NCBI GenBank assembly: GCA_017935185.1
Contig: JAGBIC010000023.1
Span: 30,449 to 94,448, forward strand
Origin: Alistipes sp.
GTDB lineage: Bacteria > Bacteroidota > Bacteroidia > Bacteroidales > Rikenellaceae
DNA length: 64,000 nt
Reading direction: 5' to 3'
The position numbers were made by a program, and so were the translations under genes. Shown piece after piece: positions 1 through 64,000 of this stretch. Under the pieces are notes generated by a model. The model did no database searches, was not told where the DNA came from, and saw nothing but the letters and a program-made list of their open reading frames with translations. Every line of letters starts with the position of its first letter. Positions within the stretch are counted from its first letter, which is position 1.

Positions 1-322
1 CGATTTGTGCGGCAGAGAGGTTTATCTTGCGCACCAAGTTTTCGGTGTGATATTCGGATTGCGATACGGCTTGTGCATTAAATGTGCAGGTTGTAATAAT
101 GTCGGCACCCGCTTCGAGGTATTGGCGGTGTATAGAGGCAATTAAATCAGGGCGTGTGAGGGCAAGGAGATCGTTGTTGCCCTCCAGCTTGATGTCGTGA
201 TGTCGTAAAATATCACCCCTGAAATCCTCCTCACTGAGTTTATGGCGCTGAATCATAGTGCCCATTGCCCCGTCGAGGATGAGAATACGCTTGCCGATTA
301 TCTTTTCTATGGTGTGTGCCAT
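1..322 (-). CDS. metH: Methionine synthase, cobalamin-dependent, N-terminal part (cut by window edge)
   Basis: This partial gene encodes the start of the B12-dependent methionine synthase, which transfers a methyl group from methyltetrahydrofolate to homocysteine. About 107 codons are present; the rest lies before position 1. Translated from an ATG at 322, the protein begins MAHTIEKIIGKRILILDGAM, followed by GTMIQ and then a GADIITTCTFNAQ segment. LDGAMGTMIQ and the TxTF-type segment are typical of the homocysteine S-methyltransferase barrel at the N-terminus of MetH. The start codon lies 10 bp after the metF stop, so the two are probably one transcript: MetF makes the methyltetrahydrofolate that MetH uses. 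A stand-alone homocysteine methyltransferase domain cannot be excluded because the cobalamin-binding part is outside the window. Confidence 0.88.
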   Translation of the reverse strand, partial: MAHTIEKIIGKRILILDGAMGTMIQRHKLSEEDFRGDILRHHDIKLEGNNDLLALTRPDLIASIHRQYLEAGADIITTCTFNAQAVSQSEYHTENLVRKINLSAAQI

Positions 323-332
323 ATCCCAAATG

Positions 333-1286
333 TTAATATACCGCTTTGGCGATGGCTTCCACTCCTGCTGCGGCATTCATTGAATAGAAATGTATACTTG
401 GAACACCTGCCTGTTTTAACTCGCGGGCTTGTGCTATAGCCCACTCCACGCCCAAAGCTTTTACGTCGTCGTTGCTGTGGCAGCGGCTGAATTCGGTAGA
501 TAGCTCCATGGGAAAATCAATATGAAAGGTTTTGGGAAGCAGTGTTTGCTGTGAAAGTGTTGTGAGCGGCTTTATTCCGGGTATGATAGGAACAGTTATA
601 CCGGCTTTGCGGCATCTCTCTACGAAATCGAAATAACGCTTGTTGTCAAAAAACATTTGTGTTACGACATATTTGGCGCCGGCCAGAACTTTCGCCTTCA
701 AGTGTTCGATATCGGTTTCAATATTCATGGCCTCCTCATGTTTTTCGGGGTAGCCTGCTACTCCAAACGAGAATTTGTCACCCAAAGCTTCGTGTTCGCT
801 ACCGTCCAACATTAAACCTTCGTTGAAGCGTTCTACCTGGTGGCAGAGGTCTATGGCGTGGGCGTGTCCGTCGTTCTCGGGTGTAAAGCGGTTTTCACCT
901 TTGGCTCTGTCACCACGCAATACCAGTAGGTCGGTGATGCCCAAATACGATAAATCGATAAGTTCGTTTTCCAACTCCGAGCGGGAGTATCCGCTACATA
1001 TCATGTGGGGTACGGTGGTTATGCCGTAGCGACCTTTGAGTGCAGCGGCAATGGCCACGGTACCCGGACGTGTACGCTCGGTGGTGCGTTGAAAAACACC
1101 TGCACTCACCTCGCGATATACTACCTCGGTGCGGTGGGTTGTAATATTTACATACGCGGGGTTGAATGGTAAAAGTCGTTCAATGGTTTTGAATACCTGC
1201 TCTATACTTTTACCTCTTACGGGAGGCAATACCTCAAATGAAAAAGCCGTAGGATGTTTTGTGGCCAAAAATTGTGCAACGCTCAT
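333..1286 (-). CDS. metF: Methylenetetrahydrofolate reductase
   Basis: MetF reduces 5,10-methylene- to 5-methyl-tetrahydrofolate with a flavin cofactor, supplying the methyl donor for methionine synthesis in the cytoplasm. The 317-residue length fits the bacterial family. The early FSFEVLPP segment carries the glutamate (residue 18) that corresponds to the catalytic glutamate of the family. LLVLRGD near residue 125 and the KYVVTQMFFD segment in the second half are also family features. The ATG at 1286 gives the conserved N-terminus without extension. It sits directly upstream of metH with a 10-bp gap. A TAnnTTTG box lies about 24 bp before the start (1310-1317). Confidence 0.95.
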   Translation of the reverse strand: MSVAQFLATKHPTAFSFEVLPPVRGKSIEQVFKTIERLLPFNPAYVNITTHRTEVVYREVSAGVFQRTTERTRPGTVAIAAALKGRYGITTVPHMICSGYSRSELENELIDLSYLGITDLLVLRGDRAKGENRFTPENDGHAHAIDLCHQVERFNEGLMLDGSEHEALGDKFSFGVAGYPEKHEEAMNIETDIEHLKAKVLAGAKYVVTQMFFDNKRYFDFVERCRKAGITVPIIPGIKPLTTLSQQTLLPKTFHIDFPMELSTEFSRCHSNDDVKALGVEWAIAQARELKQAGVPSIHFYSMNAAAGVEAIAKAVY

Positions 1287-1309
1287 AACCTATTGTAATA
1301 ACCTATACG

Positions 1310-1317
1310 CAAAGGTA
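1310..1317 (-). promoter_or_regulatory. Putative -7 box of the metF-metH promoter
   Basis: TACCTTTG read on the minus strand matches the TAnnTTTG -7 consensus of Bacteroidota. A TTTTTTG run lies 16 bp further upstream, a little closer than the usual 19-21 bp for the -33 box, so only the -7 box is convincing. Confidence 0.45.
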
Positions 1318-1427
1318 TCATTTTATATTGAAACAAAAAAATGCCACATGCACAAACTTGCCTGGAAGGGATATTTTTATTTGTTATCAAATGTGCGATG
1401 CGTAATGCGTAATATGAAAAAATGTTG

Positions 1428-1435
1428 TATATTTG
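1428..1435 (+). promoter_or_regulatory. Putative -7 box for the CotH-like gene
   Basis: TATATTTG is a perfect TAnnTTTG match. It implies a transcript start near 1440 and a short leader before the ATG at 1465. I see no TTTG at the expected -33 distance. Its position argues against any coding start upstream of it. Confidence 0.45.
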
Positions 1436-1464
1436 TGATATATAGGATGATACAATTTATCGAT

Positions 1465-3255
1465 ATGCGTAAATATTTATTGATAATATTCGTTTTTTTA
1501 GTTTCTTGCTCATCCGGAGGATATGATATTCCCGAACAGAAAAACCCCAATTATGTTCCGCCCGCGCCTCCCGAGCAGACAACAACGAGCGATGGCTCGT
1601 TGAGCGGGACTGTGATTGGCACTACATATTCTGTTGATTACGAGAATGGCAATAAGTTTTCTCAAACTGTTAATACCAAAAGCAATGTGTTTGACCGCGA
1701 TTTTGACACATTCTTTGCTTCGTATGAGCGTTCTAACACATGGGTGGGTCTTGATTTGGGCAAGAAGCATGTAATAACAAAAGTGGGCTATGCACCCCGA
1801 AAAGGGTATGGCTCACGTGTTGAATTGGCTGTTATTGAGGGGGCTAATCAAGCCGATTTCAGTGATGCGATTCCTATCTATATGATTAAGCAGGCGGGCA
1901 CGGATTCGCAAATGACGTATGGTGAGGTGAAGTGTTCGCGAGGATTCCGCTATGTCAGGTATGTTACACCCAATGATGTCAGATGTAATTTGGCCGAGCT
2001 GGCATTCTTTGGCAAAGAGGGCGAGGGTGATGATTCGCAGCTATATCAGGTAACCAACTTGCCTACTGTTGTGATAAATACCTCTGGTGGCAAAGAGATA
2101 GACTCGAAGGAGTATGAGGTGGCAAGCAATGTATATATCATCTCCGATAATGGCAAAAAAATATTGGTGGGAGAGAAGGCCGGAGTGCGCGGTCGTGGTA
2201 ATGCGAGTTGGAACTTCCCCAAGAAACCATATCGAATAAAGTTTGACAAGAAATGCAGGGTGCTTGATGCTCCTGCCGAGGCAAAGAAATGGACCCTCAT
2301 AAACAATTACGGCGATAAAACACTTATGCGCAATATGGTTGCATTTGAGATAAGCCGTCGTCTGGGTATGTTATACACTCCCTATGCGCAGCCTGTAGAT
2401 GTTATTGTCAATGGTGAGTATCGAGGGTGTTATCAGTTGTGTGACCAAATCGATGTGAAAAAAGGGCGTGTGGATATTACTGAAACGAAAAAGAATGAAT
2501 CGCCGACAATATCTCGTACGGGCGGTTATCTTATTGAAATAGACGCTTATTACTACAATGAGCAGTGCTATTTTATGTCAAACAAGGGTATTCCTGTTGT
2601 TATAAAATCGCCAGATGAGGATATTATTACTCCAGAGCATAAACAATATATTACCGACTATTTTAATAGACTGGAAGGTGCAATTTTTGCCACAAATTTT
2701 GCAGACGAGAAAACGGGATATAGAAAATATCTCGATCTGCCTAGTTTCCTCCAGCACTTTATTGTGGGTGAATTAAGTGGCAATACCGATACATATTGGA
2801 GTGTGTATATGAGCAAAGATCGCAATAGCGATAAATTTTATGTTGGCCCTGTGTGGGATTTCGATCTTGCGTTCGATAATGATGTGCGCACCTATCCCGT
2901 CAATAATCTGAATGATTTTGTCTATGCGAGTCGTGGCTCTGTTGCAAGCGAGACTGTGCGTGATATGGTTAATAGAATAGTTAAGCAGGATATTAGGGCT
3001 CGCTCTGATTTGAGAACAATGTGGCAATGGGCCAGAGGTAGCGTCCTTACAGCTGAGTCGCTCAATGCATATGTCGATACAAAGGCTGCCGAGATGGATG
3101 AGTCGCAGAAACTAAACTTTAAACGTTGGCCTGTTTTGGATCAGCGCGTACATGAGAATCATCAGGCTTTGGGCTCGTATGAGGCGGAGGTTAAATTTAT
3201 GAAAAATTACATTAGCAATAGATTGTCGAAAATGGATATGATGATTGGGCGATAG
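1465..3255 (+). CDS. CotH-kinase-family lipoprotein with discoidin-like N-terminal domain
   Basis: This predicted exported lipoprotein has 596 residues. I start it at 1465, not at the in-frame start far upstream, because this ATG gives a clean type II signal peptide (hydrophobic run, then LVSC with the lipid-accepting Cys15) and follows the -7 box. A Pro-rich linker is followed by a domain at about residues 50-165 (SNTWVGLDLGKKHVITKVGY and RYVRYV) like the F5/8 type C fold. The rest matches CotH: WNFPKKPYRIKF, NNYGDKTLMRNM, GEYRGCYQLCDQID, GGYLIEID and GPVWDFDLAFDND. CotH of spore formers is a secreted atypical protein kinase; here the cell has no spores, so the substrate is unknown. It could equally act on surface glycans or proteins. 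It converges with the next gene across a strong terminator. Confidence 0.85.
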   Translation: MRKYLLIIFVFLVSCSSGGYDIPEQKNPNYVPPAPPEQTTTSDGSLSGTVIGTTYSVDYENGNKFSQTVNTKSNVFDRDFDTFFASYERSNTWVGLDLGKKHVITKVGYAPRKGYGSRVELAVIEGANQADFSDAIPIYMIKQAGTDSQMTYGEVKCSRGFRYVRYVTPNDVRCNLAELAFFGKEGEGDDSQLYQVTNLPTVVINTSGGKEIDSKEYEVASNVYIISDNGKKILVGEKAGVRGRGNASWNFPKKPYRIKFDKKCRVLDAPAEAKKWTLINNYGDKTLMRNMVAFEISRRLGMLYTPYAQPVDVIVNGEYRGCYQLCDQIDVKKGRVDITETKKNESPTISRTGGYLIEIDAYYYNEQCYFMSNKGIPVVIKSPDEDIITPEHKQYITDYFNRLEGAIFATNFADEKTGYRKYLDLPSFLQHFIVGELSGNTDTYWSVYMSKDRNSDKFYVGPVWDFDLAFDNDVRTYPVNNLNDFVYASRGSVASETVRDMVNRIVKQDIRARSDLRTMWQWARGSVLTAESLNAYVDTKAAEMDESQKLNFKRWPVLDQRVHENHQALGSYEAEVKFMKNYISNRLSKMDMMIGR

Positions 3256-3270
3256 CTATAATAACAGAAC

Positions 3271-3304
3271 AACAGCGGACGAAAATATTATTTCGTCCGC
3301 TGTT
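3271..3304. terminator. Bidirectional intrinsic terminator
   Basis: A perfect 14-bp stem (AACAGCGGACGAAA with its complement at 3291-3304) around a 6-nt loop sits between the convergent CotH-like and acetyltransferase genes. AT-rich flanks on both sides let it serve both directions. Confidence 0.85.
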
Positions 3305-3309
3305 TATTG

Positions 3310-3831
3310 TTATTCGAGAATCTTTTGCATTAAAATTTCATCGACGCACCCTTTGCTATCCAGCACCCAATCCTTTCTGAGTCCACACTCTGTATAACCG
3401 GCTTTTTTGAAGAGATTAACACTTGCCTTATTGTCGGAAAGCACACTGCACCACAACTGGTGAAGGTGTAGGTGTGTTGTCACATATTGTTGTAAGCAGA
3501 GCAGCGCATCGTGGGCCAACCCTTTGCGCCGGTAGGGTGGTGCTACGATTATTCCCACGCCGGCTCTCCTGTTTAGAGGGTCAAATTCAAATATATCCAC
3601 AGCGCCAACAGTTGAGCCTGAAGCAAGCTCTTCAATAACAAGCCGCATCTGTCGCGTGGCGAATATGTCAAATTGCTGCTCTTCGATAAGTCGAGAAAGT
3701 ATATGGCGAGAAAACGGAGCCGTAGTTCCGCTTACTCGCCATGTGGTCATATCGTTCTCCCAACTGTACATGGCATCGAGATCTTGCGGCTCCAATGCTC
3801 GCAGACAGCAGATTTTTCCCTCGATGTTCAT
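3310..3831 (-). CDS. GNAT-family N-acetyltransferase (RimJ/RimL-like)
   Basis: This 173-residue protein looks like a complete GNAT acetyltransferase, which moves an acetyl group from acetyl-CoA to an amine. The N-terminal ICCLRALEPQDLDAMYSWEN is typical of the RimJ/RimL and SpeG-like branch. AGVGIIVAPPYRRKGLAHDA is the acetyl-CoA pyrophosphate-binding loop (R/QxxGxG/A form), and SVNLFKKAGYTECGLRKDW is the usual C-terminal strand-helix. The substrate (ribosomal protein, polyamine or small molecule) cannot be told from the sequence. The stop of this gene abuts the terminator shared with the CotH-like gene, and the start lies only 8 bp after the ROK gene stop, so it may be the distal gene of the ROK transcript. 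Confidence 0.85.
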   Translation of the reverse strand: MNIEGKICCLRALEPQDLDAMYSWENDMTTWRVSGTTAPFSRHILSRLIEEQQFDIFATRQMRLVIEELASGSTVGAVDIFEFDPLNRRAGVGIIVAPPYRRKGLAHDALLCLQQYVTTHLHLHQLWCSVLSDNKASVNLFKKAGYTECGLRKDWVLDSKGCVDEILMQKILE

Positions 3832-3839
3832 GCTTGTTG

Positions 3840-5069
3840 TTATAGTCCGATTATCTTATTGTGGATGAGCATGGCTACGCCCCATGCATTGGCATTCTCC
3901 GACATCTTCGATTGGCGGAATTTGGTATCTTTGTAGACAAGATTCAGCGAATATTTGTTTGTCGAAGACTTTAGTGGCAACATAATATAGTCACCTGCTG
4001 CAGCCAAATTACCACCTACGATAACTGTCTCGGGGTTGAATGTGTTTATAAGGAATGCCACAGCCTTGCCCAATTTCTCGCCAACCTCCTCAATAAGCTC
4101 AATAGAGAGGTTGTCGTCATTTTGTGCGGCAGCTATGATGTCGTTGATGTGAATCTGCTCGCCCTTGTCGTATTTCTCACGCAAAATAGTATTTACACCG
4201 CTCTTGATAAGTGTGATAAGCTTCTCCTCAATAGCTATACCCGACACCTCTGTCTCAAGACATCCCTTTTTGCCGCATGCGCATATCTTTTCGTTGTCGA
4301 AGAATGGAATATGGCCAAACTCGCCGGCAAAACCGTTCTTGCCATAATATAGCTTGCCATCAATTACAATACCGATGGCCACACCACGCCCCAAGTGCAG
4401 ATAAATCACATCACTTTCGTTCTTTGAACGGCCGCAGTTGTATTCTGCATAGCAACGGGCGCGGGTGTCGTTCTCGAGTAACACTCTGATTTTTACTCGC
4501 TCTTGAATAATATCACGTAACGACTCCTCGCTTGATGTGAAATACATGTAGCTGCGTCCTGTTTCAGGGTTTACGCGGCCGACAATCGAAACACCCAAGC
4601 CTAAAATTTTTGCTCGGTCAATACCACAGTCATCTATGAAATTCTCGATATTTGAGCAGATTTTTTCAAGACACTGCGGACGGTTTTGCAATTCAAATGA
4701 GTTGTCTACCACCTCCTTGATGATGTTGTTCTGCAGGTCGGTGATAACAAATGTCATATTGTCACGTGCAACATTTACCCCTGCAAAGTAGATTGCCGAA
4801 TTGGCCAGGCCGAAGACGTTGGGGCGACGACCTCCGGGGGTCTCCACCTTACCCAAATCATTTACTATGTTCTCGTCAATTAGCTCTTGAACGAGTTTGG
4901 TGATTGTCGGAACACTAATATGCAACTCTTTGGTCAATTCCGAGAGTGTACATTCACCGTTTACAGCCATATAGGCTATAATATTACGCTTGATGATGTT
5001 GTTTTTGTGGGTGATGCCCTTCAAGCTCTCATTGGGCTGAATATTGAAAAATTCGGTTAGTGATGACAT
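3840..5069 (-). CDS. ROK-family transcriptional regulator with winged-helix domain
   Basis: This 409-residue protein combines an N-terminal winged-helix DNA-binding domain (about residues 22-85; TLSELTKELHISVPTITKLV is the recognition region) with a ROK sugar-kinase-like domain, the layout of NagC/Mlc/XylR repressors. Typical ROK features are GLGVSIVGRVNPETG, ENDTRARCYAE and the zinc-binding GHIPFFDNEKICACGKKGC. NagC-type proteins bind a sugar or sugar phosphate and release their operators. The ligand is not predictable here, because the only possible co-transcribed gene is the acetyltransferase and no sugar genes are adjacent. A well-formed promoter lies just upstream at 5104-5134. Confidence 0.9.
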   Translation of the reverse strand: MSSLTEFFNIQPNESLKGITHKNNIIKRNIIAYMAVNGECTLSELTKELHISVPTITKLVQELIDENIVNDLGKVETPGGRRPNVFGLANSAIYFAGVNVARDNMTFVITDLQNNIIKEVVDNSFELQNRPQCLEKICSNIENFIDDCGIDRAKILGLGVSIVGRVNPETGRSYMYFTSSEESLRDIIQERVKIRVLLENDTRARCYAEYNCGRSKNESDVIYLHLGRGVAIGIVIDGKLYYGKNGFAGEFGHIPFFDNEKICACGKKGCLETEVSGIAIEEKLITLIKSGVNTILREKYDKGEQIHINDIIAAAQNDDNLSIELIEEVGEKLGKAVAFLINTFNPETVIVGGNLAAAGDYIMLPLKSSTNKYSLNLVYKDTKFRQSKMSENANAWGVAMLIHNKIIGL

Positions 5070-5103
5070 CGTTTATGTTTTGAATTGATTGAAATTGTTT
5101 CTG

Positions 5104-5134
5104 CAAATATAATAACTTCCACTTAAAACATCAA
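5104..5134 (-). promoter_or_regulatory. Sigma-ABfr promoter of the ROK gene
   Basis: On the minus strand, TTG (5134-5132), a 20-bp spacer and TATATTTG (5111-5104) match the Bacteroidota -33/-7 consensus. The -7 box lies 34 bp before the ATG. Confidence 0.75.
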
Positions 5135-5162
5135 GGAGTTTTTAATTATTTTAACTAAATTT

Positions 5163-5197
5163 ATAAAAAATACCGTTACGCGCGGCGCATAACGGTA
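5163..5197 (-). terminator. Intrinsic terminator after fabD
   Basis: An 8-bp stem TACCGTTA/TAACGGTA (5171-5178 with 5190-5197) encloses a GC-rich loop. On the minus strand it is followed by a run of six T, placing it as the terminator of fabD, 55 bp past its stop. Confidence 0.8.
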
Positions 5198-5251
5198 AAT
5201 TTATCAAAAAGTTAGTTGGTATACTTAATCTTTATGCAAAAGTGGTCGGGA

Positions 5252-6133
5252 TTATATATTTGCTCTTGATTCAGCAGTGACCTCTGCGCTCACTTTTTTT
5301 ATCAATCCCTGCAAAACAGCACCGGGTCCCAATTCGGTAAATTCTGTCACCCCGTCGGCAATCATGGTCTTTACACTTTGAGTCCATCTGACAGGTGCGG
5401 TTAATTGAGCAATCAAATTGGCCTTAATCTCTTCGGGATTGGTGTGCGGTGCGGCATCCACATTCTGATATATGGGGCACACGGGGGTGTTGAAATTGGT
5501 ATCGGCTATGGCCTGTTCCAATTCTGCGCCTGCATCTTCCATAAGTGGTGAGTGGAAGGCTCCTCCAACGGGCAAACGCAATGCACGTCGGGCGCCGGCC
5601 TCTTTTAATGCCGAGCAAGCGTTGTTGATAGCTTCGTCTGCTCCTGAAATTACCAACTGCCCCGGGCAGTTGTAATTGGCAGCTACTACCACACCATCGC
5701 TTTGTGTGCAAATCTCCTCGACCTTCGCATCGTCAAGTCCCAAGATAGCCGCCATTCCTCCCGGGTTATTTTCGCAACATCTCTGCATCGCCGCAGCTCG
5801 TTTAGCCACAAGGCGCAATCCGTCTTCAAACGAAATTGCTCCGGCAGCTACCAATGCCGAAAACTCTCCGAGTGAGTGACCCGCAACGGCATCGGGGGCG
5901 ATATTCATTACTTTTGCAAGAATTACAGAGTGTAGGAATACCGCAGGCTGCGTTACATTTGTTTGCTTTAGCTCCTCGTCAGAGCCGTTGAACATAATAT
6001 CGGTTATTTTGAAACCTAAAATCTCATTTGCTTTATCAAAAAGCTCTTTGGCTTTGGTATTGTTTTCATAAATCTCTTTTCCCATGCCCGAGAACTGCGC
6101 TCCTTGGCCGGGGAAAACGTATGCATGTTTCAT
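5252..6133 (-). CDS. fabD: Malonyl-CoA:ACP transacylase
   Basis: FabD loads malonyl groups from malonyl-CoA onto acyl carrier protein at the entry of type II fatty-acid synthesis. The chosen ATG at 6133 gives MKHAYVFPGQGAQFSGMG, the canonical N-terminus, and 293 residues. The reading frame stays open for 27 more codons upstream, but that stretch runs through the promoter, so the longer form is rejected. GHSLGEFSAL contains the nucleophilic Ser87 and GGAFHSPLM the catalytic His194. The gene is transcribed alone, from the promoter at 6184-6215 to the terminator at 5163-5197, away from other fab genes. Confidence 0.95.
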   Translation of the reverse strand: MKHAYVFPGQGAQFSGMGKEIYENNTKAKELFDKANEILGFKITDIMFNGSDEELKQTNVTQPAVFLHSVILAKVMNIAPDAVAGHSLGEFSALVAAGAISFEDGLRLVAKRAAAMQRCCENNPGGMAAILGLDDAKVEEICTQSDGVVVAANYNCPGQLVISGADEAINNACSALKEAGARRALRLPVGGAFHSPLMEDAGAELEQAIADTNFNTPVCPIYQNVDAAPHTNPEEIKANLIAQLTAPVRWTQSVKTMIADGVTEFTELGPGAVLQGLIKKVSAEVTAESRANI

Positions 6134-6183
6134 ACTCTTTTCACTTTTTGTGAGAGTCGCGACCCCTCTCGAATTCTTGATGG

Positions 6184-6215
6184 CAAAGTTATGTCCAATA
6201 AAGCAATTTTCCAAA
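6184..6215 (-). promoter_or_regulatory. Sigma-ABfr promoter of fabD
   Basis: TTTG (6215-6212), a 20-bp spacer and TAACTTTG (6191-6184) on the minus strand are a full consensus match. The position fixes the fabD start at 6133. Confidence 0.8.
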
Positions 6216-6271
6216 TATAGTTCTGTTTCGGGAAATATTTGTGTAATAAGACATATTGTATGCCAAAATAA

Positions 6272-6303
6272 TTTGTATAAAAAATATTTATTTCATATCT
6301 TTA
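6272..6303 (+). promoter_or_regulatory. Sigma-ABfr promoter of the esterase gene
   Basis: TTTG (6272-6275), a 20-bp spacer and TATCTTTA (6296-6303), one base off the -7 consensus, lie 38 bp before the ATG at 6342. Confidence 0.65.
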
Positions 6304-6314
6304 TCGGTGAATAA

Positions 6315-7499
<1,185 letters not shown>

Positions 7500-7519
7500 T
7501 CGTTTGGATGTCATAATAA

Positions 7520-7555
7520 AGGGGTTTATTCACTCGAATAAACCCCTGATTTTTT
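7520..7555 (+). terminator. Intrinsic terminator after the esterase gene
   Basis: An 11-bp perfect stem AGGGGTTTATT/AATAAACCCCT (7520-7530 with 7537-7547), a 6-nt loop and a run of six T follow the esterase stop. It lies between convergent genes and may also serve miaB. Confidence 0.85.
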
Positions 7556-7566
7556 ATCTCTTTGTA

Positions 7567-8916
7567 TTATTTTATCTCCTCTCCGAAGAGTGTGGCCGAT
7601 GAGCAGCCGGTTATTCGGCAGCGAACATAATCGCCTACCTTATGGTCGCCTCGATCAAATACCACAACTTTGTTTTGCGATGTGCGGCCGAAAAGTTGAT
7701 CCTCGCGGCGTTTAGACGTACCCTCGACCAGCACCTCAAACTCTTTGCCTACGTCACGCAGATTGCTCTGTTCAGAGAGTTTGTTTTGAAGGTTTATAAT
7801 CTCGGTCAGACGGGCGGTCTTCACATCGTCGGGGATGTCGTCACCCAAATGGCGTTGTGCAAATGTGCCGGGGCGTTCAGAATATTTGAACATAAACGCA
7901 AACTCATAGCCGACCTCCTCCATCAGCGAGAGCGTCTGGCGATGGTCATCCTCTGTCTCGCCTGTAAAGCCGGCAATCAGGTCGGTAGTTATTGCGCAGT
8001 CAGGCATGTAGTGTCGTATGGCAGCCACGCGATCCAGATACCACTCGCGGCTGTATTTTCTGTTCATCTTCTCAAGCATCACTGTTGAGCCCGATTGCGC
8101 CGGCAAATGTATCGCACGACAAATATTAGGCATTGAAGCCATCGTCTCTAATAACTTGTCGCTCATATCTTTTGGATGCGATGTAGCAAACCTCACACGA
8201 AGCAGAGGCGAAATTTCGGCCACAGCCTTCAATAGGGCGGGGAAATCCACGTCACCTGTGCGATAGGAGTTTACATTCTGCCCCAATAGTGTCACTTCGC
8301 GATAACCGTTTTCGAAGAGTGTGCGAGCCTCGGCGATGATTGTTGAGGCCTCTCGGCTGCGCTCTCGCCCTCGTGTGTAAGGCACTACGCAATATGAGCA
8401 GAAATTGTTGCAGCCTCGCATGATGGCAATATAGGCACTCACTCCGTTTTTGTCGAGTCGTACGGGTGCAATTTCGGCGTAGGTCTCCTCTTGCGACAGA
8501 AGTACATTCACACCCTTTTCACCTCTTTCGGCCATGCGTACCAGATTTGGCAAATCGCGATAGGCATCGGGGCCTGCGACGATATCAACCGCCAACTCGC
8601 CTTGTGTGAGCTGCTCTTTTAGACGCTCGGCCATGCATCCTATGATGCCGATAAGTAGCTCTGGCTTCTGTTTGCGCAGGCGGCGCATGTCGTTGAGTCG
8701 TCCCCATATGCGTTGCTCGGCGTTGTCACGAATCGAGCAGGTGTTGATTAGTATTATATCTGCCTGATTTATATCGTCGGTATATCTGTACCCCTCTTGT
8801 TGCATTATAGAGAGTACAATCTCGCTGTCACCAACGTTCATCTGGCAACCATACGTTTCGATAAATAGTTTTCGCCCGTCACCTGTCAAAGGGCGCAGGC
8901 CGTTCGCGTTTAGCAT
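7567..8916 (-). CDS. miaB: tRNA-2-methylthio-N6-dimethylallyladenosine synthase
   Basis: MiaB is a radical-SAM methylthiotransferase that adds a methylthio group to isopentenyl-adenosine 37 of tRNAs reading UNN codons. The 449 residues show the full domain order. The N-terminal UPF0004 domain has Cys24 (YGCQMN), Cys60 (INTCSIRDNAEQR) and Cys94 for the auxiliary iron-sulfur cluster. The radical SAM domain has CNNFCSYC at 169-176 and TRGRERSR. The C-terminal TRAM domain (after about residue 385) ends in the GCSSATLFGEEIK region. INTCSIRDNAEQR and the length favour MiaB over RimO or MtaB. Its start is 14 bp after the stop of the YitT-like gene, so the two may be co-transcribed. Confidence 0.95.
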   Translation of the reverse strand: MLNANGLRPLTGDGRKLFIETYGCQMNVGDSEIVLSIMQQEGYRYTDDINQADIILINTCSIRDNAEQRIWGRLNDMRRLRKQKPELLIGIIGCMAERLKEQLTQGELAVDIVAGPDAYRDLPNLVRMAERGEKGVNVLLSQEETYAEIAPVRLDKNGVSAYIAIMRGCNNFCSYCVVPYTRGRERSREASTIIAEARTLFENGYREVTLLGQNVNSYRTGDVDFPALLKAVAEISPLLRVRFATSHPKDMSDKLLETMASMPNICRAIHLPAQSGSTVMLEKMNRKYSREWYLDRVAAIRHYMPDCAITTDLIAGFTGETEDDHRQTLSLMEEVGYEFAFMFKYSERPGTFAQRHLGDDIPDDVKTARLTEIINLQNKLSEQSNLRDVGKEFEVLVEGTSKRREDQLFGRTSQNKVVVFDRGDHKVGDYVRCRITGCSSATLFGEEIK

Positions 8917-8930
8917 ACTTAAATTTTATG

Positions 8931-9905
8931 TTAGTTGTTAAGTACGGTTTCCTTTTCAGGGAATGGTTTGAAGCCTTCACCGAATGTGTCGTATGCATCG
9001 GTTAACACGAGGAATGCTTTGGGGTCGATTTCGCGGATTTTCCTCTGAACCTGTGATACCTCGCGACGGCTTACAACCAAAAATATCATCTCCTTGTCGT
9101 TGTTGCTATACATACCCGATGCCTTAATGTAGGTTGCGCCACGCTCCATGTCGTTGATGATGTATTCGCGCAATGGCTCGGAGTGTTCATCGCTGATAAT
9201 GAACAACAATTTATTGTATGATGCACCATCAATTACGTGGTCAATAACACGGGCAGATATGAATATGCATATAAGCGAGTATAGCGACAGCAACCAACCA
9301 CCTGCCTCTTGTGTACTTCCGATACCGAAACCAATAACAACCAGACCTGTTAGTACAACAAATGAATCGGCAGTCAAGACCGCTCGAGAGAAGGGTATGT
9401 TCAAATATTTGTTGAGAATCATTGCAATAATATCTGTTCCGCCAGTGGTGGCGTTGCATCTCACTACAAGACCGAGACCTACGCCCAGTGTAACACCTCC
9501 GAAGATACATGCCAGAATAAGGTGATTGGAAAGATCCAATGAGCCGCCCAATAGTAAAGCGGGGTCGAGCGATTGGAGGGCTTCTGTATCGGGATATGAT
9601 AACCATGATATGATATTCATAAGGCCCGGAGTAATGAATGCCGCATATAGGGTACGACCACCGAACTGCTTGCCAAAAATAATAAGTGCTGATAGCAATA
9701 GCGGTACATCAAACATATAGCCGAATGTACCCACCTGAATTGTAGGGAATATGTTGTGCAACACAATGCCCAAACCGTATACTCCTCCCGGAACGATATT
9801 GTATGGGTTGATAAAAAAGACGAAACCGATAGCCGCGAGTAGGCATCCAATTGTGATTTGCGTCATTTCGCGCCACCACTCAAAACTCTTCAATGTATCT
9901 TTCAT
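8931..9905 (-). CDS. YitT-family membrane protein (DUF161/DUF2179)
   Basis: This is an inner-membrane protein of unknown function with 324 residues. I chose the ATG at 9905 (MKDTLKSFEWWREM) because the longer frame to 9980 adds a cysteine-rich stretch not seen in the family and would overlap the putative promoter. The N-terminal two thirds hold five to six hydrophobic segments with family hallmarks: FFINPYNIVPGGVYGLGIVL, GVGLGLVVRCNATTGGTDI and the ARVIDHVIDGASYNK turn. The last 80 residues form the soluble DUF2179 domain (RGATYIKASGMYS and EMIFLVVSRREVSQV). No transport substrate has been firmly set for the family. It precedes miaB on the same strand. Confidence 0.88.
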   Translation of the reverse strand: MKDTLKSFEWWREMTQITIGCLLAAIGFVFFINPYNIVPGGVYGLGIVLHNIFPTIQVGTFGYMFDVPLLLSALIIFGKQFGGRTLYAAFITPGLMNIISWLSYPDTEALQSLDPALLLGGSLDLSNHLILACIFGGVTLGVGLGLVVRCNATTGGTDIIAMILNKYLNIPFSRAVLTADSFVVLTGLVVIGFGIGSTQEAGGWLLSLYSLICIFISARVIDHVIDGASYNKLLFIISDEHSEPLREYIINDMERGATYIKASGMYSNNDKEMIFLVVSRREVSQVQRKIREIDPKAFLVLTDAYDTFGEGFKPFPEKETVLNN

Positions 9906-10403
9906 ATTGTTATTAGATTCTATGGTGTTAAAATCGCCGTAAAGGTACAACAAATTTCTGCAAAATTGACATTTGAACATGTGAAAAATTATAACGTGGA
10001 TACTGTTCGCTCAAATGTGTTATGCGGCATCACTCTTTTTTCCGGAATATTGTCATTTCTACTTTGTGGCATCAGTGAAAAAATACCAAATTGTGTGAAA
10101 AAAGGTGCTATTTGGCCACAAAATAGACCATTTTCACCACAAACAGCAGGTTTTCACAATGTCAAATGCCTGTTAACCACATAATTTTTGAAAATATCTA
10201 AAAAAATAGGATTTTTGTGCCGATTATATGACTTATTGGTGAAAAAATAATGTGCAGAATCTGCTAATTTTATGTTTTTTTATTCCCAATTAGCTTAATA
10301 ATAAGATAAAATAATGTATATTTGCAATATTGATAATATTGTTGAATAAAATTATTGCGCAAAAGAGCGTCCTCTTTTTGCGTTATTTTTCATGTGAATT
10401 ACT
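9906..10403. other. 498-bp intergenic region with GTGAAAA motifs and two -7 boxes
   Basis: No gene is apparent here. The region separates the divergent YitT-like and plsY genes. It holds TACCTTTA on the minus strand (9940-9947), a near-match -7 box for the YitT-like gene, and TATATTTG on the plus strand (10317-10324) for plsY. Between them are five copies of GTGAAAA: direct at 10075-10081, 10095-10101 and 10239-10245, inverted at 10131-10137 and 10151-10157. The AT content rises sharply after 10160. Confidence 0.5.
10317..10324 (+). promoter_or_regulatory. Putative -7 box of the plsY transcript
   Basis: TATATTTG is a perfect -7 match 79 bp before the plsY ATG. No TTG is seen at the right distance upstream, so the assignment rests on one box. 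Confidence 0.45.
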
Positions 10404-11129
10404 ATGGCAAGTTGGAGTTTTATTACATATTATTGCGTTATTACAATGCTCATGATTGCATATCTTTTGGGATCTATTCCAAGTGCAGTCTGGATCGGTA
10501 AAAAATATTATGGAATTGACATCCGTGAGCATGGCAGCAAGAATGCGGGCACGACCAATATGCTGCGTGTTTTGGGGCGTAGGGCCGCTTTGCCGGTTTT
10601 CGCATTGGACTTTTTGAAGGGCTTTGTTGCAGTATCATTGTTGGGCTTGATGCGTTATGACGCAGATATTAGTTCGGCATGGCTCATCAACCTTAAGATT
10701 TTGGCAGTGTTTGCAGCCGTTGCCGGTCATATCTTCCCGATTTTTGCCAATTTCAAGGGTGGTAAAGGTGTGGCAACTCTTGTGGGCGCAGTGACAGGTA
10801 TCTATCCGATGATTATCCTGCTCTGTTTTGCAGTATGGGCTTTGGTTTTTATGATTTCGCATTATGTTTCACTTGCATCGATGACAGCGGGATGTTGTTT
10901 TCCGATGTTCGTAATAATTTATTCGTCGAGCGAGTGGTCACGAAATAACGATATATCGTTCACTTTCATAATCTTTGCCTTTGCTGTCGCAGCTTTGTTG
11001 TTGTGGTCGCATCGTAAGAATATCGAGAGACTCAAGAGTGGAACAGAGTCAAAGATTTATATTTGGCAGCGTCGTGATACTACGCCGCCAAATGCGGGGC
11101 AGACGCCCACAACCGACGAGAAGAAATAG
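10404..11129 (+). CDS. plsY: Acyl-phosphate:glycerol-3-phosphate acyltransferase
   Basis: PlsY moves an acyl chain from acyl-phosphate to glycerol-3-phosphate, the first acylation of phospholipid synthesis, in the inner membrane. The 241 residues hold about five membrane segments. The three family motifs are present: LLGSIPSAVWIGKKYYGIDI with EHGSKNAGTTNMLRVLG, GHIFPIFANFKGGKGVAT, and the SHYVSLASMTAGCCFP segment. The protein has a hydrophilic Pro/Thr-rich tail of about 35 residues that is longer than in many homologues. It is followed after 19 bp by an acyl-CoA ligase and these are probably one operon for acyl-chain supply and use. Confidence 0.95.
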   Translation: MASWSFITYYCVITMLMIAYLLGSIPSAVWIGKKYYGIDIREHGSKNAGTTNMLRVLGRRAALPVFALDFLKGFVAVSLLGLMRYDADISSAWLINLKILAVFAAVAGHIFPIFANFKGGKGVATLVGAVTGIYPMIILLCFAVWALVFMISHYVSLASMTAGCCFPMFVIIYSSSEWSRNNDISFTFIIFAFAVAALLLWSHRKNIERLKSGTESKIYIWQRRDTTPPNAGQTPTTDEKK

Positions 11130-11148
11130 AAGAACCAAATATTATCCG

Positions 11149-12834
11149 ATGTTACAAGAAAATTTGATTAAAATGTACGAGGCGAGTTTCCGAGAGAATC
11201 ACGCCTTGCCGGTCTTGACCGATTATTTCAGTAAGACCACTCTTACCTATCTCGAGATGGCCTCGCAGATGGCCAGATTGCATATACTTTTTGATAAACT
11301 CGGGATTAAGGCTGGTGATAAGGTCGCTCTGATTGGACGAAACGATATCAATTGGTGTATTACTTATATTGCAACCATCACAAAGGGTATTGTAATCGTG
11401 CCTATCCTTCAGGATTTTAATCCTGCTGATGTCGAGAATATTATCACCCATTCAGAGAGCCGTGTGGCTTTTGCCGGCGATACATTCTGGCAGTCATTCG
11501 ACACCGATCGCATGCCTTTGTTGGAGGCGGCATTTGTGCTCTCAAATTTCAGTGTGGTATATGAGCGTGAGGGTGATGTTGCCAAACAGGCTCGTGCAGC
11601 GCTCGATGCAGATTTTGCAGCCAAATATCCTAACGGTTTCAAACCCGAGGATATTCATTTTAGCGATGTGCCCAATGAGAATATGATTTTGCTTAACTAC
11701 ACCTCAGGTACAACAGGTTCGTCAAAGGGTGTGATGTTATCGGTGAATAATTTGACTGGCAACATGGTCTTTGGTAAGCATTTCATTGACCCCGAAACAG
11801 GTCTCCCATTCCTTCACAAACATGGACGCACACTGTCGTTCTTGCCGTTGGCTCATGCTTATGGCTGTGCATTCGACTTTTTGGCACAGTTGGTAGTGGG
11901 TGGTCATATCACTCTGTTAGGTCGTATGCCTTCACCCACCATTCTGGTGCAGGCAATGAAGGATGTAAAGCCTACTATGATATGTTGTGTGCCTTTGGTG
12001 CTTGAGAAGGTGTATCGCAAGATGATTATGCCCATGCTTGAGAAAGGTCCTATGAGTATTGCCATGAAGATACCTTTGGTGAATACGGCTCTTTACTCTA
12101 TCATCCGTACAAAGCTTTTGGCCTCTTTTGGTGGCGAGGCAAAGATTTTTATTGTGGGTGGCGCACCTATGAATCAGGAGACCGAGGCCTTCTTGCGTAA
12201 AATCAACTTCCCGCTTACTATTGGCTATGGTATGACAGAGTGTGCACCTCTTATCAGTGTTACAGCTCCTTGTGAGTTCAAGTCTGGCTCTTGTGGTAAG
12301 TATCTCCCCGGGTTGATGGATGCAAAAATCGATTCACCCGATCCTCAAAATGTGGCAGGAGAGATCCTTGTTCATGGCGAGAATGTGATGATTGGATATT
12401 ATAAGAACGAGGAGGCTACCAAGGCTGTGCTTGATGATGATGGTTGGTTGCATACCGGTGATATGGGCGTGATGGATGCCGATGGTACCATTTATATCAA
12501 GGGCCGTTGCAAGACCATGATTTTGACAGGTACGGGCCAGAATATCTACCCCGAGGAGATCGAGGATAAACTCAATAACCTGCCTTTGGTGCTGGAGTCG
12601 TTGGTCGTGGAGCGCAAGGGTATCCTTACAGCGCTTATTTATCCCGACTATGATCAGGCGGCTCAAGAGAATATTAAGGGAGATGCCTTGATTGCCATGA
12701 TTGAGGATAATATAAAAACACTGAATACCATGGTTGCCTCATACGAGCGAGTTAGCCGTTATGAGATTATGGAGAAAGAGTTTGAGAAGACTCCCAAGCG
12801 CAGTATCAAGCGATTCCTATATCAGGATAAATAA
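11149..12834 (+). CDS. Long-chain fatty-acid-CoA ligase family (AMP-binding)
   Basis: This member of the adenylate-forming ANL superfamily probably activates fatty acids to acyl-CoA (or acyl-AMP) using ATP. I start it at the ATG at 11149 (MLQENLIKMYEASFRENHAL), just after plsY; an open frame upstream only overlaps plsY. The 561-residue protein has the P-loop NYTSGTTGSSKGVMLS, the adenine-binding IGYGMTECAPLIS, the hinge region DGWLHTGDMGVMD and the C-terminal GTGQNIYPEEIEDKLN. The early TYLEMASQMARLHILFDKLG is typical of FadD-like enzymes. Chain-length preference cannot be read from the sequence. Sitting behind plsY, it may recycle exogenous or released fatty acids into phospholipid. Confidence 0.88.
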   Translation: MLQENLIKMYEASFRENHALPVLTDYFSKTTLTYLEMASQMARLHILFDKLGIKAGDKVALIGRNDINWCITYIATITKGIVIVPILQDFNPADVENIITHSESRVAFAGDTFWQSFDTDRMPLLEAAFVLSNFSVVYEREGDVAKQARAALDADFAAKYPNGFKPEDIHFSDVPNENMILLNYTSGTTGSSKGVMLSVNNLTGNMVFGKHFIDPETGLPFLHKHGRTLSFLPLAHAYGCAFDFLAQLVVGGHITLLGRMPSPTILVQAMKDVKPTMICCVPLVLEKVYRKMIMPMLEKGPMSIAMKIPLVNTALYSIIRTKLLASFGGEAKIFIVGGAPMNQETEAFLRKINFPLTIGYGMTECAPLISVTAPCEFKSGSCGKYLPGLMDAKIDSPDPQNVAGEILVHGENVMIGYYKNEEATKAVLDDDGWLHTGDMGVMDADGTIYIKGRCKTMILTGTGQNIYPEEIEDKLNNLPLVLESLVVERKGILTALIYPDYDQAAQENIKGDALIAMIEDNIKTLNTMVASYERVSRYEIMEKEFEKTPKRSIKRFLYQDK

Positions 12835-12853
12835 TCTGTAAAGATTATATAAT

Positions 12854-12886
12854 AAAACTCCCGACGGAAACCCGTCGGGAGTTTTT
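12854..12886. terminator. Bidirectional intrinsic terminator
   Basis: A perfect 14-bp stem AAAACTCCCGACGG/CCGTCGGGAGTTTT (12854-12867 with 12872-12885) and a 4-nt loop lie between the convergent acyl-CoA ligase and M16 peptidase genes. A-rich and T-rich flanks let it work in both directions. Confidence 0.88.
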
Positions 12887-12916
12887 GTTGTGCCGTACTC
12901 TGTAGATAGTAATGTT

Positions 12917-14182
12917 TTAGGCGTTGAAATCTCCAACTACAACCGTCACCATGTCGTCGGTGCAGAGATATTTTTGGGCCAGCGCAAGCAGCTCTTCCGA
13001 GGTGGTGTTGCGAATACGTTGCAGATTGTCGTTTATGTGCGAATTGTCAAAGCCGCAAAGAATATTCTCGGTTGTCACATCGGCTATGCCAAATGGCCCG
13101 TCGAGTATGCGCATCATCTCTCCGGCCATAATGTTCTTGACGAGATTTAGCTCATCTTCGGGTATGGGGTTGTTGCGCAGAATCTCTATCTCGTGGGCGA
13201 TTTGGTTTAGCGCCTCCTGCGTCACCTCTGTTCCTACCTGTGTGGCTATGGCGAGGTATCCTGTGTGCTGGAAATTCACCATAGCCGAGAATACGCCGTA
13301 TGTAAATCCACTCCTTTCACGCAAGTTCTGCATCAGTCGAGAACCAAAATATCCGCCTAAAACCGTTGACAGCACCTGCATGGGTATAAAGTCCTCGTGA
13401 GTGCGAGAGAAGAGCAGTCGCCCCATGCGTATCGAAGATTGCACTGCACCGTCATGTTGTATCATCTTCTCGTGGCAACTCTCGAAAGGCGGGATCGGCT
13501 GGCTGTATAATAAGCCGGTCGATGGCAGTTGCTCGGTAATCGAGACTATCTCTTCGAGGATGTTGGGGTAAATATGCCCGCTGCATACCACCATGCAGTT
13601 TTGAGCGGTATAGCGCTCTTTGTAGTGCTCTTCGAGGTGGTTGCGGGTGAGGTTGGCGTACTCGCTTTCGGGATACGAAATACCGTATGGGTGGTTTTCT
13701 CCGAATATAGCCTTTGCAAAATGTTCTCTCGCTCGCGTTTCAACCTTGCGGCGCTCTATTGAAAGTTGCTGGCTACGCTTGTTGCAGTAGGTTGCAACTT
13801 CGCTCTCGGGAAATGTGGGGTGGAGGATGATTTGCTCAATAACCTCGGCCGTCTGTGGGAAGAATTTTGCCAATGAGCAAAATGTTATGTATGAGTAATC
13901 CCTGTCGATGTTTATGTCGAAATACGAGCCGTAATAGTCTAATTTTTCGGCAATCTGTTGTGATGTCAGTTCTTTGCTCCCCTCTGCCAGCATGTTTGCG
14001 GTCGCTGATGCTGTGAACGGATGCTTTTGGGTGATTGTGCCGGCATGAAACACAAACGAAACTCTAACCACTTCATATTCGGGGCAATCAATTATATATA
14101 TCGGAGTACCGTTTTTGCATAGCCGTTTCGCTGTGGCTGGTACATCTATTGTTGTGGGTATGGTCAATGGCGGCTGTTTCAT
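12917..14182 (-). CDS. M16-family peptidase-like protein lacking the zinc motif
   Basis: This 421-residue protein has the M16 insulinase fold but seems catalytically inactive. The region that should carry HxxEH reads HPFTASATANMLAEGS. The C-terminal M16 domain is well kept, with VLGGYFGSRLMQNLRERSGFTYGV, the substrate-contacting segment of the family. There is no signal peptide. Its ATG overlaps the stop of the active M16 gene by 4 bp, so the two are translationally coupled. Known M16B systems work as heterodimers of one catalytic and one substrate-binding subunit, and the arrangement here fits that, although assembly is inferred. Substrate unknown. Confidence 0.85.
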   Translation of the reverse strand: MKQPPLTIPTTIDVPATAKRLCKNGTPIYIIDCPEYEVVRVSFVFHAGTITQKHPFTASATANMLAEGSKELTSQQIAEKLDYYGSYFDINIDRDYSYITFCSLAKFFPQTAEVIEQIILHPTFPESEVATYCNKRSQQLSIERRKVETRAREHFAKAIFGENHPYGISYPESEYANLTRNHLEEHYKERYTAQNCMVVCSGHIYPNILEEIVSITEQLPSTGLLYSQPIPPFESCHEKMIQHDGAVQSSIRMGRLLFSRTHEDFIPMQVLSTVLGGYFGSRLMQNLRERSGFTYGVFSAMVNFQHTGYLAIATQVGTEVTQEALNQIAHEIEILRNNPIPEDELNLVKNIMAGEMMRILDGPFGIADVTTENILCGFDNSHINDNLQRIRNTTSEELLALAQKYLCTDDMVTVVVGDFNA

Positions 14183-15417
14183 TGCTTTGCTCGATAAATC
14201 AATGTTGATAAATTTTCGTTGCGGAATATGCGTCGGGCAAATGCGGCGACCTGCTCCGCTGTGAGTGATCGGTAGATGGTAACTTCTCGATTGATGAGTC
14301 CAAGGTCACCAATCATCGAGTAGTATCCCAAGTTAATGGCTTTGTTCATTACATTTAACTCGCCAAATAGTGTGTTTGCCTCAAACTTGTTTTTCACTTT
14401 CTCGATTTCGTATTCCGATATTTTGCCTTGGCGCAACTCCTCCATCTCCTCTTGAAAGGCTTGTAATGCCTGCTCCTCGGTGGTTGTGGGCAGAAGCTGT
14501 CCGGTGAAGACAAACATGCCGCAGTCGACATCTCCCGATATATAGGCATTTACGCTGGCGAACAATCTCTTGCGTTTGATTAGTCTTTCATAAAGTCGGG
14601 CTGAGTCGCCGCCGGCAAGCAGGTCGGAGGTCATATCTCCCAAGAAAAAATCCTCCGATAGACGATTGCCCATGTGAAATGCTATTGTGATGGTTGTTGC
14701 TGGTACATCGCGCTCTACAATCTGTGTTCGAGCTTCGGTCTGCTCGGGCTCAACGGGAATGGGTGCTATTGGGTGGGATGAGTCTTTGATGTGGCCGAAC
14801 CACTTCTCTCCCAATTCAAAAACTCGCTCCGGCTCAATGTCGGCCGAAACCGATAAAATAGCGTTTGACGGATGATAGAAACGGCGGTAAAATTCGGCAA
14901 TCTCCTCATCTGTGGCCTGTTCGATGTGTTGAGGTGTAAGACCTATCGTGGCCCAGCGGTATGGGTGCTCTTTGTATACCAGCGCTCGCAAAAGCATGTT
15001 CAGGTCGCCATAAGGTTGATTCAGATAACGCTGCCTGAACTCCTCAATTACCACTCTTTTCTCAATCTCACATGCCTCGTGTGAGAGGTTGAGCCCTGTC
15101 ATTCTGTCGCTCTCGAGCCATAAGGCGGTTTCAATATTGTCGGTTGGCAGGGTGATGTAAAAATCGGTATAATCGTTGTTGGTAAAAGCGTTGTTCTCGC
15201 CACATGCCATCTGAACGGGAGTATCAAAAACGGGTACATTGTGTGTGCCTCGAAACATCAGATGCTCAAACAGGTGAGCCAATCCCGTGCGATGCGGCTG
15301 CTCGTTGCGGGCTCCGACTTTGTATAGCAGATTTATTGCGGCCATTGCCGATGCTCGGTCTCGGTTTGCTATAATTGTCAGGCCATTGCTAAGCGTGGTT
15401 TGTTTATATGTAATCAT
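14179..15417 (-). CDS. M16-family zinc peptidase (catalytic subunit)
   Basis: This 412-residue zinc metallopeptidase of the pitrilysin/insulinase family has the inverted zinc motif HLFEH at residues 48-52, within RTGLAHLFEHLMFRGT. The distal acidic cluster IEKRVVIEEFRQRY follows about 75 residues later as expected. An M16 C-terminal domain occupies the second half (LLAGGDSARLYERLIKRKRL). No signal peptide is visible, so it is probably cytoplasmic or exported by another route. It is the upstream gene of a two-gene unit with the inactive partner at 12917-14182. A minus-strand -7 box TAATTTTG lies at 15456-15463. Confidence 0.9.
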   Translation of the reverse strand: MITYKQTTLSNGLTIIANRDRASAMAAINLLYKVGARNEQPHRTGLAHLFEHLMFRGTHNVPVFDTPVQMACGENNAFTNNDYTDFYITLPTDNIETALWLESDRMTGLNLSHEACEIEKRVVIEEFRQRYLNQPYGDLNMLLRALVYKEHPYRWATIGLTPQHIEQATDEEIAEFYRRFYHPSNAILSVSADIEPERVFELGEKWFGHIKDSSHPIAPIPVEPEQTEARTQIVERDVPATTITIAFHMGNRLSEDFFLGDMTSDLLAGGDSARLYERLIKRKRLFASVNAYISGDVDCGMFVFTGQLLPTTTEEQALQAFQEEMEELRQGKISEYEIEKVKNKFEANTLFGELNVMNKAINLGYYSMIGDLGLINREVTIYRSLTAEQVAAFARRIFRNENLSTLIYRAKQ

Positions 15418-15613
15418 AGTAGCAACTTAACTCCGAAAGAATTATGAATCGTCTGCAAAATTATCTATTTTTCATGAAAAAAATCCCTTCGGCTCAATAA
15501 AGTTTGCCGTCATATTGTCTGACTATCCCGACTTTTTATTTTTATGATTGAATGAACTATTCGCTTGTTAGAATTTTAACACAAAAAAGTTATGAATTTT
15601 TGCGGGAATTTTG

Positions 15614-15621
15614 TAACTTTG
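15614..15621 (+). promoter_or_regulatory. Putative -7 box of the nifJ promoter
   Basis: TAACTTTG matches the -7 consensus, 79 bp before the nifJ ATG. The -33 box is not evident at the normal spacing. The region from 15418 to 15700 otherwise holds only AT-rich intergenic DNA between divergent genes. Confidence 0.5.
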
Positions 15622-15700
15622 CCAAGATTTGTGGAGTATTCCGTAAAGGCAGAAATGTAAATAACGCAAAATTCATAAAATACACAAAATTACGTTACGT

Positions 15701-18700
15701 ATGTCAGAGAAGAAATTTATCACATGTGATGGTAACTATGCTGCAGCGCACATCGCCTACAAATTTTCGGAGGTGGCTGCTATTTATCCTATCACACCCT
15801 CATCGACTATGGCAGAGTATGTCGACGAGTGGGCCGCACAAGGCCAGAAGAATATGTTTGGTGAGACCGTAAAGGTTGTTGAGATGCAGTCAGAGGCTGG
15901 TGCTGCAGGTGCTGTACACGGCTCATTGCAGAGTGGTGCCCTTACATCAACTTTCACCGCTTCACAGGGCCTTTTGTTGATGATTCCCAATATGTATAAG
16001 ATTTCAGGTGAGTTGTTGCCGGGCGTATTCCACGTTTCAGCACGTGCTTTGGCTGCGCAGTCACTCTCAATCTTTGGTGATCATCAGGATGTTATGGCTG
16101 CTCGCCAGACCGGTTTTGCCATGTTGGCAACTTCATCTGTTCAGGAGGTTATGGATTTGGCAGGTGTTGCGCATATCGTAGCTCTTAAGGCTCGTGTGCC
16201 TTTCTTGCACTTCTTTGATGGTTTCCGTACCTCACACGAGATTCAGAAGGTGGAGGTTATCGATGACGCATCGCTTACCTCAATGCTTGACCGCGATGCC
16301 TTGAAGGCATTCCGCGCAGGTGCTTTGAATCCCAGCCATCCCGTAACTCGTGGTACAGCTCAGAACCCCGATATCTATTTCCAGACTCGTGAGGCTTCTA
16401 ACAAGTTCTACAATGCTGTTCCCGATATGGTTGCCGAGACAATGGCAAAGATTTCTGAGATTACAGGTCGTTGCTACAAGCCCTTCACATATTATGGTGC
16501 TGAGGATGCCGAGAACATCATCGTAGCTATGGGTTCTGTAACCGAGACTATCAAGGAGACTATCGATTATCTTGCAACTCAGGGCAAGAAGGTGGGTCTT
16601 ATCACCGTACACCTCTATCGTCCCTTCTCAGAGAAGTATTTCTTCGATGTAGTTCCCGCAACTGTGAAGCGTGTTTGCGTTTTGGATCGTACCAAGGAGC
16701 CCGGAGCAAATGGCGAGCCCTTGTATCTTGACGTAAAGGATATGTTCTATGGCAAGGAGAATCAGCCTTTGGTTGTCGGTGGTCGCTATGGTCTCTCATC
16801 AAAGGATACCACTCCTGCTCAGATTATGGCGGTTGTTGAGAACCTCTTCGCTGCAGAGCCCAAGAACCACTTCACTGTTGGTATCAACGACGATGTTACC
16901 AACCTCTCATTGCCCGTTGGTGAGGAGATTGCTCTCGCGAAGGAGGGAACTTTCGAGGCTTTGTTCTTCGGTTTGGGCGCTGACGGTACCGTTGGTGCAA
17001 ACAAGAACTCAATCAAGATTATCGGTGGTACAACCGATAAGTATTGTCAGGCATATTTCTCATACGACTCAAAGAAGTCGGGTGGTTATACCTCATCACA
17101 CTTGCGCTTTGGTGATTCACCTATCCGCTTGCCTTATTTGGTAACTACTCCTGACTTTGTGGCTTGCCACGTTCCTTCATATGTAGACAAGTATGATGTA
17201 TTGAAAGGTCTTAAGAAGGGTGGTTCATTCTTGTTGAACTCTGTTCATGATGCAGCTACAACTTGTGCCACTTTGCCCGACCATATGAAGGCATATTTGG
17301 CAAAGAACAATATCAACTTCTATATCATCAATGCAACCAAGATTGCAGCCGAGTTGGGTCTGGGCTCACGTACCAACACCATCATGCAGTCGGCATTCTT
17401 CAAGATTGCAAATGTAATTCCTTTCGAGAAGGCTGTTGAGGAGATGAAGAAGGCTATCTTGAAGTCTTACGGTAAGAAGGGTGAGGATATTGTTAACATG
17501 AACTATGCTGCTGTTGATGCAGGTGGTAATGCTGTTGAGAAGGTTGAGGTTCCCGCCGAGTGGGCCTCTATCGAGGTTAAGGCAGCTGCTGCTACAGTAG
17601 ATTTGTCACGTCCCGAGTTCGTTCGCAATGTTGTTGATCCTATCAACGCATTAAAGGGTGACGATCTTCCCGTATCTGCATTCAACGGTCGTGAGGATGG
17701 TACTTGGGATAATGGTACTGCTGCTTACGAGAAGCGTGGTATCGCTGTAAATGTTCCTGAGTGGTTGGTTGACAACTGTATCCAGTGTAACCAGTGTTCT
17801 TATGTATGTCCTCATGCTGCTATCCGTCCGTTCCTTGCTACTGAGGAGGAGGCTGCAGCCAGCGGTTTGGCTTGGAAGCAGGGCTTGGGCGAGACCAAGG
17901 CATACAAGTTCCGTATTCAGGTATCACCTTTGGATTGTACCGGTTGTGGCAACTGCGTTGACGTATGTCCTTCAAAGAACAAGGCTTTGGTTATGAAGCC
18001 TCTTGAGTCGCAGCTGGGTCAGGCCGAGAATTGGAATGCTGTAATCAAGACTGTTGGTTATAAGGAGGTTGTTGACAAGACCAAGACTGTTAAGAATTCA
18101 CAGTTTGCACAGCCTTTGTTCGAGTTCTCTGGAGCTTGTGCAGGTTGTGGTGAGACTCCCTATATAAAGACTATCACCCAGCTCTTTGGCGATAAGATGA
18201 TGGTTGCAAACGCAACAGGTTGTACCTCTATCTACTCTGGTTCGGCTCCCTCTACTCCTTATTGCACAAATGCTAAGGGTCAGGGCCCCGCATGGGCTAA
18301 CTCACTCTTCGAGGATAATGCCGAGTTTGGTTTGGGTATGCATGTAGGCGTTGAGAAGTTGCGTGACCGTGTTCAGGCTTATATGGAGCAGGTTATTGCA
18401 GCAGAGGCGGCTCCTGCTGAATTGAAAGCTGTAATGCAGGAGTGGATCGAGAATCGTGGCTCATCGGCGAAGTCTGCAGAGATCTCAGAGCGTCTGTTGC
18501 CTATGCTTGATGGCAATTGCGAGATCTGCCAGAAGATTCTTGAGATGAAGGATTGGCTCGTTAAGAAGTCACAGTGGATTATCGGTGGTGACGGTTGGGG
18601 CTACGACATCGGTTTCGGTGGTGTAGACCATGTGTTGGCATCAGGTATGGATGTAAATATTTTGGTGGTTGATACCGAGGTTTACTCTAACACCGGTGGT

Positions 18701-19222
18701 CAGTCTTCAAAGTCTACCCCCGTAGGTGCTGTCGCCAAGTTCGCATCAAGCGGTAAGCGTATCCGCAAGAAGGATTTGGGTGCTATCGCCATGACTTATG
18801 GTTATGTATATGTTGCGCAGGTATCTATCGGTGCATCACAGGCACAGTTGCTCAACGTTCTTAAGGAGGCTGAGGCTTATCCCGGTCCGTCACTCGTTAT
18901 CGCTTATGCTCCCTGTATCAATCACGGTATCAAGGGCGGTATGACTCGCACCCAGACCGTAGGTAAGCAGGCTGTTGAGTGTGGTTACTGGCACTTGTGG
19001 CACTACAATCCCCAGCTCGAGGTCGAGGGTAAGAATCCTTTCGTAATGGATTCAAAGGAGCCTGATTGGTCGAAGTTCCGTGACTTCTTGATGAAGGAGG
19101 TTCGCTATACTTCTCTTCAGAAGTCATTCCCCGCAGAGGCTGAGGAACTCTTTGCTGCTGCCGAGGAGAATGCCAAGTGGCGTTACAACAGCTACCAGCG
19201 CATGGCAAAGTTGGAGTACTAA
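15701..19222 (+). CDS. nifJ: Pyruvate:ferredoxin (flavodoxin) oxidoreductase, single-chain
   Basis: PFOR converts pyruvate and CoA to acetyl-CoA and CO2 and passes electrons to ferredoxin, a core step of anaerobic fermentation in the cytoplasm. The 1173 residues are the length of the fused homodimeric enzyme. The order is: pyrimidine-binding domain (AYKFSEVAAIYPITPSSTMAE), transketolase-C-like domain, gamma domain (FGLGADGTVGANKNSIKIIG), two 4Fe-4S motifs (CIQCNQCSYVCP from Cys693, CTGCGNCVDVCP from Cys746), and the TPP-binding domain (GACAGCGETPY, GGDGWGYDIGFGG, NTGGQSSKSTPVG). Codon use is strongly biased (glutamate almost always GAG), as expected of a highly expressed gene. It is monocistronic, followed by a nested double terminator. 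Confidence 0.97.
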   Translation: MSEKKFITCDGNYAAAHIAYKFSEVAAIYPITPSSTMAEYVDEWAAQGQKNMFGETVKVVEMQSEAGAAGAVHGSLQSGALTSTFTASQGLLLMIPNMYKISGELLPGVFHVSARALAAQSLSIFGDHQDVMAARQTGFAMLATSSVQEVMDLAGVAHIVALKARVPFLHFFDGFRTSHEIQKVEVIDDASLTSMLDRDALKAFRAGALNPSHPVTRGTAQNPDIYFQTREASNKFYNAVPDMVAETMAKISEITGRCYKPFTYYGAEDAENIIVAMGSVTETIKETIDYLATQGKKVGLITVHLYRPFSEKYFFDVVPATVKRVCVLDRTKEPGANGEPLYLDVKDMFYGKENQPLVVGGRYGLSSKDTTPAQIMAVVENLFAAEPKNHFTVGINDDVTNLSLPVGEEIALAKEGTFEALFFGLGADGTVGANKNSIKIIGGTTDKYCQAYFSYDSKKSGGYTSSHLRFGDSPIRLPYLVTTPDFVACHVPSYVDKYDVLKGLKKGGSFLLNSVHDAATTCATLPDHMKAYLAKNNINFYIINATKIAAELGLGSRTNTIMQSAFFKIANVIPFEKAVEEMKKAILKSYGKKGEDIVNMNYAAVDAGGNAVEKVEVPAEWASIEVKAAAATVDLSRPEFVRNVVDPINALKGDDLPVSAFNGREDGTWDNGTAAYEKRGIAVNVPEWLVDNCIQCNQCSYVCPHAAIRPFLATEEEAAASGLAWKQGLGETKAYKFRIQVSPLDCTGCGNCVDVCPSKNKALVMKPLESQLGQAENWNAVIKTVGYKEVVDKTKTVKNSQFAQPLFEFSGACAGCGETPYIKTITQLFGDKMMVANATGCTSIYSGSAPSTPYCTNAKGQGPAWANSLFEDNAEFGLGMHVGVEKLRDRVQAYMEQVIAAEAAPAELKAVMQEWIENRGSSAKSAEISERLLPMLDGNCEICQKILEMKDWLVKKSQWIIGGDGWGYDIGFGGVDHVLASGMDVNILVVDTEVYSNTGGQSSKSTPVGAVAKFASSGKRIRKKDLGAIAMTYGYVYVAQVSIGASQAQLLNVLKEAEAYPGPSLVIAYAPCINHGIKGGMTRTQTVGKQAVECGYWHLWHYNPQLEVEGKNPFVMDSKEPDWSKFRDFLMKEVRYTSLQKSFPAEAEELFAAAEENAKWRYNSYQRMAKLEY

Positions 19223-19246
19223 TATTATATAATATATAGTATGCGA

Positions 19247-19351
19247 GAGCTTGTCTAACAAGTTTGATTTTTACGAGTTCACCCCCGTCAGAGTGCTTCT
19301 GATGGGGGTGATTCTCATTTTTTAAGACTTGTTAGACAGCCTCTTTTTTTT
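19247..19351 (+). terminator. Nested double terminator after nifJ
   Basis: The inner hairpin CACCCCCGTCAGA/TCTGATGGGGGTG (19280-19292 with 19298-19310) is followed by a short T tract. It lies inside an outer inverted repeat, TGTCTAACAAGT (about 19252-19263) with ACTTGTTAGACA (19327-19338), which is followed by eight T at 19344-19351. The outer arms belong to the CTGTCTAACAAG family also seen at 20025-20100 and 25736-25775. Confidence 0.8.
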
Positions 19352-19414
19352 GCGTATTTATGTGAAGAAATGTGCTATTTGTTGAAAATGTGTGGTAATA
19401 ATGAATATTTTTCG

Positions 19415-19422
19415 TATCTTTG
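19415..19422 (+). promoter_or_regulatory. Putative -7 box of the outer-membrane barrel gene
   Basis: TATCTTTG is a full -7 match. A TGTG at 19391-19394 sits exactly 20 bp upstream as a poor -33 box. It implies a leader of about 120 nt before the ATG at 19546. Confidence 0.45.
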
Positions 19423-19545
19423 AGAAACGATGTGTAACAAGGAAATAAGGTTATTTTGTTGTCGGCGTGCTGTTAAATCGTTGGTTTATAGCTATTAACG
19501 CCAGATGAACATAGTAATTTTTGTTTCAAAATAATTTTTACGAAT

Positions 19546-20001
19546 ATGAAAAAATTGTTATTGTTGGCTGTGGCGGCTCTGTTTGCTGTTGCGGCATCGG
19601 CTCAAGAGGCCGGAGGTTGGGCATTTGGTCCCCGTGTTGGTATCTACACAAATACAGGTGATACCGTGATAGGTGTTGGAGGTATGGCTCGTTATCGTTT
19701 CGATAGCAACTTGCGATTGGAACCCTCGATTACAGCTTTGTTGCATAACGGCTGCTCGGTGGACCTTAACTGTGATGCACACTATGTATTTGATATGGGC
19801 GTTGTACGTTTGTATCCTGCTGCGGGTCTTACAGTCAATGATATTGGTAAGTGGGCTGCCGGTGTAAACCTTGGAGGTGGTTTGGATTTTGATGTTGCCG
19901 ATATTTTTGAAATGACGGCTGCAATAAAGTGGCAGGCCATGTTCGATGGTCCCCGCCCCAATCCTGTGGTAATAAGTGTGGGAGCGATGTTCAAATTCTA
20001 A
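19546..20001 (+). CDS. Small outer-membrane beta-barrel protein
   Basis: This 151-residue protein has a Sec signal peptide (MKKLLLLAVAALFAVAASAQ, cleavage after residue 19 or 20). The mature part is made of alternating polar/hydrophobic stretches with many glycines and ends in GAMFKF: a terminal aromatic residue is typical of barrels inserted by the Bam machinery. GPRVGIYTNTGD at the start of the mature part and GGGLDFDVADIFEMTAAIKW near the end suit the porin/OmpW-like outer-membrane barrel group. With about 130 mature residues it would form roughly eight strands. No function is predictable; the long leader and strong terminator suggest a separately regulated, well-expressed gene. Confidence 0.8.
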   Translation: MKKLLLLAVAALFAVAASAQEAGGWAFGPRVGIYTNTGDTVIGVGGMARYRFDSNLRLEPSITALLHNGCSVDLNCDAHYVFDMGVVRLYPAAGLTVNDIGKWAAGVNLGGGLDFDVADIFEMTAAIKWQAMFDGPRPNPVVISVGAMFKF

Positions 20002-20024
20002 TTTGGCCGCCAGATATAAAAATC

Positions 20025-20100
20025 AAATAGCCTGCCTAACAAGCTTTTGTTAGGCAGGCTATTTTTTATTTTTAGAACTTGTTAGACAGACTTTTATTTT
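20025..20100 (+). terminator. Strong terminator after the outer-membrane barrel gene
   Basis: A perfect 18-bp stem (left arm 20025-20042, right arm 20047-20064) around a GCTT loop is followed by T runs. A further ACTTGTTAGACAG copy at about 20078-20090, also followed by T's, could pair with the same left arm, giving an alternative second hairpin. It belongs to the CTGTCTAACAAG family. Confidence 0.88.
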
Positions 20101-20216
20101 TGCAATATAATAATCTGTAAGCTATGTAAATAGCTGTATATTAGTGGTATATCTTATAGGTAGGTGCTGCATATTTGGAAAAATGATTTTAAAATGAAAT
20201 ATTTTTAGCCAAAAAG

Positions 20217-20247
20217 TTGGATGTTAAATTTTTTTAATATATATTTG
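20217..20247 (+). promoter_or_regulatory. Sigma-ABfr promoter of the threonine operon
   Basis: TTG (20217-20219), a 20-bp spacer and TATATTTG (20240-20247) form a full consensus promoter. The expected transcript starts near 20253, about 15 nt before the leader peptide ATG and 310 nt before thrB. Confidence 0.8.
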
Positions 20248-20267
20248 CAATAGGTTAGTGATTAAAA

Positions 20268-20411
20268 ATGGTAAACAGCAATAATATAGCAGCTATGGTT
20301 ACGTCGATTACAATCGGCGTTGGTTGTTTGTATATTATTGTCGGTATTATCTCTTCTATTATTATCACGACGACCACAACAGCCACTACAATTACCCCTA
20401 TGGGGGTGTAG
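20268..20411 (+). CDS. Threonine-operon leader peptide (Thr/Ile-rich)
   Basis: A 47-codon reading frame lies between the thr promoter and thrB. Its second half is packed with the amino acids of this pathway: SSIIITTTTTATTITP, with ten Thr and ten Ile in the whole peptide. The threonine run lies at codons 34-43, ending a few codons before the TAG at 20409. This is how a ribosome-mediated attenuator reads charged tRNA-Thr and tRNA-Ile; E. coli thrL has the same logic but no sequence similarity. The frame is too short to have been called by length alone, and the assignment rests on composition and position. No coding function of the peptide itself is implied. Confidence 0.85.
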   Translation: MVNSNNIAAMVTSITIGVGCLYIIVGIISSIIITTTTTATTITPMGV

Positions 20412-20566
20412 TTATCTATTGCCGATGTGGGCATAATTCTGAAATGTCACAAATAGTTCTGTCAAGGTAACAGAAATCGGCCAAACGAAATCAGAAAATT
20501 AGAGTTCAATTTTGTTCACTTGCACGTAGTGTGCATGTGTGAATGGTATATATTAAATTGTAAGCA
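20412..20566 (+). promoter_or_regulatory. Thr-operon leader RNA between the leader peptide and thrB
   Basis: Several pairings are possible here. GCCGAT (20421-20426) can pair with ATCGGC (20476-20481). TTCTGT (20457-20462) pairs with ACAGAA (20470-20475). TTCAC/GTGAA plus TGCAC/GTGCA form a longer hairpin at 20515-20543 close to the thrB start. ACCCC/GGGGT overlaps the end of the leader frame (about 20394-20406). None is followed by a clear T run, so I cannot point to the attenuator terminator; control could act on thrB translation or through Rho. Confidence 0.5.
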
Positions 20567-21496
20567 ATGAACAAAGTAAGAGTTTTTGCGCCGGCTACCG
20601 TAGCAAATATGGGTTGTGGATTTGATGTTATGGGAATGACCCTTGATGGAGTGGGCGATGTTATATCTGTGGAAGTCTTGGATGGCGAGGGTATATCTAT
20701 TATAAACAATAGTGGCGTAGAGCTGCCCGAAGATGTTGATAGTAATGTGGTAACCCCTGCCGTGAGAGCGTTGTTGGCGGCCTATGGCGAGTGTAAGAAA
20801 GTGCTGATTACTATCGAAAAGAAAATTGCCCCCGGTAGTGGTATCGGGTCAAGTGCCGCATCGTCGGCAGCTGCAGTATATGCTTTGAATGTGGCGCTTG
20901 GGCGACCATTTTCAGATGAAAGGCTAGTGGAGTTTGCCATGGAGGGTGAAAAACTTATCAGTGGCGGAACTCCGCATGCAGACAATGTTGGCCCGTCGCT
21001 ATTGGGCGGTGTGGTGCTGTTGCGTAGCTATGAACCGCTTGATATTGTTCGTCTGCCAGTGCCTGATAATTTCTGTTGTTCGGTGGCGCATCCCGAGATT
21101 ATGGTAAGTACACGTATGGCGCGAGAGGTCTTGCCCAAGGAGATTCCCTTGCGCACGGCTGTGAAGCAGTGGGGAAATGTCGCGGGTCTTGTTGCCGGAT
21201 TGTCACTCAAGGATGTATATTTGGTTGGTCGAGCCATGTGTGATGTAGTCGTGGAGCCATATCGTAAACGATTTATACCGCAATTTGACGAGTTGCGTGA
21301 GAAAGTGTTGGCGGTAGGAGCGTTGGCGATGAATATTTCAGGTGCGGGACCATCAGTCTTTGCATTGTCGGCCGACATGAAAGTGGCTGAACGTGTAGGA
21401 GAAGTGATGCGTGAGCATTTTGCACAACTAGATGTGAAGTCTGATATATATGTGAGTAAGGTGTCGAATCAGGGCGCAAGAGTGTTGAATGACTAA
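20567..21496 (+). CDS. thrB: Homoserine kinase
   Basis: ThrB phosphorylates homoserine with ATP to give O-phosphohomoserine, the substrate of threonine synthase. The 309-residue protein is a GHMP kinase. The N-terminal VRVFAPATVANMGCGFDVMG is the homoserine kinase signature, PGSGIGSSAASSAAAVYALN is the ATP-binding motif, and GGTPHADNVGPSLLGG and MNISGAGPSVFAL are the later GHMP motifs. It is the first structural gene after the leader peptide and is followed by thrC after 11 bp. The aspartokinase/homoserine dehydrogenase gene thrA, often first in this operon in related bacteria, is not present in the window. Confidence 0.95.
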   Translation: MNKVRVFAPATVANMGCGFDVMGMTLDGVGDVISVEVLDGEGISIINNSGVELPEDVDSNVVTPAVRALLAAYGECKKVLITIEKKIAPGSGIGSSAASSAAAVYALNVALGRPFSDERLVEFAMEGEKLISGGTPHADNVGPSLLGGVVLLRSYEPLDIVRLPVPDNFCCSVAHPEIMVSTRMAREVLPKEIPLRTAVKQWGNVAGLVAGLSLKDVYLVGRAMCDVVVEPYRKRFIPQFDELREKVLAVGALAMNISGAGPSVFALSADMKVAERVGEVMREHFAQLDVKSDIYVSKVSNQGARVLND

Positions 21497-21507
21497 ATTT
21501 ATGAGTA

Positions 21508-22794
21508 ATGAAATTTTATAGTACACGAGATAAATCGCATCTACATCGTTTGCCACTTACAGAGGCGGCCTTTGCGGGACTTGCTGCAGATGGCGGGCTA
21601 TTTATGCCTGAGCGTATTCCGCTGGTTGATATGAAGCGAGTTGAGAAGCTGGCCGAGTGTTCGTATGCCGAGATGGCGTCGTATCTGGCGCAACAACTTT
21701 TTGATGACGTGCCGGCGGATGTTGTCAAGCAAGTTGTGCATGAGGCTTATGATTTCCCAATCGTCATGAATCATTTGGGTGATAATTTCTATAATCTAGA
21801 ATTGTTTCATGGGCCTACTTTTGCATTTAAGGATTTTGGGGCTCGTTTCATGGGGCGTATGCTTAATCATTTGTGCGGTGAAGAGCCTTTGACGATACTT
21901 ACTGCCACATCGGGCGATACTGGCAGTGCCGTTGCTCATGGTTTTTATGGAGTAGAGGGTGTGCGTGTGGTGATTTTATATCCCGATGGTAAGGTTAGTC
22001 CATTACAAGAGGCGCAGATGACAACACTTGGTGGTAATATCTTTCCGCTTAAAGTACGTGGCAATTTTGATGATTGCCAGCGTATGGTTAAATCAGTATT
22101 TCGTAACCAATCTTTACGTGGACGTATTCGTCTTACATCTGCCAATTCAATAAATTTGTTGCGATGGATTCCACAATCATTTTATTACTTCTATGGTTAT
22201 TGCATTTGGTCTTATATGACTGGTAGGGATTTTCCCGAAGTGGTTGTTCCGAGTGGTAATTATGGAAATCTTACAGCAGGAATGTTGGCCCGCAGAATGG
22301 GTTTGCCGCTTAAAGGTTTTGTGGCTGCATCAAATGCAAATGATGTAGTGCCGGAATTCTTACAAACCGAACAATACCATCCGCGTGCATCGGTACATAC
22401 ATTAGCCAATGCCATGGATGTTGGTGATCCGAGTAATTTTGAACGTATGATGACATTGTGTGGAAACAATGTAAAGGCGTTGCAGACTGAAGTGCGTGGA
22501 TTTTCGTGTGATGATAAACAAATAGCGGAGTCCATGGCTGAGATATATAATAAATACGATTATGTGTCGGATCCGCATAGTGCGATTGGTTATTTAGCAT
22601 CCAAGCAATTAGATGTGGATGGGTTTTATCTTTCAACAGCACATGCTGCAAAATTTGGTGAGGTTGTCAAAAATTCACTCGGAATTCAGCCACAGCTCCC
22701 AGATGTGTTGCATGAAAGTATGTTGAAATCGCGTGGTTTTGACATTATCGAGGCCAATGAGTCTGTGTTGGAGGATTTTTTGTTGAAAATGTGA
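21508..22794 (+). CDS. thrC: Threonine synthase
   Basis: ThrC converts O-phosphohomoserine to threonine using pyridoxal phosphate. It has 428 residues and the fold of the longer bacterial/fungal-like class, with the N-terminal MKFYSTRDKSHLHRLPLTEA. The cofactor lysine is Lys108 in FAFKDFGARFMG. TATSGDTGSAVAHGFYG binds the cofactor phosphate, and VVPSGNYGNLTAGMLARRMG follows. Codon use is visibly more AT-rich than in nifJ or the ribosomal genes, but there is no other sign of transfer. It is the last gene of the operon; a terminator follows at 22805-22841. Confidence 0.95.
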   Translation: MKFYSTRDKSHLHRLPLTEAAFAGLAADGGLFMPERIPLVDMKRVEKLAECSYAEMASYLAQQLFDDVPADVVKQVVHEAYDFPIVMNHLGDNFYNLELFHGPTFAFKDFGARFMGRMLNHLCGEEPLTILTATSGDTGSAVAHGFYGVEGVRVVILYPDGKVSPLQEAQMTTLGGNIFPLKVRGNFDDCQRMVKSVFRNQSLRGRIRLTSANSINLLRWIPQSFYYFYGYCIWSYMTGRDFPEVVVPSGNYGNLTAGMLARRMGLPLKGFVAASNANDVVPEFLQTEQYHPRASVHTLANAMDVGDPSNFERMMTLCGNNVKALQTEVRGFSCDDKQIAESMAEIYNKYDYVSDPHSAIGYLASKQLDVDGFYLSTAHAAKFGEVVKNSLGIQPQLPDVLHESMLKSRGFDIIEANESVLEDFLLKM

Positions 22795-22804
22795 GTTTTT
22801 ATAT

Positions 22805-22841
22805 GTCATAGAGTCGCGAAATGAGGCTCTATGACTTTTTT
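22805..22841 (+). terminator. Intrinsic terminator of the thr operon
   Basis: A 9-bp stem GTCATAGAG/CTCTATGAC (22805-22813 with 22827-22835), with a 13-nt loop, is followed by six T. Confidence 0.82.
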
Positions 22842-22873
22842 ATTCAGAAAGTTATAAATTATTTTCAGGGATG

Positions 22874-22905
22874 TTGTTATATATGAAAAATATTTACTAT
22901 CTTTG
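22874..22905 (+). promoter_or_regulatory. Sigma-ABfr promoter and leader of the rplM operon
   Basis: TTG (22874-22876), a 21-bp spacer and TATCTTTG (22898-22905) fit the consensus. The leader of about 55 nt begins with a small hairpin, CCCGTA/TGCGGG (22910-22915 with 22920-22925), a possible site for feedback by a ribosomal protein. Confidence 0.75.
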
Positions 22906-22965
22906 CGCACCCGTAAATATGCGGGAATAGGATTACAAAACAAGTTATTAACTTAAACGTAAAAG

Positions 22966-23421
22966 ATGGATTCAAGAAGTTACAAAACTATCTCGTTGAA
23001 CGCCGCTACTGTTCAGAAAGAGTGGGTGGTTATCGACGCTACCAACGAGGTATTGGGACGTCTTGCTTCGCAGGTTGCAAAAATCCTGCGCGGTAAGAAC
23101 AAGCCTGGCTACACTCCTCACGTTGATTGCGGTGATTATGTTATCGTTATCAACGCCGATAAGGTGAAGCTTACAGGCGCAAAGATGACCGACAAGGTCT
23201 ATGTACGTCACACCGGCTATCCCGGTGGCCAGCGTTTTGCTACTCCTGCGGACTATTTGGCAAAGAAGCCTGAGTTCGTAATTGAGCACGCTGTAAAGGG
23301 TATGCTCCCCAAGACTCGTCTGGGTGTTGCTATCCTAAAGAATTTGAAGGTTTATGCTGGCGCAGAGCATCCTCACGCAGCACAAAACCCCAAGGAAATT
23401 AAGTTAAACGAGATTAAGTAA
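22966..23421 (+). CDS. rplM: 50S ribosomal protein L13
   Basis: L13 is an early-assembly protein of the large ribosomal subunit. The 151 residues carry the family pattern WVVIDATNEVLGRLASQVAKILRGK, VINADKVKLTG, and KGMLPKTRLGVAILKNLKVY. It heads the conserved rplM-rpsI-rpsB-tsf order. Codon use is strongly biased. It starts from its own promoter after a short hairpin-bearing leader and is followed by rpsI after only 5 bp. Confidence 0.98.
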   Translation: MDSRSYKTISLNAATVQKEWVVIDATNEVLGRLASQVAKILRGKNKPGYTPHVDCGDYVIVINADKVKLTGAKMTDKVYVRHTGYPGGQRFATPADYLAKKPEFVIEHAVKGMLPKTRLGVAILKNLKVYAGAEHPHAAQNPKEIKLNEIK

Positions 23422-23426
23422 ACAGT

Positions 23427-23813
23427 ATGGAAGTTGTAAACACCGTAGGTCGCCGTAAGGCAGCTGTGGCTCGCGTATTCGTGAAGCCGGGTAATGGTCA
23501 GATTACAATCAACCAGCGCGCTCTCGACGTTTATTTCCCCTTGAACATTCTTCAGTATGAGGTTAAGCAGCCTTTGTTGGTTACTAACACTTTGGAGAAT
23601 TATGATGTAACCATCAATTTGGTTGGTGGTGGTATCAAGGGTCAGGCCGAGGCCGCTCGTATGGGTATTGCACGTGCGTTGTGTGAAATCGACGCTGAGC
23701 ACCGTTCAATTTTGAAGAAGAACGGTTTCCTCACTCGCGATTCTCGTGAGGTTGAGCGTAAGAAGCCCGGACAGCCCGGAGCACGTCGTAAGTTCCAGTT
23801 CAGTAAGCGTTAA
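23427..23813 (+). CDS. rpsI: 30S ribosomal protein S9
   Basis: S9 belongs to the small-subunit head, and its basic tail reaches the P-site tRNA. The 128 residues include NTVGRRKAAVARVFVKPGNG, GGGIKGQAEAARMGIARAL and the conserved C-terminus GARRKFQFSKR, which ends in the Lys-Arg pair that touches tRNA. It is co-transcribed with rplM (5-bp gap). The next gene, rpsB, follows after a 183-bp structured spacer. Confidence 0.98.
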   Translation: MEVVNTVGRRKAAVARVFVKPGNGQITINQRALDVYFPLNILQYEVKQPLLVTNTLENYDVTINLVGGGIKGQAEAARMGIARALCEIDAEHRSILKKNGFLTRDSREVERKKPGQPGARRKFQFSKR

Positions 23814-23899
23814 TCCTTACACGACCGAATTTCGGCAAGCACGACGAGGGTTAAAAATTCGAAAGACTGCTACGTATTTATTATATATAGGTATTACTT

Positions 23900-23958
23900 A
23901 CGGGTTGCCCCGTCGCGGAAAATCTCCCGGATTGGCAAGGCCACTACCTTGGGGGATT
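23900..23958 (+). promoter_or_regulatory. Structured leader upstream of rpsB (possible ribosomal-protein autoregulatory RNA)
   Basis: Two adjacent hairpins lie in the rpsI-rpsB spacer, 39 bp or more before the rpsB ATG. The first is ACGGG/CCCGT at 23900-23913. The second is AATCTCCC/GGGGGATT (23921-23928 with 23951-23958), containing an inner AAGG/CCTT hairpin and an 8-nt bulge. No T run follows, so they are not terminators. Such compact structures before ribosomal-protein genes often bind the encoded protein; that role is inferred. Confidence 0.45.
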
Positions 23959-23996
23959 GAAGTAAAGAGAAATTAAAATTTAAAGAAAAAATTAAA

Positions 23997-24839
23997 ATGT
24001 CACGCACAGATTTTAATACATTATTGGATGCAGGCGTTCACTTCGGTCACTTGAAGCGTAAGTGGAATCCTAAAATGGCTCCCTATATCTTCATGGAGAA
24101 GAACGGCATCCACATCATCGATCTTCACAAGACAGTTGTAAAGCTCGATGAGGCTGCAGCAGCACTTAAGCAGATTGCAAAGAGCGGTCGCCGTGTGTTG
24201 TTTGTAGCAACAAAGAAACAAGCAAAGGATATTGTTGCCGAAAAGGTAGCTCCCGTTGGTATGCCTTACGTTACAGAGCGTTGGGCCGGCGGTATGCTTA
24301 CCAACTTCCCCACCATACGTAAAGCCGTTAAGAAGATGGCCACCATCGATAAGATGTTGGGCGACGGCACTTTTGATAATTTCTCAAAGCGTGAGAAACT
24401 CCAGATTGAGCGTCAGCGTGCTAAGTTGGAGAAGAACCTTGGTTCTATCTCAGATCTTACTCGTCTTCCTGCTGCTCTGTTCGTTATCGACGTACAGAAG
24501 GAGGCAAACGCCGTTAAGGAGGCTAAGCGTTTGAGCATCCCTGTATTTGCCATGGTTGATACTTGTTGTGATCCTACCGACATCGATTACGTAATTCCGG
24601 CAAATGATGATGCTGCAAAGTCAATCGCTACTATCCTTGACGTAGTTTGCACTGCAATTGCAGAGGGAACAGAGGAGCGCAAGCTCGAGAAGGAGAAGGA
24701 AGCACAGGAGGCAGAGGCTGCTGCTCCTGCAAAGAAGGAGGCTAAACCCCGCATCAAGAAGGCTGTTAAGGCTGCTGTAGATGCTGAGGAGGCTACCGTT
24801 GCAGAGGTTGTTGCTGCCACCGAGCAGAAGGCTGAGTAA
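23997..24839 (+). CDS. rpsB: 30S ribosomal protein S2
   Basis: S2 is a small-subunit protein needed for S1 binding and translation initiation. The first 230 residues are standard: LLDAGVHFGHLKRKWNPKM, GRRVLFVATKKQAKDIV, YVTERWAGGMLTNFPTIRK, and VIPANDDAAKSIATIL. The last 50 residues are a low-complexity Ala/Glu/Lys tail (EAEAAAPAKKEAKPRIKKAV), longer than in E. coli (241 residues) and common in this phylum. tsf follows after 46 bp, as in most bacteria. Confidence 0.98.
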   Translation: MSRTDFNTLLDAGVHFGHLKRKWNPKMAPYIFMEKNGIHIIDLHKTVVKLDEAAAALKQIAKSGRRVLFVATKKQAKDIVAEKVAPVGMPYVTERWAGGMLTNFPTIRKAVKKMATIDKMLGDGTFDNFSKREKLQIERQRAKLEKNLGSISDLTRLPAALFVIDVQKEANAVKEAKRLSIPVFAMVDTCCDPTDIDYVIPANDDAAKSIATILDVVCTAIAEGTEERKLEKEKEAQEAEAAAPAKKEAKPRIKKAVKAAVDAEEATVAEVVAATEQKAE

Positions 24840-24885
24840 GCTCCGAAATTAGAGAAGTTATTAACACATTAAACAAAAAACTATT

Positions 24886-25716
24886 ATGGAAATCAAAGCA
24901 GCAGATGTAATGAAGCTCCGCAAGATGACGGGTGCAGGTATGATGGACTGCAAGAAGGCTCTCATCGAGGCAGAGGGTGATTACGAGCGCGCAAAGGATA
25001 TTATCCGTGAGAAGGGTAAACTCGTTGTTAGCAAGCGTGCAGACCGTAGCGCATCAGAGGGTGTTGTTGTAACCAAGATCGTAGGCCAGAAGGCTTATTT
25101 GTTGTGTCTTGCTTGCGAGACTGACTTCGTAGCACAGAACTCAGAGTTCTCAGCTTCAGCTAACGCAATTCTTGATATCGCTGTTGCAAACGATGCAGCT
25201 GATGTAGAGGCTTTGAAGGCTATCAAGAATGCCGAGGGTATCACCGTAGAGGAGATGGTAACCGAGAAGTCTGGTCAGACAGGCGAGAAGGTTGAGTTGG
25301 CTTACTATGGCCGTATCGAGGCTCCCTATTGCAACGCTTACGTTCACTTCAACAAGAAGCTCGGTACTATCCTTGGCTTTAACAAGGAGGTTTCTGAGGA
25401 GGTTGCTCACACCATCGCTATGCAGGCTACAGCTATGGCTCCTATCTCTATCGATGAGAATGACTGCCCCGCAGAGGTTGTTGAGAAGGAGAAGGCTATC
25501 GCTCTTGAGATGATGAAGCAGGATCCCAAGAACGCTAACAAGCCCGAGGCTATCTTGGCAAAGATCGCAGAGGGTAAGATGCGTAAGTTCTTCGAGGAGA
25601 ATACTCTGTTGAATCAGGCTCTCGTTGGCGAGAAGATCTCTATCCGCGAGTACTTGCAGCAGGCTGATAAGGAGGCTAATGTTATCGCTTACAAGCGTTT
25701 CGCTTTGGAGGCATAA
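24886..25716 (+). CDS. tsf: Elongation factor Ts
   Basis: EF-Ts is the nucleotide-exchange factor of EF-Tu. The 276 residues open with the N-terminal domain (VMKLRKMTGAGMMDCKKALI, then EGDYERAKDIIREKG). The core includes ACETDFVAQNSEF, which contacts EF-Tu, and VAHTIAMQATAMAPISI, and the protein closes with the C-terminal helix. Codon use is highly biased, as in nifJ. It is the last gene of the rplM-rpsI-rpsB-tsf group, ending at a strong bidirectional terminator of the CTGTCTAAC family. Confidence 0.98.
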   Translation: MEIKAADVMKLRKMTGAGMMDCKKALIEAEGDYERAKDIIREKGKLVVSKRADRSASEGVVVTKIVGQKAYLLCLACETDFVAQNSEFSASANAILDIAVANDAADVEALKAIKNAEGITVEEMVTEKSGQTGEKVELAYYGRIEAPYCNAYVHFNKKLGTILGFNKEVSEEVAHTIAMQATAMAPISIDENDCPAEVVEKEKAIALEMMKQDPKNANKPEAILAKIAEGKMRKFFEENTLLNQALVGEKISIREYLQQADKEANVIAYKRFALEA

Positions 25717-25735
25717 TTGGTCAAGTATCATAAAT

Positions 25736-25775
25736 AAAGAGCCTGTCTAACGCAATGTTAGGCAGGCTCTTTTTA
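25736..25775. terminator. Bidirectional terminator after tsf
   Basis: A 16-bp stem with one G-T pair (25736-25751 with 25757-25772) and a 5-nt loop is followed by a T-rich tract. It lies between convergent tsf and rlmI. The arms contain GCCTGTCTAAC and its complement, relating it to the hairpins after nifJ and the outer-membrane barrel gene. Confidence 0.87.
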
Positions 25776-25776
25776 T

Positions 25777-26976
25777 TTATTCAACATATAACACAAGTCC
25801 TTTCAGATACTCCCCTTCGGGGTGATAGATGTTTATCGGGTGGTCGGCGGGTTGAGTCAATTGATGCAGTATTCTGACTTTGCGTCCTGCTATTGCTGCT
25901 GCCGAGAAGACGGTGGTTCGGAACAGCTCTTTTGAGACGGCTTGTGAGCAGGAGAATGTGAAGAGTATTCCTCCACTTTTGATCTGTGACAGCGCTCTGG
26001 CATTTATGCGCTTATATCCCTGCATGGCGTTGCCCAGCACTTTGTGATGTTTGGCAAATGCAGGTGGATCGAGAATTATCAGGTCGTATTTGTTGCCAAT
26101 TTGCTTGATATACTCCACTGCATCGGCAGCTACAGCCGAGTGTTTAACCGTATCACCAAAGTTGAGCCTCATATTCTCCTCGGCAAGTTTTACGGCTCGC
26201 TCCGAAGCATCCACCGAGCAGACTTCGACAGCTCCGCCCGAGGCGGCATATACCGAGAAGCCGCCTGTATAGCAGAATGTATTTAGTACTGTGCGCCCTT
26301 TCGAGTAGTGTTTTACCAATTCGCGATTCTGGCGCTGGTCAAGGAAAAAACCTGTTTTTTGACCCTCTTCCCAGTTTACCATGAATTTCTCGCCATTCTC
26401 TAATACTACATGTGATTTCTTGTCTGAATGTCCCCAGATATAGCCGTCAACAGCGTTCAGTCCGGCCTTAAACGGTACCGTCTGTGAGCTTTTGTCGTAG
26501 ATGGCAGTTAGTTGTTCACCATAAACGGCACGCAGCGCATCGGCTATGGCATGACGTGAGCGATACATACCAACCGAGTGGCACTGTATTACCGCCGTAC
26601 TGTCGTATATGTCAATTACGAGTCCCGGTAGAGAGTCGCCCTCGCCATGTATAAGTCGATAACAATTGGTATCGGCATTATCTGTCAGACCCAGTGTCTC
26701 TCTTACGTCGTAGGCAACAGCAATTCTCTTCTGCCACCATTTGGCGTCAATCTCTTCGCTTTGCTCGAAGCTAAGGACTCTGACAGCTATGGAGCCGATT
26801 TGGTAGTGGCCTCGGGCAATGAAATTGCCCGATTTTGTGTAGACATCTACAATTTCTCCCTCGGTTAGCTCTTTGCCCTCGAATTTTACTTGTTCGATGG
26901 CCCCCGAGAATATCCATGGGTGGCGACGCATAAGAGACTCCTCTTTGCCGTGACGAAGATAAATTTGTGCCCTCAT
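25777..26976 (-). CDS. rlmI: 23S rRNA (cytosine-C5) methyltransferase, RlmI-type
   Basis: This enzyme probably methylates C1962 of 23S rRNA with S-adenosylmethionine. The 399 residues start with a PUA-like RNA-binding domain (RHPWIFSGAIEQVKFEGKEL, GNFIARGHYQIGSIAVRVLS). A beta-barrel linker with GEGDSLPGLVIDIYD follows. The Rossmann methyltransferase domain has KTGFFLDQRQNRELV, VLNTFCYTGGFSVYAA and LDPPAFAKH, and FTFSCSQAVS carries the candidate catalytic Cys. It is followed on the same strand by nothing closer than the terminator; upstream, its start lies 11 bp after the exonuclease gene stop, suggesting a recQ-exonuclease-rlmI operon. Confidence 0.92.
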   Translation of the reverse strand: MRAQIYLRHGKEESLMRRHPWIFSGAIEQVKFEGKELTEGEIVDVYTKSGNFIARGHYQIGSIAVRVLSFEQSEEIDAKWWQKRIAVAYDVRETLGLTDNADTNCYRLIHGEGDSLPGLVIDIYDSTAVIQCHSVGMYRSRHAIADALRAVYGEQLTAIYDKSSQTVPFKAGLNAVDGYIWGHSDKKSHVVLENGEKFMVNWEEGQKTGFFLDQRQNRELVKHYSKGRTVLNTFCYTGGFSVYAASGGAVEVCSVDASERAVKLAEENMRLNFGDTVKHSAVAADAVEYIKQIGNKYDLIILDPPAFAKHHKVLGNAMQGYKRINARALSQIKSGGILFTFSCSQAVSKELFRTTVFSAAAIAGRKVRILHQLTQPADHPINIYHPEGEYLKGLVLYVE

Positions 26977-26987
26977 TGTTATAATTG

Positions 26988-27710
26988 TTATTTTTTGCTC
27001 TCGGTTTGTTTTTGCTGCGTTGTGTGACGTGTCGGACGATGTGTCTCCTTGCGGGGTGTCATTCTCCTTTTTAGGTTCACACGCTCTGTTGGCTCGGCGG
27101 CATATGGTTTTATCTCTACTTTGGGGTTGGTTGGCTCGGCAGCCATCAACGCCTCATATAAGGTTATGCAGACCCATGCATCAGTCGCAGCATACATTTG
27201 CTGTTGTGGAGTCAGCGAATATGCCTCCCAATTGCTCAGGCGTTGCGCCTTCGACACCCTGTGTCCAAGCACAATTGCGGCAAGTTTGCGCAGGCTCTTC
27301 TCCTCAATGCCCCAGCGTGGAGCTATCTGTTGAAGATCGATGAATCCGCGCTCTTTGAAGTTGCGTAACACATGCAGTGAGCGGATATCACCAGCCACAT
27401 CGGCACCAATCTTTATGATTTTCGGATTACTTAATATCTTGAGTATAGAGTTGTGTAGTTTGGTGCGGCAAAGGCGTATTAAATAACATCTGTCATGTGT
27501 TGAAAGTTGCAGTAGGGCAACCTTATTTGTTACACCGGCCTTGAATGATGGGCGTGTTTCGGTGTCAAATCCAATGATTTTCTGTGATGCGAGATCTCGA
27601 CATGCCCTCTCTATCTGTTCTTCGCGGTCGATGACCATAATCTCGCCGTCGAAGTGTGCAGAGGGGAGTGCTGATGTCTGCTCGTTTGATATGGTGGGTT
27701 GAAAACTCAT
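26988..27710 (-). CDS. RNase D-like 3'-5' exonuclease
   Basis: This 240-residue protein has the DEDDy exonuclease fold that trims RNA or DNA 3' ends. The first motif IIGFDTETRPSF gives Asp49 and Glu51. IGADVAGDIRSL at 101-112 gives the third acidic residue. MYAATDAWVCITLYEAL gives the Tyr173-Asp177 pair. It has no HRDC domain, so it is shorter than RNase D; instead it ends in a basic Arg/Lys/Thr-rich tail of about 45 residues. It lies between recQ and rlmI, each gap under 30 bp. A small inverted repeat GGCTC/GAGCC at 27712-27728 covers the region just before the ATG. Whether the substrate is RNA or DNA cannot be told. Confidence 0.85.
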   Translation of the reverse strand: MSFQPTISNEQTSALPSAHFDGEIMVIDREEQIERACRDLASQKIIGFDTETRPSFKAGVTNKVALLQLSTHDRCYLIRLCRTKLHNSILKILSNPKIIKIGADVAGDIRSLHVLRNFKERGFIDLQQIAPRWGIEEKSLRKLAAIVLGHRVSKAQRLSNWEAYSLTPQQQMYAATDAWVCITLYEALMAAEPTNPKVEIKPYAAEPTERVNLKRRMTPRKETHRPTRHTTQQKQTESKK

Positions 27711-27734
27711 TGGCTCAAATTTCGAGCCGTAAAG

Positions 27735-29657
27735 TTACTCAATAATTATGAGTTTACCATCTGTTGTGGCGGAAATTTTACCCTCCGCCTTCATCTTCTC
27801 TATCGTCAACGATACTGTTTGTGTGTCGGTTTTTATTTGGCGACATATCTCGCGGGCTGTCAAAGGCTCGCTCTGCAATAGTTTAAGCACCATTTCTTGA
27901 ATATTTTCCGCTTGTTTTGAGGTGTTACGACGCTTCTCAAGGCAGATGTCGCACACGCCGCAGGGGGTGGCATCCTTGTCGCCAAAATAACGCTGCATGA
28001 CAATGCTGCGGCACTCGCTCTCGTTCTCGGCATATTGCAACATGTGGTCGAAACGCTGGCTGGTGAGTTGCTTGCGATGTAGGTAGGTGTCGGGAGATAT
28101 GTATAAATCTTTTGTCGGCAGGCGTTCCTCGTCAAAAAATATCATGGGCGAGGTGTTGGATGGTATGTATCTGATAATTCTAATCTGCCACATACGTTTC
28201 AGCAACTCCTTAATGTGGGCAACGGTATAGCCACTCAACGTCGCCAGCTCCTGCTCGTCAATAGCACGAAACTCTGAAAATACACCATTATACTTACGAA
28301 GGATAATACGTATAATATGGTCGAGGTCGTTTCTGTCAACCCTTATCTTATAGAGGTCATCGCGGCTGACGCAGAACATTATGCGTGCAGGGTTCTCCAT
28401 CTCCTCGGTGAGTGTCATGTAGCCATTTTGCTGCAATAGCTGCATGGCAGCCTTTACTTTGCCCCCGAATATACGTTCTCTGGCGCAAAAATCATGAATG
28501 TTGAATATATACGAAGCGTATAGGCCATCCCCAATAGCCACTTGCAGATAGTCGCACACCTTTTCGTATATCATTTTCACCTCATCAAGGGGCGGAAATT
28601 CACTGTTGAATCGCTTTACAACCCTCTCTTTGTCGTCGGATGCAACCAATAGCACGGCGTAGCTGCGTTTGCCGTCGCGTCCGGCACGACCGGCTTCCTG
28701 ATAGTAGCTTTCGAGCGAATCACACATCGAATAGTGAACAACGAATCTAACATCGGCTTTGTCGATACCCATCCCGAATGCATTGGTGGCAACCATTATA
28801 CGATTTTTGCCCGATGTCCACTCCTCTTGGCGCATGGCACGCTCGGCATGCGGCAGTCCTGCATGGTAGTATGAGGCCGAAATGCCCTGCTGTTGTAGTA
28901 TCTCGGCAAGTTGCTCGCACCCTTCGCGAGAGCGCATGTAGATTATACCCGAACCATCGACATTGTTTATTACACGCAGTAATTGTTCGTTCTTGTCGTC
29001 GGTGTGACGTACGGCGTATGATAAGTTTGGTCGAGAAAAGCTGCTTCGTATTATGTTGGGTTGTTCAAAATGCAGTTGCTTCATTATGTCGTCAGCCACC
29101 AATTCTGTCGCTGAGGCTGTTAATGCCAGCAGGGGAGTGTCGGGCAACATCTGCCTTATCTCGGCTATGCGTAGATATGAGGGACGAAAATCGTAACCCC
29201 ATTGTGAGATACAGTGAGCCTCGTCAACGGCGATAAGTGCGACATTCATTCGCTGAACACGCAGACGGAAAACTTCGGTGGCAAGTCGCTCCGGCGAGAC
29301 GTATAAAAATTTCGTGTCGCCATAAACGCAGTTGTCAAGCGCTATGTCGATTTGGGTGAATGACATTCCAGAATGTACTGCAACGGCTGAAATGCCAATA
29401 TTGCGCAATCTGTCTACCTGATCTTTCATCAGTGCGATGAGGGGTGTTATCACAATACACAACCCATCCGTGGCCATAGCCGGCACCTGATAGGTGAGTG
29501 ATTTGCCGCCACCGGTGGGCATTAAAGCGAGTGTATCACGTCTTGCTACAAGGCTTTTGATAACGTCATATTGCCCGGGTCGAAAAGTAGTGTAGCCCCA
29601 ATATTTCTTCAATACTGAGTAAAGCAGGCTCTCGTCTATGGTGTTTGACTTTGTCAT
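27735..29657 (-). CDS. recQ: ATP-dependent DNA helicase, RecQ family
   Basis: RecQ unwinds DNA 3' to 5' in recombinational repair. I start at the ATG at 29657 (MTKSNTIDESLLYSVLKKYW), not at 29693, because the upstream stretch includes a -7 box and is not conserved in type. The 640 residues show motif 0 FRPGQYDVI, Walker A MPTGGGKSLTYQ (46-57), DEAH in VDEAHCISQWGYDFRPSY, motif VI YYQEAGRAGRDGKRSYAV, and the RQC zinc cysteines (CRSIVMQRYF, CGVCDIC). The C-terminus has a winged-helix-like region and no recognisable HRDC domain. The -7 box TAATTTTG at 29663-29670 lies so close that the transcript would be nearly leaderless. Confidence 0.93.
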   Translation of the reverse strand: MTKSNTIDESLLYSVLKKYWGYTTFRPGQYDVIKSLVARRDTLALMPTGGGKSLTYQVPAMATDGLCIVITPLIALMKDQVDRLRNIGISAVAVHSGMSFTQIDIALDNCVYGDTKFLYVSPERLATEVFRLRVQRMNVALIAVDEAHCISQWGYDFRPSYLRIAEIRQMLPDTPLLALTASATELVADDIMKQLHFEQPNIIRSSFSRPNLSYAVRHTDDKNEQLLRVINNVDGSGIIYMRSREGCEQLAEILQQQGISASYYHAGLPHAERAMRQEEWTSGKNRIMVATNAFGMGIDKADVRFVVHYSMCDSLESYYQEAGRAGRDGKRSYAVLLVASDDKERVVKRFNSEFPPLDEVKMIYEKVCDYLQVAIGDGLYASYIFNIHDFCARERIFGGKVKAAMQLLQQNGYMTLTEEMENPARIMFCVSRDDLYKIRVDRNDLDHIIRIILRKYNGVFSEFRAIDEQELATLSGYTVAHIKELLKRMWQIRIIRYIPSNTSPMIFFDEERLPTKDLYISPDTYLHRKQLTSQRFDHMLQYAENESECRSIVMQRYFGDKDATPCGVCDICLEKRRNTSKQAENIQEMVLKLLQSEPLTAREICRQIKTDTQTVSLTIEKMKAEGKISATTDGKLIIIE

Positions 29658-29702
29658 GTTTGCAAAATTACAAAAAAAAGGTGTTGTTGCCATTTTTTTT
29701 AT

Positions 29703-29710
29703 TATATTTG
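29703..29710 (+). promoter_or_regulatory. Putative -7 box of the PqqD-like/TonB-receptor cassette
   Basis: TATATTTG is a perfect -7 match, 26 bp before the ATG at 29737. The -33 box is unclear: a GTGTTGTTG stretch lies 13-21 bp upstream. It is divergent from recQ. Confidence 0.5.
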
Positions 29711-29736
29711 TACCGGAATAGTAGTTATTTAAGGCA

Positions 29737-30006
29737 ATGAAAATTAAGCAGGAATACTCAATACGAAATATCGCTGGCGAGAATGTTGTTGTTCTGCACG
29801 GAAGTTATGGGGTCAACAAAACCCGTATTGTGGGATTCAATCAGAGCGCCCTTGATTTATGGGAGGCTCTCTTTGGCAGTGATTTTAGTATTGAAGATGC
29901 GGCTGCTGTGCTTGTAAATAAATACGAAATAGACTCCGAGACTGCTTGCCGCGATGCGCAGCAGTGGGTTGACACCCTTAAGGATTGTGGATTATTGGAT
30001 GAGTAG
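29737..30006 (+). CDS. Stand-alone PqqD-like protein (RiPP-recognition-element fold)
   Basis: This 89-residue protein resembles PqqD: an N-terminal strand region (YSIRNIAGENVVVLHGS), the GFNQSALDLWEALFGS core that matches the usual 'LNxTAxxIWELLDG' pattern, and a C-terminal helix pair ending DTLKDCGLLDE. PqqD domains bind the leader peptides of ribosomally made peptides and hand them to modifying enzymes, but many Bacteroidota carry single PqqD-like genes of unknown use. No radical SAM or other modifying enzyme is nearby. The stop is 3 bp before the His/Cys-rich gene, so the two are certainly co-transcribed if both are real. Confidence 0.75.
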   Translation: MKIKQEYSIRNIAGENVVVLHGSYGVNKTRIVGFNQSALDLWEALFGSDFSIEDAAAVLVNKYEIDSETACRDAQQWVDTLKDCGLLDE

Positions 30007-30009
30007 CTA

Positions 30010-30450
30010 ATGATGGACGGTGGATTAAGAACTTTTGCATCGGCTGTGATGTTGCTGCTATACATTTCGATGTTGGCAGCAGGTAGTGTCATTTCGCTCA
30101 CTTGCGAGTGTGAACACCATCATCATGCCGATATCCACACCTCATTTGCTCATGTTCACCAATGCACTCACTCCTGTCATGAAGAGTGCGCGGGTGTGCA
30201 AATTACAGATCATCATTGCTGTAATCATGACCATTCCAATCAGGTGGAACTTTATACCCAACCGCGTATTACCGACGACGAGACCATTATGCGCCACTCT
30301 ATGGTGCTTGCATTTGTTGCTCAGGAGTTGCTGTATGGTGTGGTTGATGAGGTCATTCTAAATAACGAGTATCGGCAACTTATCTTGCCTCTACTTGCGG
30401 ACGGTTACGTCCGATGCAGTTCGTTGCGCGCTCCTCCGGCGTTAGTATAA
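30010..30450 (+). CDS. His/Cys-rich membrane-anchored or exported protein, probable metal binder
   Basis: I do not recognise a family for this 146-residue protein. It has one N-terminal hydrophobic segment (about residues 9-30) that could be a signal peptide or anchor. Residues 32-75 are very rich in metal ligands: CECEHHHH at 32-39, HVHQCTHSCHEEC, and HHCCNHDH, giving seven Cys and more than a dozen His in 45 residues. The second half is ordinary. Such a segment facing the periplasm would bind soft metals such as copper or zinc. It sits between the PqqD-like gene and a TonB-dependent receptor with a Cys motif, followed by an HMA protein, which supports a metal-related role. An alternative start two codons later changes little. 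Confidence 0.7.
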   Translation: MMDGGLRTFASAVMLLLYISMLAAGSVISLTCECEHHHHADIHTSFAHVHQCTHSCHEECAGVQITDHHCCNHDHSNQVELYTQPRITDDETIMRHSMVLAFVAQELLYGVVDEVILNNEYRQLILPLLADGYVRCSSLRAPPALV

Positions 30451-30513
30451 TATCTGTTATGTGAAGAGTTTGAAACTCTTTATGTCGTATTATATTAACG
30501 AACTGAGTAAATT

Positions 30514-32910
30514 ATGAAAATCAAAAACATTTTACTTCTTAATGCAATTCTATTTTTGGGCTTTGCTGCAAACGCCCAGAATGTGAAGGGTGTGGTGTCG
30601 GCAGCCGAAGGTGACGAACCTTTAATCGGTGCGTCGGTATATTGGCTTAACACCTCAATTGGCGTGGCTACCGATATCAATGGTGCGTATGAACTATATC
30701 GCGTCAAGGGCTACGATAAACTTGTTGCCACATATGTAGGCTATAAAAATGACACTATTCAGGTCGCTGCCGGTGTCAGTGAGGTGAATTTTAAACTTAA
30801 GAGCGATACCGAAATCGAGGAGGTTGTTGTTCAGAGCAATCTAGGTAATTATATCAAGCGTGACGGAGTGCTGAAGGGCGAAACCATATCGTTTGCCGGC
30901 CTTTGTAAGATGGCATGCTGTAACCTTGCCGAGAGCTTCGAAAATTCTGCATCGGTAACAGTAGGTTATAGCGATGCTATTTCTGGCGCGCGTCAAATCA
31001 AGATGCTTGGCCTTACGGGTACTTATACCCAGATTCTCGATGAAAATCGCCCTATTATGCGTGGTTTGAGTGCCCCATATGGGTTGAACTATACTCCGGG
31101 AATGTGGCTTAATTCTATACAAGTTTCAAAGGGAGTTTCATCTGTAACGGCCGGCCATGAGGCCATTACGGGCCAGATCAATATGGAGCATCGCAAACCG
31201 ACCGACGAGGAGCGTTTGTTCCTGAACCTCTATTTCGATAGTGAATTACGTCCCGAGATCAACTTGTCGTCGGCAATACCCCTCACACCCGACAAGAGTT
31301 TGTCGACTGTTATTTTGGCGCATGGTTCATTGGATACTCATGCCCATGATCGTAATAAAGATTCATTCCGCGACCTTCCTCAAACGCAGCAGATAAACAT
31401 CGCCAATAAGTGGTTGTGGCAGACTGCCGGTGGTACGCAGGTGCGTTGGGGCTGGAAATATGTTAACGAGAATCGTTTGGGTGGTCAGGTCGATTATAAG
31501 AAGTCGATGCGTGAGGATATGGAGCAGAGCCTTTCGATGTATGGCTCGCATATGAACAACAATGGCGTGAATGCCTATTTTAAGCTGGGAACGCCCGTTG
31601 GTGCAGCTGTGTTTGATTCCGAGACCGAGGAGGAGTATCGCTCGAATATTGCTTTTGTTGCCGATTATAACTATTTCCGCGAAGATGCCTATTTCGGCTT
31701 GAACGATTACGATGGTCACGATAGCGCATGGTGGCTGAATCTTATGTATGCACACTATTTCTCGACTCGTTCATCAATGATTTTTGGCGCCTCGGCTTCA
31801 ATATCCAACGGCAATGAAGATATTATGAACAATATCATCGAGGCGCATCCCACCACAAGCGCGGCTCCCGATCCCAAGAATCGCTGGAGTAGCTTTACAA
31901 ATAATCGCATGCGTTATTTCGAGCCGGGTGTATATGCCGAGTATACCTATAACCTGCCTGAGAAGTTCTCGCTGGTTCTGGGCCTGCGTGGAGATTGGTT
32001 GGGTGCCGAGAATCGTGCCGGTAAAACTGCCGATGCCCAATCAAATATGTTACATTATACCCCCAAAGAGTATTTTGCATTGACGCCCCGTTCGCATATG
32101 CGCTGGAATATCACTCCGTCTACTGTTTTACGTGCTTCGGTGGGACTGGGTTATCGCCGCGCAAGCATTATAACCGATAACGTGTGGATGTTGGCAACGG
32201 GTCGCAAGGCATTGGTTGGAGATTTGAATGATGATGTCGAAAAAGCGCTCACTGCCGGAGGTAGCCTCACGCAATATATTAAATTGGGTGGTTACGATGA
32301 TGCAACTTTGAGCTTCGATTATTTCCGCACACAACTTTACAACACGGTTCTTGCCGATCAGGAGTTGGGTCACGCTGGCGGTACTCCAGATGATGAGATT
32401 TGGATCTACAATACCGATGGCCGTTCATTTACCGATACCTATCAAGTCGATTTTCAGTGGACACCCGTTCAGGGCCTCGATATTTTTGCCACCTATCGCT
32501 ATACCAATGCCAAGGTGAGCCTTATGCGTGACGGTGTGGCACATCTTGTCGAGCGTCCGCTCACAAGCCGCTATAAGACCTTGCTGAATGTCCAATATGC
32601 TACCCCGTATCGTCGTTGGGTGTTTGATGTTACAGCCCAATATAACGGCCCGATGCGCCGCCCATCGCTTGATGGCGATATTACTCGTGCCGATATGTCG
32701 CCTGCCTATCCGATGTTCTATGCTCAAGTGAGCCACAAGGTGCGTGATGTCGAGATATATGTAGGTTGCGAGAATATTGCCAACTATATGCAGAAAGACC
32801 CTATTCTCAACCCTGCAAACCCATTCTCGCCGGCATTTAACTCGTCGAGCGTGTGGGGCCCGCTGATGGGACGAAAATTCTATATCGGATTGCGATATAA
32901 CCTTTATTAA
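30514..32910 (+). CDS. TonB-dependent receptor with Cys-rich plug motif
   Basis: This 798-residue outer-membrane receptor has a signal peptide (about residues 1-21, ending NAQ) and a carboxypeptidase-regulatory-like domain (VKGVVSAAEGDEPLIGASVY to about residue 98). The plug domain (about 105-230) carries VSKGVSSVTAGHEAITGQIN, and the barrel ends in KFYIGLRYNLY with a terminal aromatic. It would import a ligand with energy from TonB. The plug contains CKMACCNLAESFE with Cys131, Cys135 and Cys136, unusual for a protein passing through the periplasm. There is no SusD partner gene, so it is not a glycan-uptake system. The His/Cys-rich gene before it and the HMA gene 34 bp after it suggest a metal or metal complex as ligand. 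Confidence 0.88.
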   Translation: MKIKNILLLNAILFLGFAANAQNVKGVVSAAEGDEPLIGASVYWLNTSIGVATDINGAYELYRVKGYDKLVATYVGYKNDTIQVAAGVSEVNFKLKSDTEIEEVVVQSNLGNYIKRDGVLKGETISFAGLCKMACCNLAESFENSASVTVGYSDAISGARQIKMLGLTGTYTQILDENRPIMRGLSAPYGLNYTPGMWLNSIQVSKGVSSVTAGHEAITGQINMEHRKPTDEERLFLNLYFDSELRPEINLSSAIPLTPDKSLSTVILAHGSLDTHAHDRNKDSFRDLPQTQQINIANKWLWQTAGGTQVRWGWKYVNENRLGGQVDYKKSMREDMEQSLSMYGSHMNNNGVNAYFKLGTPVGAAVFDSETEEEYRSNIAFVADYNYFREDAYFGLNDYDGHDSAWWLNLMYAHYFSTRSSMIFGASASISNGNEDIMNNIIEAHPTTSAAPDPKNRWSSFTNNRMRYFEPGVYAEYTYNLPEKFSLVLGLRGDWLGAENRAGKTADAQSNMLHYTPKEYFALTPRSHMRWNITPSTVLRASVGLGYRRASIITDNVWMLATGRKALVGDLNDDVEKALTAGGSLTQYIKLGGYDDATLSFDYFRTQLYNTVLADQELGHAGGTPDDEIWIYNTDGRSFTDTYQVDFQWTPVQGLDIFATYRYTNAKVSLMRDGVAHLVERPLTSRYKTLLNVQYATPYRRWVFDVTAQYNGPMRRPSLDGDITRADMSPAYPMFYAQVSHKVRDVEIYVGCENIANYMQKDPILNPANPFSPAFNSSSVWGPLMGRKFYIGLRYNLY

Positions 32911-32944
32911 CAGAAAAATATTAACACACAAAAACCAATAAACT

Positions 32945-33250
32945 ATGAAAAAGATTGTAATGATTTGCCTATTGGCAGTAATGGGATTCGGTCTCTCTGA
33001 CGCTATGGCACAGAAGAAGAATGCAGCGTTGAAAACAACTGTTTTTATCACAGATGTTGATTGCGAGAATTGTGCAAAGAAGATTGATAATTCGCTTCCT
33101 TTCCAGAAGGGTGTCAAGGAGGTGAAGGTAGATGTTCCGTCAAAGACTGTGACTGTCACCTATGATGCAACCAAGTCGAGCGATGCTGCTATTATCAAGG
33201 CTTTGAAAAAGGTTAAGATAAATGCAGAGGTCGCTCCTGCGAAGAAATAA
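32945..33250 (+). CDS. Periplasmic heavy-metal-associated (HMA) domain protein
   Basis: This 101-residue protein has a signal peptide (MKKIVMICLLAVMGFGLSDA, cleavage near residue 22) and a single HMA domain. The metal site is CENC at Cys40-Cys43 in FITDVDCENCAKKIDNSLPF. The rest follows the family fold (GVKEVKVDVPSKTVTVTYD, AAIIKALKKVKINAEV). HMA domains bind Cu(I) and related soft metals; exported versions act as periplasmic metallochaperones. It is the last gene of the cassette, followed by a clear terminator, and its likely partner is the upstream TonB-dependent receptor. Confidence 0.9.
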   Translation: MKKIVMICLLAVMGFGLSDAMAQKKNAALKTTVFITDVDCENCAKKIDNSLPFQKGVKEVKVDVPSKTVTVTYDATKSSDAAIIKALKKVKINAEVAPAKK

Positions 33251-33266
33251 ACCTCTTGAGTAAAGC

Positions 33267-33299
33267 AAGCCCCGACTGTGAAAAGGTCGGGGCTTTTTT
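33267..33299 (+). terminator. Intrinsic terminator of the metal cassette
   Basis: A 10-bp stem AAGCCCCGAC/GTCGGGGCTT (33267-33276 with 33286-33295) with a 9-nt loop is followed by a six-T run. Confidence 0.88.
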
Positions 33300-33307
33300 G
33301 TCGTAAT

Positions 33308-33691
33308 TTATTTGATTTTGCGAATGCGTATTCGATGGCGAATATAGCTGTCGGCGAGTAGCAATGATAGCATGAGAATGGCTGTCCATCCCCATGTGGA
33401 GATGGCTTCGGCCAAATAATCCAACTCCAATGATGGTATCTCAAATTGCGGACGATAGTCGAATATTTTGTTAAAATCAAATGTGAAATATTTCGAGGTG
33501 ACATATCCGCCTGCGCCAAGGAATGCCGTTATTAATACGATATACATCAGCCACATTCCGACCTCGGCCAATATCTCTCTCTGGCGGGCCCGCATGTCGA
33601 TTCTTGCCATCACCTTGTTGTTGAAGTCGGATGGCAGTTGTGGTACGTGAGTGCGCCCTAAAGCTCTATTTATCATGTTATTCTCTTTCAT
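33308..33691 (-). CDS. Membrane protein co-transcribed with an ECF sigma factor (possible anti-sigma factor)
   Basis: This 127-residue protein has a cytoplasmic N-terminal part of about 45 residues (LPSDFNNKVMARIDMRARQ) and two membrane segments (about 45-64 and 100-118). Its start overlaps the end of the ECF sigma gene by 14 bp, so the two are translated together. Small membrane proteins in this position usually hold the sigma factor inactive at the membrane, but I see no zinc-binding HxxxCxxC anti-sigma motif, so this role is inferred from context. A second in-frame ATG five codons later (MINRALG) is an alternative start. Confidence 0.7.
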   Translation of the reverse strand: MKENNMINRALGRTHVPQLPSDFNNKVMARIDMRARQREILAEVGMWLMYIVLITAFLGAGGYVTSKYFTFDFNKIFDYRPQFEIPSLELDYLAEAISTWGWTAILMLSLLLADSYIRHRIRIRKIK

Positions 33692-34235
33692 CGGAGTATT
33701 GTGTTATGAGTATATACAATTTTTTTCTAATTCGATGCAGGCGCACCTTTACATTTCCCTCGCTGTAACCTAAAATCACTGCACACTCTGATATTGGCCT
33801 CTCCTCATAGTAAAAGAGTGTGATTAGGGCTCGTTCCTCGACGTCAAGTTGTCCGATTGCCTTTTGCAGAGCCTCTATCGAGTGGCCTGTTGTTCCCTGC
33901 TCCATCTCATCTAATGCCGAGTCGGAGACCTGCCTGAGCCGGCGTTCGTCAATCTCAATTGTCTTCTGCCGTTTTCTTCGCCCATGAGATATTGCACTGT
34001 TGTAGGCTATGCGGTAGAGCCATGTCGAGAATGTGCTGCGCCATCGAAAGTAGGGTAGTTGCTCGTATGCCTTTATAAATATATCCTGCGTCAGCTCTTC
34101 GCTATCCTCTGCCGAGCCTACTATGCGTACAACGAGGGCATACACCGCTTGGGCGTAATGCTCCATCACTTTGGAGAAAAGTTCGCTCTCTCCACCGATG
34201 ATTCTCTCTAAAAGTTCTTTCTCGTTGTTTAGCAT
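33678..34235 (-). CDS. ECF-type RNA polymerase sigma factor
   Basis: This 185-residue alternative sigma factor has region 2 (VYALVVRIVGSAEDSEELTQ, DIFIKAYEQLPYFRWRSTFS, TWLYRIAYNSAISHGRR) and region 4 (AIGQLDVEERALITLFYYEE, then the helix-turn-helix ISECAVILGYSEGNVKVRLH), with no region 1 or 3, as in the ECF group. The downstream membrane protein overlaps it by 14 bp. Its own upstream region and that of the divergent gene share the same promoter elements (TGTAACC, 15 bp, CGTCT), so it very probably controls both itself and the gene at 34405. Confidence 0.93.
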   Translation of the reverse strand: MLNNEKELLERIIGGESELFSKVMEHYAQAVYALVVRIVGSAEDSEELTQDIFIKAYEQLPYFRWRSTFSTWLYRIAYNSAISHGRRKRQKTIEIDERRLRQVSDSALDEMEQGTTGHSIEALQKAIGQLDVEERALITLFYYEERPISECAVILGYSEGNVKVRLHRIRKKLYILITQYSDERE

Positions 34236-34246
34236 AGTTACCCTTT

Positions 34247-34273
34247 AGACGCAAAGTTCGCAAAAAGGTTACA
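34247..34273 (-). promoter_or_regulatory. ECF-type promoter of the sigma factor gene
   Basis: On the minus strand, TGTAACC (34273-34267), a 15-bp spacer and CGTCT (34251-34247) resemble ECF promoters (AAC-containing -35, CGTC -10). The start would fall near 34241, leaving only about six bases before the ATG at 34235. Confidence 0.7.
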
Positions 34274-34314
34274 CATTGCCATGAAAAATTATTTTTATTT
34301 TTTTCAATAAAATT

Positions 34315-34341
34315 TGTAACCTTTTCTTGTGTTGTGCGTCT
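34315..34341 (+). promoter_or_regulatory. ECF-type promoter of the divergent membrane protein gene
   Basis: TGTAACC (34315-34321), a 15-bp spacer and CGTCT (34337-34341) repeat the minus-strand promoter exactly, extended to TGTAACCTTTT and TGCGTCTAAA on both strands. The leader to the ATG at 34405 is about 58 nt. Confidence 0.7.
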
Positions 34342-34404
34342 AAAAGGGCAAAGAGTCTCGATTGGAGCAGAAAATTAGTGTTTAACAAATAAAAATTAAG
34401 AGTT

Positions 34405-34809
34405 ATGTTTGATGAATTTTTTGTATTTGCATGTTTTATTGGTATTGCTTTCTTTTTCTACAAGTGGTTTGAGCTCCTAATCCTTAAGAAGGAGCGTATG
34501 GAGGCGTTGTCACGTTTGGAGGGCGATAATCTGTTGGAGTATACCAAGCGTATGCCCATCGGATTGGGTGGCGGAGCTTCGGTGGCACAGCAAAAGCCTT
34601 CTCATCCTGCGGCATGGCCGTTGCGCTGGGGACTGTTGCTGTTGGGTATCGGTCTGGGATTTTTCTTTGGATGGGTTGCGGTTATCAATCAGGAACTTAA
34701 TTTTAATGACAAGGAACTTGTTTGTGGAGCTTTGGTTTTAGTCGGTGGTGGCCTTGGCTTGATAATCGCCTTTATCGTGGAGCATATCCTATATCAGAAA
34801 GATGAGTAA
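34405..34809 (+). CDS. Small membrane protein, probable ECF-sigma target
   Basis: This 134-residue protein has an N-terminal membrane segment (about residues 5-22), a basic/hydrophilic stretch (LKKERMEALSRLEGDNLLEY), a Gly-rich linker and two C-terminal membrane segments (about 72-92 and 105-125; GLLLLGIGLGFFFGW, LVGGGLGLIIAFIVEH). It resembles the DUF6249-type proteins that often accompany ECF sigma factors in Bacteroidota, by layout only. The promoter in front copies that of the sigma factor gene, so it is likely a member of the same regulon, perhaps in envelope stress. Confidence 0.7.
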   Translation: MFDEFFVFACFIGIAFFFYKWFELLILKKERMEALSRLEGDNLLEYTKRMPIGLGGGASVAQQKPSHPAAWPLRWGLLLLGIGLGFFFGWVAVINQELNFNDKELVCGALVLVGGGLGLIIAFIVEHILYQKDE

Positions 34810-34826
34810 TCCTCATGAAAAAAACG

Positions 34827-34866
34827 TAAGCCGGAACTGTGTCAATCAGCTCCGGCTTATTTTCTT
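34827..34866. terminator. Bidirectional terminator
   Basis: A 9-bp stem TAAGCCGGA/TCCGGCTTA (34827-34835 with 34851-34859) with a 15-nt loop lies between convergent genes. T-rich tracts follow on both strands; the minus-strand tract is the better. Confidence 0.8.
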
Positions 34867-34879
34867 TTGCAGTAGGCGA

Positions 34880-35599
34880 TTATTCCATCGGGAATACTCG
34901 CACATCGGTAACACCCTCCAGCTCTTTGCAGAGTCGTTCGATGTCGGTCTTCTCCTCCACCTCACCGTAGTGGATAGGGTAGAAAATCTTTGGTTTCAGA
35001 ACCTTGATAGCCTCTACTGCCTGGTCGACTGTCATGGTGTAGGGCTGATTTACGGGGAGGCAAGCAACGTCAATATCCTTTAATGCCAGCATCTCGGGTG
35101 TCGGCTCGGTGTCACCCGGGATATATATGCGCAATTTGTTGTCGATGGTCAGCACATAGCCGCAATCTTCGCGGGCTTTTGGATGAAAATCGGTGTGCCC
35201 CTCGGTGGTGTTGTATGCAGCAACGGCCTCTATATGAATTTTGTCAAATGCCACAGCCTTCATGCCCGGGGTCATCAATACACACTCGCCTTCAAATACC
35301 TCGGCTGAGGTCTTGTCGCATACGATTATGCTGTCACGTGTTGTAATATCGTCAATCGCAGCACGGTCAAGATGGTCGTAGTGTGAATGTGTCACTAGCA
35401 CCAAATCGGCCTTTGGTAACTGTGAATATTTCGCATACCCTGTAACGGGGTCGGTGTATATGATTTTATCACCGACGGTTATCGATAGTGATGCGTGTTT
35501 GAAGAATGTGAAGATGACTTTGTCGTCATCGCCATAAACCACCTCATCGGTGGGGTATTGGGGCTTTTTGCCTCCGCCGAATATTGAAAAAAGTGACAT
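34880..35599 (-). CDS. Metallo-beta-lactamase-fold hydrolase (YtkL/UPF0173-like)
   Basis: This 239-residue protein has the MBL fold with the zinc motif HSHYDHLD at residues 71-78, a further GYVLTIDNKLRIYIPGDTEP segment, and a late histidine in IFYPIHYG. It matches the compact UPF0173-type hydrolases, which lack an assigned substrate. I start at the ATG at 35599 (MSLFSIFGGGKKPQ); the longer frame adds an unconserved segment transcribed as leader. Its promoter at 35698-35729 gives a leader of about 95 nt that holds a perfect palindrome, GCAAACGTTTGC (35672-35683). Confidence 0.85.
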   Translation of the reverse strand: MSLFSIFGGGKKPQYPTDEVVYGDDDKVIFTFFKHASLSITVGDKIIYTDPVTGYAKYSQLPKADLVLVTHSHYDHLDRAAIDDITTRDSIIVCDKTSAEVFEGECVLMTPGMKAVAFDKIHIEAVAAYNTTEGHTDFHPKAREDCGYVLTIDNKLRIYIPGDTEPTPEMLALKDIDVACLPVNQPYTMTVDQAVEAIKVLKPKIFYPIHYGEVEEKTDIERLCKELEGVTDVRVFPME

Positions 35600-35671
35600 A
35601 TTTTTAATCTGTTTTAAGGTTTTCTTTTGTGGGACATATCGTTCATGGCTTGCGATCGGTTGCATTTGCTT

Positions 35672-35683
35672 GCAAACGTTTGC
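35672..35683. promoter_or_regulatory. 12-bp CG-centred palindrome in the hydrolase leader
   Basis: GCAAACGTTTGC is a perfect palindrome with a central CG, the form of LacI-family operators. It is flanked by ATCGG and CCGAT inverted arms. It lies about 15 bp downstream of the -7 box of the minus-strand promoter, where a bound repressor could block elongation. The binding protein is unknown. Confidence 0.4.
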
Positions 35684-35697
35684 CGATAGTCATAAGA

Positions 35698-35729
35698 CAA
35701 AGATATCAAATAGAATCGATATTTTCAAA
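35698..35729 (-). promoter_or_regulatory. Sigma-ABfr promoter of the MBL-fold hydrolase gene
   Basis: TTTG (35729-35726), a 20-bp spacer and TATCTTTG (35705-35698) on the minus strand are a perfect consensus match. Confidence 0.8.
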
Positions 35730-35776
35730 TTGTGGGCCTTCGTTGTTGAAATTGTTAATAAAAAGGGGAGATTTTT

Positions 35777-35808
35777 TTTGCGAGGTCGTTCAAAAAAGAG
35801 TAAATTTG
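35777..35808 (+). promoter_or_regulatory. Sigma-ABfr promoter of plsC
   Basis: TTTG (35777-35780), a 20-bp spacer and TAAATTTG (35801-35808) match the consensus. It lies 35 bp before the plsC ATG at 35844 and rules out the longer frame as coding. Confidence 0.8.
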
Positions 35809-35843
35809 CAAGATTGAATATTTATCGTCTAAAAAACTCTATT

Positions 35844-36590
35844 ATGCTGACAATTTTATACTATATCTTCACCCTTTTGCAGGTGTCGGTTTTGTTTGTG
35901 TTATCAATTATTGTGTTGGCTGTGACCTATCCGTTTGACAAGAGTCGCCGTTGGGTACACGAGTGCTCTCGTTGGATATGCGGATTGCTGTATGGTGTGC
36001 CTCCGTTTATTCGTCGCACCATTGACGGTGTGGAGAATATCGACAAGAATAAAGCCTACGTCATGGTGCTGAACCACAATTCCGGATTCGATATTTTTGC
36101 AGCGTATAAAATTCCTCTGAACTTCCGTTGGGTGTCAAAGCGTGAGGTTTTCCGTGTGCCGTTCATGGGCCCGCTGCTCACAATTCACGGCGATATACCT
36201 ATCGAGCGTGGTAACGCTTCCGAGGCTATGGCCAAGATGCTTCGTTTGGGTAAACTGTGGCTCAGCCGTGGTGTGAGTGTGGCAATTTTCCCTGAAGGAA
36301 CCCGTTCGAAAACAGGTCAGATAAACCGATTCAAGGCCGGTGCTTTTAATCTGGCAAAGGAGGCCGAGGTGGAGATTCTTCCAATTGTAATGACCGGTAC
36401 AAACGAGTTCTTCCGCAAGGGCTGGTTGGTGAATTGGCGTAACCGCGTAGGTATCAGAGTTCTTCCTCCCGTGCCTGTGGAGCAGATTCGAGCCATGGAG
36501 GTTAAGGAGTTGATGCAGCAAACTCAGGAGCGCATGGTTGAGGCTCTGACCCAACTTCGCGATGAGATTAAGGCCGAAAAGCAAAAATAA
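35844..36590 (+). CDS. plsC: 1-acyl-sn-glycerol-3-phosphate acyltransferase
   Basis: PlsC adds the second acyl chain to lysophosphatidic acid, giving phosphatidic acid at the inner membrane. From the ATG at 35844 it has 248 residues and begins with a membrane segment (LYYIFTLLQVSVLFVLSIIV). Motif I is NHNSGFD (His78, Asp83), motif II lies around WVSKREVFRVPFMG, motif III is FPEGTRSKTG (149-158), and VEILPIVMTGT is motif IV. It stands alone on its own promoter, divergent from the hydrolase gene; plsY, which acts one step earlier, is 25 kb away. Confidence 0.93.
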   Translation: MLTILYYIFTLLQVSVLFVLSIIVLAVTYPFDKSRRWVHECSRWICGLLYGVPPFIRRTIDGVENIDKNKAYVMVLNHNSGFDIFAAYKIPLNFRWVSKREVFRVPFMGPLLTIHGDIPIERGNASEAMAKMLRLGKLWLSRGVSVAIFPEGTRSKTGQINRFKAGAFNLAKEAEVEILPIVMTGTNEFFRKGWLVNWRNRVGIRVLPPVPVEQIRAMEVKELMQQTQERMVEALTQLRDEIKAEKQK

Positions 36591-36636
36591 TTTTCCGATA
36601 AGATTTTAAGTGACAGAAAATGACACTTTGCCACGG

Positions 36637-36644
36637 TAGTTTTG
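36637..36644 (+). promoter_or_regulatory. Putative -7 box for parE-parC
   Basis: TAGTTTTG matches TAnnTTTG, 28 bp before the parE ATG. No TTG appears at the -33 distance. Confidence 0.4.
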
Positions 36645-36671
36645 TGGTGTAGAAATGAAAGTATTGCGAAT

Positions 36672-38546
36672 ATGGCAAATGAGATAAAGAATAAAACTAA
36701 TGTTGCGGCTTATGGTGATGATGCGATAAAGACTTTGTCGCCTCGCGAGCATCTGCGTCTGCGTCCGGGTATGTATATCGGAAAGTTGGGTGATGGCTCG
36801 CAGGTCGACGATGGTATTTATGTGCTTATCAAAGAGACTGTCGATAACTCTATCGACGAGTTTATCATGGGCGCGGGCGATAAAATCGAGATTACCATCG
36901 AGGACAATGTGGTCACTGTGCGCGACTATGGTCGAGGTATCCCCTTGAAAATGCTGTCGGCTGCTGTCAGCCAGATGAATACCGGTGGTAAGTATGATGG
37001 CGATGCGTTCAAAAAGACCGTTGGTCTGAATGGTGTCGGCGTGAAGGCTGTGAATATGCTGTCAAGCGAGTTTACGGCTCGCTCTGTGCGTGATGGCGAG
37101 GCCCATACCGTAATCTTTGCGCAGGGCCTTGAGCAGTCCGACCGCTGGGAGAGTGGCGTTGCAGAGCGTAACGGTACCATGATTCAGTTCCGTGTTGATG
37201 AGGAGATTTTCGGTAAGTATAGCTATAATATGGACTATGTCGAGCAGATGGTGCGTAACTACACCTATCTGAACCTCGGCTTGAAGATTATACTTAACGG
37301 TCAGGAGTTCGTGTCGAAGAATGGTCTACTTGATTTGGTGAACGATAATCTTTCGGAAGAGCCCCTTTACCCGCCAATATATCTCTCGGGTAACGATATC
37401 GATGTGGTTATTACCCATGGTGAGGGTTATGGCGAGAGCTATTATTCATTTGTCAATGGTCAGTATACCCCGCAGGGCGGAACACATCAGGCCGCTTTCC
37501 GTGCGTCGGTAGCCAAGGTGGTTAAGGAGTTTTTCAAAAAGGATTACGACCCTTCGGATGTGCGAACATCAATGATTGCTGCCGTATCGGTCAGAATGAA
37601 CGACCCCGTGTTTGAGTCACAGACCAAAATCCGCCTCGGCTCGAAGGAGATTGCTCCGGGGGTGTCGATGCAGCAGTTTGTAGGCGATTTCCTCGCAGAG
37701 AATCTCGATAATTACCTGCACAAGAATCCTGAAACGGTTCAGGTGTTGCAGAAGAAGATTAACGAAAACGAAAAGGCTCGCAAGGCTATCTCGGGCTTTC
37801 AGAAAAAGGCTCGTGAGACCGCCAAGAAGGTGGCTGTAAACAATCGTAAGTTGCGTGATTGTAAGGTGCATCTTACCGACAGCAAAAACGAGTTGGCCGA
37901 GAAGACCATGATTTTCATTACCGAGGGTTTGTCGGCTATGGGACCTATAACAGCCAGTCGCGATGCCATGACGCAGGCGGTCTTCTGCTTGCGCGGTAAG
38001 CCGAAAAACTGTTATGGCCTTACCAAACGGCTCGTCTACGAGAATGATGAGTTCAATTTGTTGCAGTCGGCACTGAATATCGAGGATGGACTGGAGAATC
38101 TGCGTTACAATAAGGTGATTATCGCAACCGATGCCGATGTTGATGGTATGCATATCCGCCTGCTTATGACCAGCTTCTTCTTGCAGTTCTACCCCGAACT
38201 TATCCGCAGCGGCCACCTTTACATTTTGCAGACGCCACTGTTCCGCGTGCAGAACAAGAAAGAGAATTTCTATTGTTATTCGGAGGAGGAGCGTCAACGC
38301 GCTATCAAGAAGTGCGGTGCTACTGCCGAGATTACCCGCTTTAAGGGTTTGGGTGAGATCAATGCCGACGAGTTCAAGGAACTTATTGGCGAGAATATCC
38401 GTTTGGATAAAGTTCGACTTACCAAGGATGATCCTATCAGCGATTTGCTGGAGTTCTATATGGGTACCAATACCTTCGAGCGCCAGAACTTTATCGTGAA
38501 CAACCTTCGCATCGAAGAGGATATTTACGATGAGCCTATTGCATAA
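36672..38546 (+). CDS. parE: DNA topoisomerase IV subunit B
   Basis: ParE is the ATPase subunit of topoisomerase IV, which separates linked daughter chromosomes. The 624 residues show the GHKL ATP-binding domain (LRLRPGMYIGKLGDG, VDNSIDEFIMG, VRDYGRGIPL, NTGGKYDGDAFKKTVGLNGV), the transducer domain with YTPQGGTHQAAFR, and the TOPRIM domain with DADVDGMHIRLL. The first TOPRIM motif reads TEGLSAMG at residues 417-424 where most relatives have EGDSA, so the aspartate is replaced by leucine. I start at the ATG at 36672. parC follows after 33 bp, which with the length supports ParE over GyrB. Confidence 0.9.
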   Translation: MANEIKNKTNVAAYGDDAIKTLSPREHLRLRPGMYIGKLGDGSQVDDGIYVLIKETVDNSIDEFIMGAGDKIEITIEDNVVTVRDYGRGIPLKMLSAAVSQMNTGGKYDGDAFKKTVGLNGVGVKAVNMLSSEFTARSVRDGEAHTVIFAQGLEQSDRWESGVAERNGTMIQFRVDEEIFGKYSYNMDYVEQMVRNYTYLNLGLKIILNGQEFVSKNGLLDLVNDNLSEEPLYPPIYLSGNDIDVVITHGEGYGESYYSFVNGQYTPQGGTHQAAFRASVAKVVKEFFKKDYDPSDVRTSMIAAVSVRMNDPVFESQTKIRLGSKEIAPGVSMQQFVGDFLAENLDNYLHKNPETVQVLQKKINENEKARKAISGFQKKARETAKKVAVNNRKLRDCKVHLTDSKNELAEKTMIFITEGLSAMGPITASRDAMTQAVFCLRGKPKNCYGLTKRLVYENDEFNLLQSALNIEDGLENLRYNKVIIATDADVDGMHIRLLMTSFFLQFYPELIRSGHLYILQTPLFRVQNKKENFYCYSEEERQRAIKKCGATAEITRFKGLGEINADEFKELIGENIRLDKVRLTKDDPISDLLEFYMGTNTFERQNFIVNNLRIEEDIYDEPIA

Positions 38547-38579
38547 TTTACTAACCGGAAACAAATAAATCTACCATAG

Positions 38580-41366
38580 ATGGCAGACGAAAAATATATA
38601 TTGGAGCAGCAGGATGTTGACCCTATCGACGACCAAGTGATGGCCGCCGATGAGGTGCAACCTGCCGAGCAGGGTAAATTTGACCGACTCTTTGGCGATG
38701 AGGGTAACCTGAAAAAACTTACGGGCATGTATCAGAATTGGTTTCTCGATTACGCCTCGTATGTTATTTTGGAGCGTGCCGTGCCACATCTCGATGATGG
38801 CCTTAAACCTGTGCAACGCCGTATCCTTCACACCATGAAGTGTTGTGATGATGGTCGTCGTAATAAGGTGCAGAATATCGTGGGCCAGGTGATGGCGTAT
38901 CACCCCCATGGTGATGCGTCAATCAAGGATGCTTTGGTGCAGCTGGGTCAGAAAGAGTTGCTTATTGATACCCAAGGTAACTGGGGTAATATTCTCACAG
39001 GCGACGAGGCTGCTGCAGGTCGTTATATCGAGGCACGCCTTTCGAAATTTGCTTTGGATGTGGTCTATAACAAGAAGACCACCGAGTGGATGCGCTCGTA
39101 TGATGGCCGCAACGAAGAACCCGTTACATTGCCTGTTAAATTCCCGCTTCTGTTGGCGCAGGGTACCGAGGGTATTGCTGTCGGTTTGGCTTCAAAGATT
39201 CTGCCCCACAACTTCAATGAGTTGATATCGGCTTGTATCGCCCATTTGAAAGGTGAGGATTTTCAGCTTTTGCCCGACTTCCCCACGGGTGGATTGATGG
39301 ATGCCAGCCGTTATAACGACGGTTTGAGAGGCGGAGCTGTGAAAGTTCGTGCCCGCATATCAAAAGTCGATAAGCGCACGCTTGTTATTACCGAGATTCC
39401 TTTCTCGACAACCTCTGAAAGTATCAAGGACTCTATCATCAAGGCTATCGAGAAGGGTAAAATCAAGGCCAAGAAGGTGGATGATCTTACAGCCGATAAG
39501 GTCGAGATTGTTGTGCATGTGGCCAACGACGAATCGAGCGATAAAACCATCGATGCTTTGTACGCTTTCACTTTGTGCGAGGTCTCTATATCGCCCAATG
39601 CTTGTGTGATTGTTGATGACAAACCATGTTTCATGGGTGTCAAGGATATCTTGCGCCACTCGGCCGATCGTACCAAATTTTTGTTGGGTAGGGAGCTGGA
39701 AATTCGTTTGGGCGAGTTGAACGAGGCATGGCATGCCGCGTCGCTCGAGCGCATATTTATCGAGAATAAACTCTATCAACTTATCGAGGGTTGCCGTACG
39801 CGCGAGGCTGCATATGAGGCTGTCGATAAGGGCCTTGAGCCTTTCAAAAAATTGTTGCGTCGTGAGGTTACCATCGAGGATGTGCAGCGATTGACCGAGT
39901 TGAAATTTATCCGTATCTCTCGATATGATACCGATAAGGCCGACAACGAGATTAAGAAAATCGAGGAGGATATTAAGGCAACCAAATACGATTTGGCGCA
40001 TCTTACCGAGTATGCCATATCGTACTATGAGCGTATCCGTGAAAAGTATGGCAAGGGTCGTGACCGCAAGACCGAGATTCGCGAGTTCGACGTTATCGAG
40101 GCTACGAAGGTGGCCGTTACCAATGCCAAACTTTATGTCGATCGCGCCGAGGGATTCTTTGGTATCGGCAAGAGCATGAAAGATGCAGAGTTTGTTTGCG
40201 ATTGTAGCGATATAGACGATGTTATAGTGGTCTTGAAGGATGGCCGCTATGTCATTACCAAGGTGAGCGATAAGGCCTTCTTTGATAAGAATATTTATTA
40301 TATCGGCGTGTTCAGGCGTAATGATGAGCGTACGATATACAATGTCCTATATCGCGATGGCCGAGGTGGTGCAATCATGATGAAGCGTTGTGCCATAAAG
40401 AGTATCACACGCGACAAAGAGTATAACCTCACCAAGGGTACTCCCAAGAGCGATATCCTCTATATGTCGGTTAATCCCAATGGCGAGGCCGAGGTGCTTA
40501 AGATCTATTTCCGTCCGCGTCCGAGATTGAAGAAACTTATCGTTGATTTAGACTTCTCAACGGTTGCAATCAAGGGTCGCCAGAGTCAGGGTAACCTCTT
40601 CTCTCGTTACGGAATACATAAGATTGTGCTTAAGGAGCGTGGAACATCAACCCTCGGTGGCCAGAATATCTGGTACGATGATGACGTGCGTCGCCTGAAT
40701 ACTGATGGCAGGGGTGAGTTGCTGGGTGAGTTCAAGGGCGATGACAAGATTGTTGTTTGGACTTCGAAATACCAATACTACATCACAGGCTTCAGTGTTG
40801 ATCAGCATTTCCCCGACGAAACCGTTCGTGTGGAGAAGTATCACGCAGGTAAGGTTTACAGCTTGTGCTACTTCGATAAGGAGCAGAACTACTACTATAT
40901 GAAACGCTTCCAGCTGGAGAATAGCGATAAGATGTTGCCATTCCTCGATGATGAAAAGAGTATGGAGTTTGTTACTCTTACCGATAAGGAGGGGGCTACT
41001 CTTGTCATCAGCTATAAGGGAGCACACGCCATGCGTCCTGCCGATGAGGTTGATGTCGATACATTTGTCGGAGTCAAGAGCGCTCGTGCCAAAGGTAAGC
41101 GCATAACCACCTATGAGGTCGATACTTTGCGCTTTATTGAGCCCGAACCGATGCCTGAGCCGGAGGCGAATGAGGGTGAGGGTGTAGAGGCCGATGCCGC
41201 AGTGGAGTATGATACTGATGCTGTTGTTGAGGTTGATTTTGAACGGGTCGAGAATATTTCCGATGAAGATATTACGGAAGATGTCGCCACGGATACACAG
41301 CATAGTCAGGAGCCTGCACCTGATAAGGTGATTGTTATCGACTCTGAGCAGCTCAATCTGTTCTGA
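38580..41366 (+). CDS. parC: DNA topoisomerase IV subunit A
   Basis: ParC is the DNA-cutting subunit of topoisomerase IV. The 928 residues hold the winged-helix and tower domains (LERAVPHLDDGLKPVQRRIL, MAYHPHGDASIKDALVQLGQ), and the catalytic tyrosine in AAAGRYIEARLSKFA. A coiled-coil region follows, then a beta-pinwheel C-terminal domain (about 540-820). The last 100 residues are an acidic, disordered tail (EPMPEPEANEGEGVEADAAV) that ends in IDSEQLNLF. QLNLF at the very end looks like a sliding-clamp-binding motif. aroK follows closely, so parE-parC-aroK-murI may be one transcript. Confidence 0.92.
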   Translation: MADEKYILEQQDVDPIDDQVMAADEVQPAEQGKFDRLFGDEGNLKKLTGMYQNWFLDYASYVILERAVPHLDDGLKPVQRRILHTMKCCDDGRRNKVQNIVGQVMAYHPHGDASIKDALVQLGQKELLIDTQGNWGNILTGDEAAAGRYIEARLSKFALDVVYNKKTTEWMRSYDGRNEEPVTLPVKFPLLLAQGTEGIAVGLASKILPHNFNELISACIAHLKGEDFQLLPDFPTGGLMDASRYNDGLRGGAVKVRARISKVDKRTLVITEIPFSTTSESIKDSIIKAIEKGKIKAKKVDDLTADKVEIVVHVANDESSDKTIDALYAFTLCEVSISPNACVIVDDKPCFMGVKDILRHSADRTKFLLGRELEIRLGELNEAWHAASLERIFIENKLYQLIEGCRTREAAYEAVDKGLEPFKKLLRREVTIEDVQRLTELKFIRISRYDTDKADNEIKKIEEDIKATKYDLAHLTEYAISYYERIREKYGKGRDRKTEIREFDVIEATKVAVTNAKLYVDRAEGFFGIGKSMKDAEFVCDCSDIDDVIVVLKDGRYVITKVSDKAFFDKNIYYIGVFRRNDERTIYNVLYRDGRGGAIMMKRCAIKSITRDKEYNLTKGTPKSDILYMSVNPNGEAEVLKIYFRPRPRLKKLIVDLDFSTVAIKGRQSQGNLFSRYGIHKIVLKERGTSTLGGQNIWYDDDVRRLNTDGRGELLGEFKGDDKIVVWTSKYQYYITGFSVDQHFPDETVRVEKYHAGKVYSLCYFDKEQNYYYMKRFQLENSDKMLPFLDDEKSMEFVTLTDKEGATLVISYKGAHAMRPADEVDVDTFVGVKSARAKGKRITTYEVDTLRFIEPEPMPEPEANEGEGVEADAAVEYDTDAVVEVDFERVENISDEDITEDVATDTQHSQEPAPDKVIVIDSEQLNLF

Positions 41367-41383
41367 TCCAAAGGTTAATGCTT

Positions 41384-41908
41384 ATGAAGATTTTTTTGAT
41401 AGGTTATATGGGTTGTGGCAAGAGCTCGCTCGGCAAGAAGTTGGCCAAAGCTGCCAATATGCAGTTTGTCGATATGGACTCTCTGATTGAGGAGCGTGAG
41501 GGTGCAGCCATAAGCGATATATTCCGATATGAGGGCGAAGAGTATTTTCGTAATTTGGAGCGATCGATTATCGATGAATTGTCTGCGGCAGATGGTGATA
41601 TGGTAATATCTACCGGTGGCGGAGTTCCTGCATGGCGTGACAATATGGCGAAGATTAACAGTGTCGGCGAAAGTTTTTATCTACGTCGCACTGCCGAACA
41701 GATTGCCTCACGATTAAGCCCGCGAGGTCGCCAGAAACGTCCTAAGTTGCGTGGCTTGAACGATGAGGAGTTGGTCGCCTTTATGCGTGAAAATATGGCA
41801 GAGCGAGAGCCCTATTATATGCAGGCAACACATTGTGTGGAGTGCGCCGAGCGTAGCGATGCCGAATTGATAGAGTATATTTTGTCTGTAATTAAAAAGA
41901 ATGAATAA
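41384..41908 (+). CDS. aroK: Shikimate kinase
   Basis: AroK phosphorylates shikimate in the route to chorismate and aromatic amino acids. From the ATG at 41384 it has 174 residues; an in-frame ATG two codons earlier (41378) is equally possible. Walker A is GYMGCGKSS at residues 7-15. FVDMDSLIEEREG holds the shikimate-binding Asp, and STGGGVP, RLSPRGRQKRPKL (lid) follow. It lies 17 bp after parC and overlaps murI by 8 bp, so translation with murI is coupled. Confidence 0.95.
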   Translation: MKIFLIGYMGCGKSSLGKKLAKAANMQFVDMDSLIEEREGAAISDIFRYEGEEYFRNLERSIIDELSAADGDMVISTGGGVPAWRDNMAKINSVGESFYLRRTAEQIASRLSPRGRQKRPKLRGLNDEELVAFMRENMAEREPYYMQATHCVECAERSDAELIEYILSVIKKNE

Positions 41909-42674
41909 TAATCCCATAGGTCTTTACGATTCAGGTTTTGGCGGTTTGTCGGTGTGGCGTGAGCTGCGCCGAGCGTTGCTGAATGAGTCGTTGATCTATT
42001 TGGGTGACGGTAAACATTGCCCATATGGTTCGCTTGACGAACAGACTATTAAGGAGTATGCTACACAATCGGTGCAACTTCTTATTGATAGAGGATGTAA
42101 GCTTGTTGTCGTTGCGTGCAATACTGCTACTGCTGCTGCCATATCGCATTTGCGGGCTACTTTTCCGCAAATTCCCATTGTCGGGCTTGAGCCTGCGATT
42201 AAGCCTGCCTGCATGTCAACTCGCAGTGGTGTGGTTGGCGTTATAGCCACCGAGCGAAGCCTTAAAGGCGAGAAATTCTTATCGACGCTATCGCGTTATG
42301 GCGAGGGTGTAAAGGTCGTTAAGGCTGTTGGCGAGGGTTTTGTGGAGGCTGTTGAGGCGAATATGGAAGAGTCACCATCCACCGAACAGAAGGTGCGCGA
42401 TGTAGTTGAACCAATCATTGCTGCAGGGGCCGATATTATCGTGTTGGGTTGTACTCATTATCCTTTCTTGCGTGGCGTTATCGAGCGTGTTATCGGCAAG
42501 CGTGACGTGCGGGTGATTGATTCGGGTGAGGCTGTTGAAAAGAGGGTGGAGAGCCTGCTTGATGAGTATAATCTTCGAGCTGCCGAAGATAATATCCCGC
42601 AGATGGAGTTTTTGACATTTGCAGATGATGATTATCGCGAGCGCTTGCGTCTTAAAGCCTATGATAAAGAGTAG
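41901..42674 (+). CDS. murI: Glutamate racemase
   Basis: MurI converts L- to D-glutamate for peptidoglycan. The 257 residues include the family start IGLYDSGFGGLSV, LGDGKHCPYGSL, the catalytic cysteines Cys73 in VACNTATAAA and Cys184 in VLGCTHYPFL, and GLEPAIKPA. The family usually has FDSGVGG and GDxxRxPYG, so the substrate-loop residues differ a little, but both catalytic cysteines are kept. The start overlaps the end of aroK by 8 bp. Confidence 0.95.
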   Translation: MNNNPIGLYDSGFGGLSVWRELRRALLNESLIYLGDGKHCPYGSLDEQTIKEYATQSVQLLIDRGCKLVVVACNTATAAAISHLRATFPQIPIVGLEPAIKPACMSTRSGVVGVIATERSLKGEKFLSTLSRYGEGVKVVKAVGEGFVEAVEANMEESPSTEQKVRDVVEPIIAAGADIIVLGCTHYPFLRGVIERVIGKRDVRVIDSGEAVEKRVESLLDEYNLRAAEDNIPQMEFLTFADDDYRERLRLKAYDKE

Positions 42675-42761
42675 ATAGTGTTTTGCGGATTGCAAAAGCA
42701 TAATTTTATAGTTGTTCAAACGTTATATAATAGAGGGAAATCCAAAATATTATACTGAAAT

Positions 42762-45611
42762 ATGGCACAAAAGAAGAAGGCATATACCAAAGGAAAAGAG
42801 AGCGTTGCAGCTTCCGCATCGTATGATAATGCGTTGTGGATATCGGGTTTCGTGTTGCTAATAGTGGGAATTTTCTCGCTCTTTTCGGTGATTTCGCATT
42901 TCTTGCACTGGTCATCGGATTTGTCGGCTCTGTGTAATGATGTGGCTTTGTCAGGCGAGGTGATTCCGTTTGAGAATATCTGCAATGGCGCCGGCGCTCG
43001 TGTGGCGTATTGGATGGTCGACTGTTCATTTGGTGTGTTCGGTATAATTCTACCCATATTTATCACCATGTTGGGCTGGCGTATCTTTCGCCGTAAGCCA
43101 TTGCACCTCAACCACTTTGCATTGAGCGCGGCATTGTTGCTTATTATGGGTGCTTTGACTATGGGTCTTGTCGGTCTGAAGTGGCAACTACCCTATAATG
43201 TCGGTGGTGATTTGGGGCATGCGTGTGCTACCGATTTGTCGAATGCTATCGGAGGTTTCGGAATGCTCTTGGTACTTATTGCAGGATGGATTCTTACTGG
43301 CGTATTCGTCAATCGCAATTTTATGCGTGTTGTGAATCGTTGGGGAGATGATATCGAGAAGCAGGGCGGCATGATTATAGATGTCGTTAAGGATCAGGTG
43401 GTAAAGGGTCATAAACCTGTTGCTGATGATGGTTCACAGCCTCATGAGCAAGAGATTGTCGGTTCGACAGCTTACGAGTCGGGACAGGCTGGAAATGAGC
43501 CTGCGGCCAAGTCTGCGCCAAATCAACAACCCGGGTATGTTATTGAGAAACCTATTGATAATCAGCCTTCTGTTGTTACGTTACCATCACAACCATCGCA
43601 ACCGTCAGAGCCAAAGGAGGATGACTTCACCATAACTTCAAGTGCCGTGCGGGGAGAAAATATGAATCTTAATGAGTATCTCGGGGCGCAGCGAAAAGCA
43701 GCTGAACGACGTGCTGAAATCGGTGTTGATGATGATTTTATAATCGAGGAGTGTGGAAATGCAGTGCAGGATGATGCTGTAACTACGGTTTTAGCTTCGT
43801 ATGAAGATGATGATATTGTGGTTGTTCCCAATGGTGTGACGCCTCGCAAGGTGGATGTTGATGCGCTGTTGTCAAGTGGTAGTAATAGTGGCATTCAGTC
43901 ATCGGTAGCAGAGGCTTTAGACGATGAGTTAAGTGTTGTTCCTCGTACAGCGCAAGGTAGTCAACCCCAAAATGTTGATGCGGTAAATAATCCGAGTGCC
44001 GTGGCAATTGATGATGAGCGTGATGCACTTGTCGTTAAGGTGAGGGAGAATCGTGTGAAGACTATTGATGAGCAAGATATTGACAACACACTCTATGACC
44101 CGCTGAAGGATTTGGACTCTTATAAAAAGCCCTATGTGTCGTTGCTGGAGGACTACCAGTCGCAAAACAAGGTGAGCGATGCTGAGATTTACGACAATAA
44201 GTGCCGTATTGAGCAGACCCTAAAGAATTTCGGCATACCTATTGTCGATATCAATGCTACGGTCGGGCCTACTGTAACGCTATATGAGATTGTGCAGGCG
44301 CAGGGTGTCAAGATATCAAAGATTCAGGGCCTTGAAAAAGATATCGCGCAGAGCCTTAAGGCGTTGGGAATTCGTATCATTGCGCCGATTGCCGGTCGCG
44401 GAACTATTGGTATCGAGGTGCCTAACCGCAACAAGCAGATTGTGTCGATGTATTCGTCGATATGTTCCGAGGAGTTCCAGCATAGCAAAGCCGAATTGCC
44501 AATTGTTATTGGTCGTACAATTCAGAATGGAAACTATACCTTCGATTTGGCAAAGATGCCACACCTTCTTGTTGCGGGTGCTACGGGTCAGGGTAAATCG
44601 GTGGGCCTTAATGCAATTATAACCTCGTTGCTTTATAGCAAGCACCCTGCCGAGCTTAAGTTTGTGCTTATCGACCCAAAGATGGTGGAGTTCTCGGTGT
44701 ATAACAAGTTGGAACGTCATTTTCTTGCCAAGATGGAGTCGGAGGATGAGGCTATTGTAACCGATCCGAAGAAGGCAGTATATGTGCTTAACTCTCTTGT
44801 CGAGGAGATGGGGCGTCGTCTTGAATTGTGTAAGATGGCTACTGCCCGCAATATCGTTGAGTATAACGAAAAGTTCGTTGGCCGTAGGTTGAATCCTCAA
44901 AAAGGTCATCGCTTCTTGCCGTATATTGTTGTTATTGTCGATGAGTTTGCCGATTTGATTATGACTGCCAAGGAGGTCGAGGTTCCCGTTATGCGTTTGG
45001 CACAGAAGGCTCGCGCCGTTGGTATTCATCTGATTATCGCTACCCAGCGCCCCGATGTGAGGGTTATTACCGGCGGTATCAAGGCAAACTTCCCGGCGCG
45101 TATCGCATTCCGTGTTATGCAGATGATTGACTCTCGTACCATTATCGACCAGCCGGGAGCTAATCAGCTTATAGGTAGGGGTGATATGTTGTTCTCTAAT
45201 AACGGTGAGCTGACCCGTATCCAGTGCGCATTGGTAGAGACAAAAGAGGTGGAACGATTGGTGGATTATATCGCCAAGCAACAGGGCTATACCGAGGCGT
45301 ATCCTCTGCCTGACTATGTGCCCGATGCGGGTGGCGATGGCGCTATGGCTTCGGATGGAGAGAGCAGTGCTCCGGTAAAGTATGATTCGTTGTTTGGCGA
45401 GGTCGCTCGTGCCGCAGTTACAAACGGTATAATCTCAACTTCTGCCATACAGCGTAATTATGAAGTTGGCTTTAATCGTGCCGGTCGTATTATGATGCAG
45501 TTGGAGCGTGCAGGCATCGTTGGCCCGCAGATGGGAGCCAAAGCACGCGAGATAAAGTATTACGATTTGCCTTCTCTTGAGGCTAAATTGCAGGAGTTGG
45601 GCGTGTTTTAG
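42762..45611 (+). CDS. ftsK: DNA translocase FtsK/SpoIIIE family
   Basis: FtsK pumps chromosomal DNA at the division septum and assists dimer resolution. The 949 residues start with a membrane domain of about four segments (ISGFVLLIVGIFSLFSVISH and three more up to residue 185). A long acidic, low-complexity linker spans about 200-440 and is poorly conserved in such proteins. The motor domain follows with Walker A GATGQGKSVGLNAI (about residue 605), LIDPKMVEFS, and Walker B VIVDEFADLIM (about residue 725), then RPDVRVITGGIKANFPARIA. The C-terminal gamma winged-helix (SAIQRNYEVGFNRAGRIMMQ) reads KOPS sequences. A LolA-like gene follows after 6 bp. Confidence 0.95.
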   Translation: MAQKKKAYTKGKESVAASASYDNALWISGFVLLIVGIFSLFSVISHFLHWSSDLSALCNDVALSGEVIPFENICNGAGARVAYWMVDCSFGVFGIILPIFITMLGWRIFRRKPLHLNHFALSAALLLIMGALTMGLVGLKWQLPYNVGGDLGHACATDLSNAIGGFGMLLVLIAGWILTGVFVNRNFMRVVNRWGDDIEKQGGMIIDVVKDQVVKGHKPVADDGSQPHEQEIVGSTAYESGQAGNEPAAKSAPNQQPGYVIEKPIDNQPSVVTLPSQPSQPSEPKEDDFTITSSAVRGENMNLNEYLGAQRKAAERRAEIGVDDDFIIEECGNAVQDDAVTTVLASYEDDDIVVVPNGVTPRKVDVDALLSSGSNSGIQSSVAEALDDELSVVPRTAQGSQPQNVDAVNNPSAVAIDDERDALVVKVRENRVKTIDEQDIDNTLYDPLKDLDSYKKPYVSLLEDYQSQNKVSDAEIYDNKCRIEQTLKNFGIPIVDINATVGPTVTLYEIVQAQGVKISKIQGLEKDIAQSLKALGIRIIAPIAGRGTIGIEVPNRNKQIVSMYSSICSEEFQHSKAELPIVIGRTIQNGNYTFDLAKMPHLLVAGATGQGKSVGLNAIITSLLYSKHPAELKFVLIDPKMVEFSVYNKLERHFLAKMESEDEAIVTDPKKAVYVLNSLVEEMGRRLELCKMATARNIVEYNEKFVGRRLNPQKGHRFLPYIVVIVDEFADLIMTAKEVEVPVMRLAQKARAVGIHLIIATQRPDVRVITGGIKANFPARIAFRVMQMIDSRTIIDQPGANQLIGRGDMLFSNNGELTRIQCALVETKEVERLVDYIAKQQGYTEAYPLPDYVPDAGGDGAMASDGESSAPVKYDSLFGEVARAAVTNGIISTSAIQRNYEVGFNRAGRIMMQLERAGIVGPQMGAKAREIKYYDLPSLEAKLQELGVF

Positions 45612-45617
45612 TGAGAT

Positions 45618-46226
45618 ATGGGATTGGTGATGCGTAGATTTTTATTGGCAACTATCTTTGTGCTGCTTTGTGCGCCTGTCGTAGCCGATGAGGCTTCTCA
45701 GGCGGTATTGCAGCGTGTTGCGAAGTATGTCAAGGCCCTCGGTAATTATAAGGCGGAATTTGACGTTGTGGCGGATTCTTATAAGGCTAAAGGCGAGTAC
45801 GCCGTTTCGGGTGATTGCTATTACATCTCGGTGGATAATGTTGAGGTCTATTCCGATGGAAAATTGCGTTATGAGGTCGAGAACTCTCGTCAAGAGGTGA
45901 GTATCGACAATATGAATCTCGAAAGTAATAACATACTCGACAATCCCACCCGTTGCTTCGATTTTGTCGGCTCTGATTATGTGGCAGAGTTTCAGTCGCG
46001 CGATGGCGCTGATGTGACAATATATCTGCGTCCCAATAATGAAGATATCGAAGGTGAGATATATCTTACGGTTGAAGAGAAGAGTGGCCGTCCTAAAAAG
46101 ATTGTCTATATCCTCTATGATGATAAGGTCGAGGTGAATATATCCCACCTTACGAGCCAAAAAGATGCTGCTCCAAAATTCGACAGCCGCAAGTATAAGG
46201 ATTATGAGGTTATAGATTTCAGATAG
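45618..46226 (+). CDS. LolA-like outer-membrane lipoprotein carrier
   Basis: This periplasmic protein of 202 residues has a signal peptide (LLATIFVLLCAPVVADEA, cleavage near residue 23; an ATG four codons in is an alternative start). The mature part has the open beta-barrel pattern of LolA: VAKYVKALGNYKAEFDVVAD, KAKGEYAVSGDCYYISVDNV, EVYSDGKLRYEVENSRQEVS, and FRLR-like strands near the end (KKIVYILYDDKVEVNISHL). LolA carries lipoproteins from the inner to the outer membrane. The order ftsK-lolA is common in Bacteroidota, as it is in proteobacteria, which supports the call. Confidence 0.85.
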   Translation: MGLVMRRFLLATIFVLLCAPVVADEASQAVLQRVAKYVKALGNYKAEFDVVADSYKAKGEYAVSGDCYYISVDNVEVYSDGKLRYEVENSRQEVSIDNMNLESNNILDNPTRCFDFVGSDYVAEFQSRDGADVTIYLRPNNEDIEGEIYLTVEEKSGRPKKIVYILYDDKVEVNISHLTSQKDAAPKFDSRKYKDYEVIDFR

Positions 46227-46328
46227 AGCCTCCATCCAATAGCAGACATTGGATTTCTCCAGCATGTTTATTAAACAATGTTTGCTGGAAGAGAATGAAT
46301 CGGATATTATATTGCACAAATGAAAGTC

Positions 46329-46364
46329 AAAATCCCCGACAAGGTGTCGGGGATTTTATTTTTT
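46329..46364 (+). terminator. Intrinsic terminator after the ftsK-lolA pair
   Basis: A 12-bp stem AAAATCCCCGAC/GTCGGGGATTTT (46329-46340 with 46346-46357), extended by an A-T pair, is followed by T-rich sequence. It lies about 100 bp past the LolA-like stop. Confidence 0.87.
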
Positions 46365-46448
46365 GCGCTCAAATCGCCTAAAAATGGCCAATAATGGCAG
46401 AGTTGCGATAATAAATATTGCTTATATGCTAAAAATACCTATATAAAA

Positions 46449-46479
46449 TTGTTTATTTGCTCAAAAATCACTACTTTTG
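46449..46479 (+). promoter_or_regulatory. Sigma-ABfr promoter of gyrA
   Basis: TTG (46449-46451), a 20-bp spacer and TACTTTTG (46472-46479) match the consensus. A second -7-like TAACTTTG at 46508-46515 overlaps the gyrA start region and is too close to be the main promoter. Confidence 0.65.
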
Positions 46480-46518
46480 CTTAATTAAAAGCATGCGCAA
46501 TGTGCGCTAACTTTGAAA

Positions 46519-49080
46519 ATGGATTTTAGAATGCAGACTGAAGAAGAAAAGATTCCCGAATTGACAGGTAAAATCATTCCTGTTAATATTGAGAAACAGA
46601 TGAAAGAGGCCTACATCAACTATTCGATGTCGGTCATCGTGTCGCGAGCATTGCCCGATGTTCGTGATGGTTTGAAGCCGGTTCATCGCCGTATTCTTTA
46701 TGACATGAGCTCCGAATTGAACCTATATTCCGATAAGCCACATCGTAAGTCGGCCCGTATCGTGGGTGACGTGTTGGGTAAATTCCATCCCCACGGTGAT
46801 AGCTCGGTTTATGAGGCTATGGTGCGTATGGCGCAGGAGTGGGCTATGCGTTATCCTTTGGTAGATGGTCAGGGTAACTTCGGTTCGGTTGACGGTGACC
46901 GCGCTGCGGCTATGCGTTATACCGAGGCCCGCATGCGTAAGATTACCGACGATGTTATGGCTGATATCGATAAGGATACTATCGATTGGACCACCAACTT
47001 CGACGAGACTCTTAAAGAGCCTACCGTATTGCCGACAAAGATTCCTTTGCTTTTGGTGAATGGTGCCAGCGGTATTGCTGTAGGTATGGCTACAAATATG
47101 GCTCCCCATAATTTGGGAGAGGTGATAGATGCATGTTGTGCATATATCGACAATCCCGAGTGCGAGTGTGAGGAGTTGTTGCAGTATGTTAAGGGCCCCG
47201 ATTTCCCCACCGGAGCGCTTATCTATGGTTATGAGGGCGTGAAGGAGGCGTTGCTCACAGGCCGTGGCCGTGTTATGATGCGTGCCCGCACCGAGATTGA
47301 GACTGATGCTGCAGGTCGCGAGACCATTGTCGTTACCGAGATTCCTTATATGATTAACAAGGGTGAGTTGTGTAAGAAAATCGGCGAGATGGTTCACGAT
47401 AAGCGTATAGAGGGTATCTCTAACGTGAATGATGAGAGTGATCGCAGTGGAACCCGTATTGCTATTGATATCAAGCGTGATGCTTCGGCCAACGTGGTAC
47501 TTAACACCTTGTTTAAGAATACCCAGTTGCAGACCTCGTTTGCAGTGAACAATATCGCTCTTGTGGGAGGCCGTCCTATGGTGCTGAACTTGCGTGATTT
47601 GATCAAGTATTTTGTAGAGCATCGTCATGAGGTTGTAGTACGTCGTACTCAATTTGATTTGAATAAGGCTCAGGCTCGTATGCATATCGTGCAGGGTCTG
47701 CTTATCGCGCAGGATAATATTGACGAAATTGTTCAGATTATTAAGTCGTCACGTAGTACCGAGGTGGCTAAGCAATCTTTGCAGGAGCGCTTTGGTTTGA
47801 GCGAGCTTCAGTCGGCAGCTATTGTTGAGATGCGTCTGCGTCAGCTAACAGGTTTGGAGCGCGATAAACTCGAGGCCGAGCATGCAGAGTTGGAGCGTCA
47901 AATCGAGTACTTCACCAATGTCCTTGCAAATGTTGATATGCAGATGCAGATTATTAAGGATGAGTTGCTGGAGATTAAGGCTAAATATGGCGATGAGCGT
48001 CGTACCGAGATTGTTTACTCTTCAGAGGAGTTTAATCCTGAGGATTTCTATGCCGATGACGATATGGTTATCACCATCTCTCACATGGGCTATATCAAGC
48101 GTACTCCTCTTGCCGAGTATCGTATCCAGAATCGCGGTGGAGTAGGTGCAAAGGGTAGCGCAACACGTGATGAGGACTTTATCGAGCATATATATGTCGC
48201 CTCGATGCACAATACAATGATTTTCTTCACCGAGAAGGGACGTTGTTATTGGCTAAAGGTTTATGATATCCCCGAGGGTACTCGTTCATCGAAGGGGCGT
48301 GCAATTCAGAATATCATCCAGATTGAGCCCGACGATAATGTAAGAGCTTATATCAACACCAAAAACTTGAACGATGTCGAGTATATCAATAATAACTATA
48401 TTATTATGTGTACTCGCGAGGGCGTTGTGAAGAAGACCAAGCTGGAGGCCTATTCTCGTCCTCGTCAGAATGGTGTCAATGCAATTGTTATTCGCGAGGG
48501 TGACCAGCTTATCGAGGCAAAGATTACCAGTGGCAATGCCGAGGTGATGATTGCGGCACGTGGCGGTAAGGCTATTCGTTTCAATGAGTCGACAGTGCGT
48601 CCTATTGGTCGTGTCGGTGCCGGAGTTCGTGGTATTATGCTCGATGAAGGTGATGAGGTTATAGGTATGATATGTATCGAGCCCGATTCAAAGCAGGATG
48701 TCCTTGTATTGTCGGAGAATGGTTATGGTAAGCGTACCGATCTTGACGAGTATCGTGTAACCAATCGTGGCGGAAAGGGTGTCAAGACAATCAATATTAC
48801 CGAAAAAACAGGTGATTTGATCTCTATTCAGGCTGTTACCGACGAGAATGATTTGATGATTATCAACCGTTCGGGCGTTACTATCCGCACAAAGGTTGAC
48901 CAGATTCGTCTGGCCGGTCGTGCTACGCAGGGCGTGAGAATTATCAATCTTCGCGAAGGTGATGTCATTGCATCTGTTATGGCTGTTCCTGTCAGTGATG
49001 AGGAGGAGCAGGCCGAGGTTGCGACAGAGGAAGTATCGCCTGCGGGACAGGCTTCGGAGGTGAGTCCTATGACAGAATAA
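46519..49080 (+). CDS. gyrA: DNA gyrase subunit A
   Basis: GyrA is the DNA-cutting subunit of gyrase, which adds negative supercoils. I use the ATG at 46519 (853 residues); a TTG two codons earlier is unlikely. [52 protein letters not shown] and [12 protein letters not shown] (catalytic Tyr) are canonical. In the quinolone-determining region the positions equal to E. coli Ser83 and Asp87 read Ser and Glu (HGDSSVYEA), ordinary for Bacteroidota. The C-terminal pinwheel has repeats NRGGVGAKG and [10 protein letters not shown], the latter being the GyrA box in a TNRGGKG form. An acidic tail ends the protein. gyrB is not in the window. Confidence 0.95.
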
Positions 49081-49136
49081 TTTGCCGGTAAACAATAATT
49101 TATAATATAAACACGTTTTTCATTAAAAGATTCTTT

Positions 49137-50510
49137 ATGAAAAGATTGATTTTTGCGGTGATGGCTATAATGATTATGGCTGCTCCGGTTGCAAATGCAC
49201 AGAAAGTTAACAAAGAGGCTCTATTGGCAAAACTTGAGAAGGCTGATGCTGACTCAAAGAATGAGAAGAAGGCCACAAAGGCTGCTACTTGGATTGCCCG
49301 TGGTAAGGCTTACTATGAGGCAGCATCTGCACCTGTAAAGGACATCTTCCCCGGAATGGAGATGTCAATTGCAGAGATTTCTATTGGCAAAGCATCGTCT
49401 GTAAAGGAGGGTGTTAAGCTTGCGGGTCAGGCTTATACAGAGATGACCTATCCTTGGTTCAAATTGTATGTAGTGGGTGGTAAGATTGCCGGTTGGTCTT
49501 TGACCCAGAGTGTTAAGGATGTTGATTTGGCAGCTGTCGCTTTGGAGTCATTCAATAAGGCTTATTCATTGGATGAGAAGCAGGGCAAGGTTGTCATGGA
49601 TGGTTTGCAGAAGCTTCACAGCTTCTATTCACAGAATGGTAACGCCAGCATGGAGATAGGTAACTATGCTGTTGCTGCTGATAATTTCTTGGCTGCTTAT
49701 ACAGTACAGGAGAGCCCCGCATATAGTGCCGAGAAGGATCCCGCTTTCCTTTACTATGCAGGTTATCTGTATGTTGTAGCTGCAAGCGAGACAAAGGATA
49801 AGTCATTCTTCCCCAAGGGTGTTGATGCTTTGAACAAGGCGTTGGCAGCTGGTTATAATGACGAGGCCGGTGATATCTACTATTACCTCTACCATGGCTA
49901 TTTCGGACAGGAGGATTCTTCAGTTCGTCAGGCTAACCTCGAGCGTGCAAAGCAGGTTTTGATGGAGGGTTTGGCAAAGTATCCTGAGAATATCAACATC
50001 ATCAATGGTCTTATCAATGTTTATTCAAGCGGTAGCGTAGGTGATATTTCTGACCTCACTGCAATGGTTGATGCCGCTTTGCAGCGCGATCCCAAGAGCC
50101 GCGATTTGTGGTATGGCCGTGGTCAGATCTTCTACAACCTGAAGAATTATGATGAGAGTATCGCCTCTTTCAAGAAGGTTGTTGAGCTTGATCCTAAGGA
50201 TGCACAGTCAATGTTCTATATCGGCTTCTTCTATATTACAAAGGCTGATGCAATGAACGACGAGATCAATAAGCGTGATTATAAGAGCAACGACGAGTGG
50301 AAGGCTGATCAGGCAAAGGTTACTGCTACATATATGGAGTCTGTTCCGTATCTCGAGAAGTCGCTTGAGATTCGCCCCAATGACTACACAACTGTTGAGA
50401 CTTTGAAGGTTCTCACATTCCGTCTTCGTGATGAGGATGGTATGATGGCCAAGTATGAGAAGTATAATAAGTTGTATGAGGAGTTGAAGGCCAAGCAACC
50501 TCAGCAGTAA
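49137..50510 (+). CDS. Exported tetratricopeptide-repeat protein
   Basis: This 457-residue protein has a signal peptide (LIFAVMAIMIMAAPVANAQK, cleavage near residue 22) followed by helical repeats. Clear TPR units lie at about residues 180-215 (GNYAVAADNFLAAYTVQESP) and 320-355 (DLWYGRGQIFYNLKNYDESI, ASFKKVVELDPKDAQSMFYI), and near the end (SVPYLEKSLEIRPNDYTTVE). TPR arrays mediate protein contacts, so this is a periplasmic scaffold or an outer-membrane-associated factor of unknown job. It follows gyrA by 56 bp and ends at a terminator; the gyrA-TPR pair recurs in Bacteroidales as far as I recall. No catalytic domain is visible. Confidence 0.85.
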   Translation: MKRLIFAVMAIMIMAAPVANAQKVNKEALLAKLEKADADSKNEKKATKAATWIARGKAYYEAASAPVKDIFPGMEMSIAEISIGKASSVKEGVKLAGQAYTEMTYPWFKLYVVGGKIAGWSLTQSVKDVDLAAVALESFNKAYSLDEKQGKVVMDGLQKLHSFYSQNGNASMEIGNYAVAADNFLAAYTVQESPAYSAEKDPAFLYYAGYLYVVAASETKDKSFFPKGVDALNKALAAGYNDEAGDIYYYLYHGYFGQEDSSVRQANLERAKQVLMEGLAKYPENINIINGLINVYSSGSVGDISDLTAMVDAALQRDPKSRDLWYGRGQIFYNLKNYDESIASFKKVVELDPKDAQSMFYIGFFYITKADAMNDEINKRDYKSNDEWKADQAKVTATYMESVPYLEKSLEIRPNDYTTVETLKVLTFRLRDEDGMMAKYEKYNKLYEELKAKQPQQ

Positions 50511-50542
50511 TCGCTTGTTATAGTTCCCTATAAGGAATAATG

Positions 50543-50570
50543 AGCCACAGTAATATGCTGTGGCTTTTTT
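50543..50570 (+). terminator. Intrinsic terminator after the TPR gene
   Basis: AGCCACAG/CTGTGGCT (50543-50550 with 50558-50565) with a 7-nt loop is followed by six T. Confidence 0.87.
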
Positions 50571-50645
50571 ATTGTTATATGTGCATTAAGTTGAAGTCTT
50601 TGTTTAATAAAATTAAATATTTATTTAATAAAATTAAGTCATATA

Positions 50646-50676
50646 TTGTTTATATTGAATTTTGTTTCTATATTTG
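50646..50676 (+). promoter_or_regulatory. Sigma-ABfr promoter of the DUF2089-type gene
   Basis: TTG (50646-50648), a 20-bp spacer and TATATTTG (50669-50676) match the consensus, 43 bp before the ATG at 50720. Confidence 0.72.
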
Positions 50677-50719
50677 CATATAAACATCAAAGAATATGTA
50701 ACTCTAAAATAGATGTGTG

Positions 50720-51001
50720 ATGATAGATAACAAAAAGCGTTTACCGAGGAATTGCCCCGCCTGTGGTGCTACATTGCGTGTGCAGGCGCTGAATTGTCAT
50801 GGTTGCAATACTCGTATTGAGGGCGATTATTTGTTGCCCGCACTGATGAGATTGAGTGATGATGATCAAAAATTTGTCATAGATTTTATCAAGTGTAGCG
50901 GCTCTCTGAAGGAGATGGCTGCTAAGCTCGGTCTGAGCTATCCCTCGGTTCGTAACCGGTTGGACGATGTTATTGCCGAGTTACAAAAATATGCCGAGTA
51001 G
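50720..51001 (+). CDS. DUF2089-type small regulator (zinc ribbon plus helix-turn-helix)
   Basis: This 93-residue protein has an N-terminal zinc ribbon with CPACG and CHGC (NCPACGATLRVQALNCHGCN) and a C-terminal helix-turn-helix (CSGSLKEMAAKLGLSYPSVR, NRLDDVIAELQKY) that fits the DUF2089 family. I use the ATG at 50720 over the GTG one codon before. DUF2089 proteins are presumed DNA-binding regulators, often next to a small membrane protein; here the next gene, 30 bp on, encodes such a protein. Its target is probably its own operon, but this is inferred. Confidence 0.85.
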   Translation: MIDNKKRLPRNCPACGATLRVQALNCHGCNTRIEGDYLLPALMRLSDDDQKFVIDFIKCSGSLKEMAAKLGLSYPSVRNRLDDVIAELQKYAE

Positions 51002-51031
51002 GTTTAAGTTTAATTGTAAAATATAGTTATT

Positions 51032-51595
51032 ATGTGGAAGAAAATCCTTAATCCGTTCCATTATTTGCCGTTACGTCAGGCGTGGTGCTGGGGTATTGCG
51101 GCTATGATTCTTGCAGCGATATTTTCGTGGCAGGTGGGCCTGCGAGCAACTTCATTGACGCAAATAAACTATTTGGGCGATGCGCTATGGGCAGCTACAT
51201 TGCGACAGGTTATCCTATGGTTGCTATTCAGTGTTGTGCTTTATGTCGGTGCGTTGATTTTTTCAAAATCCAAGGTGCGTTTTGTAGATGTTGCCGCATT
51301 TAATATGTTTGCAAGAATACCATTTTATCTGACGCTGCTTGTTTTCGCTTTTCCAAGTATCCGTCATATTGTCGGTTCGATTATGGATAGCAATCTGGAT
51401 GTGGCACTCCAGCATTCAAATATTCTATCGATTGTGGGTATTGTTTCAATGGTGGGTTTTGTATGGTATCTGTATTGGAATTATAAGGCTTTCGCTGAAG
51501 CGACAAATCTGAAGGGTGGTAAGGGTGTTGCTGTTTTTGCTGTGGGTTACATAGTGACATATGTTGCATCTGCTTATGCCATGGTTCTGCTCTAG
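51032..51595 (+). CDS. Yip1-like polytopic membrane protein
   Basis: This 187-residue protein has about five membrane segments (residues 18-36, 58-78, 93-112, 130-148 and 165-185). The pattern RQAWCWGIAAMILAAIFSWQ at the start and KGVAVFAVGYIVTYVASAYA at the end resembles the Yip1/DUF1282-type membrane proteins of bacteria. Function unknown. It lies 30 bp after the DUF2089-type gene and is likely co-transcribed with it, ending at the terminator at 51604-51628. Confidence 0.75.
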   Translation: MWKKILNPFHYLPLRQAWCWGIAAMILAAIFSWQVGLRATSLTQINYLGDALWAATLRQVILWLLFSVVLYVGALIFSKSKVRFVDVAAFNMFARIPFYLTLLVFAFPSIRHIVGSIMDSNLDVALQHSNILSIVGIVSMVGFVWYLYWNYKAFAEATNLKGGKGVAVFAVGYIVTYVASAYAMVLL

Positions 51596-51603
51596 GTATA
51601 TTT

Positions 51604-51628
51604 GAGAGGTTTTTGCCTCTCTTTTTTT
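51604..51628 (+). terminator. Intrinsic terminator after the Yip1-like gene
   Basis: GAGAGG/CCTCTC (51604-51609 with 51616-51621) around a T-rich loop is followed by a seven-T run. Confidence 0.82.
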
Positions 51629-51655
51629 GCGTCATAGCCGGATGCGTTTTGTTGA

Positions 51656-51739
51656 TTTACTTGCAAACGGCCTTTACAACAAAAAACAGCAGAACAAAAG
51701 TTCTGCTGTTGTCATCAGTCGGGATAACAGGATTCGAAC
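51656..51739. repeat. 84-bp direct repeat, left copy (terminator plus tRNA-Pro end)
   Basis: This segment is repeated at 51873-51957 with one substitution and one extra A. It contains the tRNA terminator hairpin (AACAGCAGAAC/GTTCTGCTGTT, 51685-51710) and, on the minus strand, the 3' end of tRNA-Pro up to TTCGAAC of the T arm. After position 51739 the two copies diverge completely. Confidence 0.9.
51719..51739 (-). pseudogene. Truncated tRNA-Pro 3' end
   Basis: On the minus strand this is the last 21 bases of a tRNA-Pro, running from the T loop through the 3' acceptor strand, identical to the intact genes at 51937-52011 and 52059-52133. The rest of the tRNA is missing and replaced by unrelated sequence. 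It cannot be functional. Confidence 0.85.
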
Positions 51740-51872
51740 GGCGAAGCCGAAGCGAGGATACCTTTGAGAATAAAATATTTTGTTATCCTCGCAACCTGTA
51801 TTAAGTGAGTAATGCTATTATTCGTATGACAAAAGTGCGAAGCAATGATTTTGTTGTGAAAGGCTGGGCAAG
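51740..51872. other. 133-bp segment between the direct repeats
   Basis: This DNA is bounded by the two 84/85-bp repeats and has no similarity to the tRNA genes. It carries a 9-bp inverted repeat GCGAGGATA/TATCCTCGC (51752-51760 with 51784-51792) around an AT-rich loop that includes AAAATATTTT. I see no reading frame in it. Confidence 0.7.
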
Positions 51873-51957
51873 TTTACTTGCAAACGGCCTTTACAACAAA
51901 AAAACAGCAGAACAGAAGTTCTGCTGTTGTCATCAGTCGGGATAACAGGATTCGAAC
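51873..51957. repeat. 85-bp direct repeat, right copy
   Basis: Right copy of the repeat, continuous with the intact tRNA-Pro(CGG) gene. It covers the spacer, the terminator (51903-51928) and the T arm/acceptor part of the tRNA. Confidence 0.9.
51903..51928 (-). terminator. Terminator of the tRNA-Pro transcript
   Basis: AACAGCAGAAC/GTTCTGCTGTT, an 11-bp perfect stem with a 4-nt loop, is followed on the minus strand by seven T. It sits 8 bp after the tRNA-Pro(CGG) 3' end. Confidence 0.85.
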
Positions 51958-52011
51958 CTGTGACCCCCAACTCCCGAAGCTGGTGCGCTAACCGGACTGC
52001 GCTACATCCCG
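51937..52011 (-). tRNA. tRNA-Pro (anticodon CGG)
   Basis: This 75-base gene folds into a full cloverleaf: acceptor CGGGATG/TATCCCG, D stem GCGC/GCGC, anticodon stem CCAGC/GTTGG with loop TTCGGGA (anticodon CGG, complement of 51974-51976), T stem ACAGG/CCTGT with TTCGAAT, discriminator A. The CCA end is not encoded. It is the second tRNA of a two-tRNA transcript and lies 47 bp after tRNA-Pro(TGG). Confidence 0.96.
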
Positions 52012-52058
52012 ATGAATTCGATTTGCTGAATTTACGCTTTGCTATTCAGTTGTCTTTG

Positions 52059-52133
52059 TCGGGATAACAGGATTCGAACCTGTGACCCCCTGCTCCCAAA
52101 GCAGGTGCGCTAACCGGACTGCGCTACATCCCG
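52059..52133 (-). tRNA. tRNA-Pro (anticodon TGG)
   Basis: This 75-base gene differs from its neighbour only in the anticodon arm: stem CCTGC/GCAGG and loop TTTGGGA, anticodon TGG (complement of 52096-52098). All other stems are identical, so the pair arose by duplication. CCA is not encoded. The promoter lies at 52192-52223. Confidence 0.96.
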
Positions 52134-52191
52134 AGTGTGATTTGCATTTGAATTTTGGCTCACACCATCAAATCATTGCAAATTCGTGGGG

Positions 52192-52223
52192 CAAAGATAT
52201 ACTCTTTTTTTCTTTTTAACAAA
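52192..52223 (-). promoter_or_regulatory. Sigma-ABfr promoter of the tRNA-Pro pair
   Basis: TTTG (52223-52220), a 20-bp spacer and TATCTTTG (52199-52192) on the minus strand are a perfect consensus match, about 59 bp before the first tRNA. Confidence 0.82.
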
Positions 52224-52253
52224 GTTTCATCTATCTTTTTTCAATACATAAAT

Positions 52254-53012
52254 TTACTGCTCAATCGATATCTCGGCGAAGATGGGGCTGTGATCCGATT
52301 CTACGGGCGCATATACCACGGTATGACTTGCGACGTTGGCTGTAGCACCCTTGCCTGTGTATAGGGCAATAAAGTCAATCTCGGTCTTTGGGGTATTTGC
52401 GGGGAATGTGTGTTCTCCGCTATTGCTCTTCTGAAATATCTGGAAATGCTCTGCCAATCGCTTCATAGGTTCGCTGTCGGGCGTATCGTTGAAGTCTCCG
52501 GCAATAATTACGGGTTTGTCAAGCTTTGATAGCTCATTGATGATTATTTCGATTGAGGCGATTCTATCCTCTCGGTGTAGTGATAGGTGGGTAGAACAGA
52601 AATAATACTCCTCAAGCTCCACTATCAGTAGTGAACGGGGTTCAGAGCGGCAGGGAAGTGGAACTCGGCGCGAAGATAGGGGCTTTACTTTTGTTAAAAT
52701 GCCTATTCCGTATTTGCCACCCTGATAATCAATCGATGGCCCAAATGTCGGGTGCATGTTGGTGAGCTCTGCCAATTTGCCCAATACGTCGACGGGGTGG
52801 CGCTTTGTGACGCTGTCGAGTTCTTGCAGCGCAACAGCCTCAGCCTCGGAATTATTGATAATATCGGCAATGCGCTCGCATGAGAATTTGTTATCGAGCC
52901 CTACACAGTTGTGTACGTTGTAGCAAAGTAGGCGTACATTGTCGATATGATTGCCACAAGCGGCGAATAAAACAGTGGCGGCGACGATGGCCCCGAATAG
53001 CATTTTTCTCAT
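52254..53012 (-). CDS. Endonuclease/exonuclease/phosphatase-family lipoprotein
   Basis: This 252-residue protein has a type II signal peptide (MLFGAIVAATVLFAAC, lipid Cys19) and an EEP domain. Family motifs are VRLLCYNVHNC at the start, AVALQELDSV (metal-binding Glu), FCSTHLSLH, IIAGDFNDTPDSEP and a final SDHSPIFAEI with the catalytic Asp-His. EEP proteins cleave phosphodiesters: nucleic acids, phosphoinositides or sphingomyelin. As an envelope lipoprotein it could act on extracellular DNA or lipid head groups. It is monocistronic with its own promoter. Confidence 0.88.
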   Translation of the reverse strand: MRKMLFGAIVAATVLFAACGNHIDNVRLLCYNVHNCVGLDNKFSCERIADIINNSEAEAVALQELDSVTKRHPVDVLGKLAELTNMHPTFGPSIDYQGGKYGIGILTKVKPLSSRRVPLPCRSEPRSLLIVELEEYYFCSTHLSLHREDRIASIEIIINELSKLDKPVIIAGDFNDTPDSEPMKRLAEHFQIFQKSNSGEHTFPANTPKTEIDFIALYTGKGATANVASHTVVYAPVESDHSPIFAEISIEQ

Positions 53013-53036
53013 GATGTATAAATGTTTTTATTAGTG

Positions 53037-53067
53037 TAAAGATATTGCTTTTTAATTTGAACTGCAA
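53037..53067 (-). promoter_or_regulatory. Sigma-ABfr promoter of the EEP lipoprotein gene
   Basis: TTG (53067-53065), a 20-bp spacer and TATCTTTA (53044-53037) on the minus strand, 25 bp before the ATG. Confidence 0.65.
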
Positions 53068-53094
53068 TTTTTTCATAAAAAAGTGATGGAAAAA

Positions 53095-53127
53095 TTTGGA
53101 AAATTGCCCGAATTGGTTATATCTTTG
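53095..53127 (+). promoter_or_regulatory. Sigma-ABfr promoter of the SPFH operon
   Basis: TTTG (53095-53098), a 21-bp spacer and TATCTTTG (53120-53127) match the consensus, 58 bp before the SPFH gene ATG. Confidence 0.78.
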
Positions 53128-53184
53128 TGATATCAAAATGATATTAAAATAAAAAGACTAACAATTAACTAAAACAATTATCTT

Positions 53185-54132
53185 ATGGAGAACAAAAATT
53201 TCGAGTACACAGGTTGGAAAATCAACGGATTTGTAGCGCTTGTAATTATTTTGGCGGCCATCGTAGGGTCGATATTTATGATTGTTAAGGGCGCTGAAAG
53301 CGAGGCACCTCTTGGCCCAATCTTGGTTGTGTCGGGCATCCTGATTCTTCTGCTTGCCTTTATCTCTTGCAAAGGTTTTATGCTTCTTGAGCCTAACGAG
53401 GCCCGCGTTTTGACCTTCTTTGGTAAATATCGCGGTTCGTTTTATAGTACAGGATTTTATTGGGTTAATTTCCTGATGTCGTCAAAAAATATTTCATTGC
53501 GCGCACGTAATCTTAATGCCGAGCCTATAAAGGTGAACGATAAAACCGGTAACCCTATTATGATTGGTCTTGTGTTGGTATGGCGTCTTAAGCGTGATGA
53601 GATTTATCGTTCCGTTTTCGATATTGATGCAACCGCCGACAGCTCGGGCATGGTAACCCAAAGTAGTCGTATGCGTATGCTTGAGAACTTCGTGGCGGTG
53701 CAGAGTGATGCCGCGTTACGTCAGGTGGCAGGTTGTTATGCTTATGATGATAACACTGCCGGTGGTGATGCTGTAACCTTGAGAAGTAGCAGCAGCGAGA
53801 TTAACGACCTGCTTGAGGAGCGCCTTTCAGAGCGTTTGGCGATTGCGGGTATTGAGGTTGTAGAGGCACGTATCAACTACTTGGCTTATGCCCCCGAGAT
53901 TGCCGCCGTGATGTTGCGCCGCCAGCAGGCTGATGCTATTATTTCGGCTCGCGAGAAGATTGTCGAGGGTGCGGTTTCAATGGTGAAGATGGCAATCGAC
54001 CGTTTGGGTGATGATGGTATCGTTGAATTGGATGAGGAGCGTAAGGCGGCAATGGTTACAAACCTGCTCGTGGTGTTGTGTGCTGATGAGTCGGCGCAGC
54101 CTGTTGTGAATGCTGGAACTATGCACCATTAA
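53185..54132 (+). CDS. SPFH (band 7/stomatin-like) membrane protein
   Basis: This 315-residue protein has two membrane segments near the N-terminus (about residues 14-35 and 43-63) and an SPFH domain from GFMLLEPNEARVLTFFGKYR through ISLRARNLNAEPIKVNDKTG, NPIMIGLVLVWRL and a helical ERLSERLAIAGIEVVEARIN. SPFH proteins form membrane-bound scaffolds and often regulate proteases or organise lipid domains. The arrangement SPFH gene followed within 10 bp by a ribbon-helix-helix gene is common in this phylum. The downstream run of small membrane proteins may be part of the same complex. Confidence 0.88.
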   Translation: MENKNFEYTGWKINGFVALVIILAAIVGSIFMIVKGAESEAPLGPILVVSGILILLLAFISCKGFMLLEPNEARVLTFFGKYRGSFYSTGFYWVNFLMSSKNISLRARNLNAEPIKVNDKTGNPIMIGLVLVWRLKRDEIYRSVFDIDATADSSGMVTQSSRMRMLENFVAVQSDAALRQVAGCYAYDDNTAGGDAVTLRSSSSEINDLLEERLSERLAIAGIEVVEARINYLAYAPEIAAVMLRRQQADAIISAREKIVEGAVSMVKMAIDRLGDDGIVELDEERKAAMVTNLLVVLCADESAQPVVNAGTMHH

Positions 54133-54141
54133 AATTGGGTA

Positions 54142-54348
54142 ATGGCAAAGAAGACGGAAAATAAGAGTTTTGTGTTGCGTGTTGATGCTGCGACAATGGA
54201 TGCCCTTGAACGTTGGGCGGATGATGAGTTTCGCAGCATCAACGGGCAGCTGCAATGGATTATTTCGGATGCGTTGCGCCGGTATGGGCGCTTGAAGAAG
54301 AACAATAAGGTTGCAGTGGAGAATAGTAGCGAGAAAGAGAGCGTATGA
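54142..54348 (+). CDS. Arc-type ribbon-helix-helix protein
   Basis: This 68-residue protein has the Arc/MetJ ribbon-helix-helix fold: strand KSFVLRVDAATMDALERWAD and helices through FRSINGQLQWIISDALRRYG, followed by a short polar tail. Such proteins bind DNA as dimers and usually repress their own operon; in SPFH operons the partner is thought to be the SPFH protein or the operon promoter, which is inference. It lies 9 bp after the SPFH gene, and its stop codon overlaps the start of the 22-residue membrane peptide (ATGA). Confidence 0.85.
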   Translation: MAKKTENKSFVLRVDAATMDALERWADDEFRSINGQLQWIISDALRRYGRLKKNNKVAVENSSEKESV

Positions 54349-54413
54349 TGTGTAGTGTGATTATATTTTTCGCAACGCTTACGATGTGGATTTATAAACT
54401 GATAATTGGATAA
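54345..54413 (+). CDS. 22-residue hydrophobic membrane micropeptide (candidate)
   Basis: A frame of 22 codons begins at an ATG that shares bases with the TGA stop of the Arc-type gene (ATGATG, 54345-54350) and ends with TAA at 54411-54413, five bases before the next gene. The translation MMCSVIIFFATLTMWIYKLI plus IG is one membrane-spanning helix. The ATGA overlap would couple translation to the upstream gene. Without family evidence this stays a candidate; chance is possible for such a short frame, but the fit between two genes is exact. Confidence 0.55.
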   Translation: MMCSVIIFFATLTMWIYKLIIG

Positions 54414-54418
54414 GCATT

Positions 54419-54847
54419 ATGGGGGAGTTGAGTAAGAAGTGGTTTCAAAATGTTTGGCTGTGTCTGTTGTTCGCCTCGGTGACGATAAATTATATACAGC
54501 GTATGTCAGACGCGCTTTGGGCGCATAGCGAAGCTGTTCAGGTGCTCGATACAGTGTTGGATTGGATAATTCTGCCAATGACCGTAGTTCTTTTCGTTTG
54601 GTATTGCATCAGCCTTTGGCGTACAAGCGATAGACTTTTTTGGCGTAAGTGTCGCCGTTGGGGTAGTGCTCTTGCGATAGGTATTCTTGTGGCTGTGGTG
54701 CTTGTTTTGCTGGTTCGTTATGTAAAGGGCGAGAGTTCGGCTATCTCTGAGGAGGATAGGGCTCTGTTTCTTGGCCTTTTTGCAGTAGCAGGTCTTGTAT
54801 GGGCTATGGCTCGATATAAGTTCAAGCATTGGCGCAAGGATGAATAG
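54419..54847 (+). CDS. Small polytopic membrane protein of the SPFH operon
   Basis: No family recognised. The 142-residue protein has four likely membrane segments (about 10-25, 45-65, 82-102 and 118-135) with Arg/Lys-rich loops between (LWRTSDRLFWRKCRRWG) and a basic C-terminus. It starts five bases after the micropeptide stop and its stop overlaps a potential GTG of the next frame. It belongs to a tight run of three unrelated-looking small membrane proteins behind the SPFH-Arc pair. Confidence 0.7.
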   Translation: MGELSKKWFQNVWLCLLFASVTINYIQRMSDALWAHSEAVQVLDTVLDWIILPMTVVLFVWYCISLWRTSDRLFWRKCRRWGSALAIGILVAVVLVLLVRYVKGESSAISEEDRALFLGLFAVAGLVWAMARYKFKHWRKDE

Positions 54848-54870
54848 TGTGTTTTTTAGAGTTCAATTGT

Positions 54871-55317
54871 ATGAAAGGGATTAGAATAGGCAAGTGGCAG
54901 CCGCTTGGTGGTGTTAGGTTGAAGAGTTGGGCAATCTATTCGGTGCTGCTGCTATTGGGCTTGGGCAATGTGTTGGCAAGTGTTTTTGAGTGGCATGACG
55001 GTGTCGGCATGATGATATTTAACGGCATATGCGTTGTTGGCCTTGTTGCCGCCGTGGCACACAAAGTGTTGACTATGGAGCCTCGCAAGATGTGGCGCGT
55101 TTTGGCATTTTTGTTAAGTGCGATAGGTGTAGCTGCCATATTTTATGTGCAGGTCGCCGAGAATGAACTGCAGCAGTGGCTGAAAATACTTCTCTATGTG
55201 GTCGGAGTAGTGCTTCTTACCATGGGAGGTGTCAGCATGGTGCGCTGGCGCAGGTATAGTTTTGAGCGACGGGAGGAGTTGTTACATGGCCGCCGAAAAA
55301 AAGAAAATAATTCTTAG
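54871..55317 (+). CDS. Small polytopic membrane protein of the SPFH operon
   Basis: No family recognised. I start at the ATG at 54871 (MKGIRIGKWQPLGGVRLKSW); the GTG at 54847 would overlap the previous stop. The 148 residues hold about four membrane segments (residues 18-38, 45-62, 75-93 and 105-125) and end in a strongly basic tail (RWRRYSFERREELLHGRRKK). Gene order and spacing place it in the SPFH operon. Confidence 0.7.
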   Translation: MKGIRIGKWQPLGGVRLKSWAIYSVLLLLGLGNVLASVFEWHDGVGMMIFNGICVVGLVAAVAHKVLTMEPRKMWRVLAFLLSAIGVAAIFYVQVAENELQQWLKILLYVVGVVLLTMGGVSMVRWRRYSFERREELLHGRRKKENNS

Positions 55318-55761
55318 ATGTTTGTTGCTATGAAGCGTTTCTCGATACGTCGTGCATTGCGTGGTTCGACTGCGGTTGTCTGCGTACTAATCCTGCTTGC
55401 GGTGGTTTTTGTCTTGCGGGGTCTGGGTTTTTATATCCCCGATTTGAAGTGGTATGTCTCTGTGTTGGTAGCAATATTGGTTGGATTTGTCGATAAACAA
55501 CTGCCAACTCGCCGCTATAAGAACTTTGCGTTGTTATTGCTCTCTTTCGGAGCGGCATTCACCGGATTCGGAGTGTGGAGATTTATTGTAAAGGCTGCTC
55601 CGCTGGAGGCTGATGCGTGGATCGTCGGTATTCTGATGCTGCTTTCGCTTGGTTATGGCTCGTATTGCCTATGGCGTTGGCGTGGCAGTGTGTTGAGGTA
55701 TAGAGATATTGTTTTGCAGCGTGAATTAAGGGCTCGTAACAGAAGAAAAATAGCATATTAA
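55318..55761 (+). CDS. Small polytopic membrane protein of the SPFH operon
   Basis: No family recognised. The ATG at 55318 directly follows the previous TAG; an ATG four codons on (MKRFSIRRAL) is an alternative start. The 147 residues have a basic N-terminus, about four membrane segments (18-35, 45-60, 68-88 and 98-118) and a basic C-terminus (LRARNRRKIAY). It shares with its two upstream neighbours the size and the pattern of charged tail after the last helix, which hints at a common ancestor or a shared job. Confidence 0.68.
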   Translation: MFVAMKRFSIRRALRGSTAVVCVLILLAVVFVLRGLGFYIPDLKWYVSVLVAILVGFVDKQLPTRRYKNFALLLLSFGAAFTGFGVWRFIVKAAPLEADAWIVGILMLLSLGYGSYCLWRWRGSVLRYRDIVLQRELRARNRRKIAY

Positions 55762-55764
55762 GGA

Positions 55765-56460
55765 ATGAAAAAGATTGTGGTTTTTACAGGTGCCGGTGTG
55801 AGTGCCGATAGCGGCCTTTCGACCTTCCGTGATGCCGATGGTTTGTGGGCAAATTATCGTATTGAGGATGTCTGCACCCCCGAGGCTTTGGTGAGAAATA
55901 GGGGTTTGGTTATAGAATTCTATAACAAACGACGCAAGGAGTTGCTTGCGGTTGAGCCCAATGCGGCCCATTATGCTATTGCCGAGTTGGAAAAATATTT
56001 TGATGTGGAGGTGGTGACCCAGAATGTCGATAACCTGCATGAACGTGCGGGTTCGACGAGGGTAACCCATCTGCATGGTGAGCTGATGAAACTGCGTAGT
56101 GAGCGTAATAGTGATTTGATTGTTTCTATTGAGGGCTGGGAGCAGGCTTTAGATGCCCGAGCCGAGGATGGCGCATTGTTACGACCGCATATTGTCTTTT
56201 TTGGCGAGTCGGTGCCAATGTTCGACCGTGCCACGCAAATAGCAGCCGAGGCAGATGTGATGATAGTTGTGGGAACGTCGCTGGCGGTGTATCCTGCGGC
56301 TATGTTGGTGCGCTATGCCAAGTCGGGAGTGCCTATCTATGTGGTAGATCCTGGAAATCCCGATGTGGCGATGATTCGCAATCCCCTTGAGCATATTAAA
56401 GCCCGTGCGGCTGTGGGTATGCCCGAGTTGGTGGAGAGATTGGCAAAAGAGTTGGCATGA
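55765..56460 (+). CDS. cobB: NAD-dependent protein deacylase (sirtuin, CobB-like)
   Basis: This 231-residue sirtuin removes acyl groups from protein lysines using NAD. VVFTGAGVSADSGLSTFRD is the NAD-binding signature, TQNVDNLHERAG and LHGELM (catalytic His104) follow, and RPHIVFFGESVP and VVGTSLAVYPAAMLV complete the Rossmann core. The zinc-ribbon cysteines present in most sirtuins are absent: the stretch after LHGEL reads RSERNSDLIVS. It begins 3 bp after the last small membrane protein and overlaps the L,D-transpeptidase gene by 4 bp, so it may be part of the SPFH transcript. Confidence 0.92.
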   Translation: MKKIVVFTGAGVSADSGLSTFRDADGLWANYRIEDVCTPEALVRNRGLVIEFYNKRRKELLAVEPNAAHYAIAELEKYFDVEVVTQNVDNLHERAGSTRVTHLHGELMKLRSERNSDLIVSIEGWEQALDARAEDGALLRPHIVFFGESVPMFDRATQIAAEADVMIVVGTSLAVYPAAMLVRYAKSGVPIYVVDPGNPDVAMIRNPLEHIKARAAVGMPELVERLAKELA

Positions 56461-56975
56461 TAGATGTTGCTCGTTTTCGTCGCCAAGCAGCCCATGCTGT
56501 GGCGTATTGCCGCGAGAATGGATATAACGACACGATTGTGTTGCTGTGGGATTTGTCGCTTCATTCGGGGCGTCGGCGATTGGTGGTGTGGGATGTGGCA
56601 CAGGATTGTGCTATGCATGCTTTTGTTGCCTCGCACGGCAGTGGAAGCCGTTATAGTCATATCCCGAGCTGTTATGCTGCGGTCTCCAATGAGGATGGCT
56701 CGCATTTAAGTTCCCTCGGTTATGCTCTTGTGGCAGAGCGATATGAAGGGCGATATGGTGTTGCTTATCGTTTGGATGGATTGCAAGAATCTAACACTGA
56801 ATTGCGTCGTAGATGTGTGGTTTTGCATGGATGGCGATATACGACCTCGTTCCCGATATGGCCTCTACCGACTATTGGCAGCTGGGGATGTCCCGTGGTG
56901 TCGCAACAAGCTATGAGGGTGTTGGATGATATATTACGGCATCGCAGAAATGTTGTGTTGTATGTCTATAAATAG
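56457..56975 (+). CDS. Murein L,D-transpeptidase-like protein (YkuD_2 type)
   Basis: This 172-residue protein has the active-site pattern of the YkuD_2 group of L,D-transpeptidase domains: VLHGW (His124) and the SWGCPVVS loop with Cys145, preceded by GSHLSSLGYALVAERYEGRY and YRLDGLQESN. Such enzymes cross-link or trim peptidoglycan in the periplasm. Oddly, no signal peptide is visible: the N-terminus is MIDVARFRRQAAHAVAYCRE. Either the protein is exported by another path, or it acts in the cytoplasm, or the true start is missing. It overlaps the sirtuin gene by 4 bp. Confidence 0.8.
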   Translation: MIDVARFRRQAAHAVAYCRENGYNDTIVLLWDLSLHSGRRRLVVWDVAQDCAMHAFVASHGSGSRYSHIPSCYAAVSNEDGSHLSSLGYALVAERYEGRYGVAYRLDGLQESNTELRRRCVVLHGWRYTTSFPIWPLPTIGSWGCPVVSQQAMRVLDDILRHRRNVVLYVYK

Positions 56976-56976
56976 A

Positions 56977-57002
56977 AGAAGCAGGGTCTGGGCCCTGCTT
57001 CT
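56977..57002. terminator. Hairpin between convergent genes
   Basis: AGAAGCAGGG/CCCTGCTTCT (56977-56986 with 56993-57002), a 10-bp stem with a 6-nt loop, lies 1 bp after the L,D-transpeptidase stop and 22 bp after the lyase stop on the other strand. The T tract is weak on both sides. Confidence 0.65.
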
Positions 57003-57023
57003 CTCGTTGTGGTATTTGTTGTT

Positions 57024-58472
57024 TTACAAACTATCGCCGAAATCTTTGCGGAACTTTTCAAGAAGTCGGGCAGGCCAATTTGTTGTAGGCTCCAAGCCGC
57101 CCATAAAGAATCGCAATACTGGTGGCTCGTATACAAATTTCAAGCCTCCGATGAGTTTGCGGTTCTGGTAGAGCCAATCAATACGGTCGATTACGTAATT
57201 GATTTGTGAAAGGGTGAACACTCGACGAGGTACAGCCAAACGTAGCAATTCAACGTCTGCCAAAATTTCGTTGCCATCCTCGTCACGAACACTTGAAATA
57301 GTACCACGCTCCATGCCGCGAATGCCGGAACAGATGTATAGAGCAGCCGCTAATGCGCCGGCGGGATACTGCTCCTGCGGGATGTGCTCGCAGAACTTCA
57401 TTGCATCAATATGGGCACCGAGTACGCCCGGAGGAGTAACCATGGGTACTCCACGCTTCTCAAGCTCCTCTACGAGATATTTGATGAAGTTGGGGCTTTG
57501 GCTGATCATTGTTTCATCGAGGGTTTCGTAAAGACCAACTGCCATTGACTCGATCTCTCGCACCGAGATACCACCATAGGTGAGGAATCCCTCGAATAGA
57601 GGAATCATTGCCTCCATCTTGGCATAAAGTGCGCGCTGGTTCGTACAAATGCCTCCACCGCGAGAAGATGAAAGTTTGCGGGCTGAGAAGTATACCAAAT
57701 CGGCCAGGCCTGTCATCATCTTAAGTATCTCGCCCATTGAGTTCTCCTTCCAGTTGTCCTCACGCTGCTTGATAAGGTAGGCATTCTCGCCGATAAGGCT
57801 TGCATCAAGTACCAACATAATGTTGTATTTATCGGCAATGCGACGTACGTCCATGAGGTTTGCCAAAGAGAATGGTTGACCTCCGATAAGGTTTGTTGAG
57901 GCCTCCATACGGATGAAGGGGATGTTCTCAACGCCTGTTTCTTGGATGCACTTCTCCAACTTTTCGATGTCCATATTTCCCTTAAATGGGTGATCAGACT
58001 TCAGCTCCAATGCATGGTCGTGAAGCAACTCGGCTACACGGCCGCCACACTCTTGAATGTGTGCAAGAGTGGTGGTGAAGTGGTAGTTCATCGGGATAAG
58101 GTTGCCCGGCTTGATAAAAGTGCGGGCGATTACGTTTTCGGCAGCACGTCCCTGATGTACGGGAAGCAGATATTTCTTACCTAATACGTCCTCGACGGCT
58201 TTCTGTAAACGCTCGAATGATTGTGAACCTGCATATGCGTCATCGGCATGCATCATTGCGGCAAGCTGATTGTCGCTCATTGCGTTGGTGCCACTATCGG
58301 TAAGCATATCGAGGAATACGTCACGGGTACTCAAACGGAATGTGTTGAAACCAGCATCTTTCATCGCTTCAAGACGGCGTTCGATAGGTACGAGGTGTAG
58401 TTTTTGAACTACTCGTACTTTATGCAATTCGAGAGGAATATCTCCTCCTCGAAAGAATTTTACCTTGCTCAT
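57024..58472 (-). CDS. Beta-eliminating lyase, tryptophanase/tyrosine phenol-lyase family
   Basis: This PLP-dependent enzyme of 482 residues belongs to the tryptophanase and tyrosine phenol-lyase family, which splits Trp to indole or Tyr to phenol plus pyruvate and ammonia. Shared landmarks are FLDMLTDSGTNAMSDNQLAA, DDAYAGSQSFERLQKAVEDV, PVHQGRAAENVI, LDASLIGENAYLIK and LAVPRRVFTLSQINYVID. The PLP-lysine region reads YFSARKLSSSRGGGI, unlike the MSAKKDxxVxxGG of proven tryptophanases. The usual aromatic/basic residues around it also differ, so substrate is uncertain. It is monocistronic, with its promoter at 58511-58540. Confidence 0.82.
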   Translation of the reverse strand: MSKVKFFRGGDIPLELHKVRVVQKLHLVPIERRLEAMKDAGFNTFRLSTRDVFLDMLTDSGTNAMSDNQLAAMMHADDAYAGSQSFERLQKAVEDVLGKKYLLPVHQGRAAENVIARTFIKPGNLIPMNYHFTTTLAHIQECGGRVAELLHDHALELKSDHPFKGNMDIEKLEKCIQETGVENIPFIRMEASTNLIGGQPFSLANLMDVRRIADKYNIMLVLDASLIGENAYLIKQREDNWKENSMGEILKMMTGLADLVYFSARKLSSSRGGGICTNQRALYAKMEAMIPLFEGFLTYGGISVREIESMAVGLYETLDETMISQSPNFIKYLVEELEKRGVPMVTPPGVLGAHIDAMKFCEHIPQEQYPAGALAAALYICSGIRGMERGTISSVRDEDGNEILADVELLRLAVPRRVFTLSQINYVIDRIDWLYQNRKLIGGLKFVYEPPVLRFFMGGLEPTTNWPARLLEKFRKDFGDSL

Positions 58473-58510
58473 AATATCATTTTTTAAGGTGTTAGTACGT
58501 AATGAATTAT

Positions 58511-58540
58511 CAAAATTACTAAAAAAATTTCATAATACAA
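58511..58540 (-). promoter_or_regulatory. Sigma-ABfr promoter of the beta-eliminating lyase gene
   Basis: TTG (58540-58538), a 19-bp spacer and TAATTTTG (58518-58511) on the minus strand, 39 bp before the ATG. Confidence 0.68.
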
Positions 58541-58591
58541 CAAAGTGGGCATGTTTTTATGCGGTATATCCACTTTTTATGAATTTTTATG

Positions 58592-59704
58592 CTATTTTTC
58601 TCCGAAATATATGTCAAGGAGCTCTTTTGCGGCAATGAATGAACTCACTTTGGCATCCAGGATACGTTGCTCCATCTCGGCAATGCGCTCGGCGATGACA
58701 GGATTCTGATAGAAACTGCTCTTGAGAGCCTCGTTGATACTCTCATACATCCAATATTTATTTTGACGATTGCGGTTTGCTGTGTAATAGCCATTGGCCT
58801 CGATGTGGTCCAAATACTCTTCTATACCTTTCCAAACCTCCTCAAGCCCTGTCTGTGCCAGCGATGAGCAGGTGTATACTTTAGGTCGCCATCCCGACTC
58901 CGGAGTGGGGAAGAGGTGGAGCGCACCTTGATACTGCACTTTTGCGAGCTCCGCTTTGTGGATGTTCTCTCCATCGGCTTTGGTTATGACCATCATGTCG
59001 GCCATCTCCATAATACCTCGTTTAATACCCTGCAACTCATCTCCAGCACCTGAGATTTGCAACATCAGGAACATATCTACCATGGAGTGAACAGCCGTCT
59101 CGGATTGTCCTACGCCTACAGTCTCGATGAAAATCACGTCGTAGCCGGCGGCTTCGCACAAAACAATTGTCTCGCGTGTTTTGCGGGCTACGCCTCCGAG
59201 TGAGCCTGCCGAGGGCGAAGGACGGATGAAGATGTCGGGGTTGTTGGAGATGCTCTCCATGCGGGTTTTATCGCCCAAAATAGAACCTCCGCTGCGCTCT
59301 GAGCTGGGGTCGATAGCCAATACGGCCAAACGGTGACGTAGCGAGGTTACCATGTTGCCCACAGCCTCGATGAATGTTGATTTTCCTGCTCCGGGAACAC
59401 CGGTGATTCCGATGCGTATCGAACGACCTGCATGCGGCAGACAACGTTCGATAATCTCCTGTGCTTGAGCATAGTGGTCGGGCAGATTACTCTCGATTAG
59501 TGTTATAGCTTGCGAGAGGATGGTAATGTTGCCATTTAGGATACCCTCTACATACTCATCGGTTGTCAGCTTGCGGCGCTTCTTACGTTTGAAATAGGGG
59601 TTTACTATCGGCTGGTCTGCAACACCTTCGGTAACATTCAAAGCGCTGTCGTGATGAGTGTCGATGTACTCTTTCTCGTAGTGGTCTATTTTGGTGAAAG
59701 CCAT
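58592..59704 (-). CDS. meaB: Methylmalonyl-CoA mutase-associated GTPase
   Basis: MeaB is the G-protein chaperone that loads and protects adenosylcobalamin on methylmalonyl-CoA mutase. The 370 residues have Walker A GVPGAGKST at 102-110, LAIDPSSERSGGSILGDKTR (switch region), FIETVGVGQSETAV, and a base-specificity ITKADGEN. An N-terminal extension of about 55 residues is Lys-rich. The mutase genes are not in the window, but the gene is next to the epimerase-decarboxylase cluster of the same pathway on the other strand, which makes sense. It is 9 bp downstream of the thioredoxin-fold gene. Confidence 0.95.
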   Translation of the reverse strand: MAFTKIDHYEKEYIDTHHDSALNVTEGVADQPIVNPYFKRKKRRKLTTDEYVEGILNGNITILSQAITLIESNLPDHYAQAQEIIERCLPHAGRSIRIGITGVPGAGKSTFIEAVGNMVTSLRHRLAVLAIDPSSERSGGSILGDKTRMESISNNPDIFIRPSPSAGSLGGVARKTRETIVLCEAAGYDVIFIETVGVGQSETAVHSMVDMFLMLQISGAGDELQGIKRGIMEMADMMVITKADGENIHKAELAKVQYQGALHLFPTPESGWRPKVYTCSSLAQTGLEEVWKGIEEYLDHIEANGYYTANRNRQNKYWMYESINEALKSSFYQNPVIAERIAEMEQRILDAKVSSFIAAKELLDIYFGEK

Positions 59705-59713
59705 TCTGTTATG

Positions 59714-60181
59714 CTATTTTTCGGTTATGATTTTATGTATAATTCTTTCGTTCAGCAGATTACCATTGCCGCACCATACGGCACGTCGCTTGTGATTTGT
59801 TATCACGCAGTAGGGTATGAATTTGATTCCAAAATATCGAAATGTTCTGCCATTGTCATCGAATGCGACTCCGATACGGTCATCAAGGTGCTGTGTCATT
59901 GTCGTTCCGGCCTTGCTGTATGACTCTTTTGTTACGATGACAACATTCAGCCTGCGGCCGAAATTGTCGGCTAGCCCTTTAACTTTCTCCAGACATTGGC
60001 GACATAGTGGGCTCTCAGAGTGGTGAAAGAGTATGCAGGTAAAATCGGCAGCTTCTGGTTGAAGATCCATTAACCATTGCTTTATGCGCATCTCGGGTAC
60101 TTTTTCTCCAATGATGACGTTCTGTGCAGTCGCGGCGAGACTGCACCATGCGAGCAGTATTGTTAATAGAAAATGTCTCAT
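59714..60181 (-). CDS. Exported thioredoxin-fold protein
   Basis: This 155-residue protein has a signal peptide (MRHFLLTILLAWCSLAATAQ) and a thioredoxin-like fold with one CxxC, CRQC at Cys60-Cys63, in ILFHHSESPLCRQCLEKVKG. The rest (LNVVIVTKESYS, IPYCVITNHKRRAVWCGNG) is compatible with a TlpA/AhpC-like domain. I use the ATG at 60181; an open frame 19 codons longer runs into the promoter. It probably reduces or forms disulfides in the periplasm; being just upstream of meaB may be accidental. Confidence 0.75.
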   Translation of the reverse strand: MRHFLLTILLAWCSLAATAQNVIIGEKVPEMRIKQWLMDLQPEAADFTCILFHHSESPLCRQCLEKVKGLADNFGRRLNVVIVTKESYSKAGTTMTQHLDDRIGVAFDDNGRTFRYFGIKFIPYCVITNHKRRAVWCGNGNLLNERIIHKIITEK

Positions 60182-60207
60182 TCCGAAGTGGGGTTTGTTT
60201 GTCGGAG

Positions 60208-60239
60208 CGAAATTAGCAACTTTCGGGCAAAGAAACAAA
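60208..60239 (-). promoter_or_regulatory. Sigma-ABfr promoter of the thioredoxin-fold/meaB pair
   Basis: TTTG (60239-60236), a 20-bp spacer and TAATTTCG (60215-60208) on the minus strand; one base off the -7 consensus. Confidence 0.55.
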
Positions 60240-60413
60240 AGTTTTAGGAAAACTATTCGCGATATAAAAGTAAAATGGGCGAGAGACCCAGAAACCGACC
60301 CATTACAGGTCTAATAATTTCGCTCGCGACGTGCAATTTTGCCGAGTGCTGAAAAATGGATTTAATTTTTAATTAAAGTGGTGAAAATATTTCGTAATTC
60401 AATATTTTAGCAG

Positions 60414-60421
60414 TAACTTTG
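60414..60421 (+). promoter_or_regulatory. Putative -7 box of the methylmalonyl-CoA decarboxylase cluster
   Basis: TAACTTTG matches the -7 consensus, 71 bp before the mce ATG. A TTCG 19 bp upstream is a poor -33 box. Confidence 0.5.
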
Positions 60422-60492
60422 TGGAGTTTTGCGCTGATAGATTACGAAACCAAAATTTACACAAAAAATAAACTATTAAACTCTTAAAAGTT

Positions 60493-60903
60493 ATGAAAGT
60501 TTCTCACATTGAGCATCTCGGTATTGCCGTGAAAAATCTCGAGGAGGCCATTCCCTATTGGGAGAATGTTTTGGGCCTTAAGTGCTATGCTATCGAAGAG
60601 GTAGCTGATCAGAAGGTTAAGACCGCTTTCTTTAAGATTGGTCAGACCAAAATCGAGCTTTTGGAGCCCACTTCAGAGGACTCAACCATTGCAAAGTACA
60701 TTGAGAATCGTGGTGTAGGTATTCATCATATGGCTTTGGCTTGCGAGAATATCGAGGAGCAGTTGGCTGACGCCGAGGCACAGGGCGTACGTCTGATCGA
60801 CAAGACTCCACGTAAGGGTGCCGAGGGTTTGACTATTGCATTCCTTCATCCCAAATCAACACAGGGCATTTTGACCGAGTTGTGCGAAGATAAGAACAAA
60901 TAA
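60493..60903 (+). CDS. mce: Methylmalonyl-CoA epimerase
   Basis: Mce interconverts the (2R) and (2S) forms of methylmalonyl-CoA, linking the mutase to the decarboxylase. The 136 residues are the single-domain vicinal-oxygen-chelate fold: [20 protein letters not shown] with the first metal His, [28 protein letters not shown] with the second metal His, and LTELCEDKN at the end. It is the first gene of the mce-mmdA-mmdD-mmdC-mmdB group; mmdA follows after 25 bp. Confidence 0.96.
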
Positions 60904-60928
60904 TCAATCAAAAAAAATAAAATTTGCT

Positions 60929-62494
60929 ATGAGCGAAATTCAGAAACAGCAGGTAGCCAAGTTGATCGAGAACCGCGAGATTGCTCGTATGGGCGGCGGT
61001 GAGAAGGCTATCCAAAAACAGCATGATAAGGGTAAGTACACAGCCCGTGAGCGTATCCAGATGCTTTTGGACGAAGGCAGCTTCGAGGAGTTCGATATGT
61101 TCGTTACTCACCGTTGCTATGATTTCGGTATGGAGAAGAAGCACACCTTTGGTGATGGCGTAGTTACCGGTTACGGTACCATCGATGGCCGCTTGGTGTA
61201 TGTCTTTGCACAGGACTTTACTGTAACTGCCGGTTCACTTTCAATCTCACTTGCTGATAAGATTTGCAAGGTGATGGATATGGCTATGCGTAACGGCGCT
61301 CCCTGTATCGGTTTGAACGATTCGGGTGGTGCTCGTATTCAGGAGGGTGTTAATGCATTGGCAGGTTATGCAAATATCTTCCAGCGCAACGTGATGGCTT
61401 CTGGTGTTATTCCCCAGATTTCAGCTATCTTTGGCCCTTGCGCCGGTGGTGCAGTATATTCTCCTGCACTTACCGACTTTATCATCATGCGCCGTCAGAC
61501 TTCAAACATGTTCCTTACAGGTCCCAAGGTTGTTAAGACCGTAACCGGCGAGGATGTAACACAGGAGCAGTTGGGTGGTGCAGATATGCACACAACCAAG
61601 AGTGGTGTTGCACAGTTTGCAGTAGATACCGAGGAGGAGGGTATCGCATTGATTCGCGGCTTGCTCTCATATATGCCTCAGAACAATATGGAGGATGCAC
61701 CCAAGATTCCCTGCACCGACGATATCGCACGTAAGGAGGATATCTTGAATGAGATTATTCCCGACAATCCCAACAAACCATACGATATGTATGAGGTTAT
61801 TCGTGGTATAGTTGATAATGGTGAGTATCTGGAGAGCGCAGCATCTTATGCCAAGAATATCATCACCTGCTTTGCACGTTTCAATGGTCAGAGTGTAGGT
61901 ATCATCGCCAACCAGCCCAACTTTATGGCAGGTGTGCTTGATATCAATGCCAGCCGTAAGGCAGCTCGCTTTGTTCGCTTCTGCGACGCATTTAATATTC
62001 CTATCGTAACTTTGGTTGACGTTCCCGGATTCTTGCCCGGTACAGGTCAGGAGTATGGTGGCGTTATTACCCATGGTGCGAAGTTGTTGTTCGCTTACTG
62101 CGAGGCTACTGTTCCCAAGGTTACAGTTACTCTTCGTAAGGCTTACGGTGGTGCATACATCGTGATGTCATCAAAGCACATCCGTGGCGATATCAACTAT
62201 GCATGGCCTACTGCCGAGATTGCAGTTATGGGTGCAAGTGGTGCTGTTGAGGTATTGCATGCCAAGGCTTTGGCTGCATTCGAGAATGCAGAGGAGAAGG
62301 CGAAGTTTGTTGCCGAGAAGGAGCAGGAGTACAAGGATAAGTTCTCTAACCCCTACAACGCAGCTCGCTACGGCTACATCGACGATGTTATCGAGCCTCG
62401 TAACACTCGCTTCCGCGTAATCCGTGCGTTGGAGTCATTGCAGACCAAGCGCATGAGCAATCCTGCAAAGAAGCACAGCAATATTCCTTTGTAA
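60929..62494 (+). CDS. mmdA: Methylmalonyl-CoA decarboxylase, carboxyltransferase subunit
   Basis: MmdA moves the carboxyl group from methylmalonyl-CoA to the biotin carrier, giving propionyl-CoA. The 521 residues match the acyl-CoA carboxyltransferase family: [75 protein letters not shown], and [19 protein letters not shown] with the biotin-binding oxyanion loops. Propionyl-CoA carboxylase beta subunits are nearly identical in type; the neighbouring OadG- and OadB-type genes settle the decarboxylase role. Codon use is highly biased, pointing to strong expression. Confidence 0.94.
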
Positions 62495-62512
62495 TAAAAC
62501 GGTTGAAAGAAT

Positions 62513-62827
62513 ATGACACTATTAGCAATAAATTGGGGTAACGCACTCTTGATTACAGGCGTAGGTTTCGGATTGGTATTTTTAGTACTCGTACTACTTA
62601 TATTTATCGTGAAATCTTTCGGTGTAATCTTTGTGCAGAAACCCAAGGCGCAGCCTGCTGTTGCAGCTGCAGCCGCTCCTGCTGTCAATGAGGACGAGGA
62701 GATGGCCGCTCTTGCCTATGTCTTGCATACATTCTACAATCAGCATGACGAGGAGAGTGATGTTTTGACTATCCGTCATGAAGATGCGGCTTATTCACCG
62801 TGGAACCAGAAAAGTATAACATTCTAA
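62513..62827 (+). CDS. mmdD: Decarboxylase gamma/delta subunit (OadG family)
   Basis: This 104-residue membrane protein anchors and assembles the sodium-pumping decarboxylase. It has one membrane segment (LLITGVGFGLVFLVLVLLIF), an Ala/Pro linker (AQPAVAAAAAPAV) and a C-terminal cytoplasmic helix pair (DEEMAALAYVLHTFYNQHDE) with a final aromatic/basic tail, as in OadG proteins of Bacteroidota. Spacing of 18 bp to mmdA and 13 bp to mmdC shows one operon. Confidence 0.87.
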   Translation: MTLLAINWGNALLITGVGFGLVFLVLVLLIFIVKSFGVIFVQKPKAQPAVAAAAAPAVNEDEEMAALAYVLHTFYNQHDEESDVLTIRHEDAAYSPWNQKSITF

Positions 62828-62840
62828 ATTAGTAAGGAAA

Positions 62841-63272
62841 ATGCAGAAATTAAATTTCAATATCAATGGTAAGCACTATGAGGCTACCATCGCCGAGATC
62901 GAGCACAATGTAGCAGAGGTTGAACTTAATGGTAAGAAGTTCACCGTAGAGGTAGAGCGTGCCGAGGCTGTTGTTCCCCAGATCGCTACTCCCCGTCCCG
63001 CCGCTGCCGCAGCTCCCGTTGCTGCTGCTCCCGCTGCTGCTCCCAAAGTTGCCGCAGGTGCAAATGCTATCGTAGCTCCACTGCCTGGTAGTGTTGTATC
63101 TATCAGTGTTAAGGCTGGTGATGCAGTTAAGGCTGGTCAGCAGTTGGCAGTTATTGAGGCCATGAAGATGGAGAATGAGATTTTGGCTCCCGCCGACGGT
63201 ACTGTAAAGGCTGTTCATGTATCAGCTGGTCAGGCAGTACAGCAGGGTGACGCACTTATCGAGTTGGCATAA
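62841..63272 (+). CDS. mmdC: Biotin carboxyl carrier subunit of the decarboxylase
   Basis: MmdC carries the carboxyl group on biotin between the transferase and the membrane pump. The 143 residues are an N-terminal domain ([20 protein letters not shown]), a long Ala/Pro-rich hinge (about residues 50-72), and a C-terminal biotinyl domain with EAMKMEN, where Lys109 is the biotinylated lysine. The hinge allows the carrier to swing between partner subunits. Confidence 0.95.
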
Positions 63273-63279
63273 CCTTAAA

Positions 63280-64000
63280 ATGGAAAGTCCAATGAAGAAA
63301 GTGATGAAATATATTATGGTTTTGCTCGTCGTAGCCACTATGGGCTTGTCGGTGCAGGCGTGGGGTTCTACCGACGCTGCTGCGGCTGCTCCTGCGGCTG
63401 TCGAGGCGGCAGTTGATGCCGACATCGATTTGGGCGAGTCGTTGATGAACTTTGTTGAGCAGTCAGGTATCAGCGGTATATTTGCAGATTGGCGTGTGCT
63501 GGTAATGCTTGTTATCTCTTGCTTCTTGCTCTATTTGGCTATTGTTAAGCAGTATGAGCCTTTGTTGCTCTTGCCTATTGCTTTCGGTATGTTGTTGACC
63601 AATTTGCCGGGTGCGGGCATGTATCACACCGAGTTGTTTGAGGGTGGTCATGTGCACTGGACTATTGACGGTACTACTTTCGACCGTGTGGGTGGTCTTA
63701 TTGACTTCCTCTACCTCGGTGTTAAGCTAGGTATCTATCCTTGCTTGATTTTCGTTGGTGTAGGTGCGATGACCGACTTTGGTCCCTTGATTGCTAACCC
63801 CAAGAGCCTTTTGTTGGGAGCTGCTGCACAGTTTGGTATCTTTGCAACATTCTTGGGTGCATCGGCTATGGGCTTTACCCCTGCCGAGGCAGGTTCTATC
63901 GGTATCATTGGTGGTGCTGACGGTCCCACAGCTATCTATTTGACTGCAAAGTTGGCTCCCCAGTTGTTGGGTCCCATCGCAGTAGCTGCTTACTCTTATA
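63280..64000 (+). CDS. mmdB: Sodium-translocating decarboxylase, beta subunit (cut by window edge)
   Basis: MmdB is the membrane subunit that decarboxylates carboxybiotin and exports sodium. The frame starts at the ATG at 63280, 7 bp after the mmdC stop, and runs open for 240 codons to the window end. It begins with a signal-anchor-like segment ([20 protein letters not shown]), followed by an Ala-rich stretch, then the family parts [60 protein letters not shown], and [20 protein letters not shown], the sodium/carboxybiotin signature. The remaining membrane segments lie past 64000. Confidence 0.93.

Follow-up and report, generated by a model that had tools for sequence, protein, structure and literature searches.

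In enterobacteria, the thr genes are preceded by thrL (Thr_leader in Rfam), a short leader ORF rich in Thr and Ile codons, with Thr codons located beside a hairpin. In Bacteroidota, the Bacteroid-trp motif is found ahead of trp genes. This motif (RF01692) is given as a likely cis-regulatory RNA of Bacteroidetes in Table 1 of Weinberg et al. (2010, PMC2864571). Strong clues of leader peptides upstream of amino-acid operons have been reported for Flavobacterium psychrophilum (PMC9723704), and short, leader-peptide-like ORFs in long 5' UTRs for B. thetaiotaomicron (PMC7366714), but the main-text passages of these two reports do not describe a threonine leader, nor a hairpin (H1) and junction such as those presented below. 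In the part of the literature covered by our search, no threonine leader or RNA of this kind was found in Bacteroidota; the 2010 survey of Lopatovskaya may already list thr leaders of Bacteroidetes.

The locus described here lies in a 64,000-nt stretch (the window) of Alistipes sp. contig JAGBIC010000023.1 (GCA_017935185.1, forward-strand positions 30,449-94,448), in which a leader ORF is situated between a promoter, recognized by motif, and the biosynthetic genes thrB and thrC (Table 1). Its similarity to thrL consists in the short, Thr/Ile-rich leader ahead of thr genes and in the position of the terminal Thr codons beside a hairpin. Unlike thrL, it has no Rfam match and lacks a T-run terminator, a defining feature of classical attenuators, whereas it contains a covarying three-way junction and a promoter of another type. 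A scan with Rfam 15, with the Thr leader and Bacteroid-trp families included, gave nothing near the leader at the gathering score (two tRNAs were found elsewhere) and only two unrelated hits at E up to 10 (0.37 and 5), with no match of RF01692 to the window in either case.

Table 1. Features of the thrBC leader region in the window (positions within the 64,000-nt stretch)
Feature	Position	Strand	Basis or remarks
Promoter -33 element TTG	20217..20219	+	20 nt ahead of the -7 element; motif only
Promoter -7 element TATATTTG	20240..20247	+	motif only; leader ORF begins 20 nt downstream
Thr/Ile-rich leader ORF, 47 codons, stop TAG at 20409-20411	20268..20411	+	ORF list, shuffles, relatives
Leader segment AUCGGC, complementary to P1 5' arm	20313..20318	+	possible competitor, weak; group permutation 0.054
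Ile/Thr codon run IIITTTTTATTIT, presumed stall site	20358..20396	+	last Thr codon opens H1
H1 hairpin ACCCC-UAUG-GGGGU, end of leader ORF	20394..20407	+	folds in the window
U-rich linker	20412..20420	+	descriptive
Three-way junction P1/P2/P3	20421..20481	+	covariation, fold
P1 5' arm GCCGAU	20421..20426	+	covariation, window fold
P2 hairpin (20427-20434 with 20444-20450)	20427..20450	+	covariation, window fold
P3 hairpin, 7-nt loop CAAGGUA at 20463-20469	20457..20475	+	both-sided changes in 6/6 pairs
P1 3' arm AUCGGC	20476..20481	+	covariation, window fold
Spacer to thrB, with hairpin 20514-20544	20482..20566	+	pairs not conserved
thrB, homoserine kinase	20567..21496	+	NCBIfam equivalogs NF002288, TIGR00191
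thrC, threonine synthase	21508..22794	+	NCBIfam equivalog TIGR00260
T-run terminator 3' of thrC	22805..22841	+	stem GTCATAGAG/CTCTATGAC, then T6; from sequence

The promoter proposed ahead of the frame in an earlier note on this DNA was found to be of Bacteroidota type on the basis of its motifs (TTG from 20217 and TATATTTG at 20240-20247); in the Bacteroidota consensus, the -33 part is usually TTTG. Of 38 leaders of relatives, 31 have TAnnTTTG no more than 330 nt ahead of H1, as compared to 18% in mononucleotide shuffles. The operon is bounded on its upstream side by a T-run terminator detected by the terminator scan at 20025-20064, and the terminator behind thrC has a 9-bp stem, a T6 run and a 13-nt loop, which is too long for that scan. 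The presence of T-run terminators on both sides indicates that the genome of the window does use ordinary terminators. The homoserine dehydrogenase gene, located elsewhere in the genome, has no Thr-rich leader directly ahead of it and is preceded by another long frame, which in our own reading resembles a homoserine acetyltransferase.

The translated leader (MVNSNNIAAMVTSITIGVGCLYIIVGIISSIIITTTTTATTITPMGV, followed by the stop) contains 10 Thr residues, as had been counted before, and 11 rather than ten Ile residues. Five successive Thr codons do start at 20367 and form the only run of at least five Thr codons in any frame of the whole 64 kb; in 5000 dinucleotide shuffles of the region 20253-20566, no instance of 8 Thr within 10 codons or of five Thr in a row arose. 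The earlier note would have been contradicted by a frame that is not conserved, or is frameshifted, in close relatives. However, in the eight closest leaders (those of the window and of its relatives with ThrB identity of 81-86%) the frame is open in all eight and ends in T-P-[MVL]-G-V, with lengths that differ between 38 and 48 codons. In all 38 distinct thrB loci, which were chosen for carrying H1 and in which the frame was set by the ACC codon of H1, the frame that enters H1 is also open, with an ATG as its start. At each of the ten codons preceding H1, Thr is present in 17 to 34 of these loci. Its codons in the 38 loci comprise 149 ACC (38 of them being the H1 codon, which is ACC by selection), 62 ACT, 52 ACG, and 40 ACA; the use of all four points to selection on the identity of Thr and not to a DNA repeat. 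The stop codon is TAG in 35 of the 38 leaders versus 49 of 144 long ORFs in the loci of relatives, a comparison that is descriptive, the 38 being related. Judged by its sequence, the frame would be a translated short ORF rich in codons for the product of the pathway, and its retention ahead of thrB in relatives strongly supports a leader peptide that is conserved and linked to thr genes.

While the earlier note was right as to the leader, it missed the main feature of this locus, namely, a conserved structured RNA downstream that is composed of H1 and a three-way junction and with which the frame forms a larger cis-element. In the alignment across relatives, which it had suggested as a check, the Thr-rich frame is kept and covarying pairings are found in P1-P3. 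The end of the frame and 80 nt behind it can be aligned across divergent relatives. A covariance model of this region (R1) was built from 35 distinct sequences and fitted to 43 loci, which represent 41 distinct rows. In these rows, changes on both sides of a pair are present in all 15 pairs of the junction (P1 5/5, P2 4/4, P3 6/6), and 94.5% of cells of the R1-fitted alignment are paired. The number of double-changed cells is 139 as compared to 45 in shuffles and 9-40 in slid controls in this alignment, which is itself fitted to the structure, and 94 as compared to 35 in a plain MAFFT alignment, from which RNAalifold recovers H1 and P3 but not P1. An alignment of the junction only was dropped, as P1 was misaligned in it. 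The RNA of the window alone folds into the H1 and junction shape, with a stability no better than that of shuffles (z of -1.1; 24 of 200 shuffles as good).

The pattern of H1 is ACCCC-N3-GGGG, with the last Thr codon of the leader opening the hairpin. Its C and G arms are invariant in 41 of 41 distinct sequences, themselves chosen for these arms, and H1 has no support from covariation because it never varies. A U-rich stretch from about +7 to +17 past the G-run is, descriptively, common to the leaders of thrB and to those of thrA described below. The P3 loop has in most members the 7-nt consensus CNAGGYN (it is shorter in L006, L224, and L226), and its AGG is present in every aligned row except L088, which has AGA. 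The P2 hairpin is absent from the shortest members (L024, L025, L029, and L031). The distance to the start of P1 is 26-29 nt from the first base of H1 in all 43 aligned loci, and 8-14 nt from that of the stop codon in 39 of them; in four of the 43, the leader frame extends into P1.

A search for ThrB with a cut-off of E 1e-30 or better indicates a patchy distribution of this protein, in 12 of 61 genomes of the genus and 41 of 250 genomes of the family, the window being included in both counts. Threonine synthesis in the genus seems to be patchy or to depend on other enzymes. Among 96 scanned thrB loci (the upstream regions of 40 other family genomes and 56 loci from genome assemblies, with at least seven loci present in both sets), 46 have a sense-strand match of at least 21 bits, with at least six duplicates included in that number; the match of the window to R1 scores 63 bits. 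The full element is present in 29 of the 41 thrB-bearing family genomes, i.e., in 28 of the 40 fetched loci, with scores of at least 53 bits, and in the window. Three more carry it in part: one with several pairs broken (L095, 32 bits) and two that are aligned only in H1, the linker and a short helix (L096, 29 bits; L093, 21 bits). In 9 of the 40 fetched family loci, including L094, which is a short contig end, there is no match. Three of these nine (L091, L097, and L098) carry a Thr leader and, in a different frame, a hairpin that resembles H1. In the wider thrB search, 15 of 56 assembly loci match and 41 do not.

Whole-genome scans gave matches in 16 of 61 genomes of the genus, 11 of them at thrB and five weak and repeat-like. 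The latter (L110-L116) were considered by eye to be repeats or chance hits. In the order, 15 of 344 genomes match: that of the window, one with a strong hit (L117), five at thrA leaders, and eight with hits that were judged spurious or left without verdict. Those that looked spurious were L119, L121, L125, L126, L128, L130, and L131, and those without verdict were L118 and L127. A scan of 345 genomes from the phylum gave the window and a single weak hit. A weak match of 25.5 bits (L227) lies in a genome from outside the order (G800), and a script that looked for its hairpin gave no output. The large scans were run with stricter filters and may therefore have missed weak members. No other amino-acid operon was found downstream of any hit that was given a clear assignment.

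Five of the 56 genomes in the family of L117 (L117 and L223-L226, minus strand) also have the element, and each copy precedes an ORF of 215-216 residues. This ORF looks aspartokinase-like; a Pfam search with a single one of these proteins, that of L223, gave nothing at E 0.001, and the ORF may be a degenerate regulator or an enzyme fragment. These five members, which were outside the model building, keep the leader, H1 and the loop AGG, with P1 rebuilt as pairs of the CCAA/TTGG type. Ahead of thrA, a gene that we take to be such from its N-terminal motif and length, the leader and H1 stand alone in part of the loci. Of 344 genomes, 127 have a relative of the L123 ORF at E 1e-80, and 32 of 90 thrA upstream regions have an open frame ending in ACCCC-N2-4-GGGG; the five thrA matches of the order scan share mainly H1. 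The H1 codon of these leaders is Thr by selection, and the codon that precedes H1 is Thr in 19 of 32; Thr accounts for 133 of 448 counted codons. Their peptides end in TP, TPWGV, TPAGV, or TPRG, often with the stop within the H1 loop. This variation in tail and stop position indicates that the hairpin is kept, and not the end of the peptide. We infer that H1 was part of an ancestral thr leader, accompanied in some lineages by a terminator, and that the junction occupies roughly the place of that terminator in the family of the window.

Control by threonine through translation of the leader appears highly probable from these sequence data, and it is likely that the leader and the RNA behind it function as a cis-acting, ribosome-mediated threonine attenuator of thrBC. 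A classical attenuator whose intrinsic terminator is imperfect, or was missed by the searches in the genome of the window, is unlikely but deserves consideration. Terminator-like sites past H1 are present in 16 of 39 thrA leaders as compared to 13% in shuffles, the thrB relatives L097 and L098 have, by eye, a hairpin and a T-run after H1, and a looser scan detected in five of the eight closest leaders a hairpin 104-117 nt past the G-run (about 20516-20546 in the window). The tails of those five hairpins are mixed A/T or C/T/G (e.g., TATATATTAA) and not T-runs, and the hairpins have no common pairs in the aligned spacer fold; they could nevertheless act as weak terminators. The same looser scan of all thrB leaders found sites after H1 in 10 of 40 as compared to 14% in shuffles, which is little above chance, and the RNA behind the junction is mostly A-rich and not U-rich. 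A scan of 6 kb revealed nine terminator-like sites (5.5 expected), one of them inside the leader ORF (20301-20320) and none between the leader stop and thrB. The observation that no canonical hairpin with a T-run follows the leader thus holds, and the suspicion that the output differs from that of a classical attenuator is supported, since no T-run terminator is conserved. In one Cryptobacteroides locus (L037), another Thr leader (TTTTTTT) and, after it, a GC-rich hairpin and a T-run lie roughly 180 to 20 nt ahead of thrB and by eye look like a classical attenuator.

That the leader and junction govern the access of ribosomes to the thrB start is a reading to which we assign a low probability. 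The hairpin 20514-20544 stands before thrB, and the reliance of Bacteroidota ribosomes on unstructured starts rather than on Shine-Dalgarno pairing speaks for such translational control, but the pairs of this hairpin are not conserved, and in L070, L075, and L077 about 45 nt of A-rich RNA separate the end of the junction from thrB. When the spacers of the eight closest loci were folded as an alignment, no shared pair and no conserved hairpin before thrB emerged. The hiding of the thrB start is made less likely by a spacer that has no conserved structure in these eight and whose length, among carriers of the full element, ranges between about 45 and 210 nt. It is improbable, too, that the junction is an independent, riboswitch-like element that binds a ligand or a protein, with the leader as a second input. 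The retention of the loop AGG across two families and two target genes, beyond what a plain hairpin needs, may suggest such binding; no ligand is indicated, however, and every member seen has a Thr leader and H1 attached at a nearly constant distance, even if the model includes H1 and favours such members. Short ORFs are common, but a chance or repeat-derived frame devoid of function has practically no chance of being correct in view of the shuffles, the mixed codons and the covariation, and is already refuted by the conservation over many species.

In the ribosome-mediated attenuator that we favour, RNA transcribed from the promoter at 20217-20247 would encode the leader peptide, with Thr codons (here also Ile codons) running up to H1. 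When charged Thr-tRNA is short, the ribosome would stall on the Thr codons and cover the 5' arm of H1, leaving P1 uncovered; when threonine is plentiful, it would reach the stop codon, where its front edge would abut or cover the 5' arm of P1. The ribosome reaches about 12 nt past the A site, a size from which it follows that on the last Thr codons the H1 5' arm would be covered and P1 free, and that at the stop P1 would be touched or covered. The position of the ribosome would then set whether RNA polymerase proceeds into thrBC. We consider it somewhat more probable that the decision is made at transcription elongation than at thrB translation, because the distance from the junction to the thrB start varies. 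The off-step would operate with no conserved T-run terminator, most likely through termination close to the junction that depends on a factor or is linked to a pause.

This particular geometry, in which P1 serves as the read-out, is proposed tentatively. Among the members, no alternative partner of the freed G-run of H1 is consistently present. Segments complementary to the P1 5' arm are present in the leader of the window (Table 1) and, with 6 to 8 bp, in those of L015, L022, and L024; in the latter three they differ between groups along with the P1 5' arm, the overall signal being borderline. Pairing of the P3 loop with the leader (by duplex energy) or with H1 (by eye) found no support. Constrained folding of the window with the ribosomal A site placed at the last Thr codon gave P1 as 0.60 in both the free and the stalled state, whereas with the A site 9-12 nt further back P1 decreased from 0.60 to 0.40, and in another run from 0.52 to 0.09-0.29, which speaks against P1 being simply left to form. 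For a ribosome standing at the stop codon, P1 was lost with footprints of 13-14 nt and kept with one of 11 nt (0.92). The missing G-run partner, the borderline competitor of P1 and the constrained folding together argue against a simple two-state switch. A more speculative and, as a whole, rather doubtful proposal is that H1, the linker and P1/P2/P3 represent a new, U-tract-free class of attenuator output in Bacteroidales that ends or pauses transcription, gated by the ribosome on the Thr codons or at the leader stop, by way of a factor that reads the CNAGGYN loop.

Amino-acid attenuators are a known kind of regulator, and relative to the literature found, as far as it was covered, this leader with its RNA appears to be new. 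Leader-peptide attenuation has been suggested previously in this dominant gut phylum, for which a defined, alignable RNA is now supplied. Bacteroidota ribosomes are thought to be independent of Shine-Dalgarno pairing, and in this setting the thrBC leader offers a test case of how ribosome stalling may be turned into gene control by means other than a T-run terminator.
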